From Paenirhizobium naphthalenivorans (GTDB lineage Bacteria; Pseudomonadota; Alphaproteobacteria; Rhizobiales; Rhizobiaceae), in NCBI RefSeq assembly GCF_007992095.1, contig NZ_BJZP01000004.1:124001-188000 (forward strand): a stretch of DNA of 64,000 bases, written 5' to 3'. Position 1 is the first letter of the stretch, and every line of letters begins with the position of its first letter. Below, in pieces: positions 1 through 64,000 of the stretch. The position numbers and the translations under genes were made by a program. The notes beneath the pieces were generated by a model. It searched no databases, was not told where the DNA came from, and saw only the letters and a program-made list of their open reading frames with translations.

Positions 1-431
1 CCCACACCTTCGACGCGATCAAGGAAAAATACGTCGACAGTGGCAAGGCCTATTTCATCGTTCGCGAATTCCCCTTCCCGGGAGACACCGCATCGCTCGC
101 AGCCTTCATGCTGGCGCGCTGCACCCCGGAAGAGCGTTACTTCCCATTCGTCTCGATGTTCATGAAGCAGCAGCGCAGCTGGGCGGCCCCGGCGGACAAC
201 GATGTACGCGGCGCCATGCTGCAATTGTCGAAACTGGGTGGTTTTACACAGGAGAGCTTCGACGCCTGCTTGACGAACCAGAAACTTGCCGGTGATGTAA
301 CTTCGGTCCGGGATCGTGGGGCCAAGGATTTCGGCGTTCAGTCGACGCCAACCTTCCTGATCAACGGCAAGAGCTATTCGGGAGACATGTCGGTTGATAC
401 CATGTCGGCGCTTATCGACAGCATGCTCTGA
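1..431 (+). CDS. DsbA-family thiol:disulfide oxidoreductase, C-terminal part (5' end outside window)
   Basis: An open frame enters from the left edge (codons in register from base 3) and ends at TGA 429-431. The roughly 142 visible residues read like the C-terminal half of a DsbA/Com1-type thioredoxin-fold protein: a strand of the type YFIVREFP, a helical insertion, and then the thioredoxin cis-proline motif in GVQSTPTFLING (TPTF). The family catalyses disulfide formation or isomerisation in the periplasm. The CxxC active site and any signal peptide would lie upstream of the window, so I cannot say whether this member is active. A strong terminator follows, so it is probably not co-transcribed with smc. 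A DsbA-like gene immediately before smc is, from memory, a common rhizobial arrangement. Confidence 0.85.
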   Translation, partial: HTFDAIKEKYVDSGKAYFIVREFPFPGDTASLAAFMLARCTPEERYFPFVSMFMKQQRSWAAPADNDVRGAMLQLSKLGGFTQESFDACLTNQKLAGDVTSVRDRGAKDFGVQSTPTFLINGKSYSGDMSVDTMSALIDSML

Positions 432-449
432 TCGGCGCACCGGCTTTTC

Positions 450-492
450 GACGGGCGACGGCGAAAGCCGTGCGCCCGTCTTTGTTGTTTTT
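450..492 (+). terminator. Rho-independent terminator after the DsbA-like gene
   Basis: The two arms GACGGGCG and CGCCCGTC, extended inward by ACGGC and GCCGT around a GAAA loop with one bulged G, form a near-perfect hairpin at 450-480. A T-rich run follows (481-492). It starts about 20 bases after the stop codon. Confidence 0.85.
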
Positions 493-544
493 GTCTTCTC
501 GCCAGCGGGGGGACGTGCCGAACGGAGTGAGGCGATGAGGGGGT

Positions 545-615
545 GGAATGTACGACGCTCGCCCTCACGCGGTCTAGCTGCCCACCTTCTGCCCGCTGGG
601 GAGAAGAGGGGGCTT
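545..615. repeat. RIME/REP-like palindromic intergenic repeat
   Basis: This GC-rich segment contains CCTTCTGCCC and GGGGAGAAGAGG arranged as an imperfect palindrome (about 584-610). Related palindromes with CTCTCCCC/GGGGAGAG or CTTCTCCCC/GGGGAGAAG arms occur at about 23.08, 32.08, 39.03 and 52.72 kb, all between genes. Dispersed rhizobial mosaic elements (RIME) have this kind of core. This copy runs up to the start of smc, and its purine-rich right arm lies just upstream of the start codon. Confidence 0.6.
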
Positions 616-620
616 GCGGC

Positions 621-3600
621 ATGAAGTTCAACCGTCTGCGTCTGCTCGGCTTCAAGTCCTTCGTCGAACCGAGCGAATTCATCATCGAACGTGGCCTGAC
701 TGGCGTCGTCGGGCCGAACGGCTGCGGCAAGTCGAATCTTGTCGAGGCGTTGCGCTGGGTGATGGGGGAAAACTCCTACAAGAACATGCGCGCGTCCGGC
801 ATGGACGACGTGATCTTCTCCGGCTCCGGCAATCGTCCCGCCCGCAACACGGCCGAGGTCGGTCTTTATCTCGACAATTCAGATCGCACCGCGCCCGCCG
901 CCTTTAACGATGCCGATGAAATTCAGGTGACGCGCCGTATCGAGCGCGGCGAAGGCTCGGTCTATCGTATCAACGGCAAGGAAGCCCGCGCCAAGGATGT
1001 GCAGCTGCTGTTCGCCGATGCCTCGACCGGCGCCCGATCGCCCTCGATGGTTGGCCAGGGCCGCATCGGCGAGCTGATCCAGGCCAAGCCCCAGGCGCGC
1101 CGCCAGTTGCTCGAAGAGGCCGCCGGGATTTCCGGCCTGCACTCTCGTCGCCACGAGGCCGAGCTTCGCCTGCGGGCCGCCGAAACCAATCTCGAACGGC
1201 TGGAGGACATCACCGCCCAGCTCGAAACACAGATCGAAAGCCTGAAGCGCCAGGCCCGCCAGGCCAACCGCTTCAAGATGCTGTCCGCCGACATCCGGGC
1301 GCATGAGGCCATGCTGTTGCACATCCGCTGGAGCCAGGCCAAGCAGGCTGAAGGCGAGGCGGAGAGCGCACTGAACCAGGCGACCTCGATTGTCGCGGAG
1401 AAGGCGCAGGCCCAGATGGAGGCGGCGAAGGCGCAAGGCATCGCCAGCCTCAAGATGCCGGAACTGCGCGAGGAGGAGGCGCGTTGCGCGGCTGCCTTGC
1501 AACGCCTGCAGATCGCCCGCACCCAGCTTGACGAGGAAGCTGGCCGGCTCTTGCGCCGCCGCGATGAACTCACCCGCCGCCTTGCCCAGCTTGGCGAGGA
1601 CATCCGCCGTGAGGAGCGTCTCGTCGCCGACAATGCCGAGGTGCTGGAGCGGCTGACGGCGGAGGAAGCCGAACTCGAGGACATCCTTGCCGATTCCGGC
1701 CGTTATGGCGAAGAGGCGCGCGTCACCTTCGAGGCGGCCACCGCGACGCTTGCCGACAGCGAGAAGCGTTTCACCGCGCTGACGTCGGAGCGCGCCGAAG
1801 CGGCAGCCGGCCGTAACCAGCTGGAACGGCTGATTCGTGATCTCGCCGACCGCCGCCAGCGGCTCGAACGCCAGGTGGCGGAGGCGAACGGTGAGCTGGA
1901 GCAGATCTCCACCCGGATCGCGGCACTGCCCGATCCGGAAGAAAAACGCGAGATGGTCGAGGCCGCCGAACAGGCGCTCGCCGATGCCGAGGCGATAACC
2001 GCAGAAGTCGAAGGCAGCCTCGCCGAGGCCCGCCGGGCCGAAGGCCTGACGCGCGCGCCGCTCGATGCCGCCCGCTCGAAGCTCAATGCGCTCGAAACCG
2101 AAGCGCGCACCATCGCCCGCATGCTGGCCTCTGCCGTATCTGGCGATTTCTCGCCGGTCGCCGAGGAACTCACCGTCGATCGCGGCTTTGAGACCGCCGT
2201 GGGCGCAGCACTGGGCGACGATCTCGATAGCCCGCTTGACGCAGAGGCCCCCGCCCATTGGATGCTCAACGGCGATGGATCGAGCGATCCGGCGCTGCCG
2301 GCTGGCGTCGACGTCCTTCTCTCCCATGTGGAGGCGCCTGCCGCTCTCACCCGCCGGCTCCGCCAGATCGGTGTGGTGGCCGATGCGGCGGCCGCGCTGT
2401 CACTGATGCCCCGGCTGCTGCCCGGCCAGCGCCTCCTCACCCGCGAAGGCGCGGTCTATCGTTGGGACGGCCATGTCAGGGGTTCGGAAGCGCCGAGTGC
2501 GGCCGCTCTTCGTCTTGCCCAGAAGAACCGCCTGTCGGAGATCGAAGCGGAAGTCGAGGAGGCGCAATACGCGCTTGCCGATGCCGAGGAGCGGCTGGCC
2601 GAAGCGCTCGATGCGATTCGTCTCGAAGAGACCCGGCTGGCCGAGGCGCGCGACAGGCAGCGTCTGTGCGTTCGCCAGCTTGCCGAATCGCGCGAGGCGC
2701 TGACCCAGGCCGAGCGCGCCTCGGGCGACCTGATCCGCCGCCGTGTCGTCATCGAAGAGGCGGTGAATGGTCTGAAAGGCCAGATCGAGGAAGCGCTCGA
2801 ACAGGAGGAAAACGCCCGCATCGAGATCGAGGAAACGCCCGATCTTTCCGCGCTCGATGCCAAGTTGCGCGAGGCCGAGGCGGAGGTCGCGACCGATCGC
2901 GGCCGTGTGGCCGAAGCCCGGGCCCGTTTCGAGGGATTGGCCCGCGAGGACGAAAGTCGCCGCCGCCGCATTCTCGCGATCCGTCAGGAGCGTTCGACCT
3001 GGCAGACGCGGGCACGAAGCGCCGAGGAGCATATCGCCACGCTACGCGACCGCATGGCCGAGGCCGAGGACGAAATGATCGGGCTGGAAATGGCGCCCGA
3101 CGAGGTTGAGGAAAAACGCCGCGCCTTGATGAACGAGCTGGAGAAGGCGGAAAGCGCACGGCGCGCCGCCGCCGATCGGTTGGTCGAGGCCGAAAGCCGC
3201 CAGCGCGAGGTCGACCAGAAGGCCGCCGCCGCCTTGTCCGAACTGGCCGAAAGCCGCGAAAAGCGCGGCCGCGCCGAGGAAAGACTGGTCTCCGCCCGCG
3301 ACTGGCGCAAAGAGGCCGAGACCCGCATCCACGAGGCGCTGGCTGTGCCGCCGCACGAGGCCTTCCGCCTGACCGGCCTCAAGGACCCGTCGGAAATTCC
3401 GGATTTGCGCGAAGTCGAGCGCGACCTCGACCGTCTGCGCATCGAGCGCGAACGCCTCGGCGCTGTCAACCTGCGCGCCGACGAGGAGCAGAAGGAACTG
3501 TCGGAGCGGCTCGCCGCGCTGATCAAGGAGCGCGACGACATCATCGACGCGATCAAGAAGTTGCGCGGCGCGATCCAAAGCCTCAACCGCGAGGGCCGCG

Positions 3601-4088
3601 AACGCCTGATCGCCGCCTTCGACGTGGTCAACGCCCAGTTCCAGCGGCTTTTCACCCACCTGTTCAATGGCGGCACCGCCGAGTTGCAGCTGATCGAGAG
3701 CGATGATCCGCTGGAGGCCGGCCTCGAAATCCTGGCCCGCCCGCCGGGCAAGAAGCCGCAGACCATGACACTGCTGTCGGGCGGCGAGCAGGCGCTGACC
3801 GCCATGGCGTTGATCTTCGCGGTCTTCCTCACCAACCCCGCGCCGATCTGCGTTCTGGACGAGGTGGACGCCCCGCTCGACGACCACAATGTCGAGCGCT
3901 ACTGCAATCTTATGGACGAAATGGCGGCTTCGACGGAGACGCGCTTCGTCGTCATCACCCACAATCCCATCACCATGGCCCGCATGAACCGCCTGTTCGG
4001 CGTCACCATGGCCGAGCAGGGCGTATCCCAGCTCGTTTCGGTCGACCTGCAGACAGCGGAAGCGTTGCGCGAACGGGACGCTGTCTAG
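621..4088 (+). CDS. smc: Chromosome segregation protein SMC
   Basis: This 1155-residue SMC ATPase compacts and resolves the chromosome as a dimer, normally with ScpA and ScpB. The N-terminal head has Walker A GPNGCGKSN (about 31-39). Two long coiled-coil arms flank a hinge at roughly 500-640. The C-terminal head has the ABC signature LLSGGEQ (S at about 1053) and the Walker B/D-loop ICVLDEVDAPLDD. Its length is normal for alphaproteobacterial SMC. I chose ATG 621 because MKFNRLRLLGFKSF is the canonical N-terminus. The frame is open upstream to an ATG at 543, but that extension is repeat DNA. The purine-rich AGAAGAGGGGG before the start belongs to the RIME-like repeat and may serve as the ribosome binding site. 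Confidence 0.98.
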   Translation: MKFNRLRLLGFKSFVEPSEFIIERGLTGVVGPNGCGKSNLVEALRWVMGENSYKNMRASGMDDVIFSGSGNRPARNTAEVGLYLDNSDRTAPAAFNDADEIQVTRRIERGEGSVYRINGKEARAKDVQLLFADASTGARSPSMVGQGRIGELIQAKPQARRQLLEEAAGISGLHSRRHEAELRLRAAETNLERLEDITAQLETQIESLKRQARQANRFKMLSADIRAHEAMLLHIRWSQAKQAEGEAESALNQATSIVAEKAQAQMEAAKAQGIASLKMPELREEEARCAAALQRLQIARTQLDEEAGRLLRRRDELTRRLAQLGEDIRREERLVADNAEVLERLTAEEAELEDILADSGRYGEEARVTFEAATATLADSEKRFTALTSERAEAAAGRNQLERLIRDLADRRQRLERQVAEANGELEQISTRIAALPDPEEKREMVEAAEQALADAEAITAEVEGSLAEARRAEGLTRAPLDAARSKLNALETEARTIARMLASAVSGDFSPVAEELTVDRGFETAVGAALGDDLDSPLDAEAPAHWMLNGDGSSDPALPAGVDVLLSHVEAPAALTRRLRQIGVVADAAAALSLMPRLLPGQRLLTREGAVYRWDGHVRGSEAPSAAALRLAQKNRLSEIEAEVEEAQYALADAEERLAEALDAIRLEETRLAEARDRQRLCVRQLAESREALTQAERASGDLIRRRVVIEEAVNGLKGQIEEALEQEENARIEIEETPDLSALDAKLREAEAEVATDRGRVAEARARFEGLAREDESRRRRILAIRQERSTWQTRARSAEEHIATLRDRMAEAEDEMIGLEMAPDEVEEKRRALMNELEKAESARRAAADRLVEAESRQREVDQKAAAALSELAESREKRGRAEERLVSARDWRKEAETRIHEALAVPPHEAFRLTGLKDPSEIPDLREVERDLDRLRIERERLGAVNLRADEEQKELSERLAALIKERDDIIDAIKKLRGAIQSLNREGRERLIAAFDVVNAQFQRLFTHLFNGGTAELQLIESDDPLEAGLEILARPPGKKPQTMTLLSGGEQALTAMALIFAVFLTNPAPICVLDEVDAPLDDHNVERYCNLMDEMAASTETRFVVITHNPITMARMNRLFGVTMAEQGVSQLVSVDLQTAEALRERDAV

Positions 4089-4153
4089 AATGTTCCAATT
4101 TGACCAGGAAACACCTGCGCTTCAAATCAGGTCATGACTGTTGAGATTGGCCG

Positions 4154-5065
4154 TCAAGCCGCCAGTATCAGGCAGTCGCGACCTTCGTTCTTGGCCTGAT
4201 AGAGCGCCTGATCGGCGCGCGAATAGGCGGACTGTGGCGTATCATCGGCTCTGATTTGGGTGAGCCCGGCCGAAAAAGTGTAGGTGAATTCCGGATCGTC
4301 TGGAATCGGACGACGCTTATGGATAGCCGCGAATACCCGCTCGATGATTGTCTTGGCGTGGATGATCGAAGTATCCGGCATGATGAGCATGAACTCCTCG
4401 CCGCCGATGCGGCCAAAACCGTCACGTAACCGGATGGTTTGCTGGACCGTGCGGGCGAAATCGACGAGAACCAGATCGCCGGCCTGATGTCCAAAGCGAT
4501 CGTTGATCTGCTTGAAAAAATCGAGATCGAAGAGGCAGAGGCAGCCGCCGCGCGATTGCGAAACATGGGCTCCGTTCAGCAGGTTCTCCAGCATGAACCA
4601 CATGTGGCGGCGGTTGGAGATATCGGTCAGCTCATCGGTTTGGGAGGCACGGGTGGCGAAGTCGCGCAACTGTCGCAGTTCACGCTCCTCCGTCCTCAAC
4701 TCGGTAATGTCGGTTGCGATATAGAGCATCCAGCCATCCGGCAGGATCGTTTCGACGACCCACAACCAGCGGCCGTCTATCAGATCGGCCTCGAAGGCCC
4801 GACGCTGCAGCTTGCCGCGTCGCGCAATGGCCGAAGCGAGCCAGGCATCTATATCGGGATGGGTGATGATAGCGCCACGTCCCAATTGCCAGTTACGCCG
4901 CATTAAATCCGACCACAAGGGCGTTTCGTCCGGCTCCACGTAATAGCTGGCGCGAAAGGCGGCATTGGCATAGCGCAGCCGATCGTCTGGATCATAGACG
5001 GCAACCAGGGCCGCTGATTGCTCGTGCAACTCAGCCAGTTTTTGGGAAACTTGCTCCGTCAACAC
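4154..5065 (-). CDS. PAS-GGDEF diguanylate cyclase
   Basis: This 303-residue protein is predicted to make cyclic di-GMP. Residues about 20-125 form a PAS-like sensor segment (YDPDDRLRYANAAF, ending in DITELR), followed by a short helix and a GGDEF domain from about 143. The active site is GGEEF at 221-225, an accepted catalytic variant. RLRD at 212-215 sits exactly five residues before it, which is the product-inhibition I-site RxxD. No membrane segment or signal peptide is visible, so it is probably cytosolic. The start is GTG at 5063-5065 (TTG follows), with AGGA about 14 bases upstream and an in-frame stop shortly before. It is convergent with smc, 65 bases apart. Confidence 0.93.
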   Translation of the reverse strand: MLTEQVSQKLAELHEQSAALVAVYDPDDRLRYANAAFRASYYVEPDETPLWSDLMRRNWQLGRGAIITHPDIDAWLASAIARRGKLQRRAFEADLIDGRWLWVVETILPDGWMLYIATDITELRTEERELRQLRDFATRASQTDELTDISNRRHMWFMLENLLNGAHVSQSRGGCLCLFDLDFFKQINDRFGHQAGDLVLVDFARTVQQTIRLRDGFGRIGGEEFMLIMPDTSIIHAKTIIERVFAAIHKRRPIPDDPEFTYTFSAGLTQIRADDTPQSAYSRADQALYQAKNEGRDCLILAA

Positions 5066-5445
5066 CTTCAGCCGATTCCTATCGTCTCATTCGCTCAAGT
5101 GGTGAATATGCGCCGAAACGATGAAATATGAATAAATTGCGGAATTTGAGTGCATGAATTCCTGCGATGAGCGTGACCGGAGCCGTTGCCGACCGGAGGT
5201 GGCCGACGTTACGACAAGATCTTCCGTCAGGCAAATGTGCTTGCGTCGAGTGCTGCTTGCTCATCTGTTCGATGGTCGTCATCGACAGCTCTCCCCTCTG
5301 ACGGCGGCAGGACTGCGGCGTGGCTTGCCGCTCTCCTCTTGGTGAGATTGCGCCTTTTGCCGATTGCGGTCTTCACAATGGCCGGGCTTCGCGAAAGGAT
5401 GGGGCAATTCGTCATGTCCGAATCGATGCGGGAGAAATAAATTCC
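5066..5445. other. Intergenic region between the PAS-GGDEF gene and the Ivy-like gene
   Basis: This divergent spacer of 380 bases should hold both promoters. I see no convincing -35/-10 pair. A 67-codon minus-strand frame (5079-5282) has GGGGAG eight bases before its ATG and ends 13 bases before the cyclase start. Its composition is not protein-like, so I do not call it a gene. Confidence 0.4.
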
Positions 5446-5889
5446 ATGAGCAAAGGGAAACTGCGAAGGGTCGCCGCGTCGGTCTTTCTGCTTTGCCTCT
5501 GTCTGACGGCCATCCCCTTTTCCATCGCGGCGGGCGCTGAGCTTTCCCTGTCCGGCAATTTCCTCCCCGCCGTCGTTGCCGGCTCCAAGCCCCATCGGGA
5601 GGCGCTGACCGGTCTTATCCACGGCAAGCGCGGCCTTCCCTCCTGGGTGCGCAATATGGTGAGTCGTGACCGATATGTGGCGCTTGCCTCGAAGCGGGTG
5701 GAGGTCGAGGACAAGCCGATGCAGCTCTTTTCCGCCTGCCAGCCTGGCAATTGCCCGGCAAGCGCGGTCCGCCTGCTCTATTCCAAGGACGGCAAGCGGG
5801 CGGTGATGCGGATCTCCGACATGAAGCTCGGCACGGTCGTGCTCGGATCGCCGACCCCTGCCGAAGCGGCTGTCCTGGCCGCTGAATGA
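5446..5889 (+). CDS. Ivy-family periplasmic lysozyme inhibitor homologue
   Basis: The product has 147 residues: a basic N-terminus (MSKGKLRR), a hydrophobic core and an AxA-type cleavage region, i.e. a signal peptide for export. The mature part matches the layout of Ivy (inhibitor of vertebrate lysozyme): a LPSWV segment, then a loop bounded by two cysteines, FSACQPGNC, then a strand LLYSKDGKRAVM. In E. coli Ivy the loop is CKPHDC, whose histidine enters the lysozyme active site. Here it is CQPGNC, so both cysteines and the proline are kept but the histidine is not. It may protect peptidoglycan from host or endogenous muramidases. Start ATG 5446 was chosen for the GGAG at 5431 and because the signal peptide begins there. 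The gene appears monocistronic. Confidence 0.75.
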   Translation: MSKGKLRRVAASVFLLCLCLTAIPFSIAAGAELSLSGNFLPAVVAGSKPHREALTGLIHGKRGLPSWVRNMVSRDRYVALASKRVEVEDKPMQLFSACQPGNCPASAVRLLYSKDGKRAVMRISDMKLGTVVLGSPTPAEAAVLAAE

Positions 5890-6036
5890 GCTTCGGGGCT
5901 TTGAGCAAGCCTTTTGGTATGCGTTCTCCGTCGCAATTATGATGCGATGCAACATAATCCTGTGTACGCGGCGTTTTCATTCCGTCACATATGCTGTAAA
6001 CCATCGAAAAATAGCCTGTTCGGGTGGAGATGAGGC

Positions 6037-8715
6037 ATGACGAAATGGGTTTACACCTTCGGCGACGGAGCTGCTGAGGGGAGTGCGGCCGACCGCAATT
6101 TTCTGGGTGGCAAGGGCGCCAATCTCGCCGAGATGGCGAGTCTCGGTCTTCCGGTGCCCCCCGGCCTGACCATCGTCACCGATGCCTGCACTTTCTATTA
6201 CCAGAACGGCCGCAGCCTGCCGGACGACCTGAAGGCTCAGGTGCTTGACGGCATCAAGGCCATGGAGGCGGTGACCGGTCGTGGCTTTGGCGACACCAGT
6301 TTGCCGCTTCTGCTCTCGGTCCGCTCCGGTGCCCGTACCTCGATGCCGGGCATGATGGATACCGTCCTCAATCTCGGCCTCAACGACCAGACCGTCGAGG
6401 CGCTCGGTCATAATGCCGGCGACGCGCGCTTCGCCTGGGACAGCTATCGCCGCTTCATCCAGATGTATGCCGATGTCGTCATGGGCATCGACCACGAGGT
6501 CTTCGCGGAAATTCTCGAGGACGAGAAGGCCCGGTTCGGCCACGAACTCGATACGGATCTTTCGGCGGTCGAGTGGCAGCATGTGACCGGCCTCTACAAG
6601 GAGGTGATCGAGGAATCGCTCGGCGAACCCTTCCCGCAGGACCCGCATGTCCAGCTCTGGGGGGCGATCGGCGCAGTTTTCGCCAGCTGGATGAATCCGC
6701 GCGCTGTCACTTACCGCCATCTTCACGCCATTCCCGCCGAATGGGGCACTGCCGTCACCGTGCAGGCCATGGTCTTCGGGAATCTGGGTTCGACCTCGGC
6801 AACCGGCGTCGCCTTCACCCGCAACCCCTCGACCGGGGAAAAGGCGCTCTACGGCGAATTCCTGGTCAATGCGCAAGGCGAGGACGTCGTCGCCGGCATC
6901 CGCACGCCCCAATCGATCACCGAGGCCGCGCGCATCGACAGCGGGTCCGACAAGCCGTCGCTGGAAAAGGTCATGCCTGAGGCCTTCGCCGAATTCGGCC
7001 GCATCTGCGACCGGCTGGAAGCGCACTATCGTGACATGCAGGATCTCGAATTCACCATCGAGCGCGGCAAGCTGTGGATGCTGCAGGCCCGCTCGGGCAA
7101 GCGCACCACCAAGGCGGCGATGAAGATCGCCGTCGACATGGTCGCCGAAGGGGTGATCACGCAGGAGGAGGCGGTGCTGCGCATCGACCCGTCCTCGCTC
7201 GACCAGCTTCTGCACCCGACCATCGACCCGAAGGTCGAGCGCCATATCATCGGTTCCGGCCTGCCGGCCTCGCCGGGGGCGGCGACCGGCGCCATCGTCT
7301 TCACCGCCGAAGAAGCGGTGATCGCTGCGGAGGAGGGCCGCAAGGTCATTCTCGTGCGCGTCGAGACGAGTCCTGAGGACATTCACGGCATGCATGCCGC
7401 CGAGGGCATTCTGACCACCCGCGGCGGCATGACCAGCCACGCCGCAGTGGTCGCGCGCGGCATGGGCATCCCCTGTGTCGCCGGTGCCGGCACCATGCGC
7501 GTCGATCTGAGGAACGAACTGCTGGTCGGCATGGGCGTCACGCTGGGAAAGGGTGCGGTCATCACCATCGACGGTTCCTCCGGCCAGGTGCTGAAGGGCG
7601 AGGTTCCCATGCTCCAGCCGGAGCTTTCCGGCGATTTCGCCCAGTTGATGCAATGGGCCGACAAGGCCCGTCGCATGACGGTGCGCACCAATGCCGATAC
7701 GCCGGTCGATGCGCGCGCGGCGCGCTCTTTCGGCGCCGAGGGTATCGGTCTTTGCCGCACCGAGCATATGTTCTTCGAGGGTGACCGCATTCAGGTGATG
7801 CGCGAGATGATCCTGGCCGAGGATGAAGCGGGACGCCGTGTCGCTCTCGACAAGCTATTGCCGATGCAGCGTTCCGACTTCACCGAGCTCTTCGCCATCA
7901 TGCATGGTCTGCCGGTGACGATCCGCCTGCTCGACCCGCCGCTGCACGAATTCCTGCCGAAGACGGAAGAAGAAATCGCCGAAGTCGCGAGCGCCATGGG
8001 TATGGAGGCGCAGCTTCTCAGCCAGCGGGTGGATGCCCTGCACGAGTTCAATCCCATGCTCGGCCATCGCGGCTGCCGCCTTGCCATCTCCTACCCGGAG
8101 ATCGCCGAAATGCAGGCCCGCGCCATCTTCGAGGCTGCGGTCGCCGCCGCCCGCGAGACCGGTGCCGCCGTTGTGCCCGAGATCATGGTGCCGCTGGTCG
8201 GCCTGAAAGCCGAGCTCGATTACGTCAAGGCGCTGATCGACAAGGTGGCCAAGGCGGTCATGACCGAGGCCGGACTGGATATTTCCTATCTCGTGGGCAC
8301 GATGATCGAGCTGCCGCGCGCCGCCCTTCGCGCCCATGTCATCGCCGAGGCCGCCGAATTCTTCTCCTTCGGCACCAACGATTTGACCCAGACCACCTTT
8401 GGCATTTCGCGCGACGACGCCTCGGCCTTCATTCCGACTTACCAGCGCAAGGGCATCATCGAACAGGACCCCTTCATCTCGCTCGATTTCGACGGTGTCG
8501 GGGAACTGATCCGCATCGCCGCCGAGCGCGGCCGCAAGACCCGGCCCGACATGAAGCTCGGCATCTGCGGCGAGCACGGCGGCGATCCGGCCTCGATCCA
8601 TTTCTGTGAAAGCGCCAACCTCGACTATGTCTCCTGCTCGCCCTTCCGCGTGCCGATCGCGAGACTGTCGGCGGCGCAGGCGGCGATCGGCAGTGCGGCC
8701 AAGGTCGATCACTGA
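6037..8715 (+). CDS. ppdK: Pyruvate, phosphate dikinase
   Basis: This 892-residue cytosolic enzyme interconverts pyruvate + ATP + Pi and phosphoenolpyruvate + AMP + PPi, linking glycolysis and gluconeogenesis. The order is the family's: an N-terminal nucleotide-binding domain (GGKGANLAEM near residue 26, RSGARTSMPGMMDT near 92), a central swivelling phosphohistidine domain with RGGMTSHAAV (H468), and a C-terminal PEP/pyruvate barrel with the active-site cysteine in GICGEHGGDP (C844). The length is standard. The start ATG at 6037 has GGTGGAG about 10 bases upstream. It is a single gene with no evident operon partner. Confidence 0.98.
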   Translation: MTKWVYTFGDGAAEGSAADRNFLGGKGANLAEMASLGLPVPPGLTIVTDACTFYYQNGRSLPDDLKAQVLDGIKAMEAVTGRGFGDTSLPLLLSVRSGARTSMPGMMDTVLNLGLNDQTVEALGHNAGDARFAWDSYRRFIQMYADVVMGIDHEVFAEILEDEKARFGHELDTDLSAVEWQHVTGLYKEVIEESLGEPFPQDPHVQLWGAIGAVFASWMNPRAVTYRHLHAIPAEWGTAVTVQAMVFGNLGSTSATGVAFTRNPSTGEKALYGEFLVNAQGEDVVAGIRTPQSITEAARIDSGSDKPSLEKVMPEAFAEFGRICDRLEAHYRDMQDLEFTIERGKLWMLQARSGKRTTKAAMKIAVDMVAEGVITQEEAVLRIDPSSLDQLLHPTIDPKVERHIIGSGLPASPGAATGAIVFTAEEAVIAAEEGRKVILVRVETSPEDIHGMHAAEGILTTRGGMTSHAAVVARGMGIPCVAGAGTMRVDLRNELLVGMGVTLGKGAVITIDGSSGQVLKGEVPMLQPELSGDFAQLMQWADKARRMTVRTNADTPVDARAARSFGAEGIGLCRTEHMFFEGDRIQVMREMILAEDEAGRRVALDKLLPMQRSDFTELFAIMHGLPVTIRLLDPPLHEFLPKTEEEIAEVASAMGMEAQLLSQRVDALHEFNPMLGHRGCRLAISYPEIAEMQARAIFEAAVAAARETGAAVVPEIMVPLVGLKAELDYVKALIDKVAKAVMTEAGLDISYLVGTMIELPRAALRAHVIAEAAEFFSFGTNDLTQTTFGISRDDASAFIPTYQRKGIIEQDPFISLDFDGVGELIRIAAERGRKTRPDMKLGICGEHGGDPASIHFCESANLDYVSCSPFRVPIARLSAAQAAIGSAAKVDH

Positions 8716-8733
8716 GACCTGACACGCGGTTTG

Positions 8734-9066
8734 TTAGCCCGGCACCGCCGGCACCTCGCGCCGCAGGTCCGGCTCGTCATGAATGAAGGTGATCTGTAAC
8801 GTCGCCATGCGCTCGGCCGCCGGATCGGAGGGAGCCGGTTCGGCTGCTGGTTCGTCGACCACAATGCCGCCATCGCGCAGCGCCGCGATGAGGGCAGGGC
8901 AGGCGCCGGCCGCAAGCGTCAGGCGAATGGTATTCATCATGTTGGAATACATCCGCACGTCGTCGATCCATCCGCCGAGCGTGTTCACGGTGTCGAAGAC
9001 GAAACGCGTCGCATCCCTGCGTTCGCGTCGCGTGATGGCGGAAAGCATCAAGATCGGCACCATCAT
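8734..9066 (-). CDS. Conserved hypothetical protein, 110 residues
   Basis: I do not recognise the family. The N-terminal 75 residues are mixed helical (FDTVNTLGGWIDDVRMYSNM, then IRLTLAAGACPALIAALRDG). The C-terminal third is acidic and proline-rich (EPAAEPAPSDPAAE). There is no signal peptide or membrane span. Two consecutive ATG codons open the frame (9061-9066), and AGGG lies about seven bases before the first. It is convergent with ppdK (18-base gap) and divergent from the membrane protein gene at 9187. I take it as real because of its composition, the tight packing and the ribosome binding site. Confidence 0.65.
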   Translation of the reverse strand: MMVPILMLSAITRRERRDATRFVFDTVNTLGGWIDDVRMYSNMMNTIRLTLAAGACPALIAALRDGGIVVDEPAAEPAPSDPAAERMATLQITFIHDEPDLRREVPAVPG

Positions 9067-9186
9067 TTGCCAGCCCTATGTCATTGGTTCGCCGGGATTG
9101 TCGCGCGTATTGATGACAAAGCAAGCGGTTTGTGGAATAGCCGGTTCCAGCCTTTCAAGCGAGACAACAGGAATACCGGACCGCCA

Positions 9187-10206
9187 ATGAGCAAGCGCCG
9201 CCCGCCGCACCGAACCCGTCCTCGCACCAGAGTGAGGGCCGATGGCAGCGTTGCCAGTGCCTCGCGCGCGCGTCCTGGAGACGCATCGCCGGACACCAAG
9301 GGGAAAGCTGACGCGACGGGCAAGGCCGGGGTCAGTGCGGCAGTATCATCCGCCAGAACTGGCCAGCCACCGGTTCCAGCCGGCAGCCGGCTGGATTTTC
9401 GCGCCATCTTGGCCGGGACTTCGTTCCGCCGCTCGCTCTGGCCGCTCGGTGCCGGGGCGTTCGCCCTTCTCTTGTCGCAGGGTATTCCGCACGAATACGG
9501 TTTCCTTGAGCTCGGCGGCCTGTTCACGCTCTCGGTCTATGATCTCGTGCTTGCCATGCTGGGCCTCTCGCTCGGCGCGGCCGTGGCTGAGACGAGGCGC
9601 GATCTCGTCGCCATCGTCTGCACCTTTTTCGGCGTGCTGGTCGTCATGCTCACCTTTTTCGATGCGATTTTCGGCGTGATCCTTGCCTCGCCGCTCGGCG
9701 AGGTGCTTTACCTGATCGCGCCGGCGGCTGTGATGCTGACCGGGGCCTCGCTTTGGCTTTCCGGGCGGTTTCGCCAATGGGCTGTGCTGCTCGCCGCAGC
9801 GGTTGTCGCTTTTTCCTTCTCACTCTTCGTTGGTCTCGATGACCTCGGCGTCGGTCTGCTCGATTTCGCCGCCGGCACGGTCGTGAGCGCGCTCTGGCTG
9901 ATTCTCGCACCCGCTCTCGTGCTGCGCCAGTTCTGCGGCCCCTGGCTGACGATCCCGTCGCGCATCGTCGGCAGCTGGCTGATTGTCATCGGTATTATTG
10001 TGCTGGCCTCGCTCTATGTGCCCATGCCACTCAAGGGCACCACGCTGCCCGATCCGTCCCAGCCCGACGGCGGCGCGATCGAGTTGCAGATCCCCGAGGA
10101 TGGCTCTGCGCCGATGCTGAATGGCGAAACGCTGGATCTGGATGGTGGCACCGGACAGCTGGCGCCTGAGGATCCGCAGGCGCCAGTGATACCGGACAAG
10201 CCTTGA
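9187..10206 (+). CDS. Polytopic inner-membrane protein of unknown function
   Basis: The 339 residues fall into three parts. The N-terminus (1-75) is basic, Arg/Pro-rich and low in complexity. The middle holds about seven hydrophobic segments, beginning LWPLGAGAFALLLSQG and ending WLIVIGIIVLASLYV. The C-terminal tail is acidic, rich in Pro and Gly, and begins near PLPDPSQPDGG. I do not recognise the family and see no transport signature. ATG 9187 was chosen over an upstream ATG at 9067 because the extra 40 residues overlap the divergent gene's start region. A DUF1499 membrane protein follows on the same strand after 120 bases, so the two may be functionally linked at the membrane. Confidence 0.75.
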   Translation: MSKRRPPHRTRPRTRVRADGSVASASRARPGDASPDTKGKADATGKAGVSAAVSSARTGQPPVPAGSRLDFRAILAGTSFRRSLWPLGAGAFALLLSQGIPHEYGFLELGGLFTLSVYDLVLAMLGLSLGAAVAETRRDLVAIVCTFFGVLVVMLTFFDAIFGVILASPLGEVLYLIAPAAVMLTGASLWLSGRFRQWAVLLAAAVVAFSFSLFVGLDDLGVGLLDFAAGTVVSALWLILAPALVLRQFCGPWLTIPSRIVGSWLIVIGIIVLASLYVPMPLKGTTLPDPSQPDGGAIELQIPEDGSAPMLNGETLDLDGGTGQLAPEDPQAPVIPDKP

Positions 10207-10326
10207 TCGCTGCCGCCCGGCGACGGCGACCGCCGCCTTCTCGTCCCGCTTGTCGCTCTCGCGGCCAGACGGTAAACAGGTGGGGACTGCTTCGCTCGCC
10301 CTCCCGCCAGATCCGGTGTCGCCCTG

Positions 10327-11241
10327 ATGACCATCCGCTACGACAGACCCGTTTCGCGCTCGGCCTTCCTGGCTCGGCGGCTCGGGCTCCTTGGCGCCGG
10401 AATGATGGTGGTGGTTGTGCTTGGCCATCGCTTCGGGCCACTGACCACACCGGATTTCGTTGCGCTGGTGGCTATATCCGCCGTACCTGCGGCGCTTGCC
10501 TTGCCGCTGGCGCTGCTCGGCTTGGCTCGTCTGTGGCAGATCGGCGCGCTTGGCGGGGTGGCCGCCGCCTGGGCGCTGTTCTACGCGACGCTGCCGCTTG
10601 GCCTCGTCGGCTGGGCCACCTGGCGCTATCTTGATCGGCCGCCGATCTATGACGTCTCGAGCGACCTCGTCGATCCGCCGCAGTGGCTTCGGACGCCGGC
10701 CGCCAGACAGCAATGGATGGAGCGGCCGGAGATCTCCCCGGCGAGCCGCCACGCGCAGATGCTCGCCTATCCGGGATTGACGGGCCATCGCTACGAAGGC
10801 GCACTCGACCGTGTCTATGAAGCGGTGCGCAAGGTGGTTGATGAAAGCGGACTGACCGTCGTCGCCGAGCGCGGACAGGAGTTCGCCGTGCCGGAATTTC
10901 AGCCGCTTACGCCGGCAAGATCCGAAGGGGGGCGGACCGATCCCAATGCCGTGCCGGAGAGTGTGCCCGTGCCGCAGCCGCGCCCCGAACCGCAGCCTGT
11001 CGGGCCAGCCGCGCCTCCAGAGCCGATTGGAACGGTGCGCCTGCAGGCGATGACGCGCACCTTCGCCCTGGGCCTGCCCTTCGATGTTGTCATCCGTCTG
11101 CGCGAGGAGGCCGAGACGACGCTGGTCGATGTGCGCGTGGCCAGCCGCTACGGCCCGCATGATCTCGGCATCGGCGACGAAATCGCCGAGCACTTCATGC
11201 ATACGCTCGATGCCGAACTTCTCGGCATTGCCGGCGACTGA
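10327..11241 (+). CDS. DUF1499 domain membrane protein
   Basis: The 304-residue product has three or four hydrophobic segments in the first 100 residues and then a soluble DUF1499 domain from about 110 (the PPIYDVSSDLVDPP region). This continues with a helix containing YEAVRKVVDESG and ends in TTLVDVRVASRYGPHDLGIG, as is typical for the family. DUF1499 has no established biochemical role. A proline-rich linker (about 195-230) interrupts the domain. The gene lies on the same strand as, and 120 bases after, the polytopic membrane protein gene. Its stop is only 9 bases from the end of the convergent esterase gene. Confidence 0.85.
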   Translation: MTIRYDRPVSRSAFLARRLGLLGAGMMVVVVLGHRFGPLTTPDFVALVAISAVPAALALPLALLGLARLWQIGALGGVAAAWALFYATLPLGLVGWATWRYLDRPPIYDVSSDLVDPPQWLRTPAARQQWMERPEISPASRHAQMLAYPGLTGHRYEGALDRVYEAVRKVVDESGLTVVAERGQEFAVPEFQPLTPARSEGGRTDPNAVPESVPVPQPRPEPQPVGPAAPPEPIGTVRLQAMTRTFALGLPFDVVIRLREEAETTLVDVRVASRYGPHDLGIGDEIAEHFMHTLDAELLGIAGD

Positions 11242-11250
11242 CCGGCGGGT

Positions 11251-12093
11251 TCATAGATTCTCGTCGAGGAAGTCGGCAATGTCGGCGGAGGGGGCGTCGC
11301 CGGGCGTTCCGATCTTGCGGTTGAGATCGCGATGGTTCGCGCCCTCGACCGGTATGACGTGCGCCGGCGTGCCGGCGGCGACGAGGGCCTGAGCAAGGCC
11401 CATCGCCTGGATGCAGGCATCCTCACGGCGCACGGCGCAATGCAGCAGGAAGGCCCTCGCGTTGGGCGCGGCTGCATGGGCGGTCGGTGAGAGCCGGTTC
11501 TGGCGTTGCGGATCATCGCCGAACGCCTTGCGGTAGAGCCGCCTCATCAGCGTTCCCGCCATGTCGATCTGTCGGGGAATATCGTAGGCAGCACCGTCAA
11601 GCAGCGAAACCGCTCGGATTGCGGTGAGTGGCACGTTGGCGGTCCCCAGATAGACCGGGTCGGTCGCCACCAGCGCCGCCAGATGGGCGCCGGCGGAATG
11701 GCCGACCAGGGCGATGCGCCCGGGGTCAACGCCAAGCGAAGGGGCCTTGGCCCGCAGGAAAGCCAAGGCCGTCGCGACGTCGGTTGCCTCTTGCTCCACC
11801 CCGACCTCCGGCAAGAGGCGATAATTTATGGCGGCGAAGGCATAGCCGAGCGCGTGGAAATAAGCAGCCTTGTCGCCCGTTGCTGTCGCCTTGTCGCCGC
11901 CCTGCCAGGCGCCGCCGTGGATGAAGACGACGAGCGGCGCCAGTGCTGAGCCAGGTTCTGCCGCATAGAAGTCGAGCTGTTGGGCGTGGTCATTGCCATA
12001 GGCTATGACCTGCGGGCGGTCGGCGGCGAGGGCGAGGGCGGGAAGCAGAAGACCAAGCAGGAGGAGGGCGGGACGGACAGTGTGGCGCATCAT
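11251..12093 (-). CDS. Secreted alpha/beta-hydrolase (carboxylesterase/HSL type)
   Basis: The product has 280 residues with a clear signal peptide (hydrophobic run, then ALALA) for export. The alpha/beta-hydrolase fold is shown by the oxyanion-hole motif HGGAW (VVFIHGGAWQGGD) and the nucleophile elbow GHSAGA. The catalytic histidine is probably in GANHRDL near the C-terminus. This subgroup hydrolyses short acyl or aryl esters; the substrate is unknown. The start is the first of two ATGs (12088-12093), with GAGGAG eight bases upstream. It may form an operon with the MBL and cupin genes on the same strand, since only 27 bases separate it from the MBL stop. Confidence 0.9.
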   Translation of the reverse strand: MMRHTVRPALLLLGLLLPALALAADRPQVIAYGNDHAQQLDFYAAEPGSALAPLVVFIHGGAWQGGDKATATGDKAAYFHALGYAFAAINYRLLPEVGVEQEATDVATALAFLRAKAPSLGVDPGRIALVGHSAGAHLAALVATDPVYLGTANVPLTAIRAVSLLDGAAYDIPRQIDMAGTLMRRLYRKAFGDDPQRQNRLSPTAHAAAPNARAFLLHCAVRREDACIQAMGLAQALVAAGTPAHVIPVEGANHRDLNRKIGTPGDAPSADIADFLDENL

Positions 12094-12120
12094 GATCGTT
12101 TCTCCTCGCTCGTCTGAGTT

Positions 12121-13050
12121 TTAGCCGATCCGGTAGACGCCGGAAAGCCGCGCCGGGCCGTCGGTCGTCACCTCACCCTTTTCCACCAGGTCTTCCAGAT
12201 GCGCGAGCACGGAGAGACCTGCCGCGCCATGCAGGCGTGGATCGGTGCTGGCATAGATGGCCCTGACCATGTCGGGGATCAGTCGGTCGCCGGCACGGAT
12301 ACGCTCCAGAACGGCGCGCTCTCGCATCCGTCGGTGGGTGCGCAGTCCGCGCAGGAAGGCGGCCGGATCGTTGACCGGTCCGCCATGGCCGGGAAAATAA
12401 ACCTGATCGTCGCGCTGAAGCAGTCGCTCCAGCGAGGCCATGTAGTCTCCCATGGCGCCGTCCGGAGGCGCGACGATCGTGGTCGCCCAGGCCATGACAT
12501 GGTCGGCGGAAAAGACGACGCCGCGGTCGTCCAGCGCGAAAGCGGCGTGGTTCGCCGTATGTCCCGGCGTCAGGATGGTGGTAAGCCGCCAGCCGTCACC
12601 TTCGATCACGTCGCCGTCGGCCAGTGCGACGTCGGGGACGAAGTCGAGATCGGAACTTTCGGCGAAGGGATTGGCCTCGCCCTCGTGCAACGGCCGGGTC
12701 GGGCGATAGGGGCCCTCGGCGACGATCGTCGCGCCCGTTTCGGCCTTCAGCCGGCGGGCCAGCGGCGAATGGTCCTTGTGGGTATGGCTGACGGCGATAT
12801 GCGTGACCTCGCGTCCGGCAAGGGCCGCCATCAGCGCCTGGAAATGCGCCTCGTCCTCAGGCCCCGGATCGATCACGCAGACGGAGCGGTCGCCGACGAT
12901 ATAGCTGTTGGTTCCGTGAAAGGTGAAGGGGCCGGGATTGTTGACCGTGATGCGCTGGACATGCTCGGCGACCGTCACCGCCTCGCCATGGGCGGGCTGG
13001 AACGAAAGATCGAATTCCGGTGGTTCCGGCGTTTCGCGCGGCTCGCTCAT
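12121..13050 (-). CDS. Metallo-beta-lactamase-fold hydrolase
   Basis: This is a 309-residue soluble metallohydrolase. The zinc motif HxHxDH is present as HTHKDH. A later metal histidine lies in TPGHTAN and another in FPGHGG. The C-terminal 80 residues are helical and winged-helix-like, as in the LACTB2/beta-lactamase-like group that cleaves thioesters or phosphodiesters; the substrate cannot be read from the sequence. The start ATG overlaps the stop of the upstream cupin gene in an ATGA arrangement, so translation is probably coupled. Confidence 0.9.
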   Translation of the reverse strand: MSEPRETPEPPEFDLSFQPAHGEAVTVAEHVQRITVNNPGPFTFHGTNSYIVGDRSVCVIDPGPEDEAHFQALMAALAGREVTHIAVSHTHKDHSPLARRLKAETGATIVAEGPYRPTRPLHEGEANPFAESSDLDFVPDVALADGDVIEGDGWRLTTILTPGHTANHAAFALDDRGVVFSADHVMAWATTIVAPPDGAMGDYMASLERLLQRDDQVYFPGHGGPVNDPAAFLRGLRTHRRMRERAVLERIRAGDRLIPDMVRAIYASTDPRLHGAAGLSVLAHLEDLVEKGEVTTDGPARLSGVYRIG

Positions 13051-13343
13051 TTATATTCGATCTCGATGAAGGTCATCGGCTTCTTGCCGCCGTTGATGAC
13101 ATTGTGCTCAACGCCGGCGTCGCGGCGATAGACGTCGCCGACCGGTCTCTTCAGCCGATGCTCGCCGGTCGCGTCTTCGACGAGGAACTCGCATTCCGTC
13201 ATCGTCACGACGACATAGCCCATACCATGCACATGATGGCCGGTCGCCGCGCCGGGCTCGAAATCCCAGCGCGTCACGCGCACCATCTGGTCGTCGATCA
13301 GCACAGTCGGAATGGCGGGCGGGCGGGCTGAATATCCGGGCAT
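13047..13343 (-). CDS. Small cupin-domain protein
   Basis: The 98-residue product is a single double-stranded beta-helix (cupin). The metal-binding pattern is visible as GHHVHGMGYVVV followed by ECEFLVED, and the first cupin motif keeps the H-x-H residues. Small single-domain cupins bind a divalent metal and often act as isomerases, sensors or minor enzymes; the ligand here is unknown. Its TGA overlaps the ATG of the MBL hydrolase, so it is the first gene of a cupin-MBL-(esterase) operon. Confidence 0.85.
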   Translation of the reverse strand: MPGYSARPPAIPTVLIDDQMVRVTRWDFEPGAATGHHVHGMGYVVVTMTECEFLVEDATGEHRLKRPVGDVYRRDAGVEHNVINGGKKPMTFIEIEYK

Positions 13344-13669
13344 GGCGGCAGATCCTTTTGCAGCGCGAGACTCGCCGTCAGGTATCGCACCGCAAAAGGG
13401 TCGTCGTAAAGGGGCGTATGTGTCTGGCTATGGAGTGTCTTTTCCTATGTCGGGTTGATTGGCAGAGGATGCAAAGGGAAATGGGCAAATCCCCTGATCG
13501 TCCCTCCGCTCGCTTCGATTGGTAGGGCATGCGTGGCTTCTACCGGTACGAACGGTTGAAGAGGCGGATGTCCAGCCCACAAAAAATCCGTCGAAGGGTC
13601 ATTGCCGCCCGGCCCGTCCTTTGCTAATCAGGCCACCAACCGCCGGCGACCATGCGTCGCCGCGCATGG
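13344..13669. other. Non-coding spacer before tRNA-Gln
   Basis: These 326 bases must hold the promoter of the cupin operon (minus) and of tRNA-Gln (plus). I see no convincing coding frame and no clear -35/-10 pair. The many short frames here have poor codon composition. Confidence 0.5.
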
Positions 13670-13744
13670 TGGGGCGTCGCCAAGCGGTAAGGCACCGGTT
13701 TTTGGTATCGGCATTCCCAGGTTCGAATCCTGGCGCCCCAGCCA
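13670..13744 (+). tRNA. tRNA-Gln (anticodon TTG)
   Basis: Cloverleaf: acceptor arms TGGGGCG and CGCCCCA (seven pairs), D arm with AAGCGGTAAGG, anticodon stem CCGGT/ATCGG with loop TTTTGGT giving TTG, and T arm CCCAGGTTCGAATCCTGG. The discriminator is G and CCA is encoded at 13742-13744. Length is 75 with the CCA. Confidence 0.97.
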
Positions 13745-14139
13745 CGTTCTTCGTTTCAAGCCAAGAATCAAGGTTTTCCGGTGTTTCCACTTAGCCTGGA
13801 CGCCGGATTCAGGCACTGTCATACAAAATTATCGTACGCGGCTGTCTTACATGGGGTCTCGCAAGGAAGGGCACGCCACGTCTCGCTCGGCCATCCTAAT
13901 GGGAGTAGCATGGCAGCAAATTCGGCGCATCGTCACATGCGGTTCCGCCTACTGGTGGTGCGTTCATCTTTGCCGATCAAGACTGGCCTGTTTCGTCTGA
14001 TCTCGACGAATTCAGGTCGTATATCGAAATTTGGCAAATAGCCGAAGATAGGCGCCCGAAATCCGTTCGCTGCAAAGTAAAAGCGATCCGGCAAAATCCA
14101 CCATAGAGCGAATGGCCGACACGGATCGATCCCCGTGCC
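13745..14139. other. Non-coding region after tRNA-Gln, lower GC
   Basis: These 395 bases have no convincing gene on either strand, and base composition is more AT-rich than in the flanking core genes. The segment lies between the 3' end of a tRNA and a phosphorylase gene followed by an IS remnant, a usual place for integrated DNA. I could not find a second copy of the tRNA 3' end that would mark an attachment site. Confidence 0.4.
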
Positions 14140-16680
14140 TCAGCGCTGCCAGAGAATATTGCCAGCTTCCAGGGGGATACGGGCAAAGCTATGGAAGGGA
14201 ACGATACGCGGGGTGAAATCCGAAGCCGGCCTGCTTGCCGGCGCGGATGCGAGATAGAGGCTTACTCCACCGGACTGAGACAATGGTTGCTGCCTTGCCA
14301 TAACCATTTTGAATGGGGGTTCGCTGGCCACTGCATCTGCATAGAGTTCCACATGGACGGCGTCTGGAGCGAGGTCGCCAAGGTAGACCTCGACTGAAAA
14401 GAGGTGCTCGTCGCCAGAAGAGATTGATCGTACATCTCCGAAATGGACATGCGGCCACTTTCTCGACAATTCAGCTCTCCAGCGACAAAGCGTGTGTGCA
14501 GTAGCCGTACCCGCTGTTTTTGCGCTACGGGCGGCGTAGCTTTCCGCTGCGGGCAGATAGAACATCTCGGTATAGTCTCGAACTGCACGGTTTGCTGAGA
14601 ATTGTGGCGTCAGCCTGGCCATGCTTTCACGGATGCGCGCGATCCATCGCACAGGCATCCCTTGTTCATCTCGCTCGTAGAATTCTGGAACGATATCCTT
14701 TTCAAGGTGTTCATAAAGCTCGTCGGCCTCCCTCTCGTCGAGGTTGGGATCGCTTCCGTGTTCAGCGCCGTCCCCGATGGCCCAGCCGATGTCGGGCGAA
14801 AAGGCCTCCGCCCACCAGCCGTCGATTTCCGATAGATTGAGCCCACCGTTCGCGAGGACCTTCATGCCACTCGTTCCGCTGGCCTCCCACGGCCGCAGCG
14901 GCGTATTGACCCAGACATCAACGCCCTGAATCAGCCATTGCGCCTGCAGCATGTTGTAATCCCGCAAAAAGACCACGCTGGATCTCACGTCGGCGCGCCT
15001 GGCGAAATCGCTCCACAGCTTGATCAGGGCCTGCCCCTGAGTGTCCTGGGGATGCGCCTTGCCCGCCAGAATCAACTGGACCGGCCTTTTGTCGTTCGTG
15101 AGTATCCTCGCAAGCCGTTCCGGATCATGCAGCAATAGATTCGGACGCTTGTAGGTGGCAAATCGACGAGCAAACCCGAGAGTGAGAATGCTGGCGTCGA
15201 ATATGCTCCGGGCTTCCTCGATGTCGCTCTCGCAGGCGCCGTCTTCGGCCAGCTGACGCGCATGACAGGCTCGCACCTTCTCGATCAGGTCCCTCCGCGA
15301 TTCTGTGCGCAGATCCCACAGTTTGTCGGCACTCACCGCGCGAATCGCCGTGGCGAGCCCCGTCTGGTCGCCACACCATCGCCCCTTGCCGGTCGCTTCC
15401 GTCCATAGCGCGTCAGCAGCGGCAGAATCCCAGGTCGGCACATGCACCCCGTTGGTCACATGCCCGACCGGAACCTCGACAGCGGGCCAGTCTGGAAACA
15501 AGGGCTGAAATATCTTCTTGCTGACGTGTTCGTGGAGCGCGCTGACGGCATTGACCGCTCCGCTCGCGCGGACCGCGAGATAGGCCATATTGAAAGGTTC
15601 CGCTTTATCGCTGGCATCCCGTCTGCCAAGCGCCAGAAGTCCATCCACAGGAATGCCGAGATGATCCTCGGCATAGGACTTGAAGAATTTCGTCATTAGC
15701 TCCGGCGAGAAGCGGTCGAAGCCCGCAGTGACTGCCGTATGCGTTGTGAAAAGATTGCCGGCGCGCGTTGCCATCAGTGCCTCGGAAAAAGGCACGCCGT
15801 TTTCCTGCATGAAATAACGCGCCCGTTCAAGTGCCGCGAAAGCGGCATGCCCCTCATTGAGATGGCAGACCTGCGGATCAAGGCCTATGGCCCGCAGCAG
15901 CCGCCAGCCGCCAATACCGAGAACGATTTCCTGCTTGAGGCGTGTTTCCGGTCCGCCGCCATAGAGCTCACTGGTGATGCACCGGTGAGCAGGCGAATTG
16001 GCCGGATCGTTCATGTCCAGAAGGTAGAGTTTCGTTCGTCCGACCTGTACTTCCCAGGTCCGGGCCAGAAGCGTACAGCCGGGGAATTCAATCTCGAGCC
16101 GCAGCCATTCTCCGCTGGGTTCCCGCAAAGGCCTCAATGGCAGTTGTTCCGGCTCGTTGACTGGATATAGCGCCTCTTGCCAGCCATCGGGGCTGATTGT
16201 CTGGCGAAAATAGCCTTGAGCATACAGCAGCCCCACCCCGACAACCGGAACGCCGAGATCGCTTGCGGCCTTCAGTTGGTCCCCGGCCACATTGCCGAGC
16301 CCCCCGGAATAGATCGGAAGTGCCTCGTCAAGCATGAATTCCGCACTGAAATAGGCAACCGTACGCAGCGGTTCAGTTGGATGGGCACGCTGGAACCAGG
16401 CCGGTGACAGCCTCGTTTCGCGATGCTCAGCCAATATGTCATAAAGGGTTTTGGAGAATTCTTGCTCGGCGAGCAGTTCGCGTATCCGGTCGTGCGACAC
16501 AGTGCGGAGTATCGCCCAGGGGTTGCGATTCAGGTCCCACATCTCCGCGTCGAGTTGCCGCCAGAGCACATCCTGCGAATGGTTCCACGACCACCGCAGG
16601 TCAAACGCCAATTCCCGCAGGGCGTCGAAACCTTCGTCGAACTCCGTTCTCTCTCTCACAGTCGTCGCCAATCCTATCAA
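14140..16680 (-). CDS. glgP: Alpha-glucan phosphorylase with N-terminal DUF3417
   Basis: This 846-residue glycosyltransferase family 35 enzyme releases glucose-1-phosphate from glycogen or maltodextrin using pyridoxal phosphate. It opens with DUF3417 (LAFDLRWSWNHSQ), the mark of the alpha-glucan phosphorylase subfamily rather than the E. coli GlgP type. HLNEGHAAF and GVHVPTW are conserved substrate-site segments. The PLP lysine lies in EASGTSGMK. The frame opens at TTG 16678-16680 with a stop not far upstream and no ATG. A GTG at 16657-16659, seven codons in, has AGGA about 13 bases before it and may be the true start. No other glg genes are near, and the gene sits between a tRNA and an IS fragment with somewhat lower GC than its surroundings. 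Confidence 0.92.
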   Translation of the reverse strand: MIGLATTVRERTEFDEGFDALRELAFDLRWSWNHSQDVLWRQLDAEMWDLNRNPWAILRTVSHDRIRELLAEQEFSKTLYDILAEHRETRLSPAWFQRAHPTEPLRTVAYFSAEFMLDEALPIYSGGLGNVAGDQLKAASDLGVPVVGVGLLYAQGYFRQTISPDGWQEALYPVNEPEQLPLRPLREPSGEWLRLEIEFPGCTLLARTWEVQVGRTKLYLLDMNDPANSPAHRCITSELYGGGPETRLKQEIVLGIGGWRLLRAIGLDPQVCHLNEGHAAFAALERARYFMQENGVPFSEALMATRAGNLFTTHTAVTAGFDRFSPELMTKFFKSYAEDHLGIPVDGLLALGRRDASDKAEPFNMAYLAVRASGAVNAVSALHEHVSKKIFQPLFPDWPAVEVPVGHVTNGVHVPTWDSAAADALWTEATGKGRWCGDQTGLATAIRAVSADKLWDLRTESRRDLIEKVRACHARQLAEDGACESDIEEARSIFDASILTLGFARRFATYKRPNLLLHDPERLARILTNDKRPVQLILAGKAHPQDTQGQALIKLWSDFARRADVRSSVVFLRDYNMLQAQWLIQGVDVWVNTPLRPWEASGTSGMKVLANGGLNLSEIDGWWAEAFSPDIGWAIGDGAEHGSDPNLDEREADELYEHLEKDIVPEFYERDEQGMPVRWIARIRESMARLTPQFSANRAVRDYTEMFYLPAAESYAARSAKTAGTATAHTLCRWRAELSRKWPHVHFGDVRSISSGDEHLFSVEVYLGDLAPDAVHVELYADAVASEPPFKMVMARQQPLSQSGGVSLYLASAPASRPASDFTPRIVPFHSFARIPLEAGNILWQR

Positions 16681-16848
16681 GTGGATGACATCATGCGCCG
16701 CGTGTTCCGGTCAGGTTGACCTTATACTATAAATCCGGATTTCAGTATGCGTGGCTTCGTGAATATGCGACCCCAAGATCGAAACCCAATCAGCATATTG
16801 ATATATTTGGATATTTCTGATCCGAAGTCTCGAACTGAGGCTTTGACG

Positions 16849-17146
16849 ATGAAGAACGGGTTCTGGTTGAGCGATGAGCAGTGGTCGGTGATTGAACCTT
16901 TGCTGCCAAAGAACGCTGCTGGTGCACCTCGTGTCATCAGCGGCATCATCCATGTACTTCAGTCAGGCTGCCGATGGCAGGATTGTCCGTCACGTTATGG
17001 GCCGCCAACGACGATCTGCAATCACTTTCACCGATGGTCAGGCCGGCTTGTCTGGCACCGAATTCTGGCGGCCTTGAGCGCGGTGGATGAAACCGAATTC
17101 CAAGCGACCGACAGCACGAAGGCCAAGGCGCATCGCTCGGCAGTTC
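16849..17146 (+). pseudogene. Truncated IS5-family transposase
   Basis: From ATG 16849 the frame reads like the N-terminus of an IS5-group transposase (DUF4096 region): LSDEQWSVIEPLLP, SGCRWQDCP and the first catalytic aspartate in TDSTKAKAHRSA. After about residue 100 the similarity stops and the rest of the DDE domain, including the second Asp and the Glu, is missing. I saw no terminal inverted repeats. It is a dead fragment and marks a past insertion or deletion next to glgP. Confidence 0.85.
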
Positions 17147-17203
17147 GCCCGCTCGGTGCCTGCTATGCTTCTTCTGAAGCCTATAGGCCTCTGGCATCCG
17201 CCG

Positions 17204-17236
17204 GCAAAAATAAACCCGCCGGTTTTACCCGGCGGG
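17204..17236 (-). terminator. Terminator of the small exported protein gene
   Basis: The arms CCCGCCGG (17215-17222) and CCGGCGGG (17229-17236) form an eight-pair stem with a six-base loop. On the minus strand the stem is followed by a T-rich run (17204-17214). It lies 28 bases past the stop of the gene at 17265. Confidence 0.85.
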
Positions 17237-17264
17237 CCGAAAAAAACGGATCTATGCCGCCCGT

Positions 17265-17594
17265 TTATTCGTGAATGGTGTATTCGCCGAGTTCACACAG
17301 GTTCTGAGTGTCGGTGGTGGTCTCAAGATCGTCGCCCTGGAATTCGAAGCGCATGTCGTAGTCGCAAACGTCACGGCCGTCGGCGATGGTGATCTCCATG
17401 CTTTCGCCTGGCTCGAGAACCTGCTGGCCGAAAATATCGTCCTCCCACTTGTCGACGCCAACCGGCGAGGCGTGGAAGTTATTGAGAACGGAGTTCGTTC
17501 CGTTCTTCAGGGTGAAGACCAGGTCCTCCGCCTGCGAAGCGCCGGCGGAAAGAACAAGCGTGGAAACAATCAGAGCAAGCTTAAGCTTTTGCAT
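17265..17594 (-). CDS. Small exported protein of unknown function (rhizobial family)
   Basis: The product has 109 residues. The first 23 are a classical signal peptide (MQKLKLALIVSTLVLSAGAS, cleaved near SQA-ED), and the mature part would be periplasmic. It has a beta-rich pattern (LVFTLKNGTNSVL, EITIADGRDVCDYDMRFEF) with two cysteines, in RDVCDYD and QNLCELG, that could form a disulfide. From memory, relatives in rhizobia are short exported proteins often mislabelled argininosuccinate lyase; nothing here resembles that enzyme. ATG 17594 was chosen because it begins the signal peptide, and GATCGTCTCAA immediately upstream gives only a weak ribosome site. Confidence 0.8.
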   Translation of the reverse strand: MQKLKLALIVSTLVLSAGASQAEDLVFTLKNGTNSVLNNFHASPVGVDKWEDDIFGQQVLEPGESMEITIADGRDVCDYDMRFEFQGDDLETTTDTQNLCELGEYTIHE

Positions 17595-17713
17595 TTGAGA
17601 CGATCCTTTGACACCCAATATCGGGCGACGCACATATGGCAGTGTAAGAACTGAATGCCAAATGAACATACCACGAAACTTCGTTTGTCTTGCTTCGCGC
17701 CTGTTGATAGGCG

Positions 17714-17857
17714 TGGGGTCAGCCCCGAAACCTTCACCGGCGGCCAGACAATCGTCGCATGGGTACGGTCGAAGGGCACTTCCATCACGGTGACCCGGCA
17801 GTCACGCGTGTCGCAGTCCTTGCAGCGAAAGGGCAGGCCGCGCAGATCGCGGCCATG
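17714..17857 (-). pseudogene. Decayed coding remnant with a cysteine cluster
   Basis: Read on the minus strand, this stretch gives a protein-like run with the pieces HGRDLRGLPFRCKDC, DTRDCRVTVMEVPFDR and THATIVWPPVKV. It has CxxC and a third Cys spaced like a small metal knuckle. No start codon or ribosome site precedes it, and the frame runs on after VSGLTP into sequence that no longer looks coding. I take it as a leftover of a gene cut on both sides. The family is unknown. Confidence 0.35.
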
Positions 17858-17963
17858 GCGACGGAATGAAACAGAACCGCAAGGCGATCAGGGGGCTTGC
17901 TTCATTCCGCTTCCGCCTTGACGCCGCGAGCGGTCCGTATCCGCCGGATCGGTATGGATAATT

Positions 17964-17996
17964 TTCAGTAAATAGTATATCCTATAATATACTGAA
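17964..17996. promoter_or_regulatory. AT-rich inverted repeat upstream of the flagellin gene
   Basis: AGTATAT (17974-17980) and ATATACT (17987-17993) are perfect inverted arms around CCTATA. A second pair, TTCAGTA and TACTGAA, overlaps their outer ends. The site is very AT-rich within GC-rich DNA and lies about 170 bases before the flagellin start. It could be a regulator operator or part of a promoter (TATAAT is present at 17983-17988). Confidence 0.45.
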
Positions 17997-18167
17997 TTTT
18001 AACCATAAAAACATGCTGCGATAAGGCAAGTGTTAACCCTAATGCATGTATAACCGGCTTGCTTCCAGTTGGTAATGTGTTCGTGAAGTCTGTTGGTTCT
18101 GAGTATCTCTCGGGAGGGTGCCATCCACGGCGCCCTCCGCGAAAGAACAGTATTGCGTAGGTGTTTC

Positions 18168-19133
18168 ATGCTGAGTTTTAACACGAATAATGGCGCTATT
18201 CTCGCGCTGGACGTCCTGCGGTCGACGCTGGGGAGCCGAGACGACACAATGGCCAGGGTGTCGAGCGGTCAGCGCATCGCCACCGCGGCCGATAACGCCG
18301 CCTACTGGTCGATCGCCACGACCATGCGGTCGGACAACAAGATGCTCTCCGCCGTCGATGACGCGCTCGGTCTCGCGGGCGGGATCGTCGACAGTGCCGC
18401 CAACGGCTTTTCCGCCGCTACGGACACGCTGGCGGAGTTTAAGAAGCTATTGATCATGGCCCGCGAGGCGGGGGTCGACAAGGGCAAGATCAATGTCGAC
18501 CTTGATCAGTTGAAGGACGAACTGAAGAGCATTGCCGATTCGTCGAGCTTCGCCGCACAGAACTGGCTGAAGCGCACCGACGTCGCCGACGACATCGACC
18601 GCCAACTCGTCGGCTCCTTCCGGCGCGACGCCGACGGCGGAGTGAAAGTGACCGACATCACCTATGAGATTGCCGGAACGGCCGGTACCTCAAAGGTCAA
18701 TTTTCTGATCGACGACCTGTCCGGCGACAGCGGGATCCTGACCGGATCTGGCTTCTCCACCGAACTTGGCACCTCAAAAGCCTGGGTCCTGTTCAATGGC
18801 GAGAACGGCGGCGCCCATGATGAGATCAGGCTGGACGAGACGACGACGGATGCCGAGATCAACGAGATGATCAGCGTCGTCGATGCCATGGCCGAGCGAA
18901 CGATTGAAGTGGGCGCGACGTTGGGCGCGATCGGTACACGGGTCGAGATGCAGAGCGAATTCACCAAGGACTTGCAGGATGCGATCGAAACCGGCGTGGG
19001 TAAGATGGTCGATGCCGACCTGAATGCCGAAACAAGCCGTCTCAAGGCCCTTCAGACCCAGGAACAGCTCGGCATGCAGGCGTTGCAGATCGCCAACTCC
19101 AGCACCGACCGCTTCCTCGACTTACTGCTCTGA
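18168..19133 (+). CDS. Flagellin (orphan, divergent)
   Basis: This 321-residue flagellar filament subunit has the conserved D0/D1 N-terminus (LSSG-type segment as VSSGQRI, then the alphaproteobacterial signature DNAAYWSIATTMRSDN), a short variable centre (about 150-235), and a conserved C-terminal helix (LKALQTQEQLGMQALQIANS). The usual N-terminal MTSILTN-type opening is replaced by MLSFNTNNGAILALDVLRS, and the C-terminus ends DRFLDLLL, so it is a divergent member. No other flagellar gene is in the window, and the DNA on its left is mobile-element debris. ATG 18168 was chosen by alignment; AGG is about eight bases upstream. It could be a minor filament protein. Confidence 0.93.
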   Translation: MLSFNTNNGAILALDVLRSTLGSRDDTMARVSSGQRIATAADNAAYWSIATTMRSDNKMLSAVDDALGLAGGIVDSAANGFSAATDTLAEFKKLLIMAREAGVDKGKINVDLDQLKDELKSIADSSSFAAQNWLKRTDVADDIDRQLVGSFRRDADGGVKVTDITYEIAGTAGTSKVNFLIDDLSGDSGILTGSGFSTELGTSKAWVLFNGENGGAHDEIRLDETTTDAEINEMISVVDAMAERTIEVGATLGAIGTRVEMQSEFTKDLQDAIETGVGKMVDADLNAETSRLKALQTQEQLGMQALQIANSSTDRFLDLLL

Positions 19134-19160
19134 CGCCTCACATCCTGTCGATTACAAAAA

Positions 19161-19198
19161 AAAGCGCCCCTGGGGTCTCCCTCCCGGGGCGCTTTTCC
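19161..19198. terminator. Bidirectional terminator between flagellin and lipoprotein genes
   Basis: AAAGCGCCCC (19161-19170) pairs with GGGGCGCTTT (19186-19195). A-rich sequence precedes the stem and TTTT follows it, so it can stop transcription of the flagellin gene and, on the other strand, of the lipoprotein gene that ends at 19228. Confidence 0.85.
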
Positions 19199-19227
19199 CT
19201 TTCCGGTACAGGAGAGGTGGCTATCGA

Positions 19228-19626
19228 TCAGTCGCCAGCGAGGAATTCCTCGCAATAGCTCTTGCCGCCGGTGCGCTTGTCGACGATGGGCCGGATTCCG
19301 CGGATCACGTAGTCGGGCGAGACCGTCAGTTGCACTTCACAACGCAGATATTCGCTCCGCGCCGGCGTGATAAGTTTGCCCTTCTTGCCGTTGCCGAGGT
19401 CCTCGTAGACGGCCGGGACGGCGCGGTTCTTGTACCCGCCGCGCCAGGTGTAGAGCGTGGTGCCGCCTGTCTCTGTGTCCGTTGTAGGCGGTCCGAACTT
19501 GGCGAAAAAGGTGCCGGCCTTCTGGCCGTTCCAGCGCGCCTCGATCGGGTTCGTGGCCATACCTGTTGTGGTGCATCCGGCAAGCGCCAGCGTAAGGCCG
19601 GCCATGGTGATCACGCGGAATTTCAT
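19228..19626 (-). CDS. Small lipoprotein of unknown function
   Basis: The 132-residue product has a lipoprotein signal: MKFRVITMAGLTLALAGC with lipobox LAGC (Cys at 18). The mature part (FAKFGPPTTDTETGGTTLYTW) resembles the outer-membrane small lipoproteins that carry a short beta meander and a pair of cysteines (YLRCEVQL and SYCEEF). It is probably anchored in the outer membrane. ATG 19626 was chosen because it starts the signal peptide; the frame is open to 19857 but that extension is Arg-rich and not protein-like. Confidence 0.85.
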   Translation of the reverse strand: MKFRVITMAGLTLALAGCTTTGMATNPIEARWNGQKAGTFFAKFGPPTTDTETGGTTLYTWRGGYKNRAVPAVYEDLGNGKKGKLITPARSEYLRCEVQLTVSPDYVIRGIRPIVDKRTGGKSYCEEFLAGD

Positions 19627-19938
19627 TTCTCTGTCCCTTGAGCTTTTTGCAGCGAGAACGTTCGCCCGGAGACCCCTGTTTCCCCGCCCACTGGCGCCGT
19701 CTTGCTTTCTTGGCTTAGCGTCAAACGAACCTCTTGGAAATCTCCTCCTTTGGTTGTTTTGTTGTTTTTTTGACGTTGATGCCAAGGGGCCACGTTTCGC
19801 CCGGGATTGTGGGCTTTTCCGTCTGTCGGTGGTCTCCGGTGAGAACCTGCCTGTCACGAAATCTTCGTCTTTCGACGAAAATCTGCAAATGACCGCTTGT
19901 GCAACAAAAAACGCTGGTCTATAGAGGCGCCGCTGGCA
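19627..19938. other. Spacer between the lipoprotein gene and tRNA-Pro
   Basis: This divergent 312-base spacer contains a T-rich tract (19740-19772) and the tRNA-Pro promoter near its right end. I see no gene in it. Confidence 0.5.
19896..19925 (+). promoter_or_regulatory. Likely promoter of tRNA-Pro
   Basis: CTTGTG at 19896-19901 and TATAGA at 19920-19925 are separated by 18 bases. They place the transcription start some seven bases before the tRNA. Confidence 0.6.
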
Positions 19939-20015
19939 CGGAGTGTAGCGCAGTCTGGTAGCGCACCACGTTCGGGACGTGGGGGTCGAGTGTTCGAATC
20001 ACTCCACTCCGACCA
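19939..20015 (+). tRNA. tRNA-Pro (anticodon CGG)
   Basis: Cloverleaf: acceptor arms CGGAGTG and CACTCCG, D arm AGCGCAGTCTGGTAGCGC, anticodon stem CCACG/CGTGG with loop TTCGGGA giving CGG, and T arm GAGTGTTCGAATCACTC. The discriminator is A and CCA is encoded. Length is 77. Confidence 0.97.
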
Positions 20016-20020
20016 GCTAG

Positions 20021-20046
20021 AAAAGCCCGCTTTTGCGGGCTTTTTT
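20021..20046 (+). terminator. Terminator of tRNA-Pro
   Basis: AAAAGCCCGC and GCGGGCTTTTTT form a six-pair GC stem (GCCCGC/GCGGGC) with a TTTT loop and a T run. It starts five bases after the CCA. Confidence 0.9.
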
Positions 20047-20213
20047 CGTTTTTGGCTTGCGCATATTGCTCCTTGCCGTTTCTCGACCGTGATGGCACTC
20101 CCGCACGATTTCCCGCAATCTTGCCTGTCCGGTGCTTGACCCGAATCCCTGCCCATGGCGTGGTGGAGCAAAGACCCAGACCGTCCGCCTGGGATGGGAG
20201 GAGTGGGATTTTC

Positions 20214-20495
20214 ATGCAGATCGAACGTGACGCCAATGGCGACTTCATTCTCGACCCGGTCGAGATCGCGCAACGCTTCGGATTGGCGCAGAAGGATTTT
20301 CGCCGCCATCAGCAGCAGGGTCTCGTCATGAGCACGGTCGAAATGGGCGAGGGGGAGGATGCCGGGACGAGTCGGCTCAGCCTGCGCATCGGCAATCGCA
20401 TCTGGCGCGCCATCCTCGACGGTGATGACCGGGTGGTCCGCGAGGAACTGAACATCGCCCGCGGCGGCCCGGTGCGCCACGCCGACAAGCCGTGA
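20214..20495 (+). CDS. DUF6522 family protein
   Basis: The 93-residue cytosolic protein has the pattern I associate with DUF6522: a GDFILDPVEIAQRFGL start, a helix with DFRRHQQQGLV, the motif VEMGEGEDAGTSRLSLR, and a final strand ending in LDGDDRVVREEL. No function is known. ATG 20214 is preceded by GGGAGGAG. The frame continues upstream, but the extension would cover the tRNA terminator region. Confidence 0.75.
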   Translation: MQIERDANGDFILDPVEIAQRFGLAQKDFRRHQQQGLVMSTVEMGEGEDAGTSRLSLRIGNRIWRAILDGDDRVVREELNIARGGPVRHADKP

Positions 20496-20510
20496 TCCCC
20501 TTTCCGAACG

Positions 20511-20539
20511 AAAAAGCCCGCCCCGGTGAGGGAGCGGGC
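20511..20539 (-). terminator. Terminator of the cysHDN operon
   Basis: GCCCGC and GCGGGC arms (20516-20539) form the stem. On the minus strand the stem is followed by TTTTT (20511-20515). It is 35 bases beyond the cysN stop. Confidence 0.75.
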
Positions 20540-20573
20540 ATGGGGACACCGTGCGTCCTGGGAGAATGTTGCC

Positions 20574-22049
20574 TCAGCCGTCGATGCCGTCGAACAGGTC
20601 GCGGGCGGCCGCGGTGGTGAGGCGACGGGTTTCCACCTCGTCGCGGCGGCCTGCAAGCAGTTCGGTCGCCATGATCTGTTCGGCAAGGTCCGCCGGCAGC
20701 GAGAGAATGACCTTGCCTTCATTGGCGTTGAGGCCGCCGAGATCGGTGCGCCTGGCCGTTATCATGCCGCCGGCCACCGTATTGTTGGTGTCGGGGTCGA
20801 TCAGGATGAAGGCGCCGGTCGAGCGGTTCTGCTCATAGGGGTCGAAGATCGCCGTTTCGTCAAAGGCGAGATGCACCTTGCCGATGGCGTTCATGGCAAA
20901 GGCTTCCGTCGCGGTCCACTTGCCTGACTTGAGATCGAGCTGGGAAACCGGCTTGACCTGCACGCGCTGGCGGCGCGAGCCACTCTTCAGCCAATAGCGC
21001 TTGTTCGGCTGGATGCCGTCCGGCTGGAGCGCGACGATCTGCGCGTCGAAGGAGAGACCCGATTGCGGCTGGCTGTCGAGCGAGACGATCATGTCGCCGC
21101 GCGACACGTCGACCTGCCGGTCGAGCACCAGCGTGATCGCGTCGCCGGCGACCGCGGCATTGCGCACCAGGTCGAATGTGACGATCTGCTTGATGTTGGC
21201 GATCTGCCCGGACGGCAGGACGGCGACGCCGTCGCCGGGCTTTACCGCGCCGCCGGCAACCGTGCCCTGATAACCGCGGAAGCTCTCACCCGGGCGGCAG
21301 ACGCGTTGCACCGGCAGGCGAAAGCCCGTGGTCTGGGACGAGCGCAGCGTGGCGAGTTCCAGCGCCTCGACCAGCGTCGGGCCGTCATACCATGGCATCA
21401 CGGCTTGGCCGGAATAGACCACGTTCTCGCCCTTCAGCGCCGACATCGGGATGGCGGTCACTTGGCGCACGCCGAGCGAAAGCGCCAGCGTGCGGAACTC
21501 ATGGGCGATCGCCTCGAAGCCGGCTCGGTCGTAGTCGGTCAGGTCGATCTTGTTGACCGCCAGCACGAATTGCTTGATGCCCATCAGCGAGGCGATGGTG
21601 GCGTGGCGACGGGTCTGCTCCAGCAGGCCGGCGCGCGCGTCCACCAGCAGGATGGCGAGATCTGCGGTCGATGCGCCGGTCGCCATGTTGCGGGTATACT
21701 GCTCGTGGCCGGGCGTGTCGGCGACGATGAAGGAGCGTTTGTCCGAGGCGAAGTAGCGATAGGCGACATCGATGGTGATGCCCTGTTCGCGTTCGGCCTG
21801 CAGGCCGTCGAGCAGAAGCGCGAAGTCGGGCAGGCCTAGATCGTTCTGCTTGCCGCTGTCGCGGTGAAGTGTCGCTGCCTGGTCTTCCTTGACGGCCTTG
21901 GTGTCCCACAGCAGGCGGCCGATCAGCGTCGACTTGCCGTCATCGACCGAGCCGCAGGTGATGAGGCGCAGCGGGCGCGAATCCCGTGCGACGATAGCCG
22001 GCTGGACCTCGGGACGCTCGACGGCGCGGGCGGTAATGACTGCGGTCAT
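20574..22049 (-). CDS. cysN: Sulfate adenylyltransferase, GTPase subunit
   Basis: This 491-residue translation-factor-type GTPase, with CysD, makes adenosine 5'-phosphosulfate from ATP and sulfate, using GTP hydrolysis to drive the reaction. G1 is GSVDDGKST, G3 is DTPGHEQY and G4 is NKID. Two beta-barrel domains follow. There is no fused C-terminal APS kinase, unlike the NodQ/CysNC type, which fits direct APS reduction by the adjacent CysH. ATG 22049 was chosen because the cysD stop is one base upstream (TGA G ATG). The frame is open to 22145 within cysD. Confidence 0.97.
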   Translation of the reverse strand: MTAVITARAVERPEVQPAIVARDSRPLRLITCGSVDDGKSTLIGRLLWDTKAVKEDQAATLHRDSGKQNDLGLPDFALLLDGLQAEREQGITIDVAYRYFASDKRSFIVADTPGHEQYTRNMATGASTADLAILLVDARAGLLEQTRRHATIASLMGIKQFVLAVNKIDLTDYDRAGFEAIAHEFRTLALSLGVRQVTAIPMSALKGENVVYSGQAVMPWYDGPTLVEALELATLRSSQTTGFRLPVQRVCRPGESFRGYQGTVAGGAVKPGDGVAVLPSGQIANIKQIVTFDLVRNAAVAGDAITLVLDRQVDVSRGDMIVSLDSQPQSGLSFDAQIVALQPDGIQPNKRYWLKSGSRRQRVQVKPVSQLDLKSGKWTATEAFAMNAIGKVHLAFDETAIFDPYEQNRSTGAFILIDPDTNNTVAGGMITARRTDLGGLNANEGKVILSLPADLAEQIMATELLAGRRDEVETRRLTTAAARDLFDGIDG

Positions 22050-22050
22050 C

Positions 22051-23001
22051 TCAGAAATATCCTTCGCGTTTCTTCTTCTCCATCGAACCCGACTGGTCGC
22101 GGTCGATGGCCCGGCCCTGGCGCTCGGACACGGTGGCGATTTCAAGCTCGGCGATCACCTCGTCCAGCGTCGTGGCGGTCGAGGGGATGGCGCCGGTCAG
22201 TGGGAAGCAGCCCAGCGTGCGGAAGCGGATCATGCCTTCCTGGCGGGTTTCGCCGGGCAGCAGTTCGAGGCGCGGATCCTCGGCGAGGATCATCATGCCG
22301 TCGCGCTCGACGAAGGGGCGCCTGGCTGCATAGTAGAGCGGCACCAGTGGAATGTCCTCCGCCTGGATGTAGCGCCAGATGTCGACCTCGGTCCAGTTGG
22401 ACAGTGGGAAGGCGCGCACGCTCTCACCCTTGCGGATCTGGCCGTTGTAGATGTTCCACAGTTCCGGGCGCTGATTGCGTGGGTCCCAGCGATGATCAGG
22501 CGTGCGGAAGGAGTAGATGCGCTCCTTGGCGCGGCTCGCCTCCTCGTCGCGGCGCGCGCCACCGAAGGCGGCGTCGAACTGGCCGGCATCAAGCGCCTGG
22601 CGCAGTCCTTCCGTCTTCATGATGTCGGTATAGAGCGCAGAACCGTGGCTGAAGGGTGTTACGCCTTCGGCCGCGCCGCGCGGATTGATGTGCTCGATCA
22701 GGTCGAGGTCGTAGCGTTGGACGATCTCGTCGCGAAAGGCGATCATCTCGGCGAACTTCCAGCCGGTGTTCACATGCAGCAACGGGAAGGGGACACGGCC
22801 GGGATAGAAGGCCTTGCGCGCCAGATGCAGCAGCACCGACGAATCCTTGCCGATCGAATAAAGCATGACTGGCTTGTCGAACTCGGCGGCCACTTCGCGG
22901 AAGATGTGGATCGCCTCGTTCTCCAGCGCCTTCAAATGCGGATCGAGTGGTGGCTTGGCCGGCTGATCCTTGGAATGGGGGTCGAATTCCGAATGATGCA
23001 T
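22051..23001 (-). CDS. cysD: Sulfate adenylyltransferase, catalytic subunit
   Basis: This 316-residue PP-loop ATP pyrophosphatase-type subunit is the site of APS formation. The motif [12 protein letters not shown] binds ATP phosphates, and a conserved FGGARRDEE segment follows. It is the middle gene of cysH-cysD-cysN, with a single base between its stop and the cysN start. The 128-base spacer from cysH carries a palindromic repeat. Confidence 0.97.
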
Positions 23002-23034
23002 TGTCTCTTGTCCTTGGCGCCGGCGACGCCGGGC

Positions 23035-23112
23035 ATTTGTCCTGCACCTTCACCCCTGATCCGGCCGCCGCCATCTTCCGACCGCAGGTCGGGGAGAGGG
23101 GCAGGGCGAGGG
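23035..23112. repeat. RIME/REP-like palindromic repeat between cysH and cysD
   Basis: CCGACC (23078-23083) and GGTCGG (23087-23092) surround GCA, followed by GGAGAGGGGCAGGGCGAGGGG. It is similar in style to the other dispersed palindromes in this window. It sits inside the cysHDN operon and could form a stem in the mRNA. Confidence 0.6.
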
Positions 23113-23129
23113 GCGAAGTCCTTAAAATC

Positions 23130-23891
23130 TCAGGCCGTTGTGGCTTCCACCGTGGTTTCCATCGGCGTCGCTGCCGCTTCCGGTACATGCAGGCCGCATT
23201 CGCGCTTTTCGTCGTTTTCCCACCACCAGCGGCCGGCGCGCTCCGGTTCGCCCGGCTTGATCGCCCGGGTGCACGGTTCGCAGCCGATCGACGGATAGCC
23301 ACGCTTATGCATCGGGTTCACCGGTATCGCCTCGGCCGCGACATAGGCATTGATCACTTCGATCGACCAGTCGGCAAGCGGGTTGACCTTGATCAGGTTG
23401 CGTTCGGCGTCATATTCGGCAAAGGGTGTCGCAGCGCGGTTGCCGGACTGCCCGCGGCGCAGGCCGGTCACCCAGATGGCCGCGCCGTCAAGCGCGCTGG
23501 CCAGCGGGATGAGCTTGCGCACATGACAGCAGGCGTGTCGCGCTTCGACGCTTTCGTAGAAACCGTTCAGTCCGTATCTCGCCGCAAAGGCGTCGATGTC
23601 GTCCTGCCGCGGGCGGTAGCGCTTGATGGCGATGCCGAAGCGCTCCTCGGTCTCGGCGATCAGATCGACCGTCTCCTGGAACAGCCGGCCGGTCTCGAGC
23701 GTCGCGATCTCGATCGGCAGCCGGTCTGTGCCGATTGCCGCCGTGATCACCTGATCCTCGATGCCGAGGCTGGTGGTGAACACCGCGCGGCCTTCGAGGT
23801 CGGCGACAAGGGCCAGCCGCTCAGAAAGGTCCAGTGCGGCAAGGTCGGCGTCGAGCCGTGCCGCACGCGTCTGCTGTTCGGAAGGGGTCAT
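23130..23891 (-). CDS. cysH: Adenylyl-sulfate (APS) reductase, CysH family
   Basis: The 253-residue enzyme reduces activated sulfate to sulfite. It has the two cysteine pairs of the iron-sulfur (APS-type) subgroup, CC at 121-122 and CEPC at 204-207, which hold a 4Fe-4S cluster, and the C-terminal catalytic motif ECGLH (C232). PAPS reductases of the enteric type lack the two pairs. This fits the absence of an APS kinase domain on CysN. First gene of the minus-strand operon; its promoter lies in the 260-base divergent spacer shared with the Rrf2 gene. Confidence 0.96.
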   Translation of the reverse strand: MTPSEQQTRAARLDADLAALDLSERLALVADLEGRAVFTTSLGIEDQVITAAIGTDRLPIEIATLETGRLFQETVDLIAETEERFGIAIKRYRPRQDDIDAFAARYGLNGFYESVEARHACCHVRKLIPLASALDGAAIWVTGLRRGQSGNRAATPFAEYDAERNLIKVNPLADWSIEVINAYVAAEAIPVNPMHKRGYPSIGCEPCTRAIKPGEPERAGRWWWENDEKRECGLHVPEAAATPMETTVEATTA

Positions 23892-24151
23892 GTCGAAATC
23901 CTGCTAAGTGAGCTTGGCGAAAGTATCGCAACAATTTTCCAGTCGCACGAGAAACAGCTGTTTCGAAACGACTGGACCCGCGAGCAAATATCTCTCTCAG
24001 CGGCGCATTCGGAAGAAAGCGGCTGCGGCCCGTGGCGAGGGGTGTTTTTCAGCGGCGGGCGGGCTGTTTGTTTTTTCATCCGGATTGGTCTAGACCGCGA
24101 CGAACGGGTGAGGTGACGTCCTGACCCGGATCGCCAGCATTCGGTTCATCG

Positions 24152-24598
24152 ATGATTTCGCAGAAAGCCAAATACGCTTTGCGGGCGCTCTCGGTCCTGG
24201 CTCGCGCCGAGGCAGGCGAACCCTTGCAGATTTCCGACATCGCCGATCGCCAGAAGATACCGAAGAAGTTCCTTGAGCAGATCCTGCTGGACCTGAAGCG
24301 CAACGGCATGGTGACGAGCCGCCGCGGCAAGCAGGGCGGCTACCTGTTGCTACGGCCGGCGGGTGACATCACCTATGGCGAGGTGCTCCGCCTGATCGAC
24401 GGACCGATCGCGCCGCTACCCTGTCTGTCGATCACCGCCTATCGTCGCTGCGAGGACTGCGCCGGCGAAAGCGACTGCGAGGTCCGTCATGTCTTCGCTC
24501 GCGTTGCCGACGAGACGCGGGCGGTGCTTTTCTCGACGACGATCGCCGATGCGCTCACCAGTCCACGGGCGATGATCGCCATCGAGGGCGCCGTATAG
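24152..24598 (+). CDS. Rrf2-family regulator, probable controller of sulfur genes
   Basis: The 148-residue product has an N-terminal winged helix typical of Rrf2 (ISQKAKYALRALSVLA, then GGYLLLRPAGDITYGEVL). After it comes a cysteine-rich loop with C91, C100, C103 and C109. IscR and RirA have three cysteines in this loop that hold an iron-sulfur cluster; here there are four, differently spaced. The gene lies between the divergent cysH and sbp operons, so control of both is likely. A perfect palindrome GGTCTAGACC (24087-24096) in the cysH side spacer is a possible binding site. No strong Shine-Dalgarno precedes ATG 24152. Confidence 0.9.
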   Translation: MISQKAKYALRALSVLARAEAGEPLQISDIADRQKIPKKFLEQILLDLKRNGMVTSRRGKQGGYLLLRPAGDITYGEVLRLIDGPIAPLPCLSITAYRRCEDCAGESDCEVRHVFARVADETRAVLFSTTIADALTSPRAMIAIEGAV

Positions 24599-24800
24599 CG
24601 TTGCCCGCTCGGGCCTGGAATATTTCCCGCCGGCACGATCGTCGCCCGTTTCCCCAAACGTGACTTTTCTGTGACGTGGCGGTTTTGCGAACGAAATTAC
24701 CCGCAATCTTCGGTCACGAATGGTCGCGCGTTTTTCTCTGCCCCGCCGCCTTGGGTACTGTTTTGCTATTTTTCCGCCCGCGTTGACTAACTCGACCTGT

Positions 24801-24817
24801 CCGGTAGTCTTAACCGG
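24801..24817. promoter_or_regulatory. Inverted repeat in the sbp leader, possible operator
   Basis: CCGGT (24801-24805) and ACCGG (24813-24817) are inverted arms around seven bases. They lie 27 bases before sbp and just after a TTGACT hexamer at 24783. This is a candidate Rrf2 operator, by position only. Confidence 0.3.
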
Positions 24818-24843
24818 AATGATGAGGATAAGGAGAGGACGCG

Positions 24844-25869
24844 ATGAACAGCTTTGCAAGACGTCTTGGCATCTATCTGGTGGGACTGTCCCTGTCAGCC
24901 GGAGTGTTGGCGACGGCCCATGCCGATACGCAACTCTTGAACGTGTCTTATGACCCGACCCGTGAGCTCTACAAGGAATACAACGCCGCCTTTGCCAAGC
25001 ATTGGCAAGCCGAGACGGGCGAGAGCGTCACCATTCGCCAGTCGCACGGCGGATCCGGCAAGCAGGCGCGCTCGGTGATCGACGGCCTTGACGCCGATGT
25101 CGTCACCTTGGCGCTTGAAGGTGACATCGACGCTATCGGGGAAAAGACTGGAAAGATCGCCAAGAACTGGCGCGGGCGGCTGGAGAACAACTCGTCGCCC
25201 TACACCTCGACCATCGTCTTCCTGGTGCGCAAGGGCAATCCCAAGGGGATCCATGACTGGGGCGACCTGGTGAAGGGCGATATTGAGATCGTCACCCCGA
25301 ACCCGAAGACCTCGGGCGGCGCCCGCTGGAATTATCTCGCCGCCTGGGCCTGGGCCTACAAGCAGTATGGTGGCGATGAGGCCAAGGTGCGCGGGTACAT
25401 CGGTGAACTGTTCAAGCGCGCGCCGGTTCTCGACACCGGCGCTCGTGGTGCCCTGACAACCTTTGCCCAGCGCCAGATTGGCGACGTGCTGCTTGCCTGG
25501 GAAAACGAAGCCTTTCTCGCCGGGGTCCAGTTCGGCGCCGATGCCTTCGAGATCGTTGCGCCGCCGCAGTCGATCCTCGCCGAGCCGCCGGTCGCGGTCG
25601 TGGACGGCAATGTCGATGCCAAGGGCACCCGCAAGGTCGCCGAGGCCTATCTGCAATACCTCTATTCGCCGGAAGGCCAGAGGATCGTGGCCAAGCACTT
25701 CTATCGCCCGGCCAAGCCCGAACTGGTGGCCGCCGAGGATCTGGCGAAATTCGCCAAGATCGACCTTGTTTCTATCGACGACCCGATCTTCGGTGGATGG
25801 GCCAAGGTGCAGCCGACCCACTTTGCCGATGGAGGCATCTTCGACCAGATCTACAAGCCGGCCCGGTAA
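24844..25869 (+). CDS. sbp: Sulfate-binding protein of the ABC importer
   Basis: The 341-residue periplasmic protein has a signal peptide (hydrophobic core LVGLSLSAGVLATA, cleaved near AHA-D). The mature protein has the sulfate/thiosulfate-binding family pattern: LLNVSYDPTRELY near the start, SHGGSGKQARSVIDGL for ligand contacts, and NPKTSGGARWNYLAAW. It delivers sulfate to CysT/CysW. ATG 24844 is preceded by AGGAGAGGACGCG. First gene of the sbp-cysTWA operon. A GC stem between it and cysT may reduce read-through and favour high expression of the binding protein. Confidence 0.96.
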   Translation: MNSFARRLGIYLVGLSLSAGVLATAHADTQLLNVSYDPTRELYKEYNAAFAKHWQAETGESVTIRQSHGGSGKQARSVIDGLDADVVTLALEGDIDAIGEKTGKIAKNWRGRLENNSSPYTSTIVFLVRKGNPKGIHDWGDLVKGDIEIVTPNPKTSGGARWNYLAAWAWAYKQYGGDEAKVRGYIGELFKRAPVLDTGARGALTTFAQRQIGDVLLAWENEAFLAGVQFGADAFEIVAPPQSILAEPPVAVVDGNVDAKGTRKVAEAYLQYLYSPEGQRIVAKHFYRPAKPELVAAEDLAKFAKIDLVSIDDPIFGGWAKVQPTHFADGGIFDQIYKPAR

Positions 25870-25890
25870 CAGGCTCTCCCTGCGACACAA

Positions 25891-25920
25891 GAGCCCCGAC
25901 CTCTTCGGGAGGCCGGGGCT
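25891..25920 (+). terminator. Intra-operon hairpin between sbp and cysT
   Basis: GCCCCG, a mismatch and CCTC pair with GAGG and CGGGGC around a TTCGG loop. No T run follows, so it is more likely an attenuating or mRNA-protecting stem than a full terminator. Confidence 0.55.
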
Positions 25921-25982
25921 TGTCGCGAGCGGTATTCAAGGCATTATGAGGTTCGGGCTAGGGAATGACGACGGGACAAATA

Positions 25983-26819
25983 ATGAAAAACTGGCGCCAG
26001 CCGAGCATCTTGCCGGGCTTCGGGCTGACGCTCGGTTATACGATTTTCTATTTGACTGCGATCATCCTGATCCCGTTGGCCGGGCTGGTCTGGTACTCTG
26101 CCTCTCTCGGTTGGGCTGAATTCTTGGCGATTGCCGACGATGAGCGCACGCTCCTGGCCCTCAGGGTCAGCTTCGGTTCGGCGCTTGCGGCGGCCGCGAT
26201 CAACGCGGTGTTCGGCGTCATCGTCGCCTGGGTTCTGGTGCGCTACAATTTCCCCGGCCGGCGCCTGCTCGATGCCGTGGTCGACCTTCCGTTTGCCCTT
26301 CCAACCGCCGTCGCCGGCATTTCGCTGGCCGCGCTCTACGCCCCGAATGGCTGGGTTGGCTCGCTGCTGGCGCCGCTCGGCATCAAGATCGCCTTCACGC
26401 CCTTCGGCATCGTCGTCGCGCTCGTCTTCGTCGGACTGCCCTTCGTTGTGCGCACCGTCCAGCCGGTGATGGAGGAGCTTGATCGCGAGGTCGAGGAAGC
26501 CTCCGCCACGCTGGGCGCGACCCGGTTCCAGACGCTGCGCATGGTCGTCCTTCCGGGCCTCACACCGGCGATCCTCACCGGTTTTGCGCTGGCGTTCGCC
26601 CGCGGCGTCGGCGAATACGGTTCGGTCATCTTCATCGCCGGAAACATCCCCTACGTCTCCGAGATCGCGCCGCTGTTGATCGTCATCCGACTGGAGGAGT
26701 TCAACTATGCCGGCGCGACCGCGATCGCCTGCATCATGCTGGCGATCTCGTTCGCCATGCTGCTCTTCATCAACCTTTTGCAGATGTGGAGCCGGAGGAG
26801 ATACACCAATGTCCGCTGA
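25983..26819 (+). CDS. cysT: Sulfate ABC transporter permease
   Basis: The 278-residue protein has six hydrophobic spans and the cytoplasmic EAA-type loop ([23 protein letters not shown]) that docks onto CysA. It pairs with CysW to form the channel. ATG 25983 is preferred because GGGA lies six bases upstream. An in-frame ATG at 25965 has its purine run directly abutting the codon. The 3' end overlaps cysW by 11 bases. Confidence 0.95.
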
Positions 26820-27684
26820 GAGCGCCTCCATGGCCAAGCCCCGCTTCCGCGACGCCTCGACCGAGAGCCCGCTCGCCCGGTTCTCTCTGATGGCGCTGGC
26901 CCTTGCCTTCATGGCTTTCGTGCTGCTTCTGCCGCTTCTCCTCGTCTTCATCGAGGCCTTCCGCCAGGGCGTTCCCGCCTTCTTCGAGGCCCTGGGCGAT
27001 CCTGATACGATGTCGGCAATCCGGTTGACGCTCACGGTCGCCGGGATCTCTGTGCCGCTGAACCTGGTCTTCGGGGTTGCCGCCGCCTGGGCGATCGCCA
27101 AGTTCGAATTCAAGGGCAAGACCTTCCTGATCACCCTGATCGACCTGCCATTCTCGATTTCGCCGGTCATTTCCGGCCTGGTCTATGTTCTGCTGTTCGG
27201 CTCGCAGAGCGTGCTCGGCCCTTTCCTCAAGAGCTACGGCATCGAGATCCTGTTCGCCGTGCCCGGCATCGTGCTCGCCACCGTCTTCGTCACCTTTCCC
27301 TTTGTCGCCCGTGAACTGATCCCGCTGATGCAGGAACAGGGCACGGGCGACGAGGAGGCGGCTCTTTCGCTCGGTGCAAGTGGCTGGCAGACCTTCTGGT
27401 ATGTGACGCTCCCCAACATCAAATGGGGCCTGCTCTATGGCGTTCTGCTGTGCAACGCCCGTGCGATGGGCGAGTTCGGCGCAGTTTCCGTGGTGTCCGG
27501 CCATGTCCGCGGCCTGACCGAGACCATGCCACTGCATGTCGAGGTCCTCTACAACGAATATAATTTCGTCGCGGCCTTTGCCGTCTCGACACTCCTTGCT
27601 CTGCTTGCCCTCGTGACGCTGGCGCTGAAGACCATTCTGGAACTTCGCTACGGCCATGCGATCGCGGCAGGCCGCAAACACTGA
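26809..27684 (+). CDS. cysW: Sulfate ABC transporter permease
   Basis: The 291-residue second permease subunit has six spans and the EAA loop ([23 protein letters not shown]). ATG 26809 has GGAGGAG eight bases upstream, inside the end of cysT, so the two are probably translationally coupled. The frame runs further upstream inside cysT, but that extension is out of register with a real N-terminus. Confidence 0.96.
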
Positions 27685-27697
27685 AAGGTTTCCTTCG

Positions 27698-28750
27698 ATG
27701 GATGTCACGATTACCAATATCCGCAAGGAATTCGGTCAGTTTCCGGCACTCTACGACCTGTCGCTGTCGATCCGTTCGGGCGAACTGATCGCGCTGCTCG
27801 GCCCGTCGGGTTCCGGCAAGACGACGCTGCTGCGCCTGATTGCCGGCCTTGAACAGCCGACCTCGGGCAAGATCTTCTTCGGCGAGGAGGACGCCTCGGA
27901 AAAGAGTGTGCAGGAGCGCCATATCGGCTTCGTCTTCCAGCATTACGCGCTGTTTCGCCACATGACGGTCGCCGACAATATTGCCTTCGGCCTCAAGGTA
28001 CGTCCCAAGGCCAACCGCCCGCCGGCCCATGAAATCAAGAAGCGCGTCTCCGATCTGATCGACATGGTCCAGCTGACCGGGCTTGAGCGCCGCTATCCGA
28101 GCCAGTTGTCCGGCGGCCAGCGCCAGCGCGTGGCGCTGGCCCGCGCCATGGCGATCGAGCCGACGGTGCTGCTTCTCGACGAGCCCTTCGGCGCACTCGA
28201 CGCCAAGGTGCGCAAGGAGTTGCGCCGCTGGCTGAAGGAGTTCCACGACCGCACCGGCCATACCACCTTCTTCGTCACTCATGACCAAGAGGAGGCGCTG
28301 GAACTGGCCGACCGTGTCGTCGTCATGAGCCAGGGCCGGGTCGAACAGGTCGGCACTGCCGATGATGTCTACGACACGCCGAATTCGCCCTTCGTCTTCT
28401 CTTTCATCGGCGAGTCCTCGCATGTGCCCGTGATGGTGCGCGACAAGACCATTCTGTTCCACGGTGAGCCGATCGGTTTTTCGGACAATGGCGCGGGGCC
28501 GGGCGAGCTTTTCTTCCGTCCGCAGGATGTGGTGGTGACGAGCGAGCGGGATTCGCTTTACGGCAAGGTCACGGCCTGTCGCCGTCTGGCTGGCACGCGC
28601 ATCGCCGAGATCGACGTCGCCAATGACGGACACGAACCGCATCATCTGGAGATCGAGGTGCCGCTCGACGCGCCGGTGACCGTCGGTGCCGAACTGCGCT
28701 TTCGACCGACACGCTGGAAGCTGTTTGCCCAGGGCAATGGTGCCGCCTGA
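27698..28750 (+). CDS. cysA: Sulfate ABC transporter ATP-binding protein
   Basis: This 350-residue ATPase energises sulfate import. Walker A is GPSGSGKTT, the signature LSGGQRQR, Walker [13 protein letters not shown], and the switch histidine lies in [11 protein letters not shown]-terminal TOBE-like regulatory domain follows from about 240. ATG 27698 starts 13 bases after cysW, with AAAGG before it. Last gene of the transport operon, convergent with the CLC gene. Confidence 0.97.
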
Positions 28751-28881
28751 GATGGATCGCGCGCCGGCCTCGCTGCGTTGGGATCCGCCTTAGGCGAAAA
28801 GCTGCATGCCGAACGCATCTGGTCGCACGTTCCGCATCTCCATTCCGATGATCCGCTTCCGGACGATGCGGCCGCCGAATT

Positions 28882-30252
28882 CTACTGGGCCGATGGCGCT
28901 GCCGGTACGGGTTCGCCGGCGCGGGCGACATTGCGCCGCTGGCGGATCGCCTGGGCGATAAAGGCGCGAGAAAGCCCGTGATAGAGCGGTTCGGGAGAGA
29001 CGAGGCGCGAGGTTATATAGCCGAGCATGGCCGCCGCCATGATCGGCAGAACGGCCTCGTGATTGCCGGTCATCTCGATGATGATGACAAAGGCCGTCAT
29101 CGGCGCCTGGACCACGCCGGCGAAATAGCCAGCCATCCCGACGATGCCCGACAAGGCTATGCTCGCGCCGATCAGCGAGCCGATCGTACCTCCGAGGCCG
29201 ACGCCGATTGACAGCGAAGGCGCGAAAATACCGCCCGGAATGCCGGAAACCATCGACAGGAATGTCGCTCCGAGCTTGCCGATGAAGAACAACGGCGACA
29301 AGGGTTCGCCGACCAGCACGGACTGGGATTCCTCATAGCCGGTGCCGAAGGTCGAGCCGCCGGCAAGCACGCCGATCACCGCAACCGCAAAGCCGCAGAC
29401 CGCCGCCACGGCCAGCATGCGCCGGAAGGGATCGGGATGGGCCCACACGCGGATACGCCGTGATGCGGCCAGAGCCATGCGGCTGAAGCCGGCGCCGAGT
29501 GCGCCACCGACGATGCCGCACAGCACGACCGCCACCCAGTCGAGCGGGGATGCGGCCGAGACGATGCTCTCGCCGAAATAGGTGTAGGAACCGACCATGC
29601 CCATGGCGGCGAGACCGGACAGGATGACGGCGGTCAGAACCAGCCCGTTGGCCCTGGATTGAAACGTGCGGCTCATCTCCTCGATGGCAAAGACAATCCC
29701 CGCGAGCGGTGTATTGAAGGCGGCGGCGATGCCGGCTGCCGAGCCGGCGAGGATCAGGCCGCGCGCTTGCGCCATGCCGCCGATGCGGCCGCTCGCCAGC
29801 ATGATCGCGGCGCCGACCTGAACGGTTGGTCCCTCACGCCCGATCGAAGCGCCGCTGAACAAGCCGACCACCGTCAGAAGGATCTTGCCCACCACAAGCC
29901 TCGGGGACAGAAGGGCGGCGCGCGCCTCCGTATGGTCAAGGTGGCGCGCGGCGATCGCCTGGGGAATGCCGGATCCTTGCGCGTTGGGAAAGAGCCTCAT
30001 GCTCAATATGGCACTGACCAGGAAGCCCGCCGGTGTCAGGGCGAGGGGGATGAGGTAGCCGTAGTGGCCGCTCCGGGTGAGCGACCGGAACAGCCTTTGC
30101 GCCTCGTCCGCCGCGGCCGCGAAGCCGACGCTCACCACCCCGATCGCGATCGCGCCCAGCCAGAAAACGATCCGGGGCTTCCACAGCCGCCAGGACCATC
30201 CGATGACCCTGGAGCGGCGGCGAATTTTCGATTTACGATAGGAAATGGGCAT
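28882..30252 (-). CDS. CLC-type chloride transporter, probable Cl-/H+ antiporter
   Basis: The 456-residue membrane protein has the CLC signature loops GSGIP (93-97), GREGP (138-142) and GGIFAP. The gating glutamate is present (E140). A glutamate pair in the FAIEEM segment matches the proton-path glutamate of bacterial antiporters, so exchange rather than channel activity is likely. No C-terminal CBS domains, so it resembles the short bacterial form. It is convergent with cysA (131 bases apart). Confidence 0.93.
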   Translation of the reverse strand: MPISYRKSKIRRRSRVIGWSWRLWKPRIVFWLGAIAIGVVSVGFAAAADEAQRLFRSLTRSGHYGYLIPLALTPAGFLVSAILSMRLFPNAQGSGIPQAIAARHLDHTEARAALLSPRLVVGKILLTVVGLFSGASIGREGPTVQVGAAIMLASGRIGGMAQARGLILAGSAAGIAAAFNTPLAGIVFAIEEMSRTFQSRANGLVLTAVILSGLAAMGMVGSYTYFGESIVSAASPLDWVAVVLCGIVGGALGAGFSRMALAASRRIRVWAHPDPFRRMLAVAAVCGFAVAVIGVLAGGSTFGTGYEESQSVLVGEPLSPLFFIGKLGATFLSMVSGIPGGIFAPSLSIGVGLGGTIGSLIGASIALSGIVGMAGYFAGVVQAPMTAFVIIIEMTGNHEAVLPIMAAAMLGYITSRLVSPEPLYHGLSRAFIAQAIRQRRNVARAGEPVPAAPSAQ

Positions 30253-30364
30253 TTCGTGGCGATCCGGCCTGCGGAAAAGATGGGTTCGTTATTTGCCACC
30301 CCGTCCGACATTGCAACCCTGCAACGGCAGATAATGCCCCGATCCAGGCCCTAAACCGCCATCA

Positions 30365-32017
30365 TCACCGATCGCTCGTCTCCCATCGCGGATTGATCCA
30401 TGGTTCCTGATTGCTGCGTGGCAGCGGGTCGCGGCCGAGGATATGGTCGGCGGCCTTTTCGCCGGTCATGATCGAGGGACCGTTGAGGTTGCCATAGGTG
30501 ATATGCGGGAAGATCGAGCTATCCGCCACGCGCAGGCCCTCGATGCCGATCACCCGGCAATCCGGATCGACCACGGCCATCGGATCGTCGGCCCGACCCA
30601 TCTTGCAGGTGCCGCAGGGATGGTAGGCGCTCTCCAGATGCTCGCGCAGGAAGGCGTCGATCTGCGCGTCGGTCACGACGGTTTCTCCAGGCTGAATCTC
30701 GGGACCGCGGAATTCGTCGAAAGCCTGCTGGCCGAAGATTTCGCGGGTGAGCCGCACGCAGTGGCGGAACTTCTCCCAGTCCTCCGGATGGCTCATATAG
30801 TTGAAGCGGATGACCGGATCGGCCATCGGCTCTGCCGAGCGCAGGGTGACGGCGCCGCGCGACTTCGACAGATTGTAGCCGACATGGGCCTGGAAGCCGT
30901 GGCTCTTGGCCGCCGCCTTGCCGTCATAGCTGATCGCCACCGGCAGGAAGTGATACTGGATGTCAGGCTGTCGCACGCCCGGCGCCGAACGCAGGAAGGC
31001 GCAGGCCTCGAACTGGTTGGAGGCGCCAAGTCCTCCCTTGGACAGCAGCCACTGCGCGCCAGCCACCCCCTGCCAGAACCACGGAAGCCAGGAGTAGAGG
31101 CTGACCGGCTTGGTGCTCACCTGCTGGAAGTAGAATTCCATATGGTCCTGCAGGTTGGCGCCGACGCCGGGACGGTCGGCCACCACGTCGATGCCCATCT
31201 CTTTCAGATGCGCGGCCGGGCCGATGCCCGACAGCATCAAAAGCTTCGGCGAATTGAACGACGAGGCCGAGACGATCACCTCGCGTTTGGCCTTCACAAC
31301 CTCGATCTTGCCGCCCCGCTCGATCTCGACACCGACCGCCTTGCCGTTTTCGATCACCACGCGCCGGGCGAAGCAGCGCAGCAGGGAAACATTCGGGCGC
31401 TTCAGCGCCGGCTTCAGATAGGCATTCGCCGCCGACCAGCGCTGACCTTTGTGGATTGTCTGCTCCATCAGGCCAAAACCTTCCTGCTTGGAGCCGTTGT
31501 AATCCTCGGTCATCTCGAATCCGGCCTGCTCGCCTGCCTTGACGAAGGCATGGAACAGCGGGTTTTTCACCGGCCCGCGCTGGACATGCAGCGGCCCGTC
31601 CGTACCGCGCCATCCGGCCTCACCGCCATGCGAGGTTTCCATCCGCTTGAAATAGGGCAGCACGTCGGCATAGGCCCAGCCCCGCGCGCCCAGTTCTTCC
31701 CAGCGATTAAAATCCTCGGAATGTCCATGAACATAAACGAGGCCGTTGATCGACGATGACCCGCCGATCACCTTGCCGCGCGGCGCGGTGATGCGCCGGT
31801 TGTTGAGGTTGGGCTCGGGCTCGGACAGGTAACCCCAGTTGTAGCGTTTCATGCTCATCGGCCAGGCGAGCGCCGCCGGCATCTGGATGAACGGCCCGAC
31901 ATCGGAGCCGCCGTATTCCAGCACCAGCACCGTATGCTTGCCGTCTTCCGACAGGCGATAGGCCATGGCCGAGCCGGCCGAACCGGAGCCGATGATGATG
32001 AAATCTGCCTGGTGCAT
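30365..32017 (-). CDS. betA: Choline dehydrogenase
   Basis: This 550-residue GMC-family FAD oxidoreductase oxidises choline to betaine aldehyde. FAD binding is shown by [17 protein letters not shown] near the N-terminus, and GMC signatures by [14 protein letters not shown] and [17 protein letters not shown]. The C-terminal active-site histidine lies in [10 protein letters not shown]. Start ATG 32017 has GGAG six bases upstream. Last gene of betI-betB-betA; the 82-base spacer to betB carries a palindromic repeat. No betC is present next to the operon. Confidence 0.97.
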
Positions 32018-32070
32018 ATTTAACTCCGGAACCCAGTTGGTGCTGATCGAGTGAGAGGCGTGCGGATCAT

Positions 32071-32095
32071 CTCTTCTCCCCGATGGGGAGAAGAG
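32071..32095. repeat. Perfect palindromic repeat between betB and betA
   Basis: CTCTTCTCCCC (32071-32081) and GGGGAGAAGAG (32085-32095) are perfect inverted arms around GAT. It is the neatest copy of the window's dispersed intergenic repeat and would form a strong stem in the betIBA transcript. Confidence 0.8.
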
Positions 32096-32099
32096 GAGG

Positions 32100-33563
32100 T
32101 CAATACGGCGCCTCGCACTTGCCCATGCCGACATAGACCGTCTTCAACTCACTGTAGTGCTCAAGCGCCGCCGCCGAATTCTCCCGTCCGAAGCCGGACT
32201 GCTTGGACCCGCCGAAGGGGATCTCGACCGGGCAGAGATTGTAGGTGTTGATCCACAGCGTACCGGCTTCCAGCTGGTCGACGACCCGGTGGGCGCGGGT
32301 TATGTCGGCAGTGAACACGCCGCCGGCGAGACCGAATTCGGTGGCATTGGCGCGTTCGACGACTTCCGCCTCGTCGGTGAAGTCGAGCACGCACATGACC
32401 GGGCCGAAAATCTCTTCGCGGGCGATGGTCATTCCGTCGGTCACATCGGCAAACACGGTCGGCTGGACAAAGTAACCCTCGCCCGAGACGTTGTTGGGAA
32501 TGCCGCCGCCGGTGAGGAGCGTTGCGCCCTCCGCCTTGCCCTTGGCAATATAGCCGAGCACCTTTTCGCGCTGCGCCCAGGAAACGAGCGGACCCATCTG
32601 GGTCACCTCGTCCTGCGGGTCGCCGATCAGGATCGCCTCGGTGCGTTCCTTGAGGCGGGCGAGGAACTGGTCCTTGATCCCCTTGTGCACGAAGACGCGC
32701 GTACCATTCGAGCAGACCTGGCCGGTCGAATAGAAATTGGCGAGCATGGCGCCCGAAATCGCGCTTTCGACATCGGCGTCATCGAAGACGATCAGCGGTG
32801 ACTTGCCGCCGAGTTCCATGGTGACATGCTTCAACTGGCTGGCGGCGGCCCCCGCCACCTTGCGTCCGGTCGGCACCGAGCCGGTCAGCGAGACCTTGGC
32901 GACGTCGGGATGGTTGACGAGCAGGGGGCCGGTCTCGCGGTCTCCCTGGATGACATTGTAGACACCCTTCGGCAGGCCGGCCTCGATCAGGATCTCGGCT
33001 ATCTTCAAGGCCCCGAGCGGGGTCACTTCCGACGGCTTGAACACCATGGCATTGCCGGCGGCAAGCGCGGGCGCCCCCTTCCAGCAGGCGATCTGCTGCG
33101 GATAGTTCCACGCGCCGATGCCGACCACGACGCCGAGCGGCACGCGCTTGGTATAGGCCCAGTCTCCGCCCAGGGGAATGTGGCTGCCGTTGAGCGCGGC
33201 GGGCGCGATGCCGCCGAAGAATTCAAAGGCATCCGCGCCCGAGGTCGGGTCGGCGACGATGGTCTCCTGGATCGGCTTGCCGGTGTCGAGCGTTTCCAGC
33301 TCGGAAAGCTCGCGGTTGCGTGTCCGCATGATCTCGGCGGCGCGTTTCAGGATCCGGCCGCGCGCCATCGGGCTCAAGGCCGCCCATTCCTTCTGCGCCC
33401 GTTTGGCCGAGGCGATCGCCTTTTCGACGATGGCCGGGGTGGCCGCGTGGAGTTTGGCGATCACCTCGCCGGTCGCAGGATAGATGCTCTCGATGACGGT
33501 GCCGTCGGTATCCTCGACATATTCTCCGTCGATGAAGTGCGAGGCTTTCGGTTGGGCTTTCAT
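32100..33563 (-). CDS. betB: Betaine-aldehyde dehydrogenase
   Basis: This 487-residue NAD-dependent aldehyde dehydrogenase completes glycine betaine synthesis. The active site shows ELGGKSPL (general-base glutamate) and the nucleophile cysteine in STGQVCSNG. Length is normal. Its ATG overlaps the betI stop as ATGA, so the two are probably translationally coupled. Confidence 0.97.
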
Positions 33564-34198
33564 GTCCTGTCTCCAGACGGAAGAATGTTGAGTTCATTGT
33601 AAGGCGTATTGCCGCAAGAGCCGTTGTTCAGCTGTCCGCTGACGTAATTCTCGACCAGAGCCACCGAGGCCTCGATCGACAGTGGCGCCGCCCTCAGCGA
33701 TTGGCGGATGTAGAGCCCGTCGATCATCGCCGCCGCGCCGTCGGCGATGCGGCCGGCGTCGTTGGCCGGGCAAAGCGGGCGCAGGCCCGACATCAGGTTG
33801 GAATGCAGCCGCCGCGCATAAACCACCAGCAGCCGTCGCGTCTCCTCCGAGCGTTGCGCTTCCGAATAGAAGGCCAGCCAGGCGGCGATCGTCTCGGGGG
33901 AGAACTGGTCCGCCTGAAAGCTCACCCGGATCACCGCGGCAATCCGCTCGCGTGGCGTTTTCGCGGCTTTCAACGCCTGGACCGTATCGCGGCGCAACTG
34001 CCTGAGCAGGGCACGGATCGTCTCGATCAGCAGTTGTTCCTTCGAGCCGAAATAATGATGCGCCAGCGCCGGCGAGACGCCGGCCTCGCGGGCGATCTCC
34101 GACATGGTGACGGCGAGCGAGCCGTGATGACCGATCGCGCGCAGCGCCGCATCGACAAGCGCCTTGCGGCGTACCGGCTCCATTCCGACTTTCGGCAT
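33560..34198 (-). CDS. betI: Transcriptional repressor BetI
   Basis: The 212-residue TetR-family repressor has its helix-turn-helix at [21 protein letters not shown] and the BetI-type start [17 protein letters not shown]. Relatives release DNA when choline is present. Of two adjacent ATGs the second (34196-34198) is preferred, because AGGAG lies five bases before it and only two before the first. It heads betIBA and probably represses itself through the palindrome at 34230-34251. Confidence 0.96.
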
Positions 34199-34229
34199 CA
34201 TAACTCCTTTTTGATTATTGCAGTTTATT

Positions 34230-34251
34230 GTTGATTGATCAGTCAATCAAT
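34230..34251. promoter_or_regulatory. Putative BetI operator
   Basis: TTGATTGATC (34231-34240) and AGTCAATCAA (34241-34250) form a near-perfect AT-rich palindrome 32 bases before betI. It has the tandem TTGA/TCAA form expected of a TetR dimer site, and its position suits autorepression. Confidence 0.75.
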
Positions 34252-34395
34252 AAAAATCCCGACGTGGGCCAGCCGATCCGCGACTGGGCGCGCCAAAACG
34301 CAATCGTCATCAAACCTTCACATTGAGGAAAGGTTTTCTTGACGGTTTGCAAGGCAACCTTGCGGCATAAAAACAAATGGTTTTTGGAGACAATC

Positions 34396-36198
34396 ATGGT
34401 TACGGGCGTCGCTGCGGAAACGGGTATTATACGCCGCTTTGCCAATGACCAATTGCTCACCCTCGCCAAGCTTGTCGTTGAAAACGCCCTCCAGCCGATA
34501 GTCGAGGTCGGCACCGGCGCGGTTTTCGGCTACGAGAGCCTGATGCGCGGCCACGACCGGATCGGTTTCGACAGTCCTCTTGATCTGCTCGACCAGGCGG
34601 CCGAGGTCGGACATCTGGTGGCGATCGAGCAGATGGTGACCAGCCGTGCGCTCGCCAAATTCGCGACCCTGCCGCATTTCTCCGACACCACGCTTTTCCT
34701 CAATCTCGACGTCCGTATGATCCCGCGCGGCAACGAGTTGATCGACAGCGTCCTGCAGCATCTGCGCCAGGCCAATATTCCGCCGTCGTCCGTCTGCTTC
34801 GAGTTGTCCGAGCGCTTCGACAATACCAGCATTCCCGAGTTCGCCGGCCTCGTCGCACGCCTGCGGAAATCCGGCTTCAAGCTGGCGATCGACGATTTCG
34901 GTGTCGGCCACGGCGAAATGAAGCTGCTGTGCGACTACCCGCTCGACTATGTGAAGATCGACCGCCATTTCATCGCCGGCCTCGACGGCAATCCGCGCAA
35001 GCGTCACCTGGTGAAGAACATCGTCAATTTCTGCCACGTGCTCGGCGTGCGGGTGATTGCCGAGGGTATCGAGACCGAGGCCGAATTCATCGCCTGCCGC
35101 GAATTCGGCGTCGATCTGGTGCAAGGCTGGTTCATCGCCCGCCCGACCACCCTGATGAACGAACTGAAGCCGTCCTTTCCCCACCTGCAGGAGATCGGCA
35201 AGGTGCGGCGCAGCGCCCAGTCGCTCGACGAAATTCTGATCCGCCGGCAGATCGAACACATGCCGACCGTGTTCGAGCACGAGGGCATCGACAATGTCTT
35301 CGATCTCTTCCGCCGCAATCCGCGCCAGTCCTTCTTCCCTGTGCTGAACGCCAATGGCGAGCCGCGCGGCATCATCAACGAGTTTCACCTCAAGGAATTC
35401 ATCTATCAGCCCTTCGGCCGCGACCTTCTGAAGAACAAGGTCTACGAGCGGTCGATCTCGCATTTCGTCGAGCGCGCGCCGATCGTCGGCCTCGATGCCG
35501 ACGCCGAGCGGCTGATGTCGATCTTCGCCAATATGGATGGGTCCGACTGCGTCATCCTCACCGAGAACATGCGCTACGCCGGCGTCGTGTCGGCCGCCTC
35601 GCTGATCCGTATCATCAACGAGAAACAGCTGAAAACCGCGCAGGACCAGAACCCGCTGACCGGCCTTCCCGGCAATCGCGCCATCCGCGATCTGATGCAG
35701 GATTTCGCCCGTGACGGCGACGACACCCGCTTCTTCTGCTACTGCGACTTCGACCATTTCAAGCCGTTCAACGACCACTACGGTTTCCAGAGCGGCGACC
35801 ATGCGATCAGCCTGTTTGCCGCGCTCCTGCGTCGTTATTTCTTCGCCGAGGGCGATTTCCTCGGCCATGTCGGCGGCGACGATTTCTTCATCGGCCTGCG
35901 CGACTGGACGCGCGAGGAACTGACCGAGATCCTCGACCGCCTGCTGTCCGATTTCCACGATGACGTGGTCGAACTCTACTCCGAGGAAGATCGCAATGCC
36001 GGCCGCATTCACGGCCAGGATCGCCATGGGCGGGAGCGCGATTTCCCGCTGATGCGTTGCTCCATCGGCGTGCTCGAACTGCCGCAAGGGCTGGTGATCG
36101 ATGACGTCAACCGGGTTTCCGCCGAGATCGCCGAATTGAAAAAGAAGGCGAAAGACAGCGACAGTGGCCTGGTGATCGACGTCTATAGCGGGCGCTGA
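34396..36198 (+). CDS. EAL-CBS-GGDEF cyclic-di-GMP protein
   Basis: The 600-residue cytosolic protein has an unusual order. An EAL phosphodiesterase domain comes first (about 20-260) with ESLMR for the EAL motif, [16 protein letters not shown] and [12 protein letters not shown]-domain pair follows (about 275-420). A C-terminal GGDEF domain carries GGDDF at about 493-497 and no RxxD I-site. The catalytic glutamate of EAL is kept, so phosphodiesterase activity is likely. GGDDF deviates and may bind GTP as an allosteric site. CBS pairs bind adenine nucleotides, suggesting energy sensing. ATG 34396 has GGAG six bases upstream. It is divergent from betI. Confidence 0.93.
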
Positions 36199-36319
36199 CG
36201 GCGCCACAAGGAGGCGCGAAAGACGAGTGCTTCCGCTTTCCGCGTCAATGGGCCTCCTTTCCAGATCGCGCGCCATGCCTTATGTCGAGACATCCGCGCC
36301 GAGTGAGAGGAAACACGTC

Positions 36320-37321
36320 ATGCCGCTTCCAGAATCCATGCGTTATGTCGACCTGCCGTTCTTCGGCGAGGCTGACGTGATGACCCTTGCCACCGGCCCG
36401 CTGCCGGCAGTCAGGTCGGGCGAAATCCTGGTCCGCGTCGAGGCGGCCGGCATCAACCGCCCGGACGTCGCCCAGCGTCAGGGCACCTATCCGGCGCCGA
36501 AGGATGCGAGCCCCGTGCTTGGCCTCGAAGTGGCCGGTGAAGTCGTGGCGCTCGGCGAGGGCGTCGAGGAATTCGCGCTCGGCGACAAGGTCTGCGCGCT
36601 GGCCAATGGCGGCGGCTATGCCGAATACTGCGCGGTCCCGGCCGGCCAGGCCCTGCCGTGGCCGAAGGGCTATGACGCGGTCAGGGCCGCAGCCCTTCCC
36701 GAGACCTTCTTCACCGTCTGGGCAAATCTCTTCCAGATGGCAGGGCTGACCGAAGGCGAAACCGTGCTGATCCACGGTGGCACGTCGGGCATCGGCACCA
36801 CCGCGATCCAGCTCGCCAGGGCATTCGGAGCGGAGGTCTTCGCCACGGCCGGCTCGGCGGAAAAGTGCCAGGCCTGCGTCGACCTCGGCGCCAGCCGTGC
36901 CATCAACTACAAGACCGAGGATTTCGTCGAGGTGATCAAGGCGGAGACGAAAAAGCGCGGCGTCGACACGGTGCTCGACATGATCGGCGCCGCCTATTTT
37001 CAGAAGAACCTCGCGTGCCTGGCCAAGGACGGTTGCCTGTCGATCATCGCTTTCCTCGGCGGCGCGGTGGCCGACAAGGTCGATCTGACGCCGATCATGG
37101 TCAAGCGCCTGACCGTCACCGGCTCGACCATGCGGCCGCGCACGGGCGACGAGAAGCGCGGCATCCGCGACGAGCTCGTCGCGGAGGTCTGGCCGTTGAT
37201 CGAGGCCGGCAAGGTCGCGCCCGTCGTTCACACCGTGTTGCCCTTCGATCAGGTGGTCGAGGCGCATCGGCTGATGGAAAGCTCGCAGCATATCGGCAAG
37301 ATCGTGCTCAAGCTGGGGTGA
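36320..37321 (+). CDS. NAD(P)H:quinone oxidoreductase, zeta-crystallin/PIG3 type
   Basis: This 333-residue zinc-free medium-chain dehydrogenase has the quinone-site segment [17 protein letters not shown] and the nucleotide-binding motif [15 protein letters not shown]. No zinc-ligand cysteines are present, as in the PIG3/QOR group, which reduces quinones by one or two electrons. ATG 36320 follows AGAGGAAACACGTC. It follows the EAL protein on the same strand after 121 bases. Confidence 0.92.
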
Positions 37322-37496
37322 GGGCAGGGGGGCGTTTTCCCGATGGCCCCCGTCCGTAGCCTTCTTTTCGGAACTATGCAGCAAATGCCATCCACGACCA
37401 CTATCGGCCCATAGCGGACCATCGTGTCATCTGCAGCGAAAGGCAGCAGGGCGCCCACTCTGCGTGATGCTGCATAGCAAACGAATGTCGGCTATG

Positions 37497-38783
37497 TCAT
37501 TCTTCTGCCCGTAGCCTTCTGGCCAACACACCCATCAGGGGCAGCGCAATTACAAGGAAGGTTGTCCCAACCATCCACGCGGTGGGTGTTGTGTAAGCCT
37601 CGGCAACAGCTCCAACCAAGACCAAGCCAAATGCAGCCCCCAATTGCTGTACGAGTGAGCGCAGTGACAGCATTGTAGACCGCTGTCGATCTTCAACGCA
37701 GGAATGCAGAATGCTGCTGGCAGGCGTTTCACTCACGCCCAAGATCACCGAGTAGAGGATGAAGATTGCAACAAAGCCAATGATATTTTCTTGTAACGCC
37801 AACGCGATTTGAACGGCTGCAAGACAGGCAAAAGTCACTGATAGTGTGATAGCGTGACGGCGTCTGAAAATCCGACTGATGTGAGAAGACAGTGACGCTC
37901 CAAAGGCAATTGAGAAGAAGTAAGTCGCCGTCAGTGCGCCAACCACAGAATTCGCGTAGCCATCATCCAGCATGGGTTTTGCGTGGGTTGGCCAGATCAC
38001 TTCGACCGGGTTTGTAGCCATCAAGAACAAGGCAAGCGCCATGAGAAGGATCGAGAGTGTGGGGTGTTTTAAGGCGAGCAGACCCGCATCTTTGATCAAA
38101 TGTGGAACGTCTGCGAACCCCTGTACGAGTGCCTTGGGGTTTAGCGAACGCCGCTTTTCCGAAATGGCAAACACAGTGTAAGCGAACACAGCCAACATCA
38201 AAACAAAACTTGCCACGTAAGAAACGTCGAAAATACTGAACCCTAGTCGAACTGCGACTGAGCCGAAGGCATCGGGCAACAGACCTCCAAAAATGGCACC
38301 GGAAGCCAATCCCATTGCATTAGCAAACTGGGCTTTTGCAAGAGCAGGTTGAACATCAACGTTTGGAGCCATGGCTTTGAAATTCTCGACAAACCACGCG
38401 TCCAGAGTGCCAGAGCGCAGTGCACGTCCAAAGCCGATGAAGGCAAACGATAGAGCCAGAACATAGAAGTCGTATGACGACACGAAGAGAGCCAGAGAGA
38501 TCAGACTTGCAACGACCGCAGACAAGAAAACGGGCTTGCGTCCAACGTTGTCCGCCAGCCCACCAAATGGCAATTCCATAGCTATGGTCGTGAGCGAGTA
38601 GACGCCAAAAAGAAGCGAAATCTGGAACAGGTCCATGCCTCGGTCGTTCAGAGCCAATGCAACAACGGCCACTGTCAGACCCATCGCGAAGCGATCCAGA
38701 AACTGGTGTACTTGAAATACCCGAATGTGCCGCTGAGCAGACCGCGTGAGCAATTGGAATGAGAACTCGAGGTCGGTTGCCAT
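37497..38783 (-). CDS. MFS transporter, probably horizontally acquired
   Basis: The 428-residue protein has about 12 membrane spans and an MFS-type A motif (GGLADNVGRKPVFL) after the second. A conserved LDAWFVENF segment lies near 130. The substrate is unknown; drug efflux is possible. Codon and base use are visibly more AT-rich than the neighbours (many GCA, ACA, CAA, TTG-type codons), and the two flanks contain unassigned DNA, so it looks transferred. No regulator is adjacent. Confidence 0.9.
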   Translation of the reverse strand: MATDLEFSFQLLTRSAQRHIRVFQVHQFLDRFAMGLTVAVVALALNDRGMDLFQISLLFGVYSLTTIAMELPFGGLADNVGRKPVFLSAVVASLISLALFVSSYDFYVLALSFAFIGFGRALRSGTLDAWFVENFKAMAPNVDVQPALAKAQFANAMGLASGAIFGGLLPDAFGSVAVRLGFSIFDVSYVASFVLMLAVFAYTVFAISEKRRSLNPKALVQGFADVPHLIKDAGLLALKHPTLSILLMALALFLMATNPVEVIWPTHAKPMLDDGYANSVVGALTATYFFSIAFGASLSSHISRIFRRRHAITLSVTFACLAAVQIALALQENIIGFVAIFILYSVILGVSETPASSILHSCVEDRQRSTMLSLRSLVQQLGAAFGLVLVGAVAEAYTTPTAWMVGTTFLVIALPLMGVLARRLRAEE

Positions 38784-39300
38784 GTTCGTAGCATCGTCTA
38801 CACCGGCACTAAATACAATAGATGTGCTGATCCGCAGTAAGCCAACGCCTCGCGAAAGCGGTCATTGGCGTACTTGCAGCGAACTCACACTTTGTCCGCA
38901 CCGCCGACCTTGGCGGCCACTGCAGCGAAAGTCCGCAATTGGCGCTAAGCTGCCGACGCTGCGTCGGTATCGCTTCGTGGTGTTTGCTGCCAATTTCGCC
39001 CTTTTTCTGCCCCTTACCCTGACCCTCTGCCCGCGGGCGGGGAGAGGGGACGGCCACGGCGGTGCCACTCGTCCCTTCTCCCCGTTCACGGGGGTGAGGG
39101 GTGATCGGCGAAGCCGGCGAAACGATCCAGGGATCGTTTCGAATGACGAACGCCTTGAACTCAAGCGAAGGGCTGGCGGAGGTGCCGGCAGGCGGATGCG
39201 GGGCAAGCGCTCCAACCGCAATGGCCCACCCCATCCCCAGCGCCAGCCTCGTGCAACCGTGGTTCCCTAAGTCTGCCGGCGACGGATGGAGGCGAAAGCC
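38784..39300. other. Gene-free region with palindromic repeats
   Basis: Over 517 bases no gene is supported. The left part (to about 38,990) has the same AT-richer character as the MFS gene. The right part holds repeats: CCCTCTGCCCGCGGGCGGGGAGAGGG (broken here as an inverted repeat at 39023-39048), CCCC/CGGGG arms near 39080, and a clean palindrome at 39118-39141. Confidence 0.6.
39022..39141. repeat. RIME-like composite repeat with three palindromes
   Basis: Three stems occur in a row: CCCTCTGCCCG/CGGGGAGAGGG (39023-39048), CTTCTCCCC against GGGGTGAGG (about 39074-39099), and the perfect pair CGAAACGATCC/GGATCGTTTCG around AG (39118-39141). The size (about 110-120 bases) and mosaic of palindromes fit the RIME description for rhizobia. 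Confidence 0.65.
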
Positions 39301-41238
39301 ATGAAGAAGAGCTTTGAACAGGCGCTTAAGGAATATCAGGCCGGGCGGCTGCCCGAGGCGCTGAAGTTTGCCGAAAGGGCGCTCAAGGCGGGCGGGGCGA
39401 ACCATCCGGGCCTTCTGGCGCTGATCGGCAATATTCGCTTCAAGTCTGGCGATCGTGCGGCCGCCGCCGAGGCCTTTGCCCGCGCGGCGGAGAAGGCCGA
39501 CGACAAGGCGGCCGCCGGCTATCTTAAGCTTGCCGTGACGCTTGCCCAGGCAGCCGGCCTGACCGACCTTATTCTGTCGGTTGGTGCGCGCGCGGTGAAA
39601 CTCAACCCGGCCGATCCGGAGTTGGCCTTCACGGTCGCCAGCGCCTTTTTCAGTCGGGGCCATTGGGGCGAGATGACGCCGATGCTTGATCGGCTCGATC
39701 GCCGCAATGATCGGCACATGGCACTGATCGTCAATCACCACCGGCTGCTGGGAAAGTTCGAGGCGCTCTGGGCAGAGCTTGACAAGGGGCTGGCTTCCAA
39801 GCCTGACGACTGGTTCCTGAATGTCTCGAAGTTCGCCGTCGCCCGAGAGGTGCTCGACTTTCCCACCATCGAGCGCCACGCGGCGCTGATGCGCGCGCCC
39901 GATGCGCCGTTCGCAGCGGGCCTGCTGGCCCGCGAGCCAGCGCTCGGCCGCATCCTCTGGTCGGACGATGAGGCGCTCAACGCCCGGCCGACCCAGGAAA
40001 CCCCGAGCTATGCCGCGACGCTACCGTCCGCCACCGGCCGCACGCGTCGGGCCTTCTCCGCGCCCGGCGAGAAGATCCGTATCGGTTATCTGTCGAATGA
40101 TTTTCATGGTCATGCGACGATGACGCTGTTTCTCGAGGCGCTGGCCACCCATGATCTGGAACGCTTCGACGTGACGCTGTTCTGCTATACGGAGCGCCAC
40201 GCGGCGGCCCAGCAGGCGGCCTGGCCGGAGCATTTGCGCCAGCTCGTCGTGCCAGTCGGCCATCTCTCCGATGCCGATGCGGCCGCGCTGATCTCGGAGC
40301 GTAGGATCGACATCCTGGTCGACCTCAAGGGCCATACGATGGGTGCCCGTCTCGGCATCGTCAATCTCTCCGACGCACCGGTGAAGGCCACGTTTCTCGG
40401 CTTTCCGGGCTCGGTCACTGGTATCGACCTCGATTATGCGATCACCGATCCGATCGTCACGCCGGATACCAGCAAGCCCTTCTTCGCCGAAAAGCTGTGC
40501 CGCCTGCCGGAGACCTACCAGCCGAACAATTGCCGCACGCGTGCGCGACCGCAGCCGATGGAGCGCGCGGCGGCGGGCTTGCCCGAGGACGCCTTCGTCT
40601 TCGCCTCGTTCAACGCCGCCTATAAGATCACTCCCCGCACGCTGGCGCTCTGGGCCGAGGTGCTGCGCGCCGAACCCGATTCGGTCCTCTGGATCCTGTG
40701 CCGCCCGGCACTTGCCCGGAGGAACCTGACTGAGGCGATGATGGCGCACGGTGTCGCGGCCTCGCGGCTGATCTTCGCCGACAATGTGCCCTATCCCGCG
40801 CATGTGAGTCGAATTCCGCTCGCCGATCTGGCGCTGGATACGTTTCCCTGCAACGGTCACACGACGACCTCCGACATGCTGTGGGCCGGGCTGCCGGTGC
40901 TGACCGCGCCGGGAACGGCCTTTGCCGGCCGCGTCTCCGCAAGCCTGCTTTCGGCGCTCGGTCTGCCGGAACTGATCACCGAAAGCGATGCCGCCTTTGT
41001 CGAAGAGGCGGTCCGCCTGGCACGCGACCCCTACGCGCTCACGGCCCTGCGCGCGCGGCTCGATGAGGCCCGCGCTCGTGCGCCGCTGTTCGACAACGAG
41101 CGTTTCGCCCATCATCTCGAACGGGCTTTCGAGATGATGGCCGACCGGGCGAGGGCAGGGCTTGCCCCAGACCATATCGACGTCGAGGCGCTGCCGGCGC
41201 GGACCGCCCCCTTCATCAGCGACGCGCCTGTGGGATGA
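39301..41238 (+). CDS. SPINDLY-type O-GlcNAc transferase with TPR domain
   Basis: The 645-residue protein has an N-terminal tetratricopeptide part (about 1-170, e.g. ALKEYQAGRLPEALKFAERAL) and a C-terminal glycosyltransferase family 41 domain. In that domain IRIGYLSNDFHGHA is the usual catalytic-domain opening, and LVDLKGHTMGARLGI, FLGFPGSVTG, FASFNAAYKITP and CNGHTTTSDMLWAGLPVLT follow in family order. Relatives transfer GlcNAc or related sugars to Ser/Thr. The bacterial targets are unknown; surface proteins such as flagellin are possible. ATG 39301 has GGAGG nine bases upstream, better than the ATG at 39286. Confidence 0.93.
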   Translation: MKKSFEQALKEYQAGRLPEALKFAERALKAGGANHPGLLALIGNIRFKSGDRAAAAEAFARAAEKADDKAAAGYLKLAVTLAQAAGLTDLILSVGARAVKLNPADPELAFTVASAFFSRGHWGEMTPMLDRLDRRNDRHMALIVNHHRLLGKFEALWAELDKGLASKPDDWFLNVSKFAVAREVLDFPTIERHAALMRAPDAPFAAGLLAREPALGRILWSDDEALNARPTQETPSYAATLPSATGRTRRAFSAPGEKIRIGYLSNDFHGHATMTLFLEALATHDLERFDVTLFCYTERHAAAQQAAWPEHLRQLVVPVGHLSDADAAALISERRIDILVDLKGHTMGARLGIVNLSDAPVKATFLGFPGSVTGIDLDYAITDPIVTPDTSKPFFAEKLCRLPETYQPNNCRTRARPQPMERAAAGLPEDAFVFASFNAAYKITPRTLALWAEVLRAEPDSVLWILCRPALARRNLTEAMMAHGVAASRLIFADNVPYPAHVSRIPLADLALDTFPCNGHTTTSDMLWAGLPVLTAPGTAFAGRVSASLLSALGLPELITESDAAFVEEAVRLARDPYALTALRARLDEARARAPLFDNERFAHHLERAFEMMADRARAGLAPDHIDVEALPARTAPFISDAPVG

Positions 41239-41307
41239 CCCCTTGAAACACACACCGTCGACGCCCATCTCTTGTTCAGTGTCAACGAACGAAAGGGAGG
41301 TGATCGA

Positions 41308-41382
41308 ATGTCTAATGAGATTTCGGTTTGCATGACGGGCTTGGCGAAGACGATGGTCTCGACGGGGCAGCCCTCGGCCTGA
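41308..41382 (+). CDS. Candidate 24-residue small protein or leader peptide
   Basis: ATG TCT AAT GAG opens a 24-codon frame, MSNEISVCMTGLAKTMVSTG plus QPSA, ending at TGA 41380. GGAGGTGATC at 41296-41305 matches ten bases of the anti-Shine-Dalgarno end of 16S rRNA, with seven bases between GGAGG and ATG. This is the strongest ribosome binding site in the window. A structured 3' region and a terminator follow, so the short transcript would end before asparaginase. It may be a small protein, a dual-function RNA, or a leader peptide controlling the asparaginase gene. No hydrophobic span is present. I recognise no family. Confidence 0.5.
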   Translation: MSNEISVCMTGLAKTMVSTGQPSA

Positions 41383-41394
41383 CCTCGCCTTGCT

Positions 41395-41432
41395 ACGGAT
41401 CGCGCCGCGTGATCCGGGTCCGTTATGGGACC
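41395..41432 (+). ncRNA. Structured 3' part of the short transcript
   Basis: Two stems precede the terminator: CGGATC and GATCCG (41396-41401 and 41410-41415 approximately) and then GGTCC and GGACC (around 41417-41432). With the terminator they make three consecutive hairpins after the small ORF. This is the layout of a stable small RNA or an attenuator. Confidence 0.4.
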
Positions 41433-41442
41433 AGACTCATGG

Positions 41443-41470
41443 AAGGGTCGCCTCGTGCGGCCCTTTTTTG
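41443..41470 (+). terminator. Strong terminator before the asparaginase gene
   Basis: AGGGTCGC (41444-41451) and GCGGCCCT (41457-41464) form an eight-pair stem with one G-T pair and a CTCGT loop. TTTTTT follows. It lies 80 bases before the asparaginase start and more than 200 bases after the O-GlcNAc transferase stop. Confidence 0.85.
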
Positions 41471-41543
41471 TTGTGTCGGCCCCCGTGCATCCGAGCCCGC
41501 TTCGGTCTAAGAATGCGAGGAATCGGATCCGGAAAGGCACGCC

Positions 41544-42551
41544 ATGCAGAACCCCGTCACTGTCGAAGTCACCCGCGGCAAACTTGTCGAGAGCCGCCAC
41601 CGGGGCCTTGCCGTGGTGGTCGATGGCGACGGCAAGGTGGTTTTCTCCGCCGGCAACATCGAGGCCGCGACCTTTCCGCGCTCCGCCTGCAAGGCGATGC
41701 AGGCGCTGCCGCTCGTCGAGAGCGGCGCGGCCGACGCCTATGGCTTCGGGCAAAAGGAGCTGGCGCTCGCCTGCTCGTCGCATTCCGGCGAGGATGAACA
41801 TGTGGCGCTCGCCGCCTCGATGTTGAAGCGGGCCGGCCGCGACGAGAGCGTGCTCGAATGCGGCGCCCACTGGTCGTTCGAGCAGCCGGTGCTGATCCAT
41901 CAGGCGCGCACGCTGGAAAAGCCGACGGCGCTGCATAACAATTGCTCCGGCAAGCATGCCGGTTTCGTCTGCGCCTGCTGTCATTCGGGCGAGGACCCGC
42001 GCGGCTATGCCGGCTATGACCACCCGCTTCAGGCGGAAATCCGCGGAATCATGGAGGTTCTCACCGGCACCCCGCTGTCGCGTGACAATTGCGGTACCGA
42101 TGGGTGTTCGATTCCGACCTATGCCGTGCCGCTCGTTGCGCTCGCCCGCGGGTTCGGCAAGATGGCGACCGGCAAGGGGCTTGAACCGGTCCGCGCTGCC
42201 GCTGCCCGCCGCCTGATCGAGGCCTGCATGGCCGAGCCCTTCTATGTCGCCGGCACTAGGCGTTTCTGCACCCGGCTGATGCAGGTGGCGCCCGGCAAGA
42301 TCTTTGCCAAGACCGGCGCCGAGGGCGTCTTCTGCGCCCTGCTGCCGGAACTGGGTCTTTCCTTCGCCGTCAAGGCCGAGGACGGCGCGAGCCGCGCCGC
42401 CGAATCGATGATCGCGGCGCTTCTCGCCCGCTTCTTCGAAGAGGATAGCCCCGAGCGGTCGGCGCTGATGGCCATGGCGAACCACTCCATGCGCAACTGG
42501 AACGGCCTGCACGTCGGCGACGTGCGGGTCACCGACGTGCTGTTTTCCTGA
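41544..42551 (+). CDS. L-asparaginase, class 3 (Rhizobium etli type)
   Basis: This 335-residue cytosolic enzyme hydrolyses asparagine to aspartate and ammonia. It belongs to the serine-hydrolase-like class 3 family described for R. etli rather than the EcAII type. The residues known from that family are here with a shift of one: Ser47 and Lys50 in RSACK, Ser79 in CSSHS, and the zinc ligands Cys134, Lys137 (NNCSGKH) and Cys188 (DNCGTDGCS). ATG 41544 is preceded by GGAAAGG. It lies downstream of a terminated short transcript that could attenuate its expression. Confidence 0.93.
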   Translation: MQNPVTVEVTRGKLVESRHRGLAVVVDGDGKVVFSAGNIEAATFPRSACKAMQALPLVESGAADAYGFGQKELALACSSHSGEDEHVALAASMLKRAGRDESVLECGAHWSFEQPVLIHQARTLEKPTALHNNCSGKHAGFVCACCHSGEDPRGYAGYDHPLQAEIRGIMEVLTGTPLSRDNCGTDGCSIPTYAVPLVALARGFGKMATGKGLEPVRAAAARRLIEACMAEPFYVAGTRRFCTRLMQVAPGKIFAKTGAEGVFCALLPELGLSFAVKAEDGASRAAESMIAALLARFFEEDSPERSALMAMANHSMRNWNGLHVGDVRVTDVLFS

Positions 42552-42613
42552 TCTGAACCCTCGCCGTACCGGGACGGCGCCGCAGCGCCGTCTTCTCCGG
42601 CATGTGGCCCATG

Positions 42614-43033
42614 TCAGACCGCGAAGATCGCCGCGTCGTCGTTGAAGGCCTTGAATTCCAGCGCGTTTCCGGAAGGGTCGAAGAGGAACATGGTGCGCTG
42701 CTCGCCCGGCTGGCCCTCGAAACGCAGCTTGGGTTTCAGCCCCCAACGCGTCTCCGGATCGGCCTCCAGACGGTTCGCCAGCGCCATGAAATCGTCCATG
42801 CCGAGGATCACGCCGAAATGCGGGATCGGCACGGTGTCGCCGTCGACCGAGCCGCTGGCCGTGTCCTTCGGCATTTCCGCCCGCAGGTGCGCCGACATCT
42901 GATGGCCGAACAGGTCGAAGTCGATCCATTTGCCCGGGCTCTCGCGACCGATCGGGCAGCCGAGCACTGTGCCGTAGAAATGCCGGGTCGCCTCGATGTC
43001 GGTGATCGGGAAGGCAAGGTGAAAGGGGCGCAT
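42614..43033 (-). CDS. VOC (glyoxalase/dioxygenase-fold) protein
   Basis: The 139-residue product has the vicinal-oxygen-chelate fold: HLAFPITDIEATRHFYGTVLGC at the start, HFGVIL in the middle and FLFDPSGNALEFKAF at the end. Metal ligands are probably H5, H74-region His and the final E in LEFK. The substrate is unknown. It is convergent with asparaginase, and a separate promoter is likely in the 110-base gap to the GST gene. Confidence 0.9.
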   Translation of the reverse strand: MRPFHLAFPITDIEATRHFYGTVLGCPIGRESPGKWIDFDLFGHQMSAHLRAEMPKDTASGSVDGDTVPIPHFGVILGMDDFMALANRLEADPETRWGLKPKLRFEGQPGEQRTMFLFDPSGNALEFKAFNDDAAIFAV

Positions 43034-43143
43034 GGTTTTCCTCCGTATTGTCGTGCGGCCAGCCTAGCGGCATCGTCGCGCCAAGCAAGCCGGCAATCGC
43101 ACCCGGCGACGAGGGCCAGCGCGGCCCGGTGGCGTCGTTTTCC

Positions 43144-43803
43144 TTATTCCTGCTCGTCGAGACGCGTCTGCCACATGGCCTTGAAGGCCGGGCGGTCATG
43201 GCAGCGCTTCAGCCAGGCGGCGATATGCGGGTGAGCGTCCATCAGCGGTTGATAGGGCTGGCCGTAACGGACCACTTCGGCAAGGTTGATGTCCGCGACG
43301 GTGAAGCGTCCGCCGACGGCATAGTCATTGTCGGCGAAATGGCTTTCCAGCACGGCGAGCGGCCGCTTGAGCAGACGGGCCGCCACCTCCGCCTCGGCCT
43401 GTCCCGCCTCGGTCGAAAGCCGGCCCTGGGCGTTCGACATCGAGATTTTCAGCGCATTGGCCTCGATCTCGGCGACCGCGAAGAATGACCATTGCGTCAT
43501 CAGCGCATCCTCGGCGAGATCCTTCGGTGCCAGTGGACCGCCGGCTTTCCGGGCAAGATAGAGATTGATCGCCATGCTCTCGTGGAGCTTCAGCCCGTCG
43601 TCGTCGATCGCCGGTATAGCCCCCATCGGGTTGACCGCCAGGTATTCCGGCGAACGCGTGTTGATCCGTGCGCCCGGCGCCATCGGGTCGGCAAGCTTGT
43701 AGGCCTGGATCACCGGCACGTGCTCGAAGGCAAGGCCAAGCTCACCGGCCAGCCAGAAGGTGCGCGTCGCGCGCGATTTGTAGACGCCGTAGATTCTCAG
43801 CAT
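43144..43803 (-). CDS. Glutathione S-transferase family protein
   Basis: The 219-residue product has a thioredoxin-like N-terminal domain (LRIYGVYKSRATRTFWLAGELGLAFEHVPV, with GAIPAIDDDGLKLHESMAINLYLA as the glutathione site containing the cis-Pro and the ES pair) and an all-helical C-terminal domain. It may conjugate or reduce with glutathione; no substrate is indicated. Confidence 0.92.
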   Translation of the reverse strand: MLRIYGVYKSRATRTFWLAGELGLAFEHVPVIQAYKLADPMAPGARINTRSPEYLAVNPMGAIPAIDDDGLKLHESMAINLYLARKAGGPLAPKDLAEDALMTQWSFFAVAEIEANALKISMSNAQGRLSTEAGQAEAEVAARLLKRPLAVLESHFADNDYAVGGRFTVADINLAEVVRYGQPYQPLMDAHPHIAAWLKRCHDRPAFKAMWQTRLDEQE

Positions 43804-44106
43804 GAAAGGGATCCTCCGATTGAGCCCCGGAGGCTAACGGTTGGATGTGCCAATGAAAAGCCGCGCCTCCTTGATCCGCGCAGGAATTTCGATGATGTCG
43901 GCGGCGAGAGGCAACATTGACTTCGCGGTGCGAAAATCTTAGTTCAGAGAAACGGGTCAGCAGTTCACCCAGGCGTCACCGCCCCGAGAAGGGGAGCTAA
44001 ACCTGTCTTTCCCTGAGAACCGACAGCCACTTTTTTCGTGCCTGGTCGGAAGACGGTGACCACCGGCCTTTCTGCTTTGCCAGGGCACGATGTCGAGGAA
44101 GTGACG
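43804..44106. other. Divergent spacer between GST and DUF2087 genes
   Basis: These 303 bases hold promoters for both genes. I see no gene. A small inverted repeat (CCCCGAGAAGGGG, about 43982-43994) is present. Confidence 0.4.
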
Positions 44107-44658
44107 ATGTCGCGAACGATCCATAGCTATGAAGCGCCCGATCTGTCGGTGCTTGCCAAGACCATCAAGCGAGAACTCGATGCCCGCAGCGAAAAGCCCG
44201 GCCATGTCGAGATCCTCAATATCCTGTCGCGTGCGGCGGGATTTCGCAACTACCAGCATTTCAAGGCGTCGCGCGCCGCCGAGACGCGCCTCGAGGCCGT
44301 GCCTGAGCCGAAGGGTATTGTCGATTTTCGCCGCGTCGAGGCCGCCGCCCGCTGTTTCGACGCGGCCAATGTGCTCCGGCGCTGGCCGGGCAGGACCAAT
44401 GTGCAGCAGCTTTGCCTGTGGAAGCTCTGGTCGTTCTTTCCCTGCGGCGAGGAAATGGCCGAGGGGCAGGTCAATGATCTGCTGAAAACCCACCATACCT
44501 TCGGAGATCATGTGCTGATCCGCCGTGAAATGGTCAATATGGGGCTTCTGTCGCGCACGCCTGATTGCCGCATCTATCGTCGTGTCGAACGGCGACCGCC
44601 GGAGGATGCGCTGGCGCTGCTCCGAGTGGATGGGTTGTGGAGTGGCCCGCCGCGTTAA
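44107..44658 (+). CDS. DUF2087 domain protein
   Basis: The 183-residue protein has a helical N-terminal half (TIKRELDARSEKPGHVEILNILSRAAGFRNYQHF). Its C-terminal winged-helix-like DUF2087 domain has FFPCGEEMAEGQVNDLL, then a helix with LIRREMVNMGLLSRT. Family members are often DNA-binding or regulator-associated; the function is unknown. ATG 44107 has GAGGAAGTGACG before it. The stop overlaps the end of the convergent gene at 44655 by four bases. Confidence 0.85.
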   Translation: MSRTIHSYEAPDLSVLAKTIKRELDARSEKPGHVEILNILSRAAGFRNYQHFKASRAAETRLEAVPEPKGIVDFRRVEAAARCFDAANVLRRWPGRTNVQQLCLWKLWSFFPCGEEMAEGQVNDLLKTHHTFGDHVLIRREMVNMGLLSRTPDCRIYRRVERRPPEDALALLRVDGLWSGPPR

Positions 44659-46499
44659 GCGTGCGCCAGCCGCTTTCGCTTGCGCGTCGTCTTCAGGCTG
44701 TCCTCGCGTAGCATGGTCGCGATCGTATCGCGGTCCCGTGCCCGGGAAAACAGGAAGCCCTGGCCGAGGGTGCAGCCGAGCTGGACCAGCGTGCGGGCCT
44801 GTTCCTCCGTCTCGATGCCTTCGCAGACCACCCGGATGTCGAGCCCTTCGGCAATGTCCAGCAGGCCCTTGACGATGACCGCGCCCGGCCGGTCGACTAC
44901 CACTCGGTCGATGAAGGACTTGTCGATCTTGATCACGTCGACGGGCACGCTCAGCAGATGGGTGAGCGAGGCGAAGCCGGTGCCGAAATCATCGAGGGCG
45001 ACCGACATGCCGGCTTTGCGCAGATCGCGGATCTGCTCGCCGACGATCTGGTCGCGCTGGTCGAGATAGACGCTCTCGGTCACTTCGACGATCACCTTGT
45101 CCAGCGGCACGCCGACGTCGGTGAAGCGCGATGCGATGCGCGCGGCAAGGCCGCCACGATAGAAATCGGCGGCGGAAAGGTTGACGCCTATGCGTTTGAA
45201 GGTAAGGCCCGCATCAATGAAGCGCCGCGCATCGGCGGCGACGATCGCCAGCATTCGCTCAGTCAGTTCGAAGGCGACGTTGGCATTCTTCGTTGCCTCG
45301 TGGAAATGGCCAGCGGCGATGAACTCGCCTTCGCGCGTGCGCATTCGGCAAAGCGCTTCGAGGCTGATGATACGCCCGCTTTTGATTTCGACGATGGGTT
45401 GATAAAAAGCCTCGATCCGGTCTTCGCGCAGCGCTTCCGTCACGTCCTGGATCGCACGGAAACGCTTGACGATCGAGGTGCCGAGCCCAGGCACGTATTC
45501 GATGTAATTGCCTCTGGCGCGTTCCTTGGCGTGATAGAGCGCGTAGTCAGCGTTCTGGCGGACCAGCTCGGCCGGTTCGTCGGGGTTTGCCACCGCCCCG
45601 CCCAGCGTGACGGAGGGGTAGAAGACATGGTCACCGCAGGGGCAAGGGGCCTTGATCGCCTCCAGCAACCGGGCGGCAAGGGCGGCGAGGTCCGGCTCTC
45701 GCTCCGAACAGACGATGATTGCGAATTCGTCTCCGCCGATGCGGAAGCCCATTCCCTGTTCGCAAACGGAGGCGATTCGTGCGGCCACTGTGCGGATCAG
45801 GGTGTCTCCAGCCTCGTGACCAAAACTGTCATTGACCAGCTTCAGATTGTCGACGTCGGCAAGAAGGATACTCCAGGACCGGCTGGATCTGCCGTGCTCG
45901 TCCGCCACGTTGTTGAAGCGGGCGCGGTTGGGCAATTGCGTCAGCGCGTCCGTTTCTGCGAGCCTGCGGCTCTCGGCGATGCGCTGATCGCGTTCGATGG
46001 CGATGCCGCAGAGATGGACGCAGGCATCGACGATGCTCTGCTCGAACTTGGTCGGTCCGCGGGTTGTGTGGTAGTAGAAGGCAAATGTTCCAAGTACCTT
46101 GCCGGCGACGATGATTGGCGACGACCAGCAGGCCTTGAGATCTATCGGAAGGGCCAGCGCCTTGTAGTCGGTCCAGTAGGGATGAGTGGCGATATCGGTC
46201 ACCACCACCGGTTTGCCGGTAAAGGCGGCCGTGCCGCATGACCCGACGCCGTGGCCGATTGGAGCACCGTCGATCGCGGCGGCATAGTGTGTCGGAAGCG
46301 ACGGTCCGGCCAGGTGCCGAAGGCGATTGTCGGGGTCGAGGATCAACACCGAGCACACGATGTCGGAGCTCATGGTCTCCACGCTGCGACACAAATGGTC
46401 TACGGTTTCGCTGAGCGGTGCTCCGGTCGCGATCTTCTCGAGAATGGTGTTTTGCAGCTTGGTCAGCATGGCCGTCGATTGCGTTGTTGGACGGGGCAT
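44655..46499 (-). CDS. GAF-GGDEF-EAL bifunctional cyclic-di-GMP enzyme
   Basis: The 614-residue cytosolic protein has a GAF domain (about 20-170, with GSCGTAAFTGKPVVV), a GGDEF domain with intact GGDEF at 255-259, and an EAL domain with EAL at 381-383, DDFGTGFASL and EGIETEEQA. Both active sites look functional, so it may make or break cyclic di-GMP depending on the GAF ligand. RxxD before GGDEF is not present (CEQG there). ATG 46499 has AGGA about 11 bases upstream. Confidence 0.95.
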   Translation of the reverse strand: MPRPTTQSTAMLTKLQNTILEKIATGAPLSETVDHLCRSVETMSSDIVCSVLILDPDNRLRHLAGPSLPTHYAAAIDGAPIGHGVGSCGTAAFTGKPVVVTDIATHPYWTDYKALALPIDLKACWSSPIIVAGKVLGTFAFYYHTTRGPTKFEQSIVDACVHLCGIAIERDQRIAESRRLAETDALTQLPNRARFNNVADEHGRSSRSWSILLADVDNLKLVNDSFGHEAGDTLIRTVAARIASVCEQGMGFRIGGDEFAIIVCSEREPDLAALAARLLEAIKAPCPCGDHVFYPSVTLGGAVANPDEPAELVRQNADYALYHAKERARGNYIEYVPGLGTSIVKRFRAIQDVTEALREDRIEAFYQPIVEIKSGRIISLEALCRMRTREGEFIAAGHFHEATKNANVAFELTERMLAIVAADARRFIDAGLTFKRIGVNLSAADFYRGGLAARIASRFTDVGVPLDKVIVEVTESVYLDQRDQIVGEQIRDLRKAGMSVALDDFGTGFASLTHLLSVPVDVIKIDKSFIDRVVVDRPGAVIVKGLLDIAEGLDIRVVCEGIETEEQARTLVQLGCTLGQGFLFSRARDRDTIATMLREDSLKTTRKRKRLAHA

Positions 46500-46611
46500 A
46501 GAAACACGTCCTGCTTAAGCAGTCCTTACGGAGAGGCTAAAATAGCGATGGTGCCTGGATAGCTCGGCACTGGAAGGGTGCGCTTGCAGCCCTGCTGCAC
46601 TCGGATCGCGC

Positions 46612-47973
46612 TCAACCGCGCCGGTTACCGTCTATGGAAAGATGGGCCATGTCGCCCGCGCCGTCAATCAGTTCCTTTGTGGCCTTCTCGGTCCAACGAT
46701 AGCCCAGGATTGCCCCTTCCGGCGTCTCGGCGATCAGATTGCCGGAAATGATCGCCGCGCCGGCGCCTTCGACGACGGTGACGGCAATGCCGACCGGGGC
46801 GTGGCGGATGAGGTTGGAGGTGGCGACGACATTGCGCAGAAAGGGACCCCAGCCGAGTATCAACCCCCATTTCGGTGCGTTCTCGATCACATTGCCCGTG
46901 ACGACCGTGTCGGCCTCGACGGCAATGCCAAGGCCGAAACCGGCGCCGTCTGGCACATAGGGGCCCTCGAGCTTGAGATTGCGAACGATATTGCCGGAGA
47001 CGGTCGAGAGCCGGCCGCCCTGGTCGAGGTTGACGACGAGAATGCCGTTGGCCGCACCGTCGATCAGATTATCGGCGATCACCGCGCCCTCAAAGGAGAA
47101 TTCCGCATAGATCGCGGTCTCGCCGGACGAAAAACACTGGTTCCCGCTGATTGTCACATTGGAAGCTGAATTGGCGCGGATGGCCGAGAAGGCGCAATCG
47201 GAGACGTGGTTGCCGGAGACGATGACATTGTCGGCGCGGAACAGGTTGATGCCATTGCCGTTCTGTCCGGTGCCGCCGGAGCGGGCGCCGATCCGGGAGA
47301 TGCGGTTGCCGCTGACCACGGCGCCATCCGTGCCTTTGGTCCAGCGATGCACTAGGATGCCGCCGTTGCCGCACTCGGAGACGGCGTTGTCCCTGACCGT
47401 CAGCGCCTTGGTCTCGATCGCCATCAGTCCGGCGTCGGCGGCGCCGGTGATGCGGCAGTCCGTGACGCTGCCGCCCGAGCGTTCCAGTTGCAGGCCGTGC
47501 TTGCGGCTGCCGATGATTGCGCAGTCGCGGACGAGGACTTCGTCCACGCTGCGAAAGGCGACAAGCGCGTCGGTATAGTCGGCAAGCCAGCGGTTGGCGC
47601 CGTCGAGCGTAATGCCGGATAGCGTCACGTGACGGGCGTCGCGTGCGGTCAGCAGATGGCCGTCGCCGGTGTAGGTGAGGCGGGTGGCGCCCGCCACGCC
47701 GAACAGCCTGGTGCCGTCCGGCAGTTCGAGGTTGGAGACTTCGTAGGCGCCGGCCGGCAGGAACACCGGCTGGCCGCTGGCGGCGGCGGCGTCGAGCAGG
47801 GCTTGCAGCTTGCGGCTCTGGTTGTCGGCGGCCCCCGGCACGATGCCGGCCTCCCTGGCGTCGAACGCCCCGCGCAACTCGGCGGCAAGCGGCTCTGGCT
47901 GGGCATCGGCCCGGCTGGCGCAAAGCGCCGGCAGGCTTGCCAGTGACCCCAGAAACACACGCCTTTTCAGCAT
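46612..47973 (-). CDS. Tat-exported parallel beta-helix repeat protein
   Basis: The 453-residue protein has a twin-arginine signal (KRRVFLGSLASLPAL, cleaved after ADA) and a long right-handed beta-helix. The repeats VSGNRIS, VSGNHVS, ISGNQCF, VSGNIVR, VTGNVIE and ISGNLIA show the 20-30-residue rungs. It matches the TIGR03808-type description of a twin-arginine-translocated repeat protein. Pectate-lyase-like folds bind or cleave polysaccharides, but no catalytic residues are evident. ATG 47973 has GGGGAG before it and starts at the Tat motif. Longer frames upstream lack a signal. Confidence 0.88.
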   Translation of the reverse strand: MLKRRVFLGSLASLPALCASRADAQPEPLAAELRGAFDAREAGIVPGAADNQSRKLQALLDAAAASGQPVFLPAGAYEVSNLELPDGTRLFGVAGATRLTYTGDGHLLTARDARHVTLSGITLDGANRWLADYTDALVAFRSVDEVLVRDCAIIGSRKHGLQLERSGGSVTDCRITGAADAGLMAIETKALTVRDNAVSECGNGGILVHRWTKGTDGAVVSGNRISRIGARSGGTGQNGNGINLFRADNVIVSGNHVSDCAFSAIRANSASNVTISGNQCFSSGETAIYAEFSFEGAVIADNLIDGAANGILVVNLDQGGRLSTVSGNIVRNLKLEGPYVPDGAGFGLGIAVEADTVVTGNVIENAPKWGLILGWGPFLRNVVATSNLIRHAPVGIAVTVVEGAGAAIISGNLIAETPEGAILGYRWTEKATKELIDGAGDMAHLSIDGNRRG

Positions 47974-48177
47974 CTTCCGCTCCCCGTCCGCGATCCGGCC
48001 ATACGCCGGTCTCTCGCTCATGGCTGCTCCAACCTTGGCTGAAACTTCCCGGCGCGGCAAGCATGCCTGCGACAAATCATCCATCGTTCCGTGAGGGGAA
48101 AACGTTTGCGCTAGATCAATGCTTTCGACTGGGTAAGGTCTAAATTTTTCCTAGAAAGTAAATCGATGGAGGGTTTG

Positions 48178-48384
48178 ATGCTTCGTCTTTCCGCAGTGCT
48201 TTATATTCTTGTCGCCAGTGTTCTGGGTGGTGTTGCCGTGATCGCTTTGCTTTCCATGAATATGATGGAAGGCTGGAAAATCGCCGCTGCCTTCGGTGCG
48301 GGTTGTGTGGTCGCTATACCGGTCGCTGCCGTGCTTGGCCGTAAGATGTACAACGCGATGAAAACCCCATCGGCGACCGCTTGA
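48178..48384 (+). CDS. Small conserved membrane protein
   Basis: The 68-residue product has two hydrophobic spans (LSAVLYILVASVLGGVAVIALL and IAAAFGAGCVVAIPVAAVLG). It ends with a basic, soluble tail. It resembles a short rhizobial membrane protein often mislabelled as CTP synthetase in databases; no such enzyme is present. The preferred start is ATG 48178 with GGAGGG four bases upstream; an ATG at 48166 lacks a site of its own. Confidence 0.75.
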   Translation: MLRLSAVLYILVASVLGGVAVIALLSMNMMEGWKIAAAFGAGCVVAIPVAAVLGRKMYNAMKTPSATA

Positions 48385-48470
48385 GTTGCCGTTTAATTGC
48401 GCGCTGCGCTTGCTGGCGTCCTGTGGGACGGACTGGCGCTGGCGGATCGCAGGCTGCATGCGCGCCCGGC

Positions 48471-48508
48471 TCGACCGGCCTTGTCCTTGACGGGAAAAGG
48501 CCGGTCGA
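48471..48508. repeat. Perfect 12-bp inverted repeat
   Basis: TCGACCGGCCTT (48471-48482) and AAGGCCGGTCGA (48497-48508) are perfect arms around 14 bases. No T run follows on either strand. It may act as a terminator-like stem between the small membrane protein gene and the convergent MarR gene. Confidence 0.7.
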
Positions 48509-48557
48509 AACGGCGTTTTAGGAACAATGGCCCGCTTACATGCGCGGTGTGGACGTG

Positions 48558-49121
48558 CTAGTCGTCGCCATTGGTTTCGGCGGCGGTTTCGATCTCAAAT
48601 TGCTGCAAACGCTGATCGAAGCCCGACAGGAAACGGTCGTAGAGTTCGGCAAAGCGCGCGACGTCGTCAGCGGGCCAGTCGGCGACGATCTCGCTGATCG
48701 TCTCGCGTTTTACTTGGTCGACTTTCTCCAGTATTTCCAACCCGACCGGGGTGATCACGACGATACTCCGTCGCGCGTCCTCCTGCGAGACCTCCCGTTT
48801 CAATAGTCCCTGACGCACGAGATCGGCGACGATCCGGCTCGATCGCGAGGGGTCGACCCTGATCTGCTCGGCAATGGCGCCGACAGTCGCCTCCTGAGTC
48901 GCCTGCAGGCGACGGACAGAGCCCACCACATCGAGATGGGAAAGCTCCATTCCCGCGCCGATGCGTCGGATCGCCAGATTACCGATGAAGCGTCGGCCGA
49001 TCATCAGCCGCATGCGCGCCATCGAGCGGCCGATGCTGGCGATCATTTCGGGCGTATGCCGCGTGCTGAGGCCGGAGGAGACGGCGGAGTTGGACGGCGG
49101 GGTGTCGATTTTGTCGGTCAT
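48558..49121 (-). CDS. MarR-family transcriptional regulator
   Basis: The 187-residue protein has the MarR winged helix: LSHLDVVGSVRRLQ, then AIAEQIRVDPSRSSRIVADLVRQGLLKREVSQEDARRS, followed by dimer helices. It is divergent from the DHA2 efflux gene, which suggests it represses that gene and itself. An inverted repeat TTGACA/TGTCAA lies in the shared spacer. Confidence 0.93.
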   Translation of the reverse strand: MTDKIDTPPSNSAVSSGLSTRHTPEMIASIGRSMARMRLMIGRRFIGNLAIRRIGAGMELSHLDVVGSVRRLQATQEATVGAIAEQIRVDPSRSSRIVADLVRQGLLKREVSQEDARRSIVVITPVGLEILEKVDQVKRETISEIVADWPADDVARFAELYDRFLSGFDQRLQQFEIETAAETNGDD

Positions 49122-49187
49122 GGCTTCCTGTTAGCAGATGTCGTGGAGGGAAAAAAGAAGTTTCATGCTTTCGACATATATATGCGA

Positions 49188-49205
49188 TTGACAAATAAAT
49201 GTCAA
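49188..49205. promoter_or_regulatory. Putative MarR operator
   Basis: TTGACA (49188-49193) and TGTCAA (49200-49205) are perfect inverted arms around AATAAA. The site is 40 bases before the efflux start and 67 bases before the regulator start. The left arm also resembles a -35 box, so binding would block a promoter. Confidence 0.6.
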
Positions 49206-49244
49206 AGTCACATAAAATGACGAAATTCAAATCGGAATCCCGTC

Positions 49245-50792
49245 ATGGACATGAAATCTCAAGTACCCGACCCAACGCCGATCGCGGTTGTGGCGCCATT
49301 CGTGCCGCTGGTTGCCGATCCGCGCCGCCGCGTCGTCGTGTTTCTTCTGCTTCTGATGGCGATGTTCATGGCGACGCTCGACAACCAGATTGTCTCGACC
49401 GCGCTGCCGACCATCGTTGGCGAATTCGGTGAACTGGAGCGTTTCGGCTGGGTCGGCTCGGCCTACCTTCTGGCCTCGAGTGCTGTCATGCCGCTCTACG
49501 GCAAACTGGGCGACCTGTTTGGCCGCAAATATGTCATCATGGCCGCGGTGACGATCTTCACCGTCGGCTCCGCGGTCTGCGGGCTGGCCGTGTCGATGGA
49601 TACGCTGATCGCCGCCCGCGTGCTGCAGGCACTTGGCGGCGGCGGGATCATGGTCTCGATCTTCTCGATCAATGCCGACTTGTTCGAGGCTCGCGAACGT
49701 GCCCGCTACCAGAGCTATTCGAGCTTGGCGCTGATGGCTTCCGGTGCTGTCGGGCCGGTGCTCGGCGGCACGCTGAGCGACCTCTTCGGCTGGCGCTCGA
49801 TCTTCTTCGTCAATCTGCCGATCGGTATTCTGGCCTTGGTCGGGCTCGCCATTCTCCTTCCCTATCGCAAGCCACACCGCCGTCCGAAGATCGACTATGC
49901 CGGTGCGATCCTTCTCGCCGGCGCGGTGGCGAGCATTGTGCTGTGGGCCGACAGCGGGCAGATCTTCGGTTCGCTCGTCGCGCCCGAGAGCCTTGCCGTG
50001 GTCGCCTTCGGTCTTGGCTGCGCGCTGGCCTTCATCGCCGTGGAGCGCCGCGTCGCCGAACCGGTCGTGCCGCTCTCGCTGTTTTCCAGCCGGACGATCA
50101 ATCTGATGCTCATCGTCTCGCTGGCCTCCGGCGCGGTCGGCATCGGCTCCGTCAACTATGTGGCGCTCTTCCTGCAGACGACCACCGGACTTTCGCCCTC
50201 CATGGCCGGTCTCCTGTTCATCGCCATGACAGGCGGCATTGCCTTGGGTTCGCTCTGGGCCGGCCGGCGAATCGCCAAAAGTGGCTACTACAAGCCGTAT
50301 TCAATCGCCTCGACCGCGGTGGGTGTCGTTGGCCTGACGATTTTCAGCCAGTTGCATGCCGGCACGCCGATCGTTTTCATTGCCGCATTGATGCTGTTTC
50401 ACGGGATAGGCATCGGCATGGGCCAGCAGGTGCCGGTGCTCGGCGTCCAGAATGCGGCTTCGCGTGACGATGTCGGGGCAGCTACCGGGACGGTGACGCT
50501 CGCCCGCATGTCGGGCGCGGCGCTCGCCATCGCGATCTACGGGGCGATCCTCGGCTCCGGTCTCTCCGGTCTGACGAATCAGATCCCGGGTGTCGCCAAT
50601 TTCAAGGCGCTGACGCCAAGCGTGCTGGCCGGTCTGCCGGAAACAAGCCGCGTCTTGGTGGCCGATGCCTATGCCAGCGCCTTCACCCCTCTTTTCCTGG
50701 CCGCCGCCGGCATGGTTGCTATCGGTCTTGTCGCCGCCCTTTCCCTGAAGAATGTCCGCCTGCCCGTTGCAGGCAAGGGCAATACCGGCTGA
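49245..50792 (+). CDS. MFS efflux transporter, DHA2 (EmrB/QacA) family
   Basis: The 515-residue protein has about 14 membrane spans. The first carries the DHA2 signature as ATLDNQIVSTALPTI, and motif A follows (YGKLGDLFGRKYVI). The third span has the antiporter motif C (ALMASGAVGPVLGGTL). It probably exports drugs or toxic compounds with proton exchange. It is divergently paired with the MarR gene. Confidence 0.95.
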   Translation: MDMKSQVPDPTPIAVVAPFVPLVADPRRRVVVFLLLLMAMFMATLDNQIVSTALPTIVGEFGELERFGWVGSAYLLASSAVMPLYGKLGDLFGRKYVIMAAVTIFTVGSAVCGLAVSMDTLIAARVLQALGGGGIMVSIFSINADLFEARERARYQSYSSLALMASGAVGPVLGGTLSDLFGWRSIFFVNLPIGILALVGLAILLPYRKPHRRPKIDYAGAILLAGAVASIVLWADSGQIFGSLVAPESLAVVAFGLGCALAFIAVERRVAEPVVPLSLFSSRTINLMLIVSLASGAVGIGSVNYVALFLQTTTGLSPSMAGLLFIAMTGGIALGSLWAGRRIAKSGYYKPYSIASTAVGVVGLTIFSQLHAGTPIVFIAALMLFHGIGIGMGQQVPVLGVQNAASRDDVGAATGTVTLARMSGAALAIAIYGAILGSGLSGLTNQIPGVANFKALTPSVLAGLPETSRVLVADAYASAFTPLFLAAAGMVAIGLVAALSLKNVRLPVAGKGNTG

Positions 50793-50867
50793 TCGGGCGT
50801 AAGGACAGCTTCGCGCCAGCCGCGTTTGCCAGATTGCCGGCAATATCTCGGCATGAAGCGGTGAACG

Positions 50868-51695
50868 ATGTTGTCCAAGCGATCTTCCAAGCGGTTCCCT
50901 CCGGCAGCGGCGCATGCGCGTCGCGCGTTTGGCCTTGCCAGCGGCGTGGCTCTTCTGTCGGTCCTGTCCGGCTGCCTGTTCGTGACCGATACCAGTCGCA
51001 TGAATATCGAGGTCTTCCAGGATGAGGTGGCGCCGGTCTACTACGATCCGGCCCGCGTCCAGCCGGCCGATAGGCAGCCCGTGCCGCAAAAGCGCGATCT
51101 CTACACCACCCAGTTTCACCAGACCTACGGCCTGCCAGTCACCAATCCGCTGCACCGGGTCATGTATGGCGTGATGCGTGACGACGGTCACACCCTGCCG
51201 GCCATTCCGCTCGACCGGGTCGATCGCTCCACCCTGCGACAGGAGGTCGACTATGCGACCAGGGAAGCCCCGGGCACTATTGTCGTCGATACCAAGGCGC
51301 GCCATCTCTATCTTGTTCAGGCCGGTGGCAAGGCGATCCGCTACGGTGTCGGTCTTGGTCGCGACGGTTTTGCCTGGTCCGGACGCGGCACCATCGAGAT
51401 GAAGCGGAAATGGCCTCACTGGACGCCGTCGAACGAGATGGTCGAGCGCCAGCCTGATCTGCGGTCGGTCTCGGCGGCCGAAGGCGGGCTTGAGGCGGGC
51501 CTCAACAATCCGCTCGGTGCGCGCGCCCTCTATATTTATCAGGATGGCAAGGACACGCTCTACCGCGTCCACGGGACGCCAGACTGGCAGTCGGTCGGCA
51601 AGGCGACCTCCTCGGGCTGTGTCCGGATGTTCAATCAGGACGTCATCGACCTTTACGACCGGGTGGGCGCCAAGGCGCCGATCGTGGTTATCTGA
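50868..51695 (+). CDS. L,D-transpeptidase (YkuD), lipoprotein
   Basis: The 275-residue protein has a basic N-terminus, a hydrophobic run and lipobox LSGC (Cys at 36). The YkuD domain follows from about 145, starting GTIVVDTKARHLYLV. The catalytic centre is HGTPDW...SSGCVRM with the nucleophile cysteine. These enzymes form 3-3 cross-links in peptidoglycan or attach lipoproteins to it. It is the first of two tandem copies, so a duplication is likely. Confidence 0.95.
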   Translation: MLSKRSSKRFPPAAAHARRAFGLASGVALLSVLSGCLFVTDTSRMNIEVFQDEVAPVYYDPARVQPADRQPVPQKRDLYTTQFHQTYGLPVTNPLHRVMYGVMRDDGHTLPAIPLDRVDRSTLRQEVDYATREAPGTIVVDTKARHLYLVQAGGKAIRYGVGLGRDGFAWSGRGTIEMKRKWPHWTPSNEMVERQPDLRSVSAAEGGLEAGLNNPLGARALYIYQDGKDTLYRVHGTPDWQSVGKATSSGCVRMFNQDVIDLYDRVGAKAPIVVI

Positions 51696-51881
51696 ACGGA
51701 TTGTAGGCGGCCTGCCACAGCGCACGGCAAAACGACCTCCTCGCGAAGAGTTGACCCCGTCTGGCGGTTGCATGTCGGGCGCTTTCCTGTTGCATTGCGC
51801 AAAAATCGGGAACAAATCTAGCGCCTGAGGTCTTTAGCTGCGTTCCCTTCGGCTTGTCGTTTACAGGAAGTCCCCTCGTTC

Positions 51882-52595
51882 ATGCCCTCTTCGAATCATC
51901 TCTCGCGCCGCGCCTTTCTCTCGCTGTCCGGTCTTGGTGCCGCCAGCCTGCTTGCCGGCTGCGCCTCTTCACGCCCCGTCGGCCCAGGCGCGGTCCCTGT
52001 CGCCAATCCTCGCGTGGTCGATCGGCCGCTCACGCGGGGTTCCGCCGAACTCGATGCCATGTATGGCGAGATCTACGACGGCGGTTATGTTATTCCGGCG
52101 GTGCCCTACACCCGCATCGATCCGCGCTATTATCGCCAGCGGGTTGTCGATCCGACCGGTCAGCCGCCGGGCACCATCGTTGTCGATACCCCGTCGCGTT
52201 TCCTTTATCTGGTCGAACCCGGTGGCACGGCCATGCGCTACGGTGTCGGCATCGGCCGCGAAGGTTTCGCCTGGCAGGGCACCGGCGTCATCCAGTGGCG
52301 CCAGAAATGGCCGAAATGGACGCCGCCGGACGAGATGATCGGCCGCAAGCCGGAACTGGCCAAATATTCGGCCGACAACGGCGGCATGTCGCCGGGTCTC
52401 GACAACCCGCTCGGCGCGCGTGCGCTCTACATCTTCCAGAACGGTCAAGACACGCTTTATCGCCTGCACGGGTCTCCCGAGTGGAACTCGATCGGCAAGG
52501 CGGTCTCGTCGGGCTGCGTTCGCTTGCTCAATCAGGACATTATCGACCTTTACCAGCGGGTGCCAAACAAGGCTCGGGTTCTCGTCTGGCAATGA
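51882..52595 (+). CDS. L,D-transpeptidase (YkuD), Tat-type lipoprotein
   Basis: The 237-residue protein begins with a twin-arginine-like signal (SRRAFLSLSGLGAASLL) and lipobox LAGC (Cys at 27). The YkuD domain has GTIVVDTPSRFLYLV, HGSPEW and SSGCVRL. It is about as long as its neighbour apart from the N-terminal spacer. Both are probably anchored in a membrane facing the periplasm. Confidence 0.95.
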   Translation: MPSSNHLSRRAFLSLSGLGAASLLAGCASSRPVGPGAVPVANPRVVDRPLTRGSAELDAMYGEIYDGGYVIPAVPYTRIDPRYYRQRVVDPTGQPPGTIVVDTPSRFLYLVEPGGTAMRYGVGIGREGFAWQGTGVIQWRQKWPKWTPPDEMIGRKPELAKYSADNGGMSPGLDNPLGARALYIFQNGQDTLYRLHGSPEWNSIGKAVSSGCVRLLNQDIIDLYQRVPNKARVLVWQ

Positions 52596-52715
52596 CAAAC
52601 GATTCCCTCGCTGTGAGGTGAGGGAGTTCCGGATGGTGCGGAAACCGGGAGAGAGGCGTGCGCCCTCTCTCGGATGCGGGCGTTTGAGCGACAATCTCAG
52701 CAAGCCGATCTCCGA

Positions 52716-52740
52716 TCCTCTCCCGCAAGGGGAGGGGAAT
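52716..52740. repeat. RIME/REP-like palindrome
   Basis: CCTCTCCC and GGGGAGGGG are inverted arms around GCAA, in the spacer between the second L,D-transpeptidase gene and the convergent ohrR. Confidence 0.65.
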
Positions 52741-52756
52741 CCGGGCGGCTATCGAC

Positions 52757-53206
52757 TCATGCAGCCGTGCTCAGTTTCTTCTTCAGTTCCTTCAGGCTGT
52801 CGCGCAGGGTCGCGATTTCCGCCATCGTGCAGCCGGTCTGCGCGCCGACTGCTCGCATGACTTCTACCGCATGTGCCTTCATCGCCAGGCCCGGTTCGGT
52901 CAGTGTGATGAAGACCTGCCGCTCGTCGGCGCTATCGCGCCGACGTTCGACATAGCCTGCCTGTTCCAGCCGCTTGAGCAGCGGTGACAGCGTGCCTGAA
53001 TCGAGTCCGAGCTTTTCGCCGATCGCCTTGACCTGCTGGCCGTCCTCTTCCCACAGCGCCATCATCACCAGATATTGCGGGTAGGTCAGTCCCAGCGGCT
53101 CCAGAAGCGGTTTGTAGGCGCGGTTAAACGCATGCGCTGCCCCATAGAGGGCAAAGCACAGCTGGCGGTCGAGCACCAGTTCCTTTTCCAGCTCGGCATC
53201 AGTCAT
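52757..53206 (-). CDS. ohrR: Organic hydroperoxide-sensing repressor OhrR
   Basis: The 149-residue MarR-family repressor senses organic peroxides by cysteine oxidation. The sensing cysteine is C17 in [15 protein letters not shown], and a second cysteine at C126 (AQTGCTMAE) makes it a two-cysteine type that can form an intersubunit disulfide. Winged helix: [23 protein letters not shown] 53206 was chosen because [10 protein letters not shown] fits the family start. It is divergent from ohr with an operator in the spacer. Confidence 0.96.
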
Positions 53207-53291
53207 TGTTTCGGTCAAAGTCCCTTTCCATGTCCCCGGTCGAAGTGTCGCTAATTCTCGTCGCGGGAGCAATGCGAAAAAATATGATTGC

Positions 53292-53308
53292 GCACAATTG
53301 AATTGTGC
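53292..53308. promoter_or_regulatory. OhrR operator
   Basis: GCACAATTGAATTGTGC is a 17-base palindrome in the divergent ohrR-ohr spacer. It matches the known OhrR box with core ACAATT-n-AATTGT. Confidence 0.9.
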
Positions 53309-53351
53309 ATTATATAAAAATCAACAACAACGCAAGACAAGGAGCATTCCC

Positions 53352-53774
53352 ATGGCAATCCTCTATACCGCCGAAGCCTCCGCCACTGGCGGTCGCGCTG
53401 GTCGCGCCGTCTCAGACAATGGCGTTCTCGACGTCACGCTCACCGTGCCGAAGGAACTTGGCGGCGACGGCGCCACCGGTACTAATCCCGAGCAGATGTT
53501 CGCCGCCGGCTATTCGGCCTGCTTCCTCGGCGCCTTGAAATTCGTCGCTGGCCAGGAAAAGGTGAAGATCCCCGAGGAGACGAAGATCACCACCCGGGTC
53601 GGCATTGGCCCGCGCGATGACGGCAAAGGCTTCGGCATCGACGTGGCGATCTCCGCTGACATTCCGGGCATTGAGCGCGAATTGGCTGAAAAGCTGGTCG
53701 CCGCCGCCCACATCGTTTGCCCCTATAGCCACGCCATGCGCACTTCGACCGAGGTTCCGATTTCCGTGGCCTGA
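53352..53774 (+). CDS. ohr: Organic hydroperoxide reductase
   Basis: This 140-residue thiol peroxidase reduces lipid and organic hydroperoxides. The catalytic cysteine pair is C57 (GYSACFLGAL) and C123 (HIVCPYSHAMR). Conserved Arg and Glu near the active site are in the first 50 residues. ATG 53352 has AAGGAG eight bases upstream; the frame opens earlier inside the operator region. Terminator follows at 53821. Confidence 0.97.
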   Translation: MAILYTAEASATGGRAGRAVSDNGVLDVTLTVPKELGGDGATGTNPEQMFAAGYSACFLGALKFVAGQEKVKIPEETKITTRVGIGPRDDGKGFGIDVAISADIPGIERELAEKLVAAAHIVCPYSHAMRTSTEVPISVA

Positions 53775-53820
53775 CGGAAAGCGCGCGAGGTATCCCGTCC
53801 TCCATCCGATCCACCGCCTG

Positions 53821-53846
53821 AAGGCCGGCCTCGTGCCGGCCTTTTG
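53821..53846 (+). terminator. Terminator of ohr
   Basis: AAGGCCGGC and GCCGGCCTTTT form a nine-pair stem around CTCGT, followed by TTTT. It is 46 bases beyond the ohr stop. Confidence 0.85.
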
Positions 53847-53965
53847 ACGTCGGTGTGTTCTGGGAGTGCCTGGAGAGGGGCATTCGGCCTTGTCCAGAGG
53901 CGAATGGTCGACACGCTCCGCGGCAAAGACGAGTCCGACAAGACTGACGTCCGACACGGCCGGTT

Positions 53966-54091
53966 TCTATACCGCAGGCATCCGAAGAAACGATGGAAGT
54001 GCCCGGATCCGCCTGGGTCGTCCGGTGCGCCGATCCGCAGGGCGCCTATTTCGCGCTGGTCGCGCCGAATCGCTGGCGGACTGGATTAGTC
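53966..54091 (+). pseudogene. Remnant of a VOC-family gene (C-terminal end)
   Basis: In one frame this stretch reads EETMEVPGSAWVVRCADPQG and then AYFALVAP. This is the typical C-terminal strand of a vicinal-oxygen-chelate protein (DPQGAxFALV). No start, ribosome site or upstream domain is found, so the rest has been lost. The surrounding 340 bases (53,775-54,117) hold nothing else but the ohr terminator. Confidence 0.4.
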
Positions 54092-54117
54092 TCGATATCC
54101 GGCGGGCGATCGGCGCC

Positions 54118-54816
54118 TCACTTGTCGTTCGTGCTCTGGGCTCTGGCAGAGGTTTTCTGCCGGTAGAGATGGGCGACCAATGCGCAGCCCAGCGCCCATC
54201 CGGCGCCGATCGACCAGCCGGCCAGGACATCGGTGGGATAGTGTACGCCGAGGTAGATTCGGCTCAGGCCGACGATCACCGTCAGGAACACGGCGGCGCC
54301 GAGATAAAGGATCTTCTGCCCGCGCGTTTCCGCCATTTCGGCAAGCAGCGCACCGAGTGTCAGGTAGACGACGGCCGAGATCGTCGCGTGGCCGCTTGGA
54401 AAACTCGCGGTGAATACGCGAGCGACCCCGGTGAGGTCGGGGCGAGGGCGGTCGAACAGGGATTTGAGGATGGTGCTGATAAGCGTGCCGCCGAGAACGC
54501 AGACAATGAGAAACCAACCCGTCCGTGCCCGCTTGACGAGAAAGAGATGGATGACGATGACTGTGATCAGGATGGTCAGGACGGAGAAACTGCCGAGCGC
54601 CGTGATGTCGCGGGCGGCTTCCTCCAGCCAGGCCGGGCCGATCGGGTCGGTGGGGTCGCCGGGCGTGCGCAGCGCCAGCAGAACGGCCTGATCGATCCCC
54701 ATCGTCTCGCCTTCGCTCACCTCGTCGGCGATCATTCCGAACCCGGCCAGGAGCGCGGCCAGTGCTGCGCCGCCGACATAGAAGGAAAGCGAGCCGCTGC
54801 TTCTTTTCCAGATCAT
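54118..54816 (-). CDS. PAP2-family phosphatase, membrane-bound
   Basis: The 232-residue protein has about six spans and the three PAP2 motifs: KSLFDRPRPDL, SFPSGHATISA and SRIYLGVHYPTDVLAG. It dephosphorylates a lipid or isoprenoid phosphate at the outer face of the inner membrane, for example undecaprenyl pyrophosphate or lipid A. The real substrate is unknown. Confidence 0.93.
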   Translation of the reverse strand: MIWKRSSGSLSFYVGGAALAALLAGFGMIADEVSEGETMGIDQAVLLALRTPGDPTDPIGPAWLEEAARDITALGSFSVLTILITVIVIHLFLVKRARTGWFLIVCVLGGTLISTILKSLFDRPRPDLTGVARVFTASFPSGHATISAVVYLTLGALLAEMAETRGQKILYLGAAVFLTVIVGLSRIYLGVHYPTDVLAGWSIGAGWALGCALVAHLYRQKTSARAQSTNDK

Positions 54817-55098
54817 TGGTGGTGTGAAACCCCGATAAGATTGCGACGAGGGCGTGGCCTCCCGGCCGGGCGGGCGTGCCTGAAGCGCTTATAGCCTGCG
54901 CATCCGCGCCACCGCAACGGCCACGAAGACGGAATCGTTTTCGTCCGGAACTGTGCGCACTTTCAAAGTGTTGGCCCCCTCGTGCGTCCGAAAAGACACG
55001 CGGCGCTCCGCATCGACGTCGGTTCGCAAACGTTGGGAAAATCTGTCGCGGAGAATAAAGGGGGAGCGATGGAGTGTCGCGGAACGGTCGGCGTTCTG

Positions 55099-55332
55099 TC
55101 AGACCGATTTGGTCGTCGCCTTCTTTGTCGTCCGCTTGGCGGGTTTGGCTTCCGCTTCCGATGGGGCCTCGGCTTCACGCTGCATGCGCAAGGCCTTCAG
55201 CATTTCGGTCTTCTTGTCGCGCGCAGTCACTTCCGCTGCGATAATGGCGCGAGCGGTGTGGTCCGTGGTCGACGCCTTGTCATGCGCTTCGACCTTGCCG
55301 GGTTTGAAGAATGTGTCTTTGGTTGCAGTCAT
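55099..55332 (-). CDS. Small basic conserved protein
   Basis: The 77-residue product begins MTATKDTFFKPGKVEAHDKA and has a charged helix (RDKKTEMLKALRMQREAEA) and a Lys/Thr/Ala-rich tail. It is not a known enzyme. It is downstream of rpsU on the same strand. The composition and the conserved-looking helix suggest a real small nucleic-acid- or ribosome-associated protein, but the function is unknown. The 282 bases beyond its end, up to the PAP2 gene, hold nothing I can name. Confidence 0.6.
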   Translation of the reverse strand: MTATKDTFFKPGKVEAHDKASTTDHTARAIIAAEVTARDKKTEMLKALRMQREAEAPSEAEAKPAKRTTKKATTKSV

Positions 55333-55403
55333 GGATCAGCCTTCCGATAGCAGACGGAGGACGGCTTGCGCCCAAGAGTGGGCGCAGGCCGCGGGTCAGG
55401 CCA

Positions 55404-55643
55404 TTAGCGGGTGCGGACGGCAGCCTTCTTCGGCATCGGCAGGAGACCTTCGCGCTGCATTTTCTTGCGGGCCAGCTTGCGCAGACGGCGCACGGCCTCG
55501 GCCTTTTCACGCACGCGCTTTTCCGACGGCTTTTCAAAGGCGCTGCGGGCCTTCATTTCGCGAAAGAGACCTTCGCGCTGCATCTTTTTCTTGAGCACGC
55601 GGAGTGCCTGGTCGACATTGTTGTCTCGAACGAGAACCTGCAA
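55404..55643 (-). CDS. rpsU: 30S ribosomal protein S21
   Basis: The 79-residue protein starts [25 protein letters not shown], which is the bS21 signature. It ends in a basic tail ([16 protein letters not shown]). S21 helps base pairing between 16S rRNA and mRNA leaders and is often cold-inducible in alphaproteobacteria. It lies in a group with two cspA genes. Confidence 0.97.
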
Positions 55644-55698
55644 GGTATTTCCTTTCCATCGGCGGCCAGGCCGCCGTTTCGTGTTTGAGGGTTTAAGA

Positions 55699-55983
55699 CT
55701 AGCGTCCGACGCGGATCAAGGAGAGCTTCAGCCACGGCTCGGCCGGGGCCGTCGCCTGGTGTTGCCTTTCCACCGCTCCCGACGACGTCTGGACGCCATC
55801 GATATCGGACAAGGTGACGCGGCGTTCGAAATTCTCCGCCTCGAAACGGACGCGGTATTCCGGCTCGCCATGCTCTGCGGGCAGAATCGTAACGATCCGG
55901 CACGCCTTCCTGTTCCGGCTGTTGCCGGAAATGCCGTCCCTAAGCATAACCAGGTCGCCCACACGGGGACTGGACTTGAGCAT
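55699..55983 (-). CDS. Conserved hypothetical protein, 94 residues
   Basis: The first 60 residues ([39 protein letters not shown]) resemble a short SH3- or KOW-like beta barrel, ending [11 protein letters not shown]. Such modules bind nucleic acid or proteins; the family is unnamed to me. The C-terminal 25 residues are low complexity. It sits between cspA and rpsU on the same strand. Confidence 0.7.
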
Positions 55984-56033
55984 TTCGGTTCCTTTCCCGA
56001 CCTGTCAGCGACAAACGCTGACGCGGGTCAAAT

Positions 56034-56062
56034 CAAAAAGGCCGGGCGTTACCCCGACCTCT
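56034..56062 (-). terminator. Terminator of the first cspA
   Basis: On the minus strand GGTCGGG and CCCGGCC arms surround GTAACG and are followed by TTTTT (56035-56039). It lies about 60 bases after the cspA stop and before the 94-residue gene. Confidence 0.8.
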
Positions 56063-56121
56063 TCCTGTCACTCAAAGCCCCAACTGCCGGTATATCCGTA
56101 GTCAGTTGCGGCGAATGACAA

Positions 56122-56331
56122 TTACGCAGCCCGCAGGTTATCCGCCGAGTTCTTGCCCGACTTCTTGTCACGCACGATGTCGTAGGAGATCTTCTGACCT
56201 TCGACAAGTTCGCGCATTCCAGAGCGTTCGACCGCGGAAATATGGACGAAAACGTCCGTGGAACCATCCTCAGGTTCGATAAAGCCGAAGCCCTTGGTAC
56301 TGTTGAACCACTTTACGGTGCCGGTATTCAT
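56122..56331 (-). CDS. cspA: Cold-shock protein, CspA family (copy 1)
   Basis: This 69-residue single cold-shock domain protein has RNA-binding motifs RNP1 KGFGFIEP and RNP2 VFVHISAV. It melts RNA structure at low temperature. A leader of about 120 bases separates its promoter (56458-56485) from the start, as in cold-shock mRNAs. The second copy at 58196 shares most residues. Confidence 0.97.
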
Positions 56332-56457
56332 AACGATATCCTTTCAATCGTTGGCTTGACCGGGGAGGTATTCGCCCGGCCTGGATCGACGTTGAGAGGA
56401 AATCTGACAGTGCGCTGTGGCGCGTAGACAAAGTCACTAGCAATCTTCGATAGCGGC

Positions 56458-56485
56458 ATTATAGGCATTTCGGCCCAAATTGCAA
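56458..56485 (-). promoter_or_regulatory. Promoter of cspA copy 1
   Basis: On the minus strand TTGCAA (56480-56485) and TATAAT (56458-56463) are 16 bases apart. Transcription would start near 56451 and leave a 5' untranslated region of about 120 bases. Confidence 0.7.
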
Positions 56486-56550
56486 TGAAGGAATGAGAAA
56501 ATTCCAGATTTGCAATCAGGGCGCGCGTCGGACGAACTTGCCCGCGAAAC

Positions 56551-56838
56551 TCACTTGTTCTGCAAAAGCCACATCTTGCCGGCCATGGTGATGCCGTGCG
56601 CGGACTGTTCGACCGCGGTATCCGTATTCAGCACCTGCAAAAGGCCGTACTCGCGCAGTTCGTTGACCGTCGTGGTCTTGATCGACTTGATCTTCTGCGG
56701 CCGCTCCTTGAAACGATCGGTGCGCGCATAGGTCACCTGCGCGTTGAGGTGGGTCCAGCTGTTGCCCTCGGCGGGGAATAGGTCGCCGTCCTTGGCGAGT
56801 TTCAGTCCGCGGATTTGGACGGGGGAGAGTTCTAACAT
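56551..56838 (-). CDS. Conserved hypothetical protein, 95 residues
   Basis: The 95 residues start MLELSPVQIRGLKLAKDGDL, contain TTTVNELREYGLLQVLN as a probable helix-turn-helix-like segment, and end GITMAGKMWLLQNK. No membrane span or signal is present. It could be a small DNA-binding protein, but I do not recognise it. It is located between cspA copy 1 and the desaturase, on the same strand. ATG 56838 was chosen; a longer frame upstream overlaps the desaturase stop. Confidence 0.7.
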   Translation of the reverse strand: MLELSPVQIRGLKLAKDGDLFPAEGNSWTHLNAQVTYARTDRFKERPQKIKSIKTTTVNELREYGLLQVLNTDTAVEQSAHGITMAGKMWLLQNK

Positions 56839-56911
56839 GGTTGGTCCTTGAATACTGAGTCGGTTTTTCGGGATGGATGGCGGCCGGCCTGGACCCGGTC
56901 GCCTGCCGCCT

Positions 56912-57955
56912 TCAGGCAGCCATAAGGGCGTTGGCCTCGCGGAAGGAGAGGAGTTTACCGCCTCTTTCGTCCCACAAGGCGAGTTTGACGCAAGAGAGGC
57001 TGTCGCGAATCGTGATTCGGCCAATGCTGGCCAGCTCCGGATAGTCGCGCAAAACTTCGGGCAGCCGATAGTAAGGTATGCGGCTTGCCAGGTGGTGGAC
57101 GTGGTGGATGCCGATGTTGCCGGTCAGCCAGCGCAGCGCGAGCGGCAGGTCGTAATGCGAGGCGCCGTGCAGTGCGGCCTTCGGAAACTTCCAGTCCTCG
57201 CCCTTCGACCAGTGCGTCTCTTCGAACTGGTGCTGCACGTAGAACAGCCAGATGCCGGCTGCCCCGGCGATCAGCACGGCCGGCAGGTGAATGACGAGGA
57301 AGGGCACGAGACCGACGGCCCAGATCATCAGAGCCGAGAGCGCGATGATGCCGAGATTGGTGCCCATGGTTGAGATCCACGGGCGCGCGCCGTCTTTCAT
57401 CATGCCGAACGGCAGGCGCTGCTTGAGCAGGAAGACAAAGGTCGGGCCGATGCCGAACATGACCACCGGATTGCGATAAAGCCGGTAGGCTAGCCGCCCG
57501 CGCGGTGAAAGAGCGCGATATTCCTCGACCGTCAACGTGGTTATGTCGCCCACGCCGCGTTCGTCGAGGTTGCCGGCGGTGGCATGGTGGGCGGCGTGGG
57601 CCCGGCGCCAGTAGTCGTAAGGGGTGAGTGTCAGTACGCCGATCAGTCGGCCGGTCCAGTCATCCAGCCGGCGTCGGGCGAAGAACGAGCCGTGCCCGCA
57701 ATCGTGCTGGATCATAAACAGGCGCAGCAGAAATATACCGGCCGGAACAACGGCGATCAGGCCGAACCAGAAGCCGTTGATCAGCGAGATATAGGCGATG
57801 GCCCAGAATACGACGATCGGAACGAGCGTGACGGCCAGCTCGAAGACGCTGCGCCCAAGGCGCGGCTGGCGATAGCGGGCCAGCAGCTTCAGCCAGGCGC
57901 CGACATTCTCCTCGGCCGGAGCTTCCGGGGCCTTGATGGCGACATTGACGTTCAT
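56912..57955 (-). CDS. Membrane fatty acid desaturase
   Basis: The 347-residue protein has four or more membrane spans and the three histidine boxes HDCGH (84-88), HAAHH (120-124) and HHVHH near 290, which bind the di-iron centre. The box spacing suits delta-12-type acyl-lipid desaturases. It introduces double bonds to keep membranes fluid, fitting its place between two cold-shock genes. ATG 57955 was chosen because MNVNVAIKAPEAP opens the conserved part. Confidence 0.94.
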   Translation of the reverse strand: MNVNVAIKAPEAPAEENVGAWLKLLARYRQPRLGRSVFELAVTLVPIVVFWAIAYISLINGFWFGLIAVVPAGIFLLRLFMIQHDCGHGSFFARRRLDDWTGRLIGVLTLTPYDYWRRAHAAHHATAGNLDERGVGDITTLTVEEYRALSPRGRLAYRLYRNPVVMFGIGPTFVFLLKQRLPFGMMKDGARPWISTMGTNLGIIALSALMIWAVGLVPFLVIHLPAVLIAGAAGIWLFYVQHQFEETHWSKGEDWKFPKAALHGASHYDLPLALRWLTGNIGIHHVHHLASRIPYYRLPEVLRDYPELASIGRITIRDSLSCVKLALWDERGGKLLSFREANALMAA

Positions 57956-58109
57956 GAAGTCCGATCCGTTGGTAATCGACAGGCAGTTTGGGTAAGGGGG
58001 CATCGCTCGATGCCCCTCTCGGCGAGGTCGTCGCGCGATGAGCGGATCAACCCTTCCTGGCTGGCCGTAGTGTGTTGCAACCTGGAAATTCAGCCGATCT
58101 TGCAAATGC

Positions 58110-58135
58110 AAAAAAGGCCAGACATACGCCTGGCC
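58110..58135 (-). terminator. Terminator of the second cspA
   Basis: GGCCAG (58116-58121) and CTGGCC (58130-58135) form the stem. TTTTTT follows on the minus strand (58110-58115). It is 60 bases beyond the stop codon. Confidence 0.8.
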
Positions 58136-58195
58136 CTCTCCAATATCTTCGCCCGCCATGCCAGTACATCCGTGGTCATGGCTTCGGCAGAAGCG

Positions 58196-58405
58196 TTAGG
58201 CGGCCTGCAGCTGGCCGGCGGACATCTTGCCCGACTTGTTGTCGCGTTCCAGCTCGAAGCTGATCTTCTGGCCTTCGACGAGGTCACGCATGCCTGCGCG
58301 CTCTACAGCCGAGATGTGAACGAATACGTCCGCACCGCCGTTGTCAGGCTGAATGAAGCCGAAGCCCTTGGTGGAATTGAACCATTTTACTGTGCCGGTG
58401 GTCAT
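58196..58405 (-). CDS. cspA: Cold-shock protein, CspA family (copy 2)
   Basis: This 69-residue cold-shock domain protein has RNP1 KGFGFIQP and RNP2 VFVHISAV. It differs from copy 1 mostly in the middle and end ([27 protein letters not shown]). The leader from the promoter at 58541-58569 is about 130 bases. ATG 58405 begins MTTGTVKWF; the frame opens upstream without a site. Confidence 0.97.
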
Positions 58406-58540
58406 GACGAACCCTTTCTTAGCAACATTTAGTGCCGCCGTACGGCGCACGACGGTTTTTCGACTTTTTGAGAGGGGGAAGTTCGTCCAGAGGCGCATGG
58501 CGCCATAAACAAATATCGGCAAACAAAGTATCGATGAGCC

Positions 58541-58569
58541 TTAATACACGGCGGGCCTGCTCATGTCAA
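58541..58569 (-). promoter_or_regulatory. Promoter of cspA copy 2
   Basis: On the minus strand TTGACA (58564-58569) and TATTAA (58541-58546) are 17 bases apart, a near-consensus sigma-70 promoter. The start would be near 58534. Confidence 0.75.
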
Positions 58570-58682
58570 CTTTTTGTTTCACGCATGTTTTAGGTGCTAC
58601 CTATAATTGTTTAATTACACAAGCAAACGCCCCGGCGCGGTTGTGTCATTGTCACGCCGGGCCTGCTCTTTCTTGTTCAGCT

Positions 58683-60293
58683 CTACCGCCTCAGGCTTCC
58701 CAGGATGCCGCGCACGATCGCCCGGCCGACGGAGGTGGCGACCGAGCGGGCAGCGCTCTTCATCGCCGCTTCGATCACCGTCTCGCGCTGGTAGCCTGAG
58801 GTCTTGCGTGTCGTGGTTTTCGTCGGTCGGCTGTCGTCGTCCTTTTCCTTGTCGCCGAAGCCGGGCAGGGTCCAGCGGCCGGCGGCGCTGTCCTTTTCCG
58901 CGCCGCGTGTCGTGCGCTCCTCGGCCGCCTTGCGGGCGGCTTCGGCGTCCGCTGCCTTTTGTCCACGGGCCAGCAGGATCTCGTAGGCCGATTCCCTGTC
59001 GACATCCTTGTCATAGATCCCGGCGACCGGGCTGACATTGATCACCGCGCGGCGCTCGGCGTCGCTGATGGGGCCGGGGCGGCTCGATGGCGGGCGCACC
59101 AATGTGCGCTCGACGATCGAGGGGATGCCCTTGGATTGCAGTGTCGAGACCAGCGCCTCGCCGGTGCCGAGCATGGTGATCGCCGTTTCGCAGTCGAAGG
59201 CAGGGTTGGGGCGGAAGGTCGTCGCCGCCGTCTTCACCGCCTTCTGCTCGCGCGGCGTATAGGCGCGGAGCGCATGCTGGATGCGGTTGCCCATCTGCGC
59301 CAGCACGGTTTCCGGCACGTCGAGCGGGTTCTGCGTGACGAAATAGACGCCGACGCCCTTCGAGCGAATCAGCCGAACCACCTGCTCGATGCGCTCGATC
59401 AGCACCTTCGGCGCGTCCTTGAACAAGAGATGCGCCTCATCGAAGAAGAACACCAGCCTCGGCTTGTCGGGATCGCCGATTTCCGGCAGTTCCTCGAACA
59501 GTTCGGACAGCAGCCACAGCAGGAAGGTCGAGTAGAGCCTTGGGTTCATCATCAGCTTGTCGGCGGCCAACACCGAAATCGCGCCGCGCCCGTCATTGGT
59601 GGTGCGCATGATGTCGGAGATCGCCAGCGCCGGCTCGCCGAAGAAGTGTTCGGCGCCCTGCTGTTCCAGCACCAGCAGGCCGCGCTGCAACGAGCCGACC
59701 GAGGATTTGGAGATCAGCCCGAACTGGCTGGAAAGCTCGCTGGCATGCTCGCCCATATAGTTGAGCAGCGCCTGGAGATCCTTGAGATCGAGCAGCGGCA
59801 GGCCGCCCTGGTCGGCGATCTTGAAGGCGATGTTCAACACGCCTTCCTGCGCTTCGGAGGCATCCATCAACCGGGAGAGCAGAAGCGGCCCCATTTCGGC
59901 GACGGTGGTGCGAACCCGGTGGCCCTGTTCGCCGTAAAGATCCCAGAAGATCACCGGGAATTCCTGGTAGTCGAAATCGTCAAAGCCGATCTGCTTGGCC
60001 CGCTGGTCGACCCAATCCTTCGGCTCGCCCATCTTGGCGATACCGGAAAGGTCGCCCTTGATGTCGGCGCAGAACACCGGCACGCCGGCATTGGAGAAGC
60101 TCTCGGCGAGAACCTGCAACGTCACCGTCTTGCCGGTGCCGGTGGCGCCCGTGACGATGCCATGCCGGTTGCCGTATTTGAGTTCGAGATATTCGCCCTT
60201 GTTGAGGCTGTCGTCGGGATTTCGGCTGGTGCCGATATAGAGCTTTCCATCTTCGAGCATGCGCCGCTTTCCCGTCCCTTGTTCGGTCGACAT
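58683..60293 (-). CDS. HerA-like ATPase (DUF853 family)
   Basis: The 536-residue protein has Walker A GATGTGKT (49-56), Walker [11 protein letters not shown] near 285, and the family segment [23 protein letters not shown] with YTPREQK. A C-terminal charged region ([20 protein letters not shown]) ends in a short basic helix. Family members (YjgR) are helicase-like; the role is unclear. The gene is divergent from the small protein at 60510. Confidence 0.93.
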
Positions 60294-60509
60294 GGAGCTT
60301 ATCGGCGAATTTGCGCCTGTCCCGTCATTCCCTGAATCGTCACCTTGCTGTTATAAGGATAGTGTGAAACATCGACAACAGGCCGAAGGCCCGTGACCGT
60401 GCGTCAGGGGCCGGGGACAAATGCGGTCGCGGGCGGGTAAGCCGCTTGAGTTCGCCGGAAACTTGAATTACGTTGACGTTAACGTCAGTTTTGAACCAGG
60501 AGGCTCACC

Positions 60510-60899
60510 ATGAATGAACTCGTAAACCGCATCGCCGACAAGGTTGGCATTGAACCGGCCGTGGCTGAAAAGACGGTCGGCATGATGCTTGGCTTCCTGC
60601 AACGCGAAGCTGCCGACGGCCCGATTGCCAAGATGATTGAATCCATCCCCGGCGCCCTCGACCTCGTCGCCAAGTACAATGGTGAAGGCGAAGGCAAGGG
60701 CCTGCTCGGCGGCCTGATGAGCGCGATCGGTGGCGGCGGTATCATGGGTCTCGGCCAGCAGCTGATGGCCCAGGGCCTCGGCATGGGCGAGATCTCCAAG
60801 CTCGCCAAGGAAACCATGACGGCCGCCCGCGAATACGCCGGCGACGAAGTGGTCGACGAAGTCGTCGCCTCGGTTCCGGGCCTGTCGCAGTTCGTCTGA
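60510..60899 (+). CDS. Small helical protein of unknown function
   Basis: The 129-residue protein is nearly all helical: MNELVNRIADKVGIEPAVAE, then GLLGGLMSAIGGGGIMGLGQ, then EYAGDEVVDEVVASVPGLSQ. It has a glycine-rich centre like DUF2267/DUF2780-type proteins, but the match is loose. No signal peptide is visible. AGGAGG lies about six bases before ATG. A clear terminator follows. Confidence 0.8.
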   Translation: MNELVNRIADKVGIEPAVAEKTVGMMLGFLQREAADGPIAKMIESIPGALDLVAKYNGEGEGKGLLGGLMSAIGGGGIMGLGQQLMAQGLGMGEISKLAKETMTAAREYAGDEVVDEVVASVPGLSQFV

Positions 60900-60924
60900 T
60901 CTGATCGGCACATTGATTTGAACA

Positions 60925-60953
60925 GGCCGCCGGAGCGATCCGGCGGCTTTTTT
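60925..60953 (+). terminator. Terminator of the small helical protein gene
   Basis: GCCGCCGGA and TCCGGCGGC form a nine-pair stem around GCGA. TTTTTT follows. Confidence 0.9.
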
Positions 60954-61090
60954 ATTGAGGCGAATTCGGCCTGAAATGGAGGCTCGTCTCACCTGGAAAG
61001 GGCGGAAAATTTCCGCCAGGATCGCAACACACCGATTTTCACGACCTTTCCGGATGTCAGCTTTTCCGCAACAGGCCGCAATGCCGCATT

Positions 61091-62458
61091 TTATCCAAAC
61101 GCCGGTTCTTGCGCGATCCAATTGGTGGCGGATTCATATTCCCGCCCAAGGGCCAAAACGTCGGCATCCCGTCCTCGACGGCCGATCAGCTGCAACCCCA
61201 TCGGTGTGCCCGCGTCGCCAAAGCCTGCCGGAACGCACAGCGCGGGCAGGCCGATAAGCGAGGCTGGCACCACAACCTCCATCCAGCGGTGATATGTGTC
61301 CATCGTCGTCCCGCCAATCGCATCCGGCCAAGACAGTCTCGCATCGAACGGAAACATCTGCGCCGATGGCAGGGCCAGTATATCGACCTCCATTTCCGCC
61401 CGGCAACGGAACCAATCCGAGCGGATCTCGCTCGCCTTTTGCACCGCTTCGGCGGTTGCGGCGAGGCCACGTTCAATCTCCCAGCGAAGCTCCGGCTTGA
61501 GCAGATCGTGCGGCTGTTGCAGCAGTGATCCGAGATCGCCCGCTATGGACCAGCTCCGCAGCAGGGTCCATGCCTCCCAAAGCGCCTCGGCCGGGAACGG
61601 CGGCGCCATGACCTTGACGGAATGGCCAAGCCCTTCGAGCACCTGGACCGCATTTTCGCATAGATCGAGAACGCCGGGTTCCATCCTGTAGGCTCCGCCC
61701 CAATCGCCCAGCCAGCCGATCGTCAGCTTCGCGGTTGGTGCGCCGGGCCGATAGGGCCCGCTGGAATGCGGATGGCTCGGATCATACTCCGACTGGATGC
61801 CAAGCAGCAGCTCCAGATCACGCATGGAGCGTGCCATGGGACCGTCCGTGGAGAGTTGCGACAAGAACATATCGCCCGGACCACCGCTTGCGACGAGGCC
61901 ATAGCTGGGGCGAAAGCCAAAGACGTTGTTCCACCCCGCAGGGTTGCGCAAAGATCCCATCATGTCGGACCCGTCCGCCAATGCCACCATCCGGCTCGCC
62001 AGTGCCGCGCCCGCGCCGCCACTCGATCCGCCGGCGGAGCGTGTCTGGTCAAAGGGGTTGCGCGTCACGCCATAAACCGGATTGTAGCTATGCGAGCCGA
62101 GACCGAATTCAGGCGTATTGGTCTTGCCGATGATGACCGCGCCGGCTTTGCGCAGGCGGGCAACCATCGGACTGTCTTTTGCTGGCACGTTATCTTTGAA
62201 GACAGGCGAGCCATAGCTGGTCACGATCCCCGCCGTCTCGGCCAGATCCTTGATCGCCATCGGCAGGCCTTGCAACAGGCCTGGGCGCGCGCGCTCGGCC
62301 TCTTCGAGCAGGATTTCGCGTTCCCGCAAGGCCACAATCGCGTTAATGCCGGGGTTTACGTCTGCGATCCGGTCAAGCGTTTCTTCCATCAGTTCTCTTG
62401 GACTGATGGTTCCGGCACGTAAGGCTGCCAGCTGGTAAGTGGCATCTTCTTTGATCAT
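61091..62458 (-). CDS. Amidase (amidase-signature family)
   Basis: The 455-residue enzyme has the Ser-cisSer-Lys triad: Lys70 in PMAIKDLAE, cis-Ser145 in AGGSSGG, and nucleophile Ser169 in GSDMMGSLRNPAG. The distance of 24 residues between the two serines is the family's. It hydrolyses a carboxamide, but the substrate is not indicated. Its ATG overlaps the stop of the MYG1 gene as ATGA, so the two are probably coupled. Confidence 0.94.
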   Translation of the reverse strand: MIKEDATYQLAALRAGTISPRELMEETLDRIADVNPGINAIVALREREILLEEAERARPGLLQGLPMAIKDLAETAGIVTSYGSPVFKDNVPAKDSPMVARLRKAGAVIIGKTNTPEFGLGSHSYNPVYGVTRNPFDQTRSAGGSSGGAGAALASRMVALADGSDMMGSLRNPAGWNNVFGFRPSYGLVASGGPGDMFLSQLSTDGPMARSMRDLELLLGIQSEYDPSHPHSSGPYRPGAPTAKLTIGWLGDWGGAYRMEPGVLDLCENAVQVLEGLGHSVKVMAPPFPAEALWEAWTLLRSWSIAGDLGSLLQQPHDLLKPELRWEIERGLAATAEAVQKASEIRSDWFRCRAEMEVDILALPSAQMFPFDARLSWPDAIGGTTMDTYHRWMEVVVPASLIGLPALCVPAGFGDAGTPMGLQLIGRRGRDADVLALGREYESATNWIAQEPAFG

Positions 62459-63390
62459 CTGACTATGACGCTCCTATCAACGGCTTTCACTGCGATGTCG
62501 GCCATTTCCAGGATCGCTTCGCGTGAGCTGGCAACGGCGATGAAACGGGCGTTGTGGCAGAATTTGGCGCCTTTGACGCCGCTTGCCTCTTCCAGTGCCG
62601 CATCCGTCAGTCCTGCCCAGGCGGCGGGCAGATCTGCACGTTGATCAAAGGTGTCGTTCGACAGCTTGATGCCATTCAGTGTCCAGTCACCGCCGCGCGG
62701 ATTGACCACGAACAGCATGTGATCAGCCTCCGCCTTGTCAAGTGCGGAGCGGTAGGGCATGCCCATGGGCAATTCGAGGATCGGCGATGAACCTGCCCTG
62801 GCGATGGCCTCCAGCACGATGCTCTGGGCGCGGGCCTTCGCCGCGAGGTTCTGGATGAAGGCCTCGATAAAACTGCGCGCAATGGGCAAGGCCGCGAAAA
62901 AGGCGTCGTCGTCAGCCGTCGGCGAGGTGTCGTCGAACACAGGTTTCAGGCTTCCCAGGAGTGCGGGCAAAGTCAAGATCGACAGCGGCCCCGCCACGGA
63001 CGGCTCCATGGCGCCGTTGTCCAGAAGATCGATCGGCAGGACAAACTTCGTGTCGAACGCGGTATGGATCGCCTCAATGTCATGATCGGGCACGCCCATC
63101 GCCGCCAGATATGTTCGACCATAATGGGACCAGATCAACCCAAAGGAACTGAACGGTTGACCGTCCTCACGCAGCGGACTGGGCCGCTGATGATGGTCGA
63201 AAATCTGGGCCTGCGGCTCGTGAGCGCCTCCCACATCGAAGATGATCCTGTCAGCGGCAGGCACTAGCCATTGCCGGTCGCGGGTGCGCTTCAGCTCGGC
63301 CTTGGGAAAGAGGCGTGTGAGCACGACAGAGGACAGCAATTCGTCCGCATGGAAGCCGCCAGAATGGGTGACAAGATGAGTGATGGTCAT
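62455..63390 (-). CDS. MYG1-family protein (UPF0160)
   Basis: The 311-residue protein has the DHH-superfamily-like signature THSGGFHADELL near its start and IFDHHQRP near 65, which bind metal in this family. Eukaryotic MYG1 is reported as a 3'-5' RNA exonuclease; the bacterial role is unknown. ATG 63390 begins the conserved part, preferred over upstream ATGs without a similar motif. It is the first gene of the MYG1-amidase pair. Confidence 0.9.
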   Translation of the reverse strand: MTITHLVTHSGGFHADELLSSVVLTRLFPKAELKRTRDRQWLVPAADRIIFDVGGAHEPQAQIFDHHQRPSPLREDGQPFSSFGLIWSHYGRTYLAAMGVPDHDIEAIHTAFDTKFVLPIDLLDNGAMEPSVAGPLSILTLPALLGSLKPVFDDTSPTADDDAFFAALPIARSFIEAFIQNLAAKARAQSIVLEAIARAGSSPILELPMGMPYRSALDKAEADHMLFVVNPRGGDWTLNGIKLSNDTFDQRADLPAAWAGLTDAALEEASGVKGAKFCHNARFIAVASSREAILEMADIAVKAVDRSVIVR

Positions 63391-63672
63391 GGGGGCTCCA
63401 GAGGGGGCATACAAATCGAAAAGCCAGCCAATGCGGCGGCTCGCGGGAGGTTTCAATGGCGGTATTCACAGCGAATAGCGGCCAGATCAACCCTTTTGTT
63501 TGAACCGGGCGAAAACGTCTTTACTGTCACCATTTGCAAACCCGGCGGCGGACCATCGACGCATGACCGTCTGGGGCAAGCCGAGCCGCGGCTGGGATGA
63601 CTGCGGCTCCTTCGCCGGAAGCACGGGGGATTTACGGCACGCGGGCGCAACCCCTGGTCTCTTTCGGGGGCC

Positions 63673-64000
63673 TCAGTCGCTGACGATGGTGAGTTCGGGC
63701 GTGCCTTGGAGGTGGAGGCGGATGCGTCCGCGGTCGGCGCGGGTAATACGGATCGGTCCGCCCTTTTCTTCGAGCCGGCGGCGCAACAGTATCAGCCGGG
63801 TCTCGAGGTTGTCCTTGACGTCAGGCAGTTGCAGGCTGCGGTCACGGCGGATCTCGCGATTGAGAAACTCCTGCCGCCCGCTGGCCGCATGTTCCTCAAT
63901 GAAATGTTTGAGCAGCCGCCCCGGAACCCCCCGGATCAGATAGTCATTATCGACGAAGATCGAGCCGTCGCGCGGATAGAAACGGATGCGCAGGGTGCCG
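63673..64000 (-). CDS. C-terminal end of a gene with a winged-helix-like module (5' part outside window)
   Basis: On the minus strand an open frame runs from the right edge to TGA 63673-63675. The 108 visible residues include LIRGVPGRLLKHFIEEH, then REIRRDRSLQLPDVKDNLE, then RLILLRRRLEEKGGPIRI, and end RGRIRLHLQGTPELTIVSD. The helix order resembles a winged-helix DNA-binding domain of the response-regulator C-terminal type. No start is inside the window, so the protein's full architecture is unknown. Confidence 0.7.
   Translation of the reverse strand, partial: GTLRIRFYPRDGSIFVDNDYLIRGVPGRLLKHFIEEHAASGRQEFLNREIRRDRSLQLPDVKDNLETRLILLRRRLEEKGGPIRITRADRGRIRLHLQGTPELTIVSD

Follow-up and report, generated by a model that had tools for sequence, protein, structure and literature searches.

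Layout of the locus

The window analyzed in this study is a 64,000-nucleotide stretch of the Paenirhizobium naphthalenivorans genome (contig NZ_BJZP01000004.1, positions 124,001 to 188,000). Within it, a gene encoding an OGT-like glycosyltransferase (Pfam Glyco_transf_41) ends at position 41238 and the asparaginase II gene (PF06089) starts at 41544, leaving a gap of 305 bases. Sequence analysis revealed that positions 41281–41470 make up a discrete element with promoter-like boxes, an extended Shine-Dalgarno (SD), a 24-codon ORF, hairpins and a terminator. The features are as follows.

41243–41248, + strand: −35-like box TTGAAA, aligning with CCTTG, which is conserved across 30 genus loci
41266–41271, + strand: putative −10-like box CATCTC, 17 nt after the −35-like box, aligned with CTACCT of the genus; a weak match
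41281–41470, + strand: predicted transcript (the element), from about CAACG to the terminator; matched by covariance model R1 over 1–191 of its 191 positions, E 3.7e-24
41291–41305, + strand: extended SD GAAAGGGAGGTGATC
41308–41382, + strand: 24-codon ORF MSNEISVCMTGLAKTMVSTGQPSA plus TGA, with one Asn
41315–41319, + strand: 5′ strand of P1, ATGAG (ORF codons 3–4), pairing with 41436–41440; covariation in relatives
41363–41376, + strand: P2 hairpin CGGGG-CAGC-CCTCG, just 5′ of the stop codon
41382–41394, + strand: ACCTCGCCTTGCT, able to pair with the SD; in register in 16 genus loci
41396–41416, + strand: hairpin CGGATC...GATCCG, from the sequence and the genus consensus fold
41417–41432, + strand: hairpin GGTCC...GGACC, from the sequence and the genus consensus fold
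41436–41440, + strand: 3′ strand of P1, CTCAT, immediately 5′ of the terminator stem
41441–41470, + strand: intrinsic terminator with an 11-pair stem and T6, from the sequence and a terminator scan

A sequence-only reading of this DNA had correctly described the site GGAGGTGATC at 41296–41305, the ORF at 41308–41382 with its 24 codons and single Asn, and the 305-base gap; the distance from GGAGG to the ATG at 41308 is 7 nt. The strong terminator that it proposed is present, but the stem lies at 41441–41467, two bases earlier than had been given, with a T tract at 41464–41469. Exact GGAGGTGATC-N1-8-ATG sites occur six times in the 4.95-Mb genome and never in the reversed control. The 189-nt RNA folds with a z of −3.0, and only 1 of 200 dinucleotide shuffles folds equally well. 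In the genus, a promoter-like pair CCTTG-N-CTACCT is kept upstream of the element, with the predicted transcript start near CAACG. A generic sigma-70 promoter scan of the window returned none at the −35-like and −10-like boxes, which were placed by means of the genus alignment. The element carries a terminator of its own and probably a promoter as well. Elsewhere in the window, at 43954–44008 on the + strand, there is a COG3860 cis-regulatory RNA (RF02940) scoring 69.6 bits, above its cut-off.

A branch of the CC2171 RNA family

The sequence-only reading had named a lack of conservation in close relatives as a refuting result, and this check did not refute it. When 60 genomes were searched at the DNA level, the element turned up in 35 of 36 genomes of the genus (counting the own genome), the peptide being weakly conserved; the lone genome of the genus that lacks it (G004) is 66% complete, and the sole match outside the genus covers the terminator only. 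Loci were obtained from 30 of these 35 genomes, and their alignment, judged by eye, has no indel within the ORF and many 3′ of the stop codon.

The Rfam family CC2171 (RF01867) matches the element at 41283–41464 with 22 bits (E 0.017 in 701 bases), short of the curated cut-off of 75 bits, and stricter genome scans of the own genome gave no RF01867 match. At E≤0.01, RF01867 matches were found in 165 of 297 genomes of the order (26 over the cut-off) and in 68 of 289 genomes of the class (9 over the cut-off). It was also matched in 2 of 14 control genomes, namely Caulobacter vibrioides and Deinobacterium chartae, the latter being to our mind a chance match. Covariance model R1 was built from 19 loci, none of them labeled as the genus of the window and 12 of them RF01867 matches with E from 8.7e-4 to 2.3e-9. 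With R1, the element is the only match in the 64-kb window up to E 10, and the whole genome yields one significant match (E 2.9e-22; next 2.4). In the family, 91 of 121 genomes and 84 of 109 genera have one match apiece, whereas the remaining 30 genomes gave no match under the strict filters; relatives bearing the element include Sinorhizobium, Rhizobium and Shinella. Because a model built from intermediates finds the element, its homology to CC2171 is secure despite the low RF01867 score, and by sequence it is securely a branch of this family.

Furthermore, the 5′ pattern GAAAGGAGGTGATCCNRTGTC was found in at least 119 stretches of named genomes; among the 119 matches listed, 115 bear alphaproteobacterial names and 4 are labeled merely Proteobacteria/Pseudomonadota. 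Allowing at most two mismatches, the pattern is present in 69 of 289 genomes of the class, compared with 1 of 289 for the reversed control. A draw from the phylum gave 30 of 51 genomes of the class against 4 of 149 others, those four all with two mismatches. Judged by these searches, the CC2171-type element occurs Alphaproteobacteria-wide. Four genomes of other families (G600, G607, G343 and G505) have two or three RF01867 matches each, the extra ones weak, and these are possible paralogues.

The accessible passages of the open-licence literature on CC2171/RF01867 report no ORF. In the part of the Rfam 15 description consulted here, RF01867 is among the families that gained one covarying pair (PMC11701678). 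For MH_s33 of M. huakuii, annotated as RF01867, the excerpt available gives a sequenced product of 215 nt against 397 nt predicted (PMC5596092).

Neighboring genes

In the window, asparaginase begins 161 nt past the ORF stop codon and 73 nt past the terminator, and the sequence-only reading had accordingly considered a leader that attenuates this gene. Asparaginase follows the element, with no DUF3750 in between, in 6 of 30 genus loci (L006, L008, L010, L013, L016 and L018). Against this, a convergent DUF3750 gene separates the element from asparaginase in 15 of 30, and nine more have no asparaginase within the flank examined (DUF3750 alone in one, neither gene in eight), so that the proposal lost its footing within the genus itself. 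The DUF3750 assignment was made on L025 (Pfam E 6e-44), and the S. meliloti locus is annotated likewise. Since the close relatives L007–L010 and L006 differ in whether DUF3750 or asparaginase lies 3′ of the element, this interval has been rearranged over short times.

Other clades have other neighbors, for which the Pfam names DUF188, RF-1-domain and Vut_1 come from one member of each cluster. A DUF188 (YaiI/YqxD) cluster lies near the element in 18 loci, 2 of them with the gene on the opposite strand and 3 with it overlapping the start as judged by ORF ends; in the other 13 (L048, L059, L060, L061, L063, L065, L071, L072, L086, L087, L089, L136 and L138) a DUF188-type gene is downstream on the same strand. 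These 13 loci belong to the order of the window and to other families of the class (Pfam was run on L060 alone). An RF-1-domain cluster accounts for 9 loci, 8 of them downstream and Rhodobacteraceae-type. In such loci the element sits between a Vut_1-type gene and a same-strand RF-1-domain (ArfB-like ribosome-rescue) gene, which is adjacent in L122, L125, L127, L139 and L174 and about 800 bases on in L115, L134 and L141; the arrangement is suggestive, not universal. An aminotransferase-like cluster, named by eye, comprises 9 Sphingomonadales-type loci, and the asparaginase cluster 19 loci.

We looked for a shared downstream gene that the element might lead, and found none common to all clades; nor was there the conserved co-directional downstream gene expected of an amino-acid attenuator. 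As neighbors differ between clades, a cis role on one downstream gene is unlikely, and an asparaginase-attenuating leader in particular is very hard to credit.

ORF length, frame and translation

The ORF is confined to a narrow range of lengths, and within clades its length hardly varies. Among 109 loci from the RF01867 and DNA searches (omitting L001–L005, of which L001 duplicates L006 and the others are weak own-genome matches), the ORF has 18–31 codons in 108 and 23–25 in 83, while the other two frames from the same start point have 18–31 codons in only 8 and 13. The loci fetched by the 5′ pattern were not selected for anything 3′ of TGTC. Among the 119 listed, 116 have 14–31 codons: 50 have exactly 18, most of them assigned by their peptides to Sphingomonadales (MSHGSA...) and Rhodobacteraceae (MSRVILERGVGT...), 7 have 14 (Bradyrhizobium-type) and 58 have 19–26, with lengths of 31, 36, 59 and 6 found once each. 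The 6-codon case, L126, sits at the end of the available DNA, where the ORF is cut off. For the first 80 listed, 14–31 codons were counted in 78, against 18 and 19 in the other frames; tests beyond the ORF used these 80, and the remaining 39 were counted for ORF length alone. In the family, all 40 loci fetched have an ORF of 21–25 codons, and a count of 22–26 codons gave 37 of 40, compared with 2 and 3 for the other frames. Because the loci share ancestry and the sets partly overlap, L212 and L224 being apparently the same contigs as L080 and L067, the counts are not independent.

The stop codon varies at a fixed place, both in the family set (TGA 24, TAA 8, TAG 8) and in the Rhodobacteraceae set (TAG 7, TGA 3, TAA 2). 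This argument comes from the relatives, since the genus has TGA in 30 of 30. By sequence comparison, the start codon, SD, frame and ORF length are conserved in the genus, family and class. A classical base-pairing sRNA with an incidental ORF, which is the current Rfam type, would fit the filing of RF01867 as an sRNA, the independent terminator and the structured RNA. It would leave without a reason the conserved start codon, frame and length, the stop position that is kept while the stop codon changes in relatives, and the match to a known small protein described below, and we regard it as quite improbable.

Two longer ORFs behind the same SD and start, L186 (59 codons) and L207 (36 codons), are either family outliers or ordinary genes sharing the SD. 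The Bradyrhizobium-type loci L070, L155, L165, L169, L173, L191, L211 and L216 have just 14 codons, e.g., MSYLKRCHLAGIAR; the ORF of L070 contains UCACCUC, complementary to the SD.

The S. meliloti homolog encodes MSNEISDLVMDMGEVKESRQPSA, a 23-aa peptide with a pI of 4.18, and precedes DUF3750 and asparaginase. According to the portions of the report at hand, the S. meliloti small protein SEP1 has 23 aa and a pI of 4.18, is conserved in Rhizobiaceae, is translated with the highest efficiency among 54 high-confidence non-annotated sORFs, and was detected as a tagged fusion on a Western blot and by one mass spectrum (PMC10117765). The two agree in length, pI and Rhizobiaceae range (the element being found in 91 of 121 family genomes), and a pI of 4.18 occurs in about 0.2% of random 23-mers. 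In all likelihood the S. meliloti homolog is SEP1, a match made from length, pI and taxonomic range rather than coordinates. In Caulobacter, as far as the available text goes, most ncRNAs are described as untranslated and two earlier ones as translated (PMC4117421). Translation of the element is strongly indicated by the conserved start codon, SD, frame and length together with the SEP1 match. Of the small-protein mRNA or dual-function sRNA that the sequence-only reading had envisaged, it is the translation side that has been borne out on these grounds.

Shine-Dalgarno and RNA structure

The search for the 16S 3′ end in the own genome and in 5 (near-)complete genomes of the genus did not find it, perhaps because it is missing or masked there; GGCTGGATCACCTCCTTTC is present in 1 of 7 other genomes tried. 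Against what we take to be the 16S tail sequence, the SD of the window has 10 consecutive complementary bases, as do 28 of 30 genus loci. Outside the genus, at least 15 consecutive bases are complementary to the same assumed tail in 94 of 119 loci not fetched by the SD pattern, and the 80 pattern loci have such a complement by construction of the pattern. Complementarity on this scale might point to a decoy or 30S-docking RNA, whose 16S-tail complement titrates or parks small subunits and whose ORF lets them leave, and the translation efficiency of SEP1, given as the highest of 54 sORFs in the sections seen (PMC10117765), would agree with it. Such a decoy is nevertheless improbable: the complement is 10 bases long in 28 of 30 loci of the window's genus, and P1, P2 and the fixed ORF length would go unexplained.

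P1 pairs ORF codons 3–5 with the bases just 5′ of the terminator. It is AUGAG/CUCAU, 5 bp, in the window, CAUUGUC/GACAAUG in the MSHC clade, and GUGGGAU/AUUCCAC, CGAGAU/AUCUCG and others elsewhere. In alignment A3, consisting of 19 of 27 candidates picked by eye (L100, L104, L110, L112, L113, L114, L123 and L171 were dropped), 87.1% of the P1 cells pair and 6 of 7 pairs are doubly changed, a level that none of 500 shuffles and no slid version attained. Of the 80 pattern loci, 57 entered a comparison of all windows (23 were skipped), and P1 outranked every other pairing in 34 of them, compared with 2–7 of 57 for four control ORF segments; the best pairing was counted as lying elsewhere in 25 of 57. 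In the other set, P1 ranked first in 69 of 95 loci (14 skipped), and re-pairing the P1 partners across 92 loci with distinct 5′ segments gave a permutation z of −12. Within the genus alignment, P1 is 100% paired with no double changes and is thus uninformative there. The P1 and SD tests left out loci with no terminator by scan, and the scan found none in 36 of 189 loci.

P2 is a hairpin with a CAG/CAA loop, located at the ORF end in MSS-type loci and in the genus, and just 3′ of the stop codon in the Rhodobacteraceae set. Its stem has at least 6 bp in 15 of 27 MSS loci (1.5% of shuffles) and in 5 of 12 Rhodobacteraceae-type loci (0.2%); in the genus such a stem occurs in 0 of 26 loci, the mean stem being 4.9 against 1.15 in shuffles. 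The spacing between the ATG and the P2 loop takes one of three values (54, 57 or 60 nt) in 88 of 91 P2-bearing loci, and 11 more loci have no P2. In L080, L275 and L276, P2 is retained in a frame other than that of the usual Gln codon, and the ORF there is still 21–24 codons long. We also considered P2 with a CAG/CAA loop as a universal feature and rejected it, as it does not rise above shuffles in the MSHC/MSDR and Sphingomonadales-type sets.

The stretch 3′ of the ORF that is able to pair with the SD is in register in 16 genus loci, where 91.7% of cells are paired with no double changes; in the window itself, the SD pairing is no better than in shuffles (47% as good). Pairing at p≤0.05 was seen in 17 of 29 genus, 14 of 69 MSHx/MSDx, 5 of 12 Rhodobacteraceae-type, 4 of 16 MSSx, 6 of 18 other and 0 of 9 Sphingomonadales-type loci. 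The pairing was thus rejected as universal and holds clade-wise only. In the clade consensus folds, four of five sets place the SD in a 3-bp hairpin, and the Rhodobacteraceae set places it within a longer helix.

Constraint on the peptide

Normalized N/S was computed from pairwise single-change codons, with kinship ignored and the loci not independent. It is 0.64 for the genus (0.49 for codons 6–19), 0.71 for the Rhodobacteraceae set, 1.01 for the Sphingomonadales set (codons 5–17), and 0.81 and 1.56 for two family sets. The pI of 40 family peptides ranges from 4.05 to 11.71. Strong purifying selection on the peptide is unsupported at N/S values of 0.49 to 1.56; these values suggest a weakly constrained peptide, near-neutral in several clades, with an amino-acid constraint above zero. 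NCBIfam and Pfam hold no family for the two peptides tried (those of the window and L036), and no run of regulatory codons was seen by eye in the listed peptides.

These values bear directly on a plain small mRNA, in which the 14–25-aa peptide is the working product and the RNA structure merely tunes its translation. In its favor, the element is very likely translated in S. meliloti as SEP1, for which the consulted parts of the report give a tagged-fusion Western blot and one spectrum (PMC10117765), the frame is kept to P2 in 88 of 91 loci, N/S is below 1 in the genus (0.64) and in Rhodobacteraceae (0.71), and there are clade-specific peptide motifs. It is hard to reconcile, however, with the N/S values of 1.01 (Sphingomonadales) and 1.56 (one family set), with the spread of pI, with peptides that differ between orders on the same RNA layout, and with L275, L276 and L080, which keep the hairpin although the frame across it differs. 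We consider this account unlikely, and the best explanation is that selection mainly keeps the RNA structure and the act and length of translation, and the peptide sequence loosely.

A putative model for the element

Starting from a discrete and conserved element that, at the level of sequence, has P1 in relatives, P2 and a constrained ORF length, we propose a translation-gated riboregulator, that is, a stand-alone translated RNA of the CC2171 type whose fold would be gated by the ribosome. We put this reading, including its putative switch, at about 50%. Initially, the ribosome would dock on the long SD, read the ORF of fixed length (24 codons here) and terminate near P2. Initiation would have to open P1, which joins ORF codons 3–5 to the pre-terminator bases, and a ribosome at the stop codon would cover P2; from these two effects we infer that the fold is gated by the ribosome. 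In some clades, the anti-SD stretch might compete with the ribosome for the SD. Ribosome traffic would in this way set the RNA fold, and hence RNA stability or an action in trans.

More tentatively, the translated ORF may serve as a timer or gate, not as a coding region, and the RNA may report translation capacity Alphaproteobacteria-wide. Docking on a near-perfect complement of the 16S tail, 14–25 near-free codons and termination at a fixed place would then jointly set the fold. As part of the same tentative proposal, the CC2171 'sRNA' and the SEP1 'small protein' would be two names for one element.

An RNA family that had been put aside as a non-coding Caulobacter sRNA proves to be Alphaproteobacteria-wide. 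Its frame is of nearly constant length, and among its members is very probably the most efficiently translated new small ORF of S. meliloti. Since the fold and the ORF length are kept while the peptide changes, translation itself may count for more than its product. The element enables a direct test, in laboratory species that are safe and easy to handle, of whether the act of translation, and not a peptide or base pairing, can be a conserved function of a bacterial RNA.

Comparison with known systems

Dual-function sRNAs of the Spot 42/SgrS type resemble the element in combining an RNA with a short peptide, and have known targets for both the peptide and base pairing. The rnTrpL/peTrpL of S. 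meliloti likewise has a short translated ORF in a small RNA; as described in the excerpts used, it is leaderless and lies in the trpE 5′-UTR, whereas the element has a long SD and no common downstream gene (PMC10117765). SEP1 is presented in those excerpts as a small protein, with neither an RNA family nor a structure attached (PMC10117765). CC2171 (RF01867), linked to the window via intermediate sequences, shares with it the 5′ end, the position of the start codon, the P1 layout and a GGAAGGG-type terminator; the window differs in having another peptide, a shorter P1, the CAG-loop hairpin P2 and an altered SD. Rfam files CC2171 as a non-coding sRNA, whereas the loci compared here keep both the length and the frame of the ORF.
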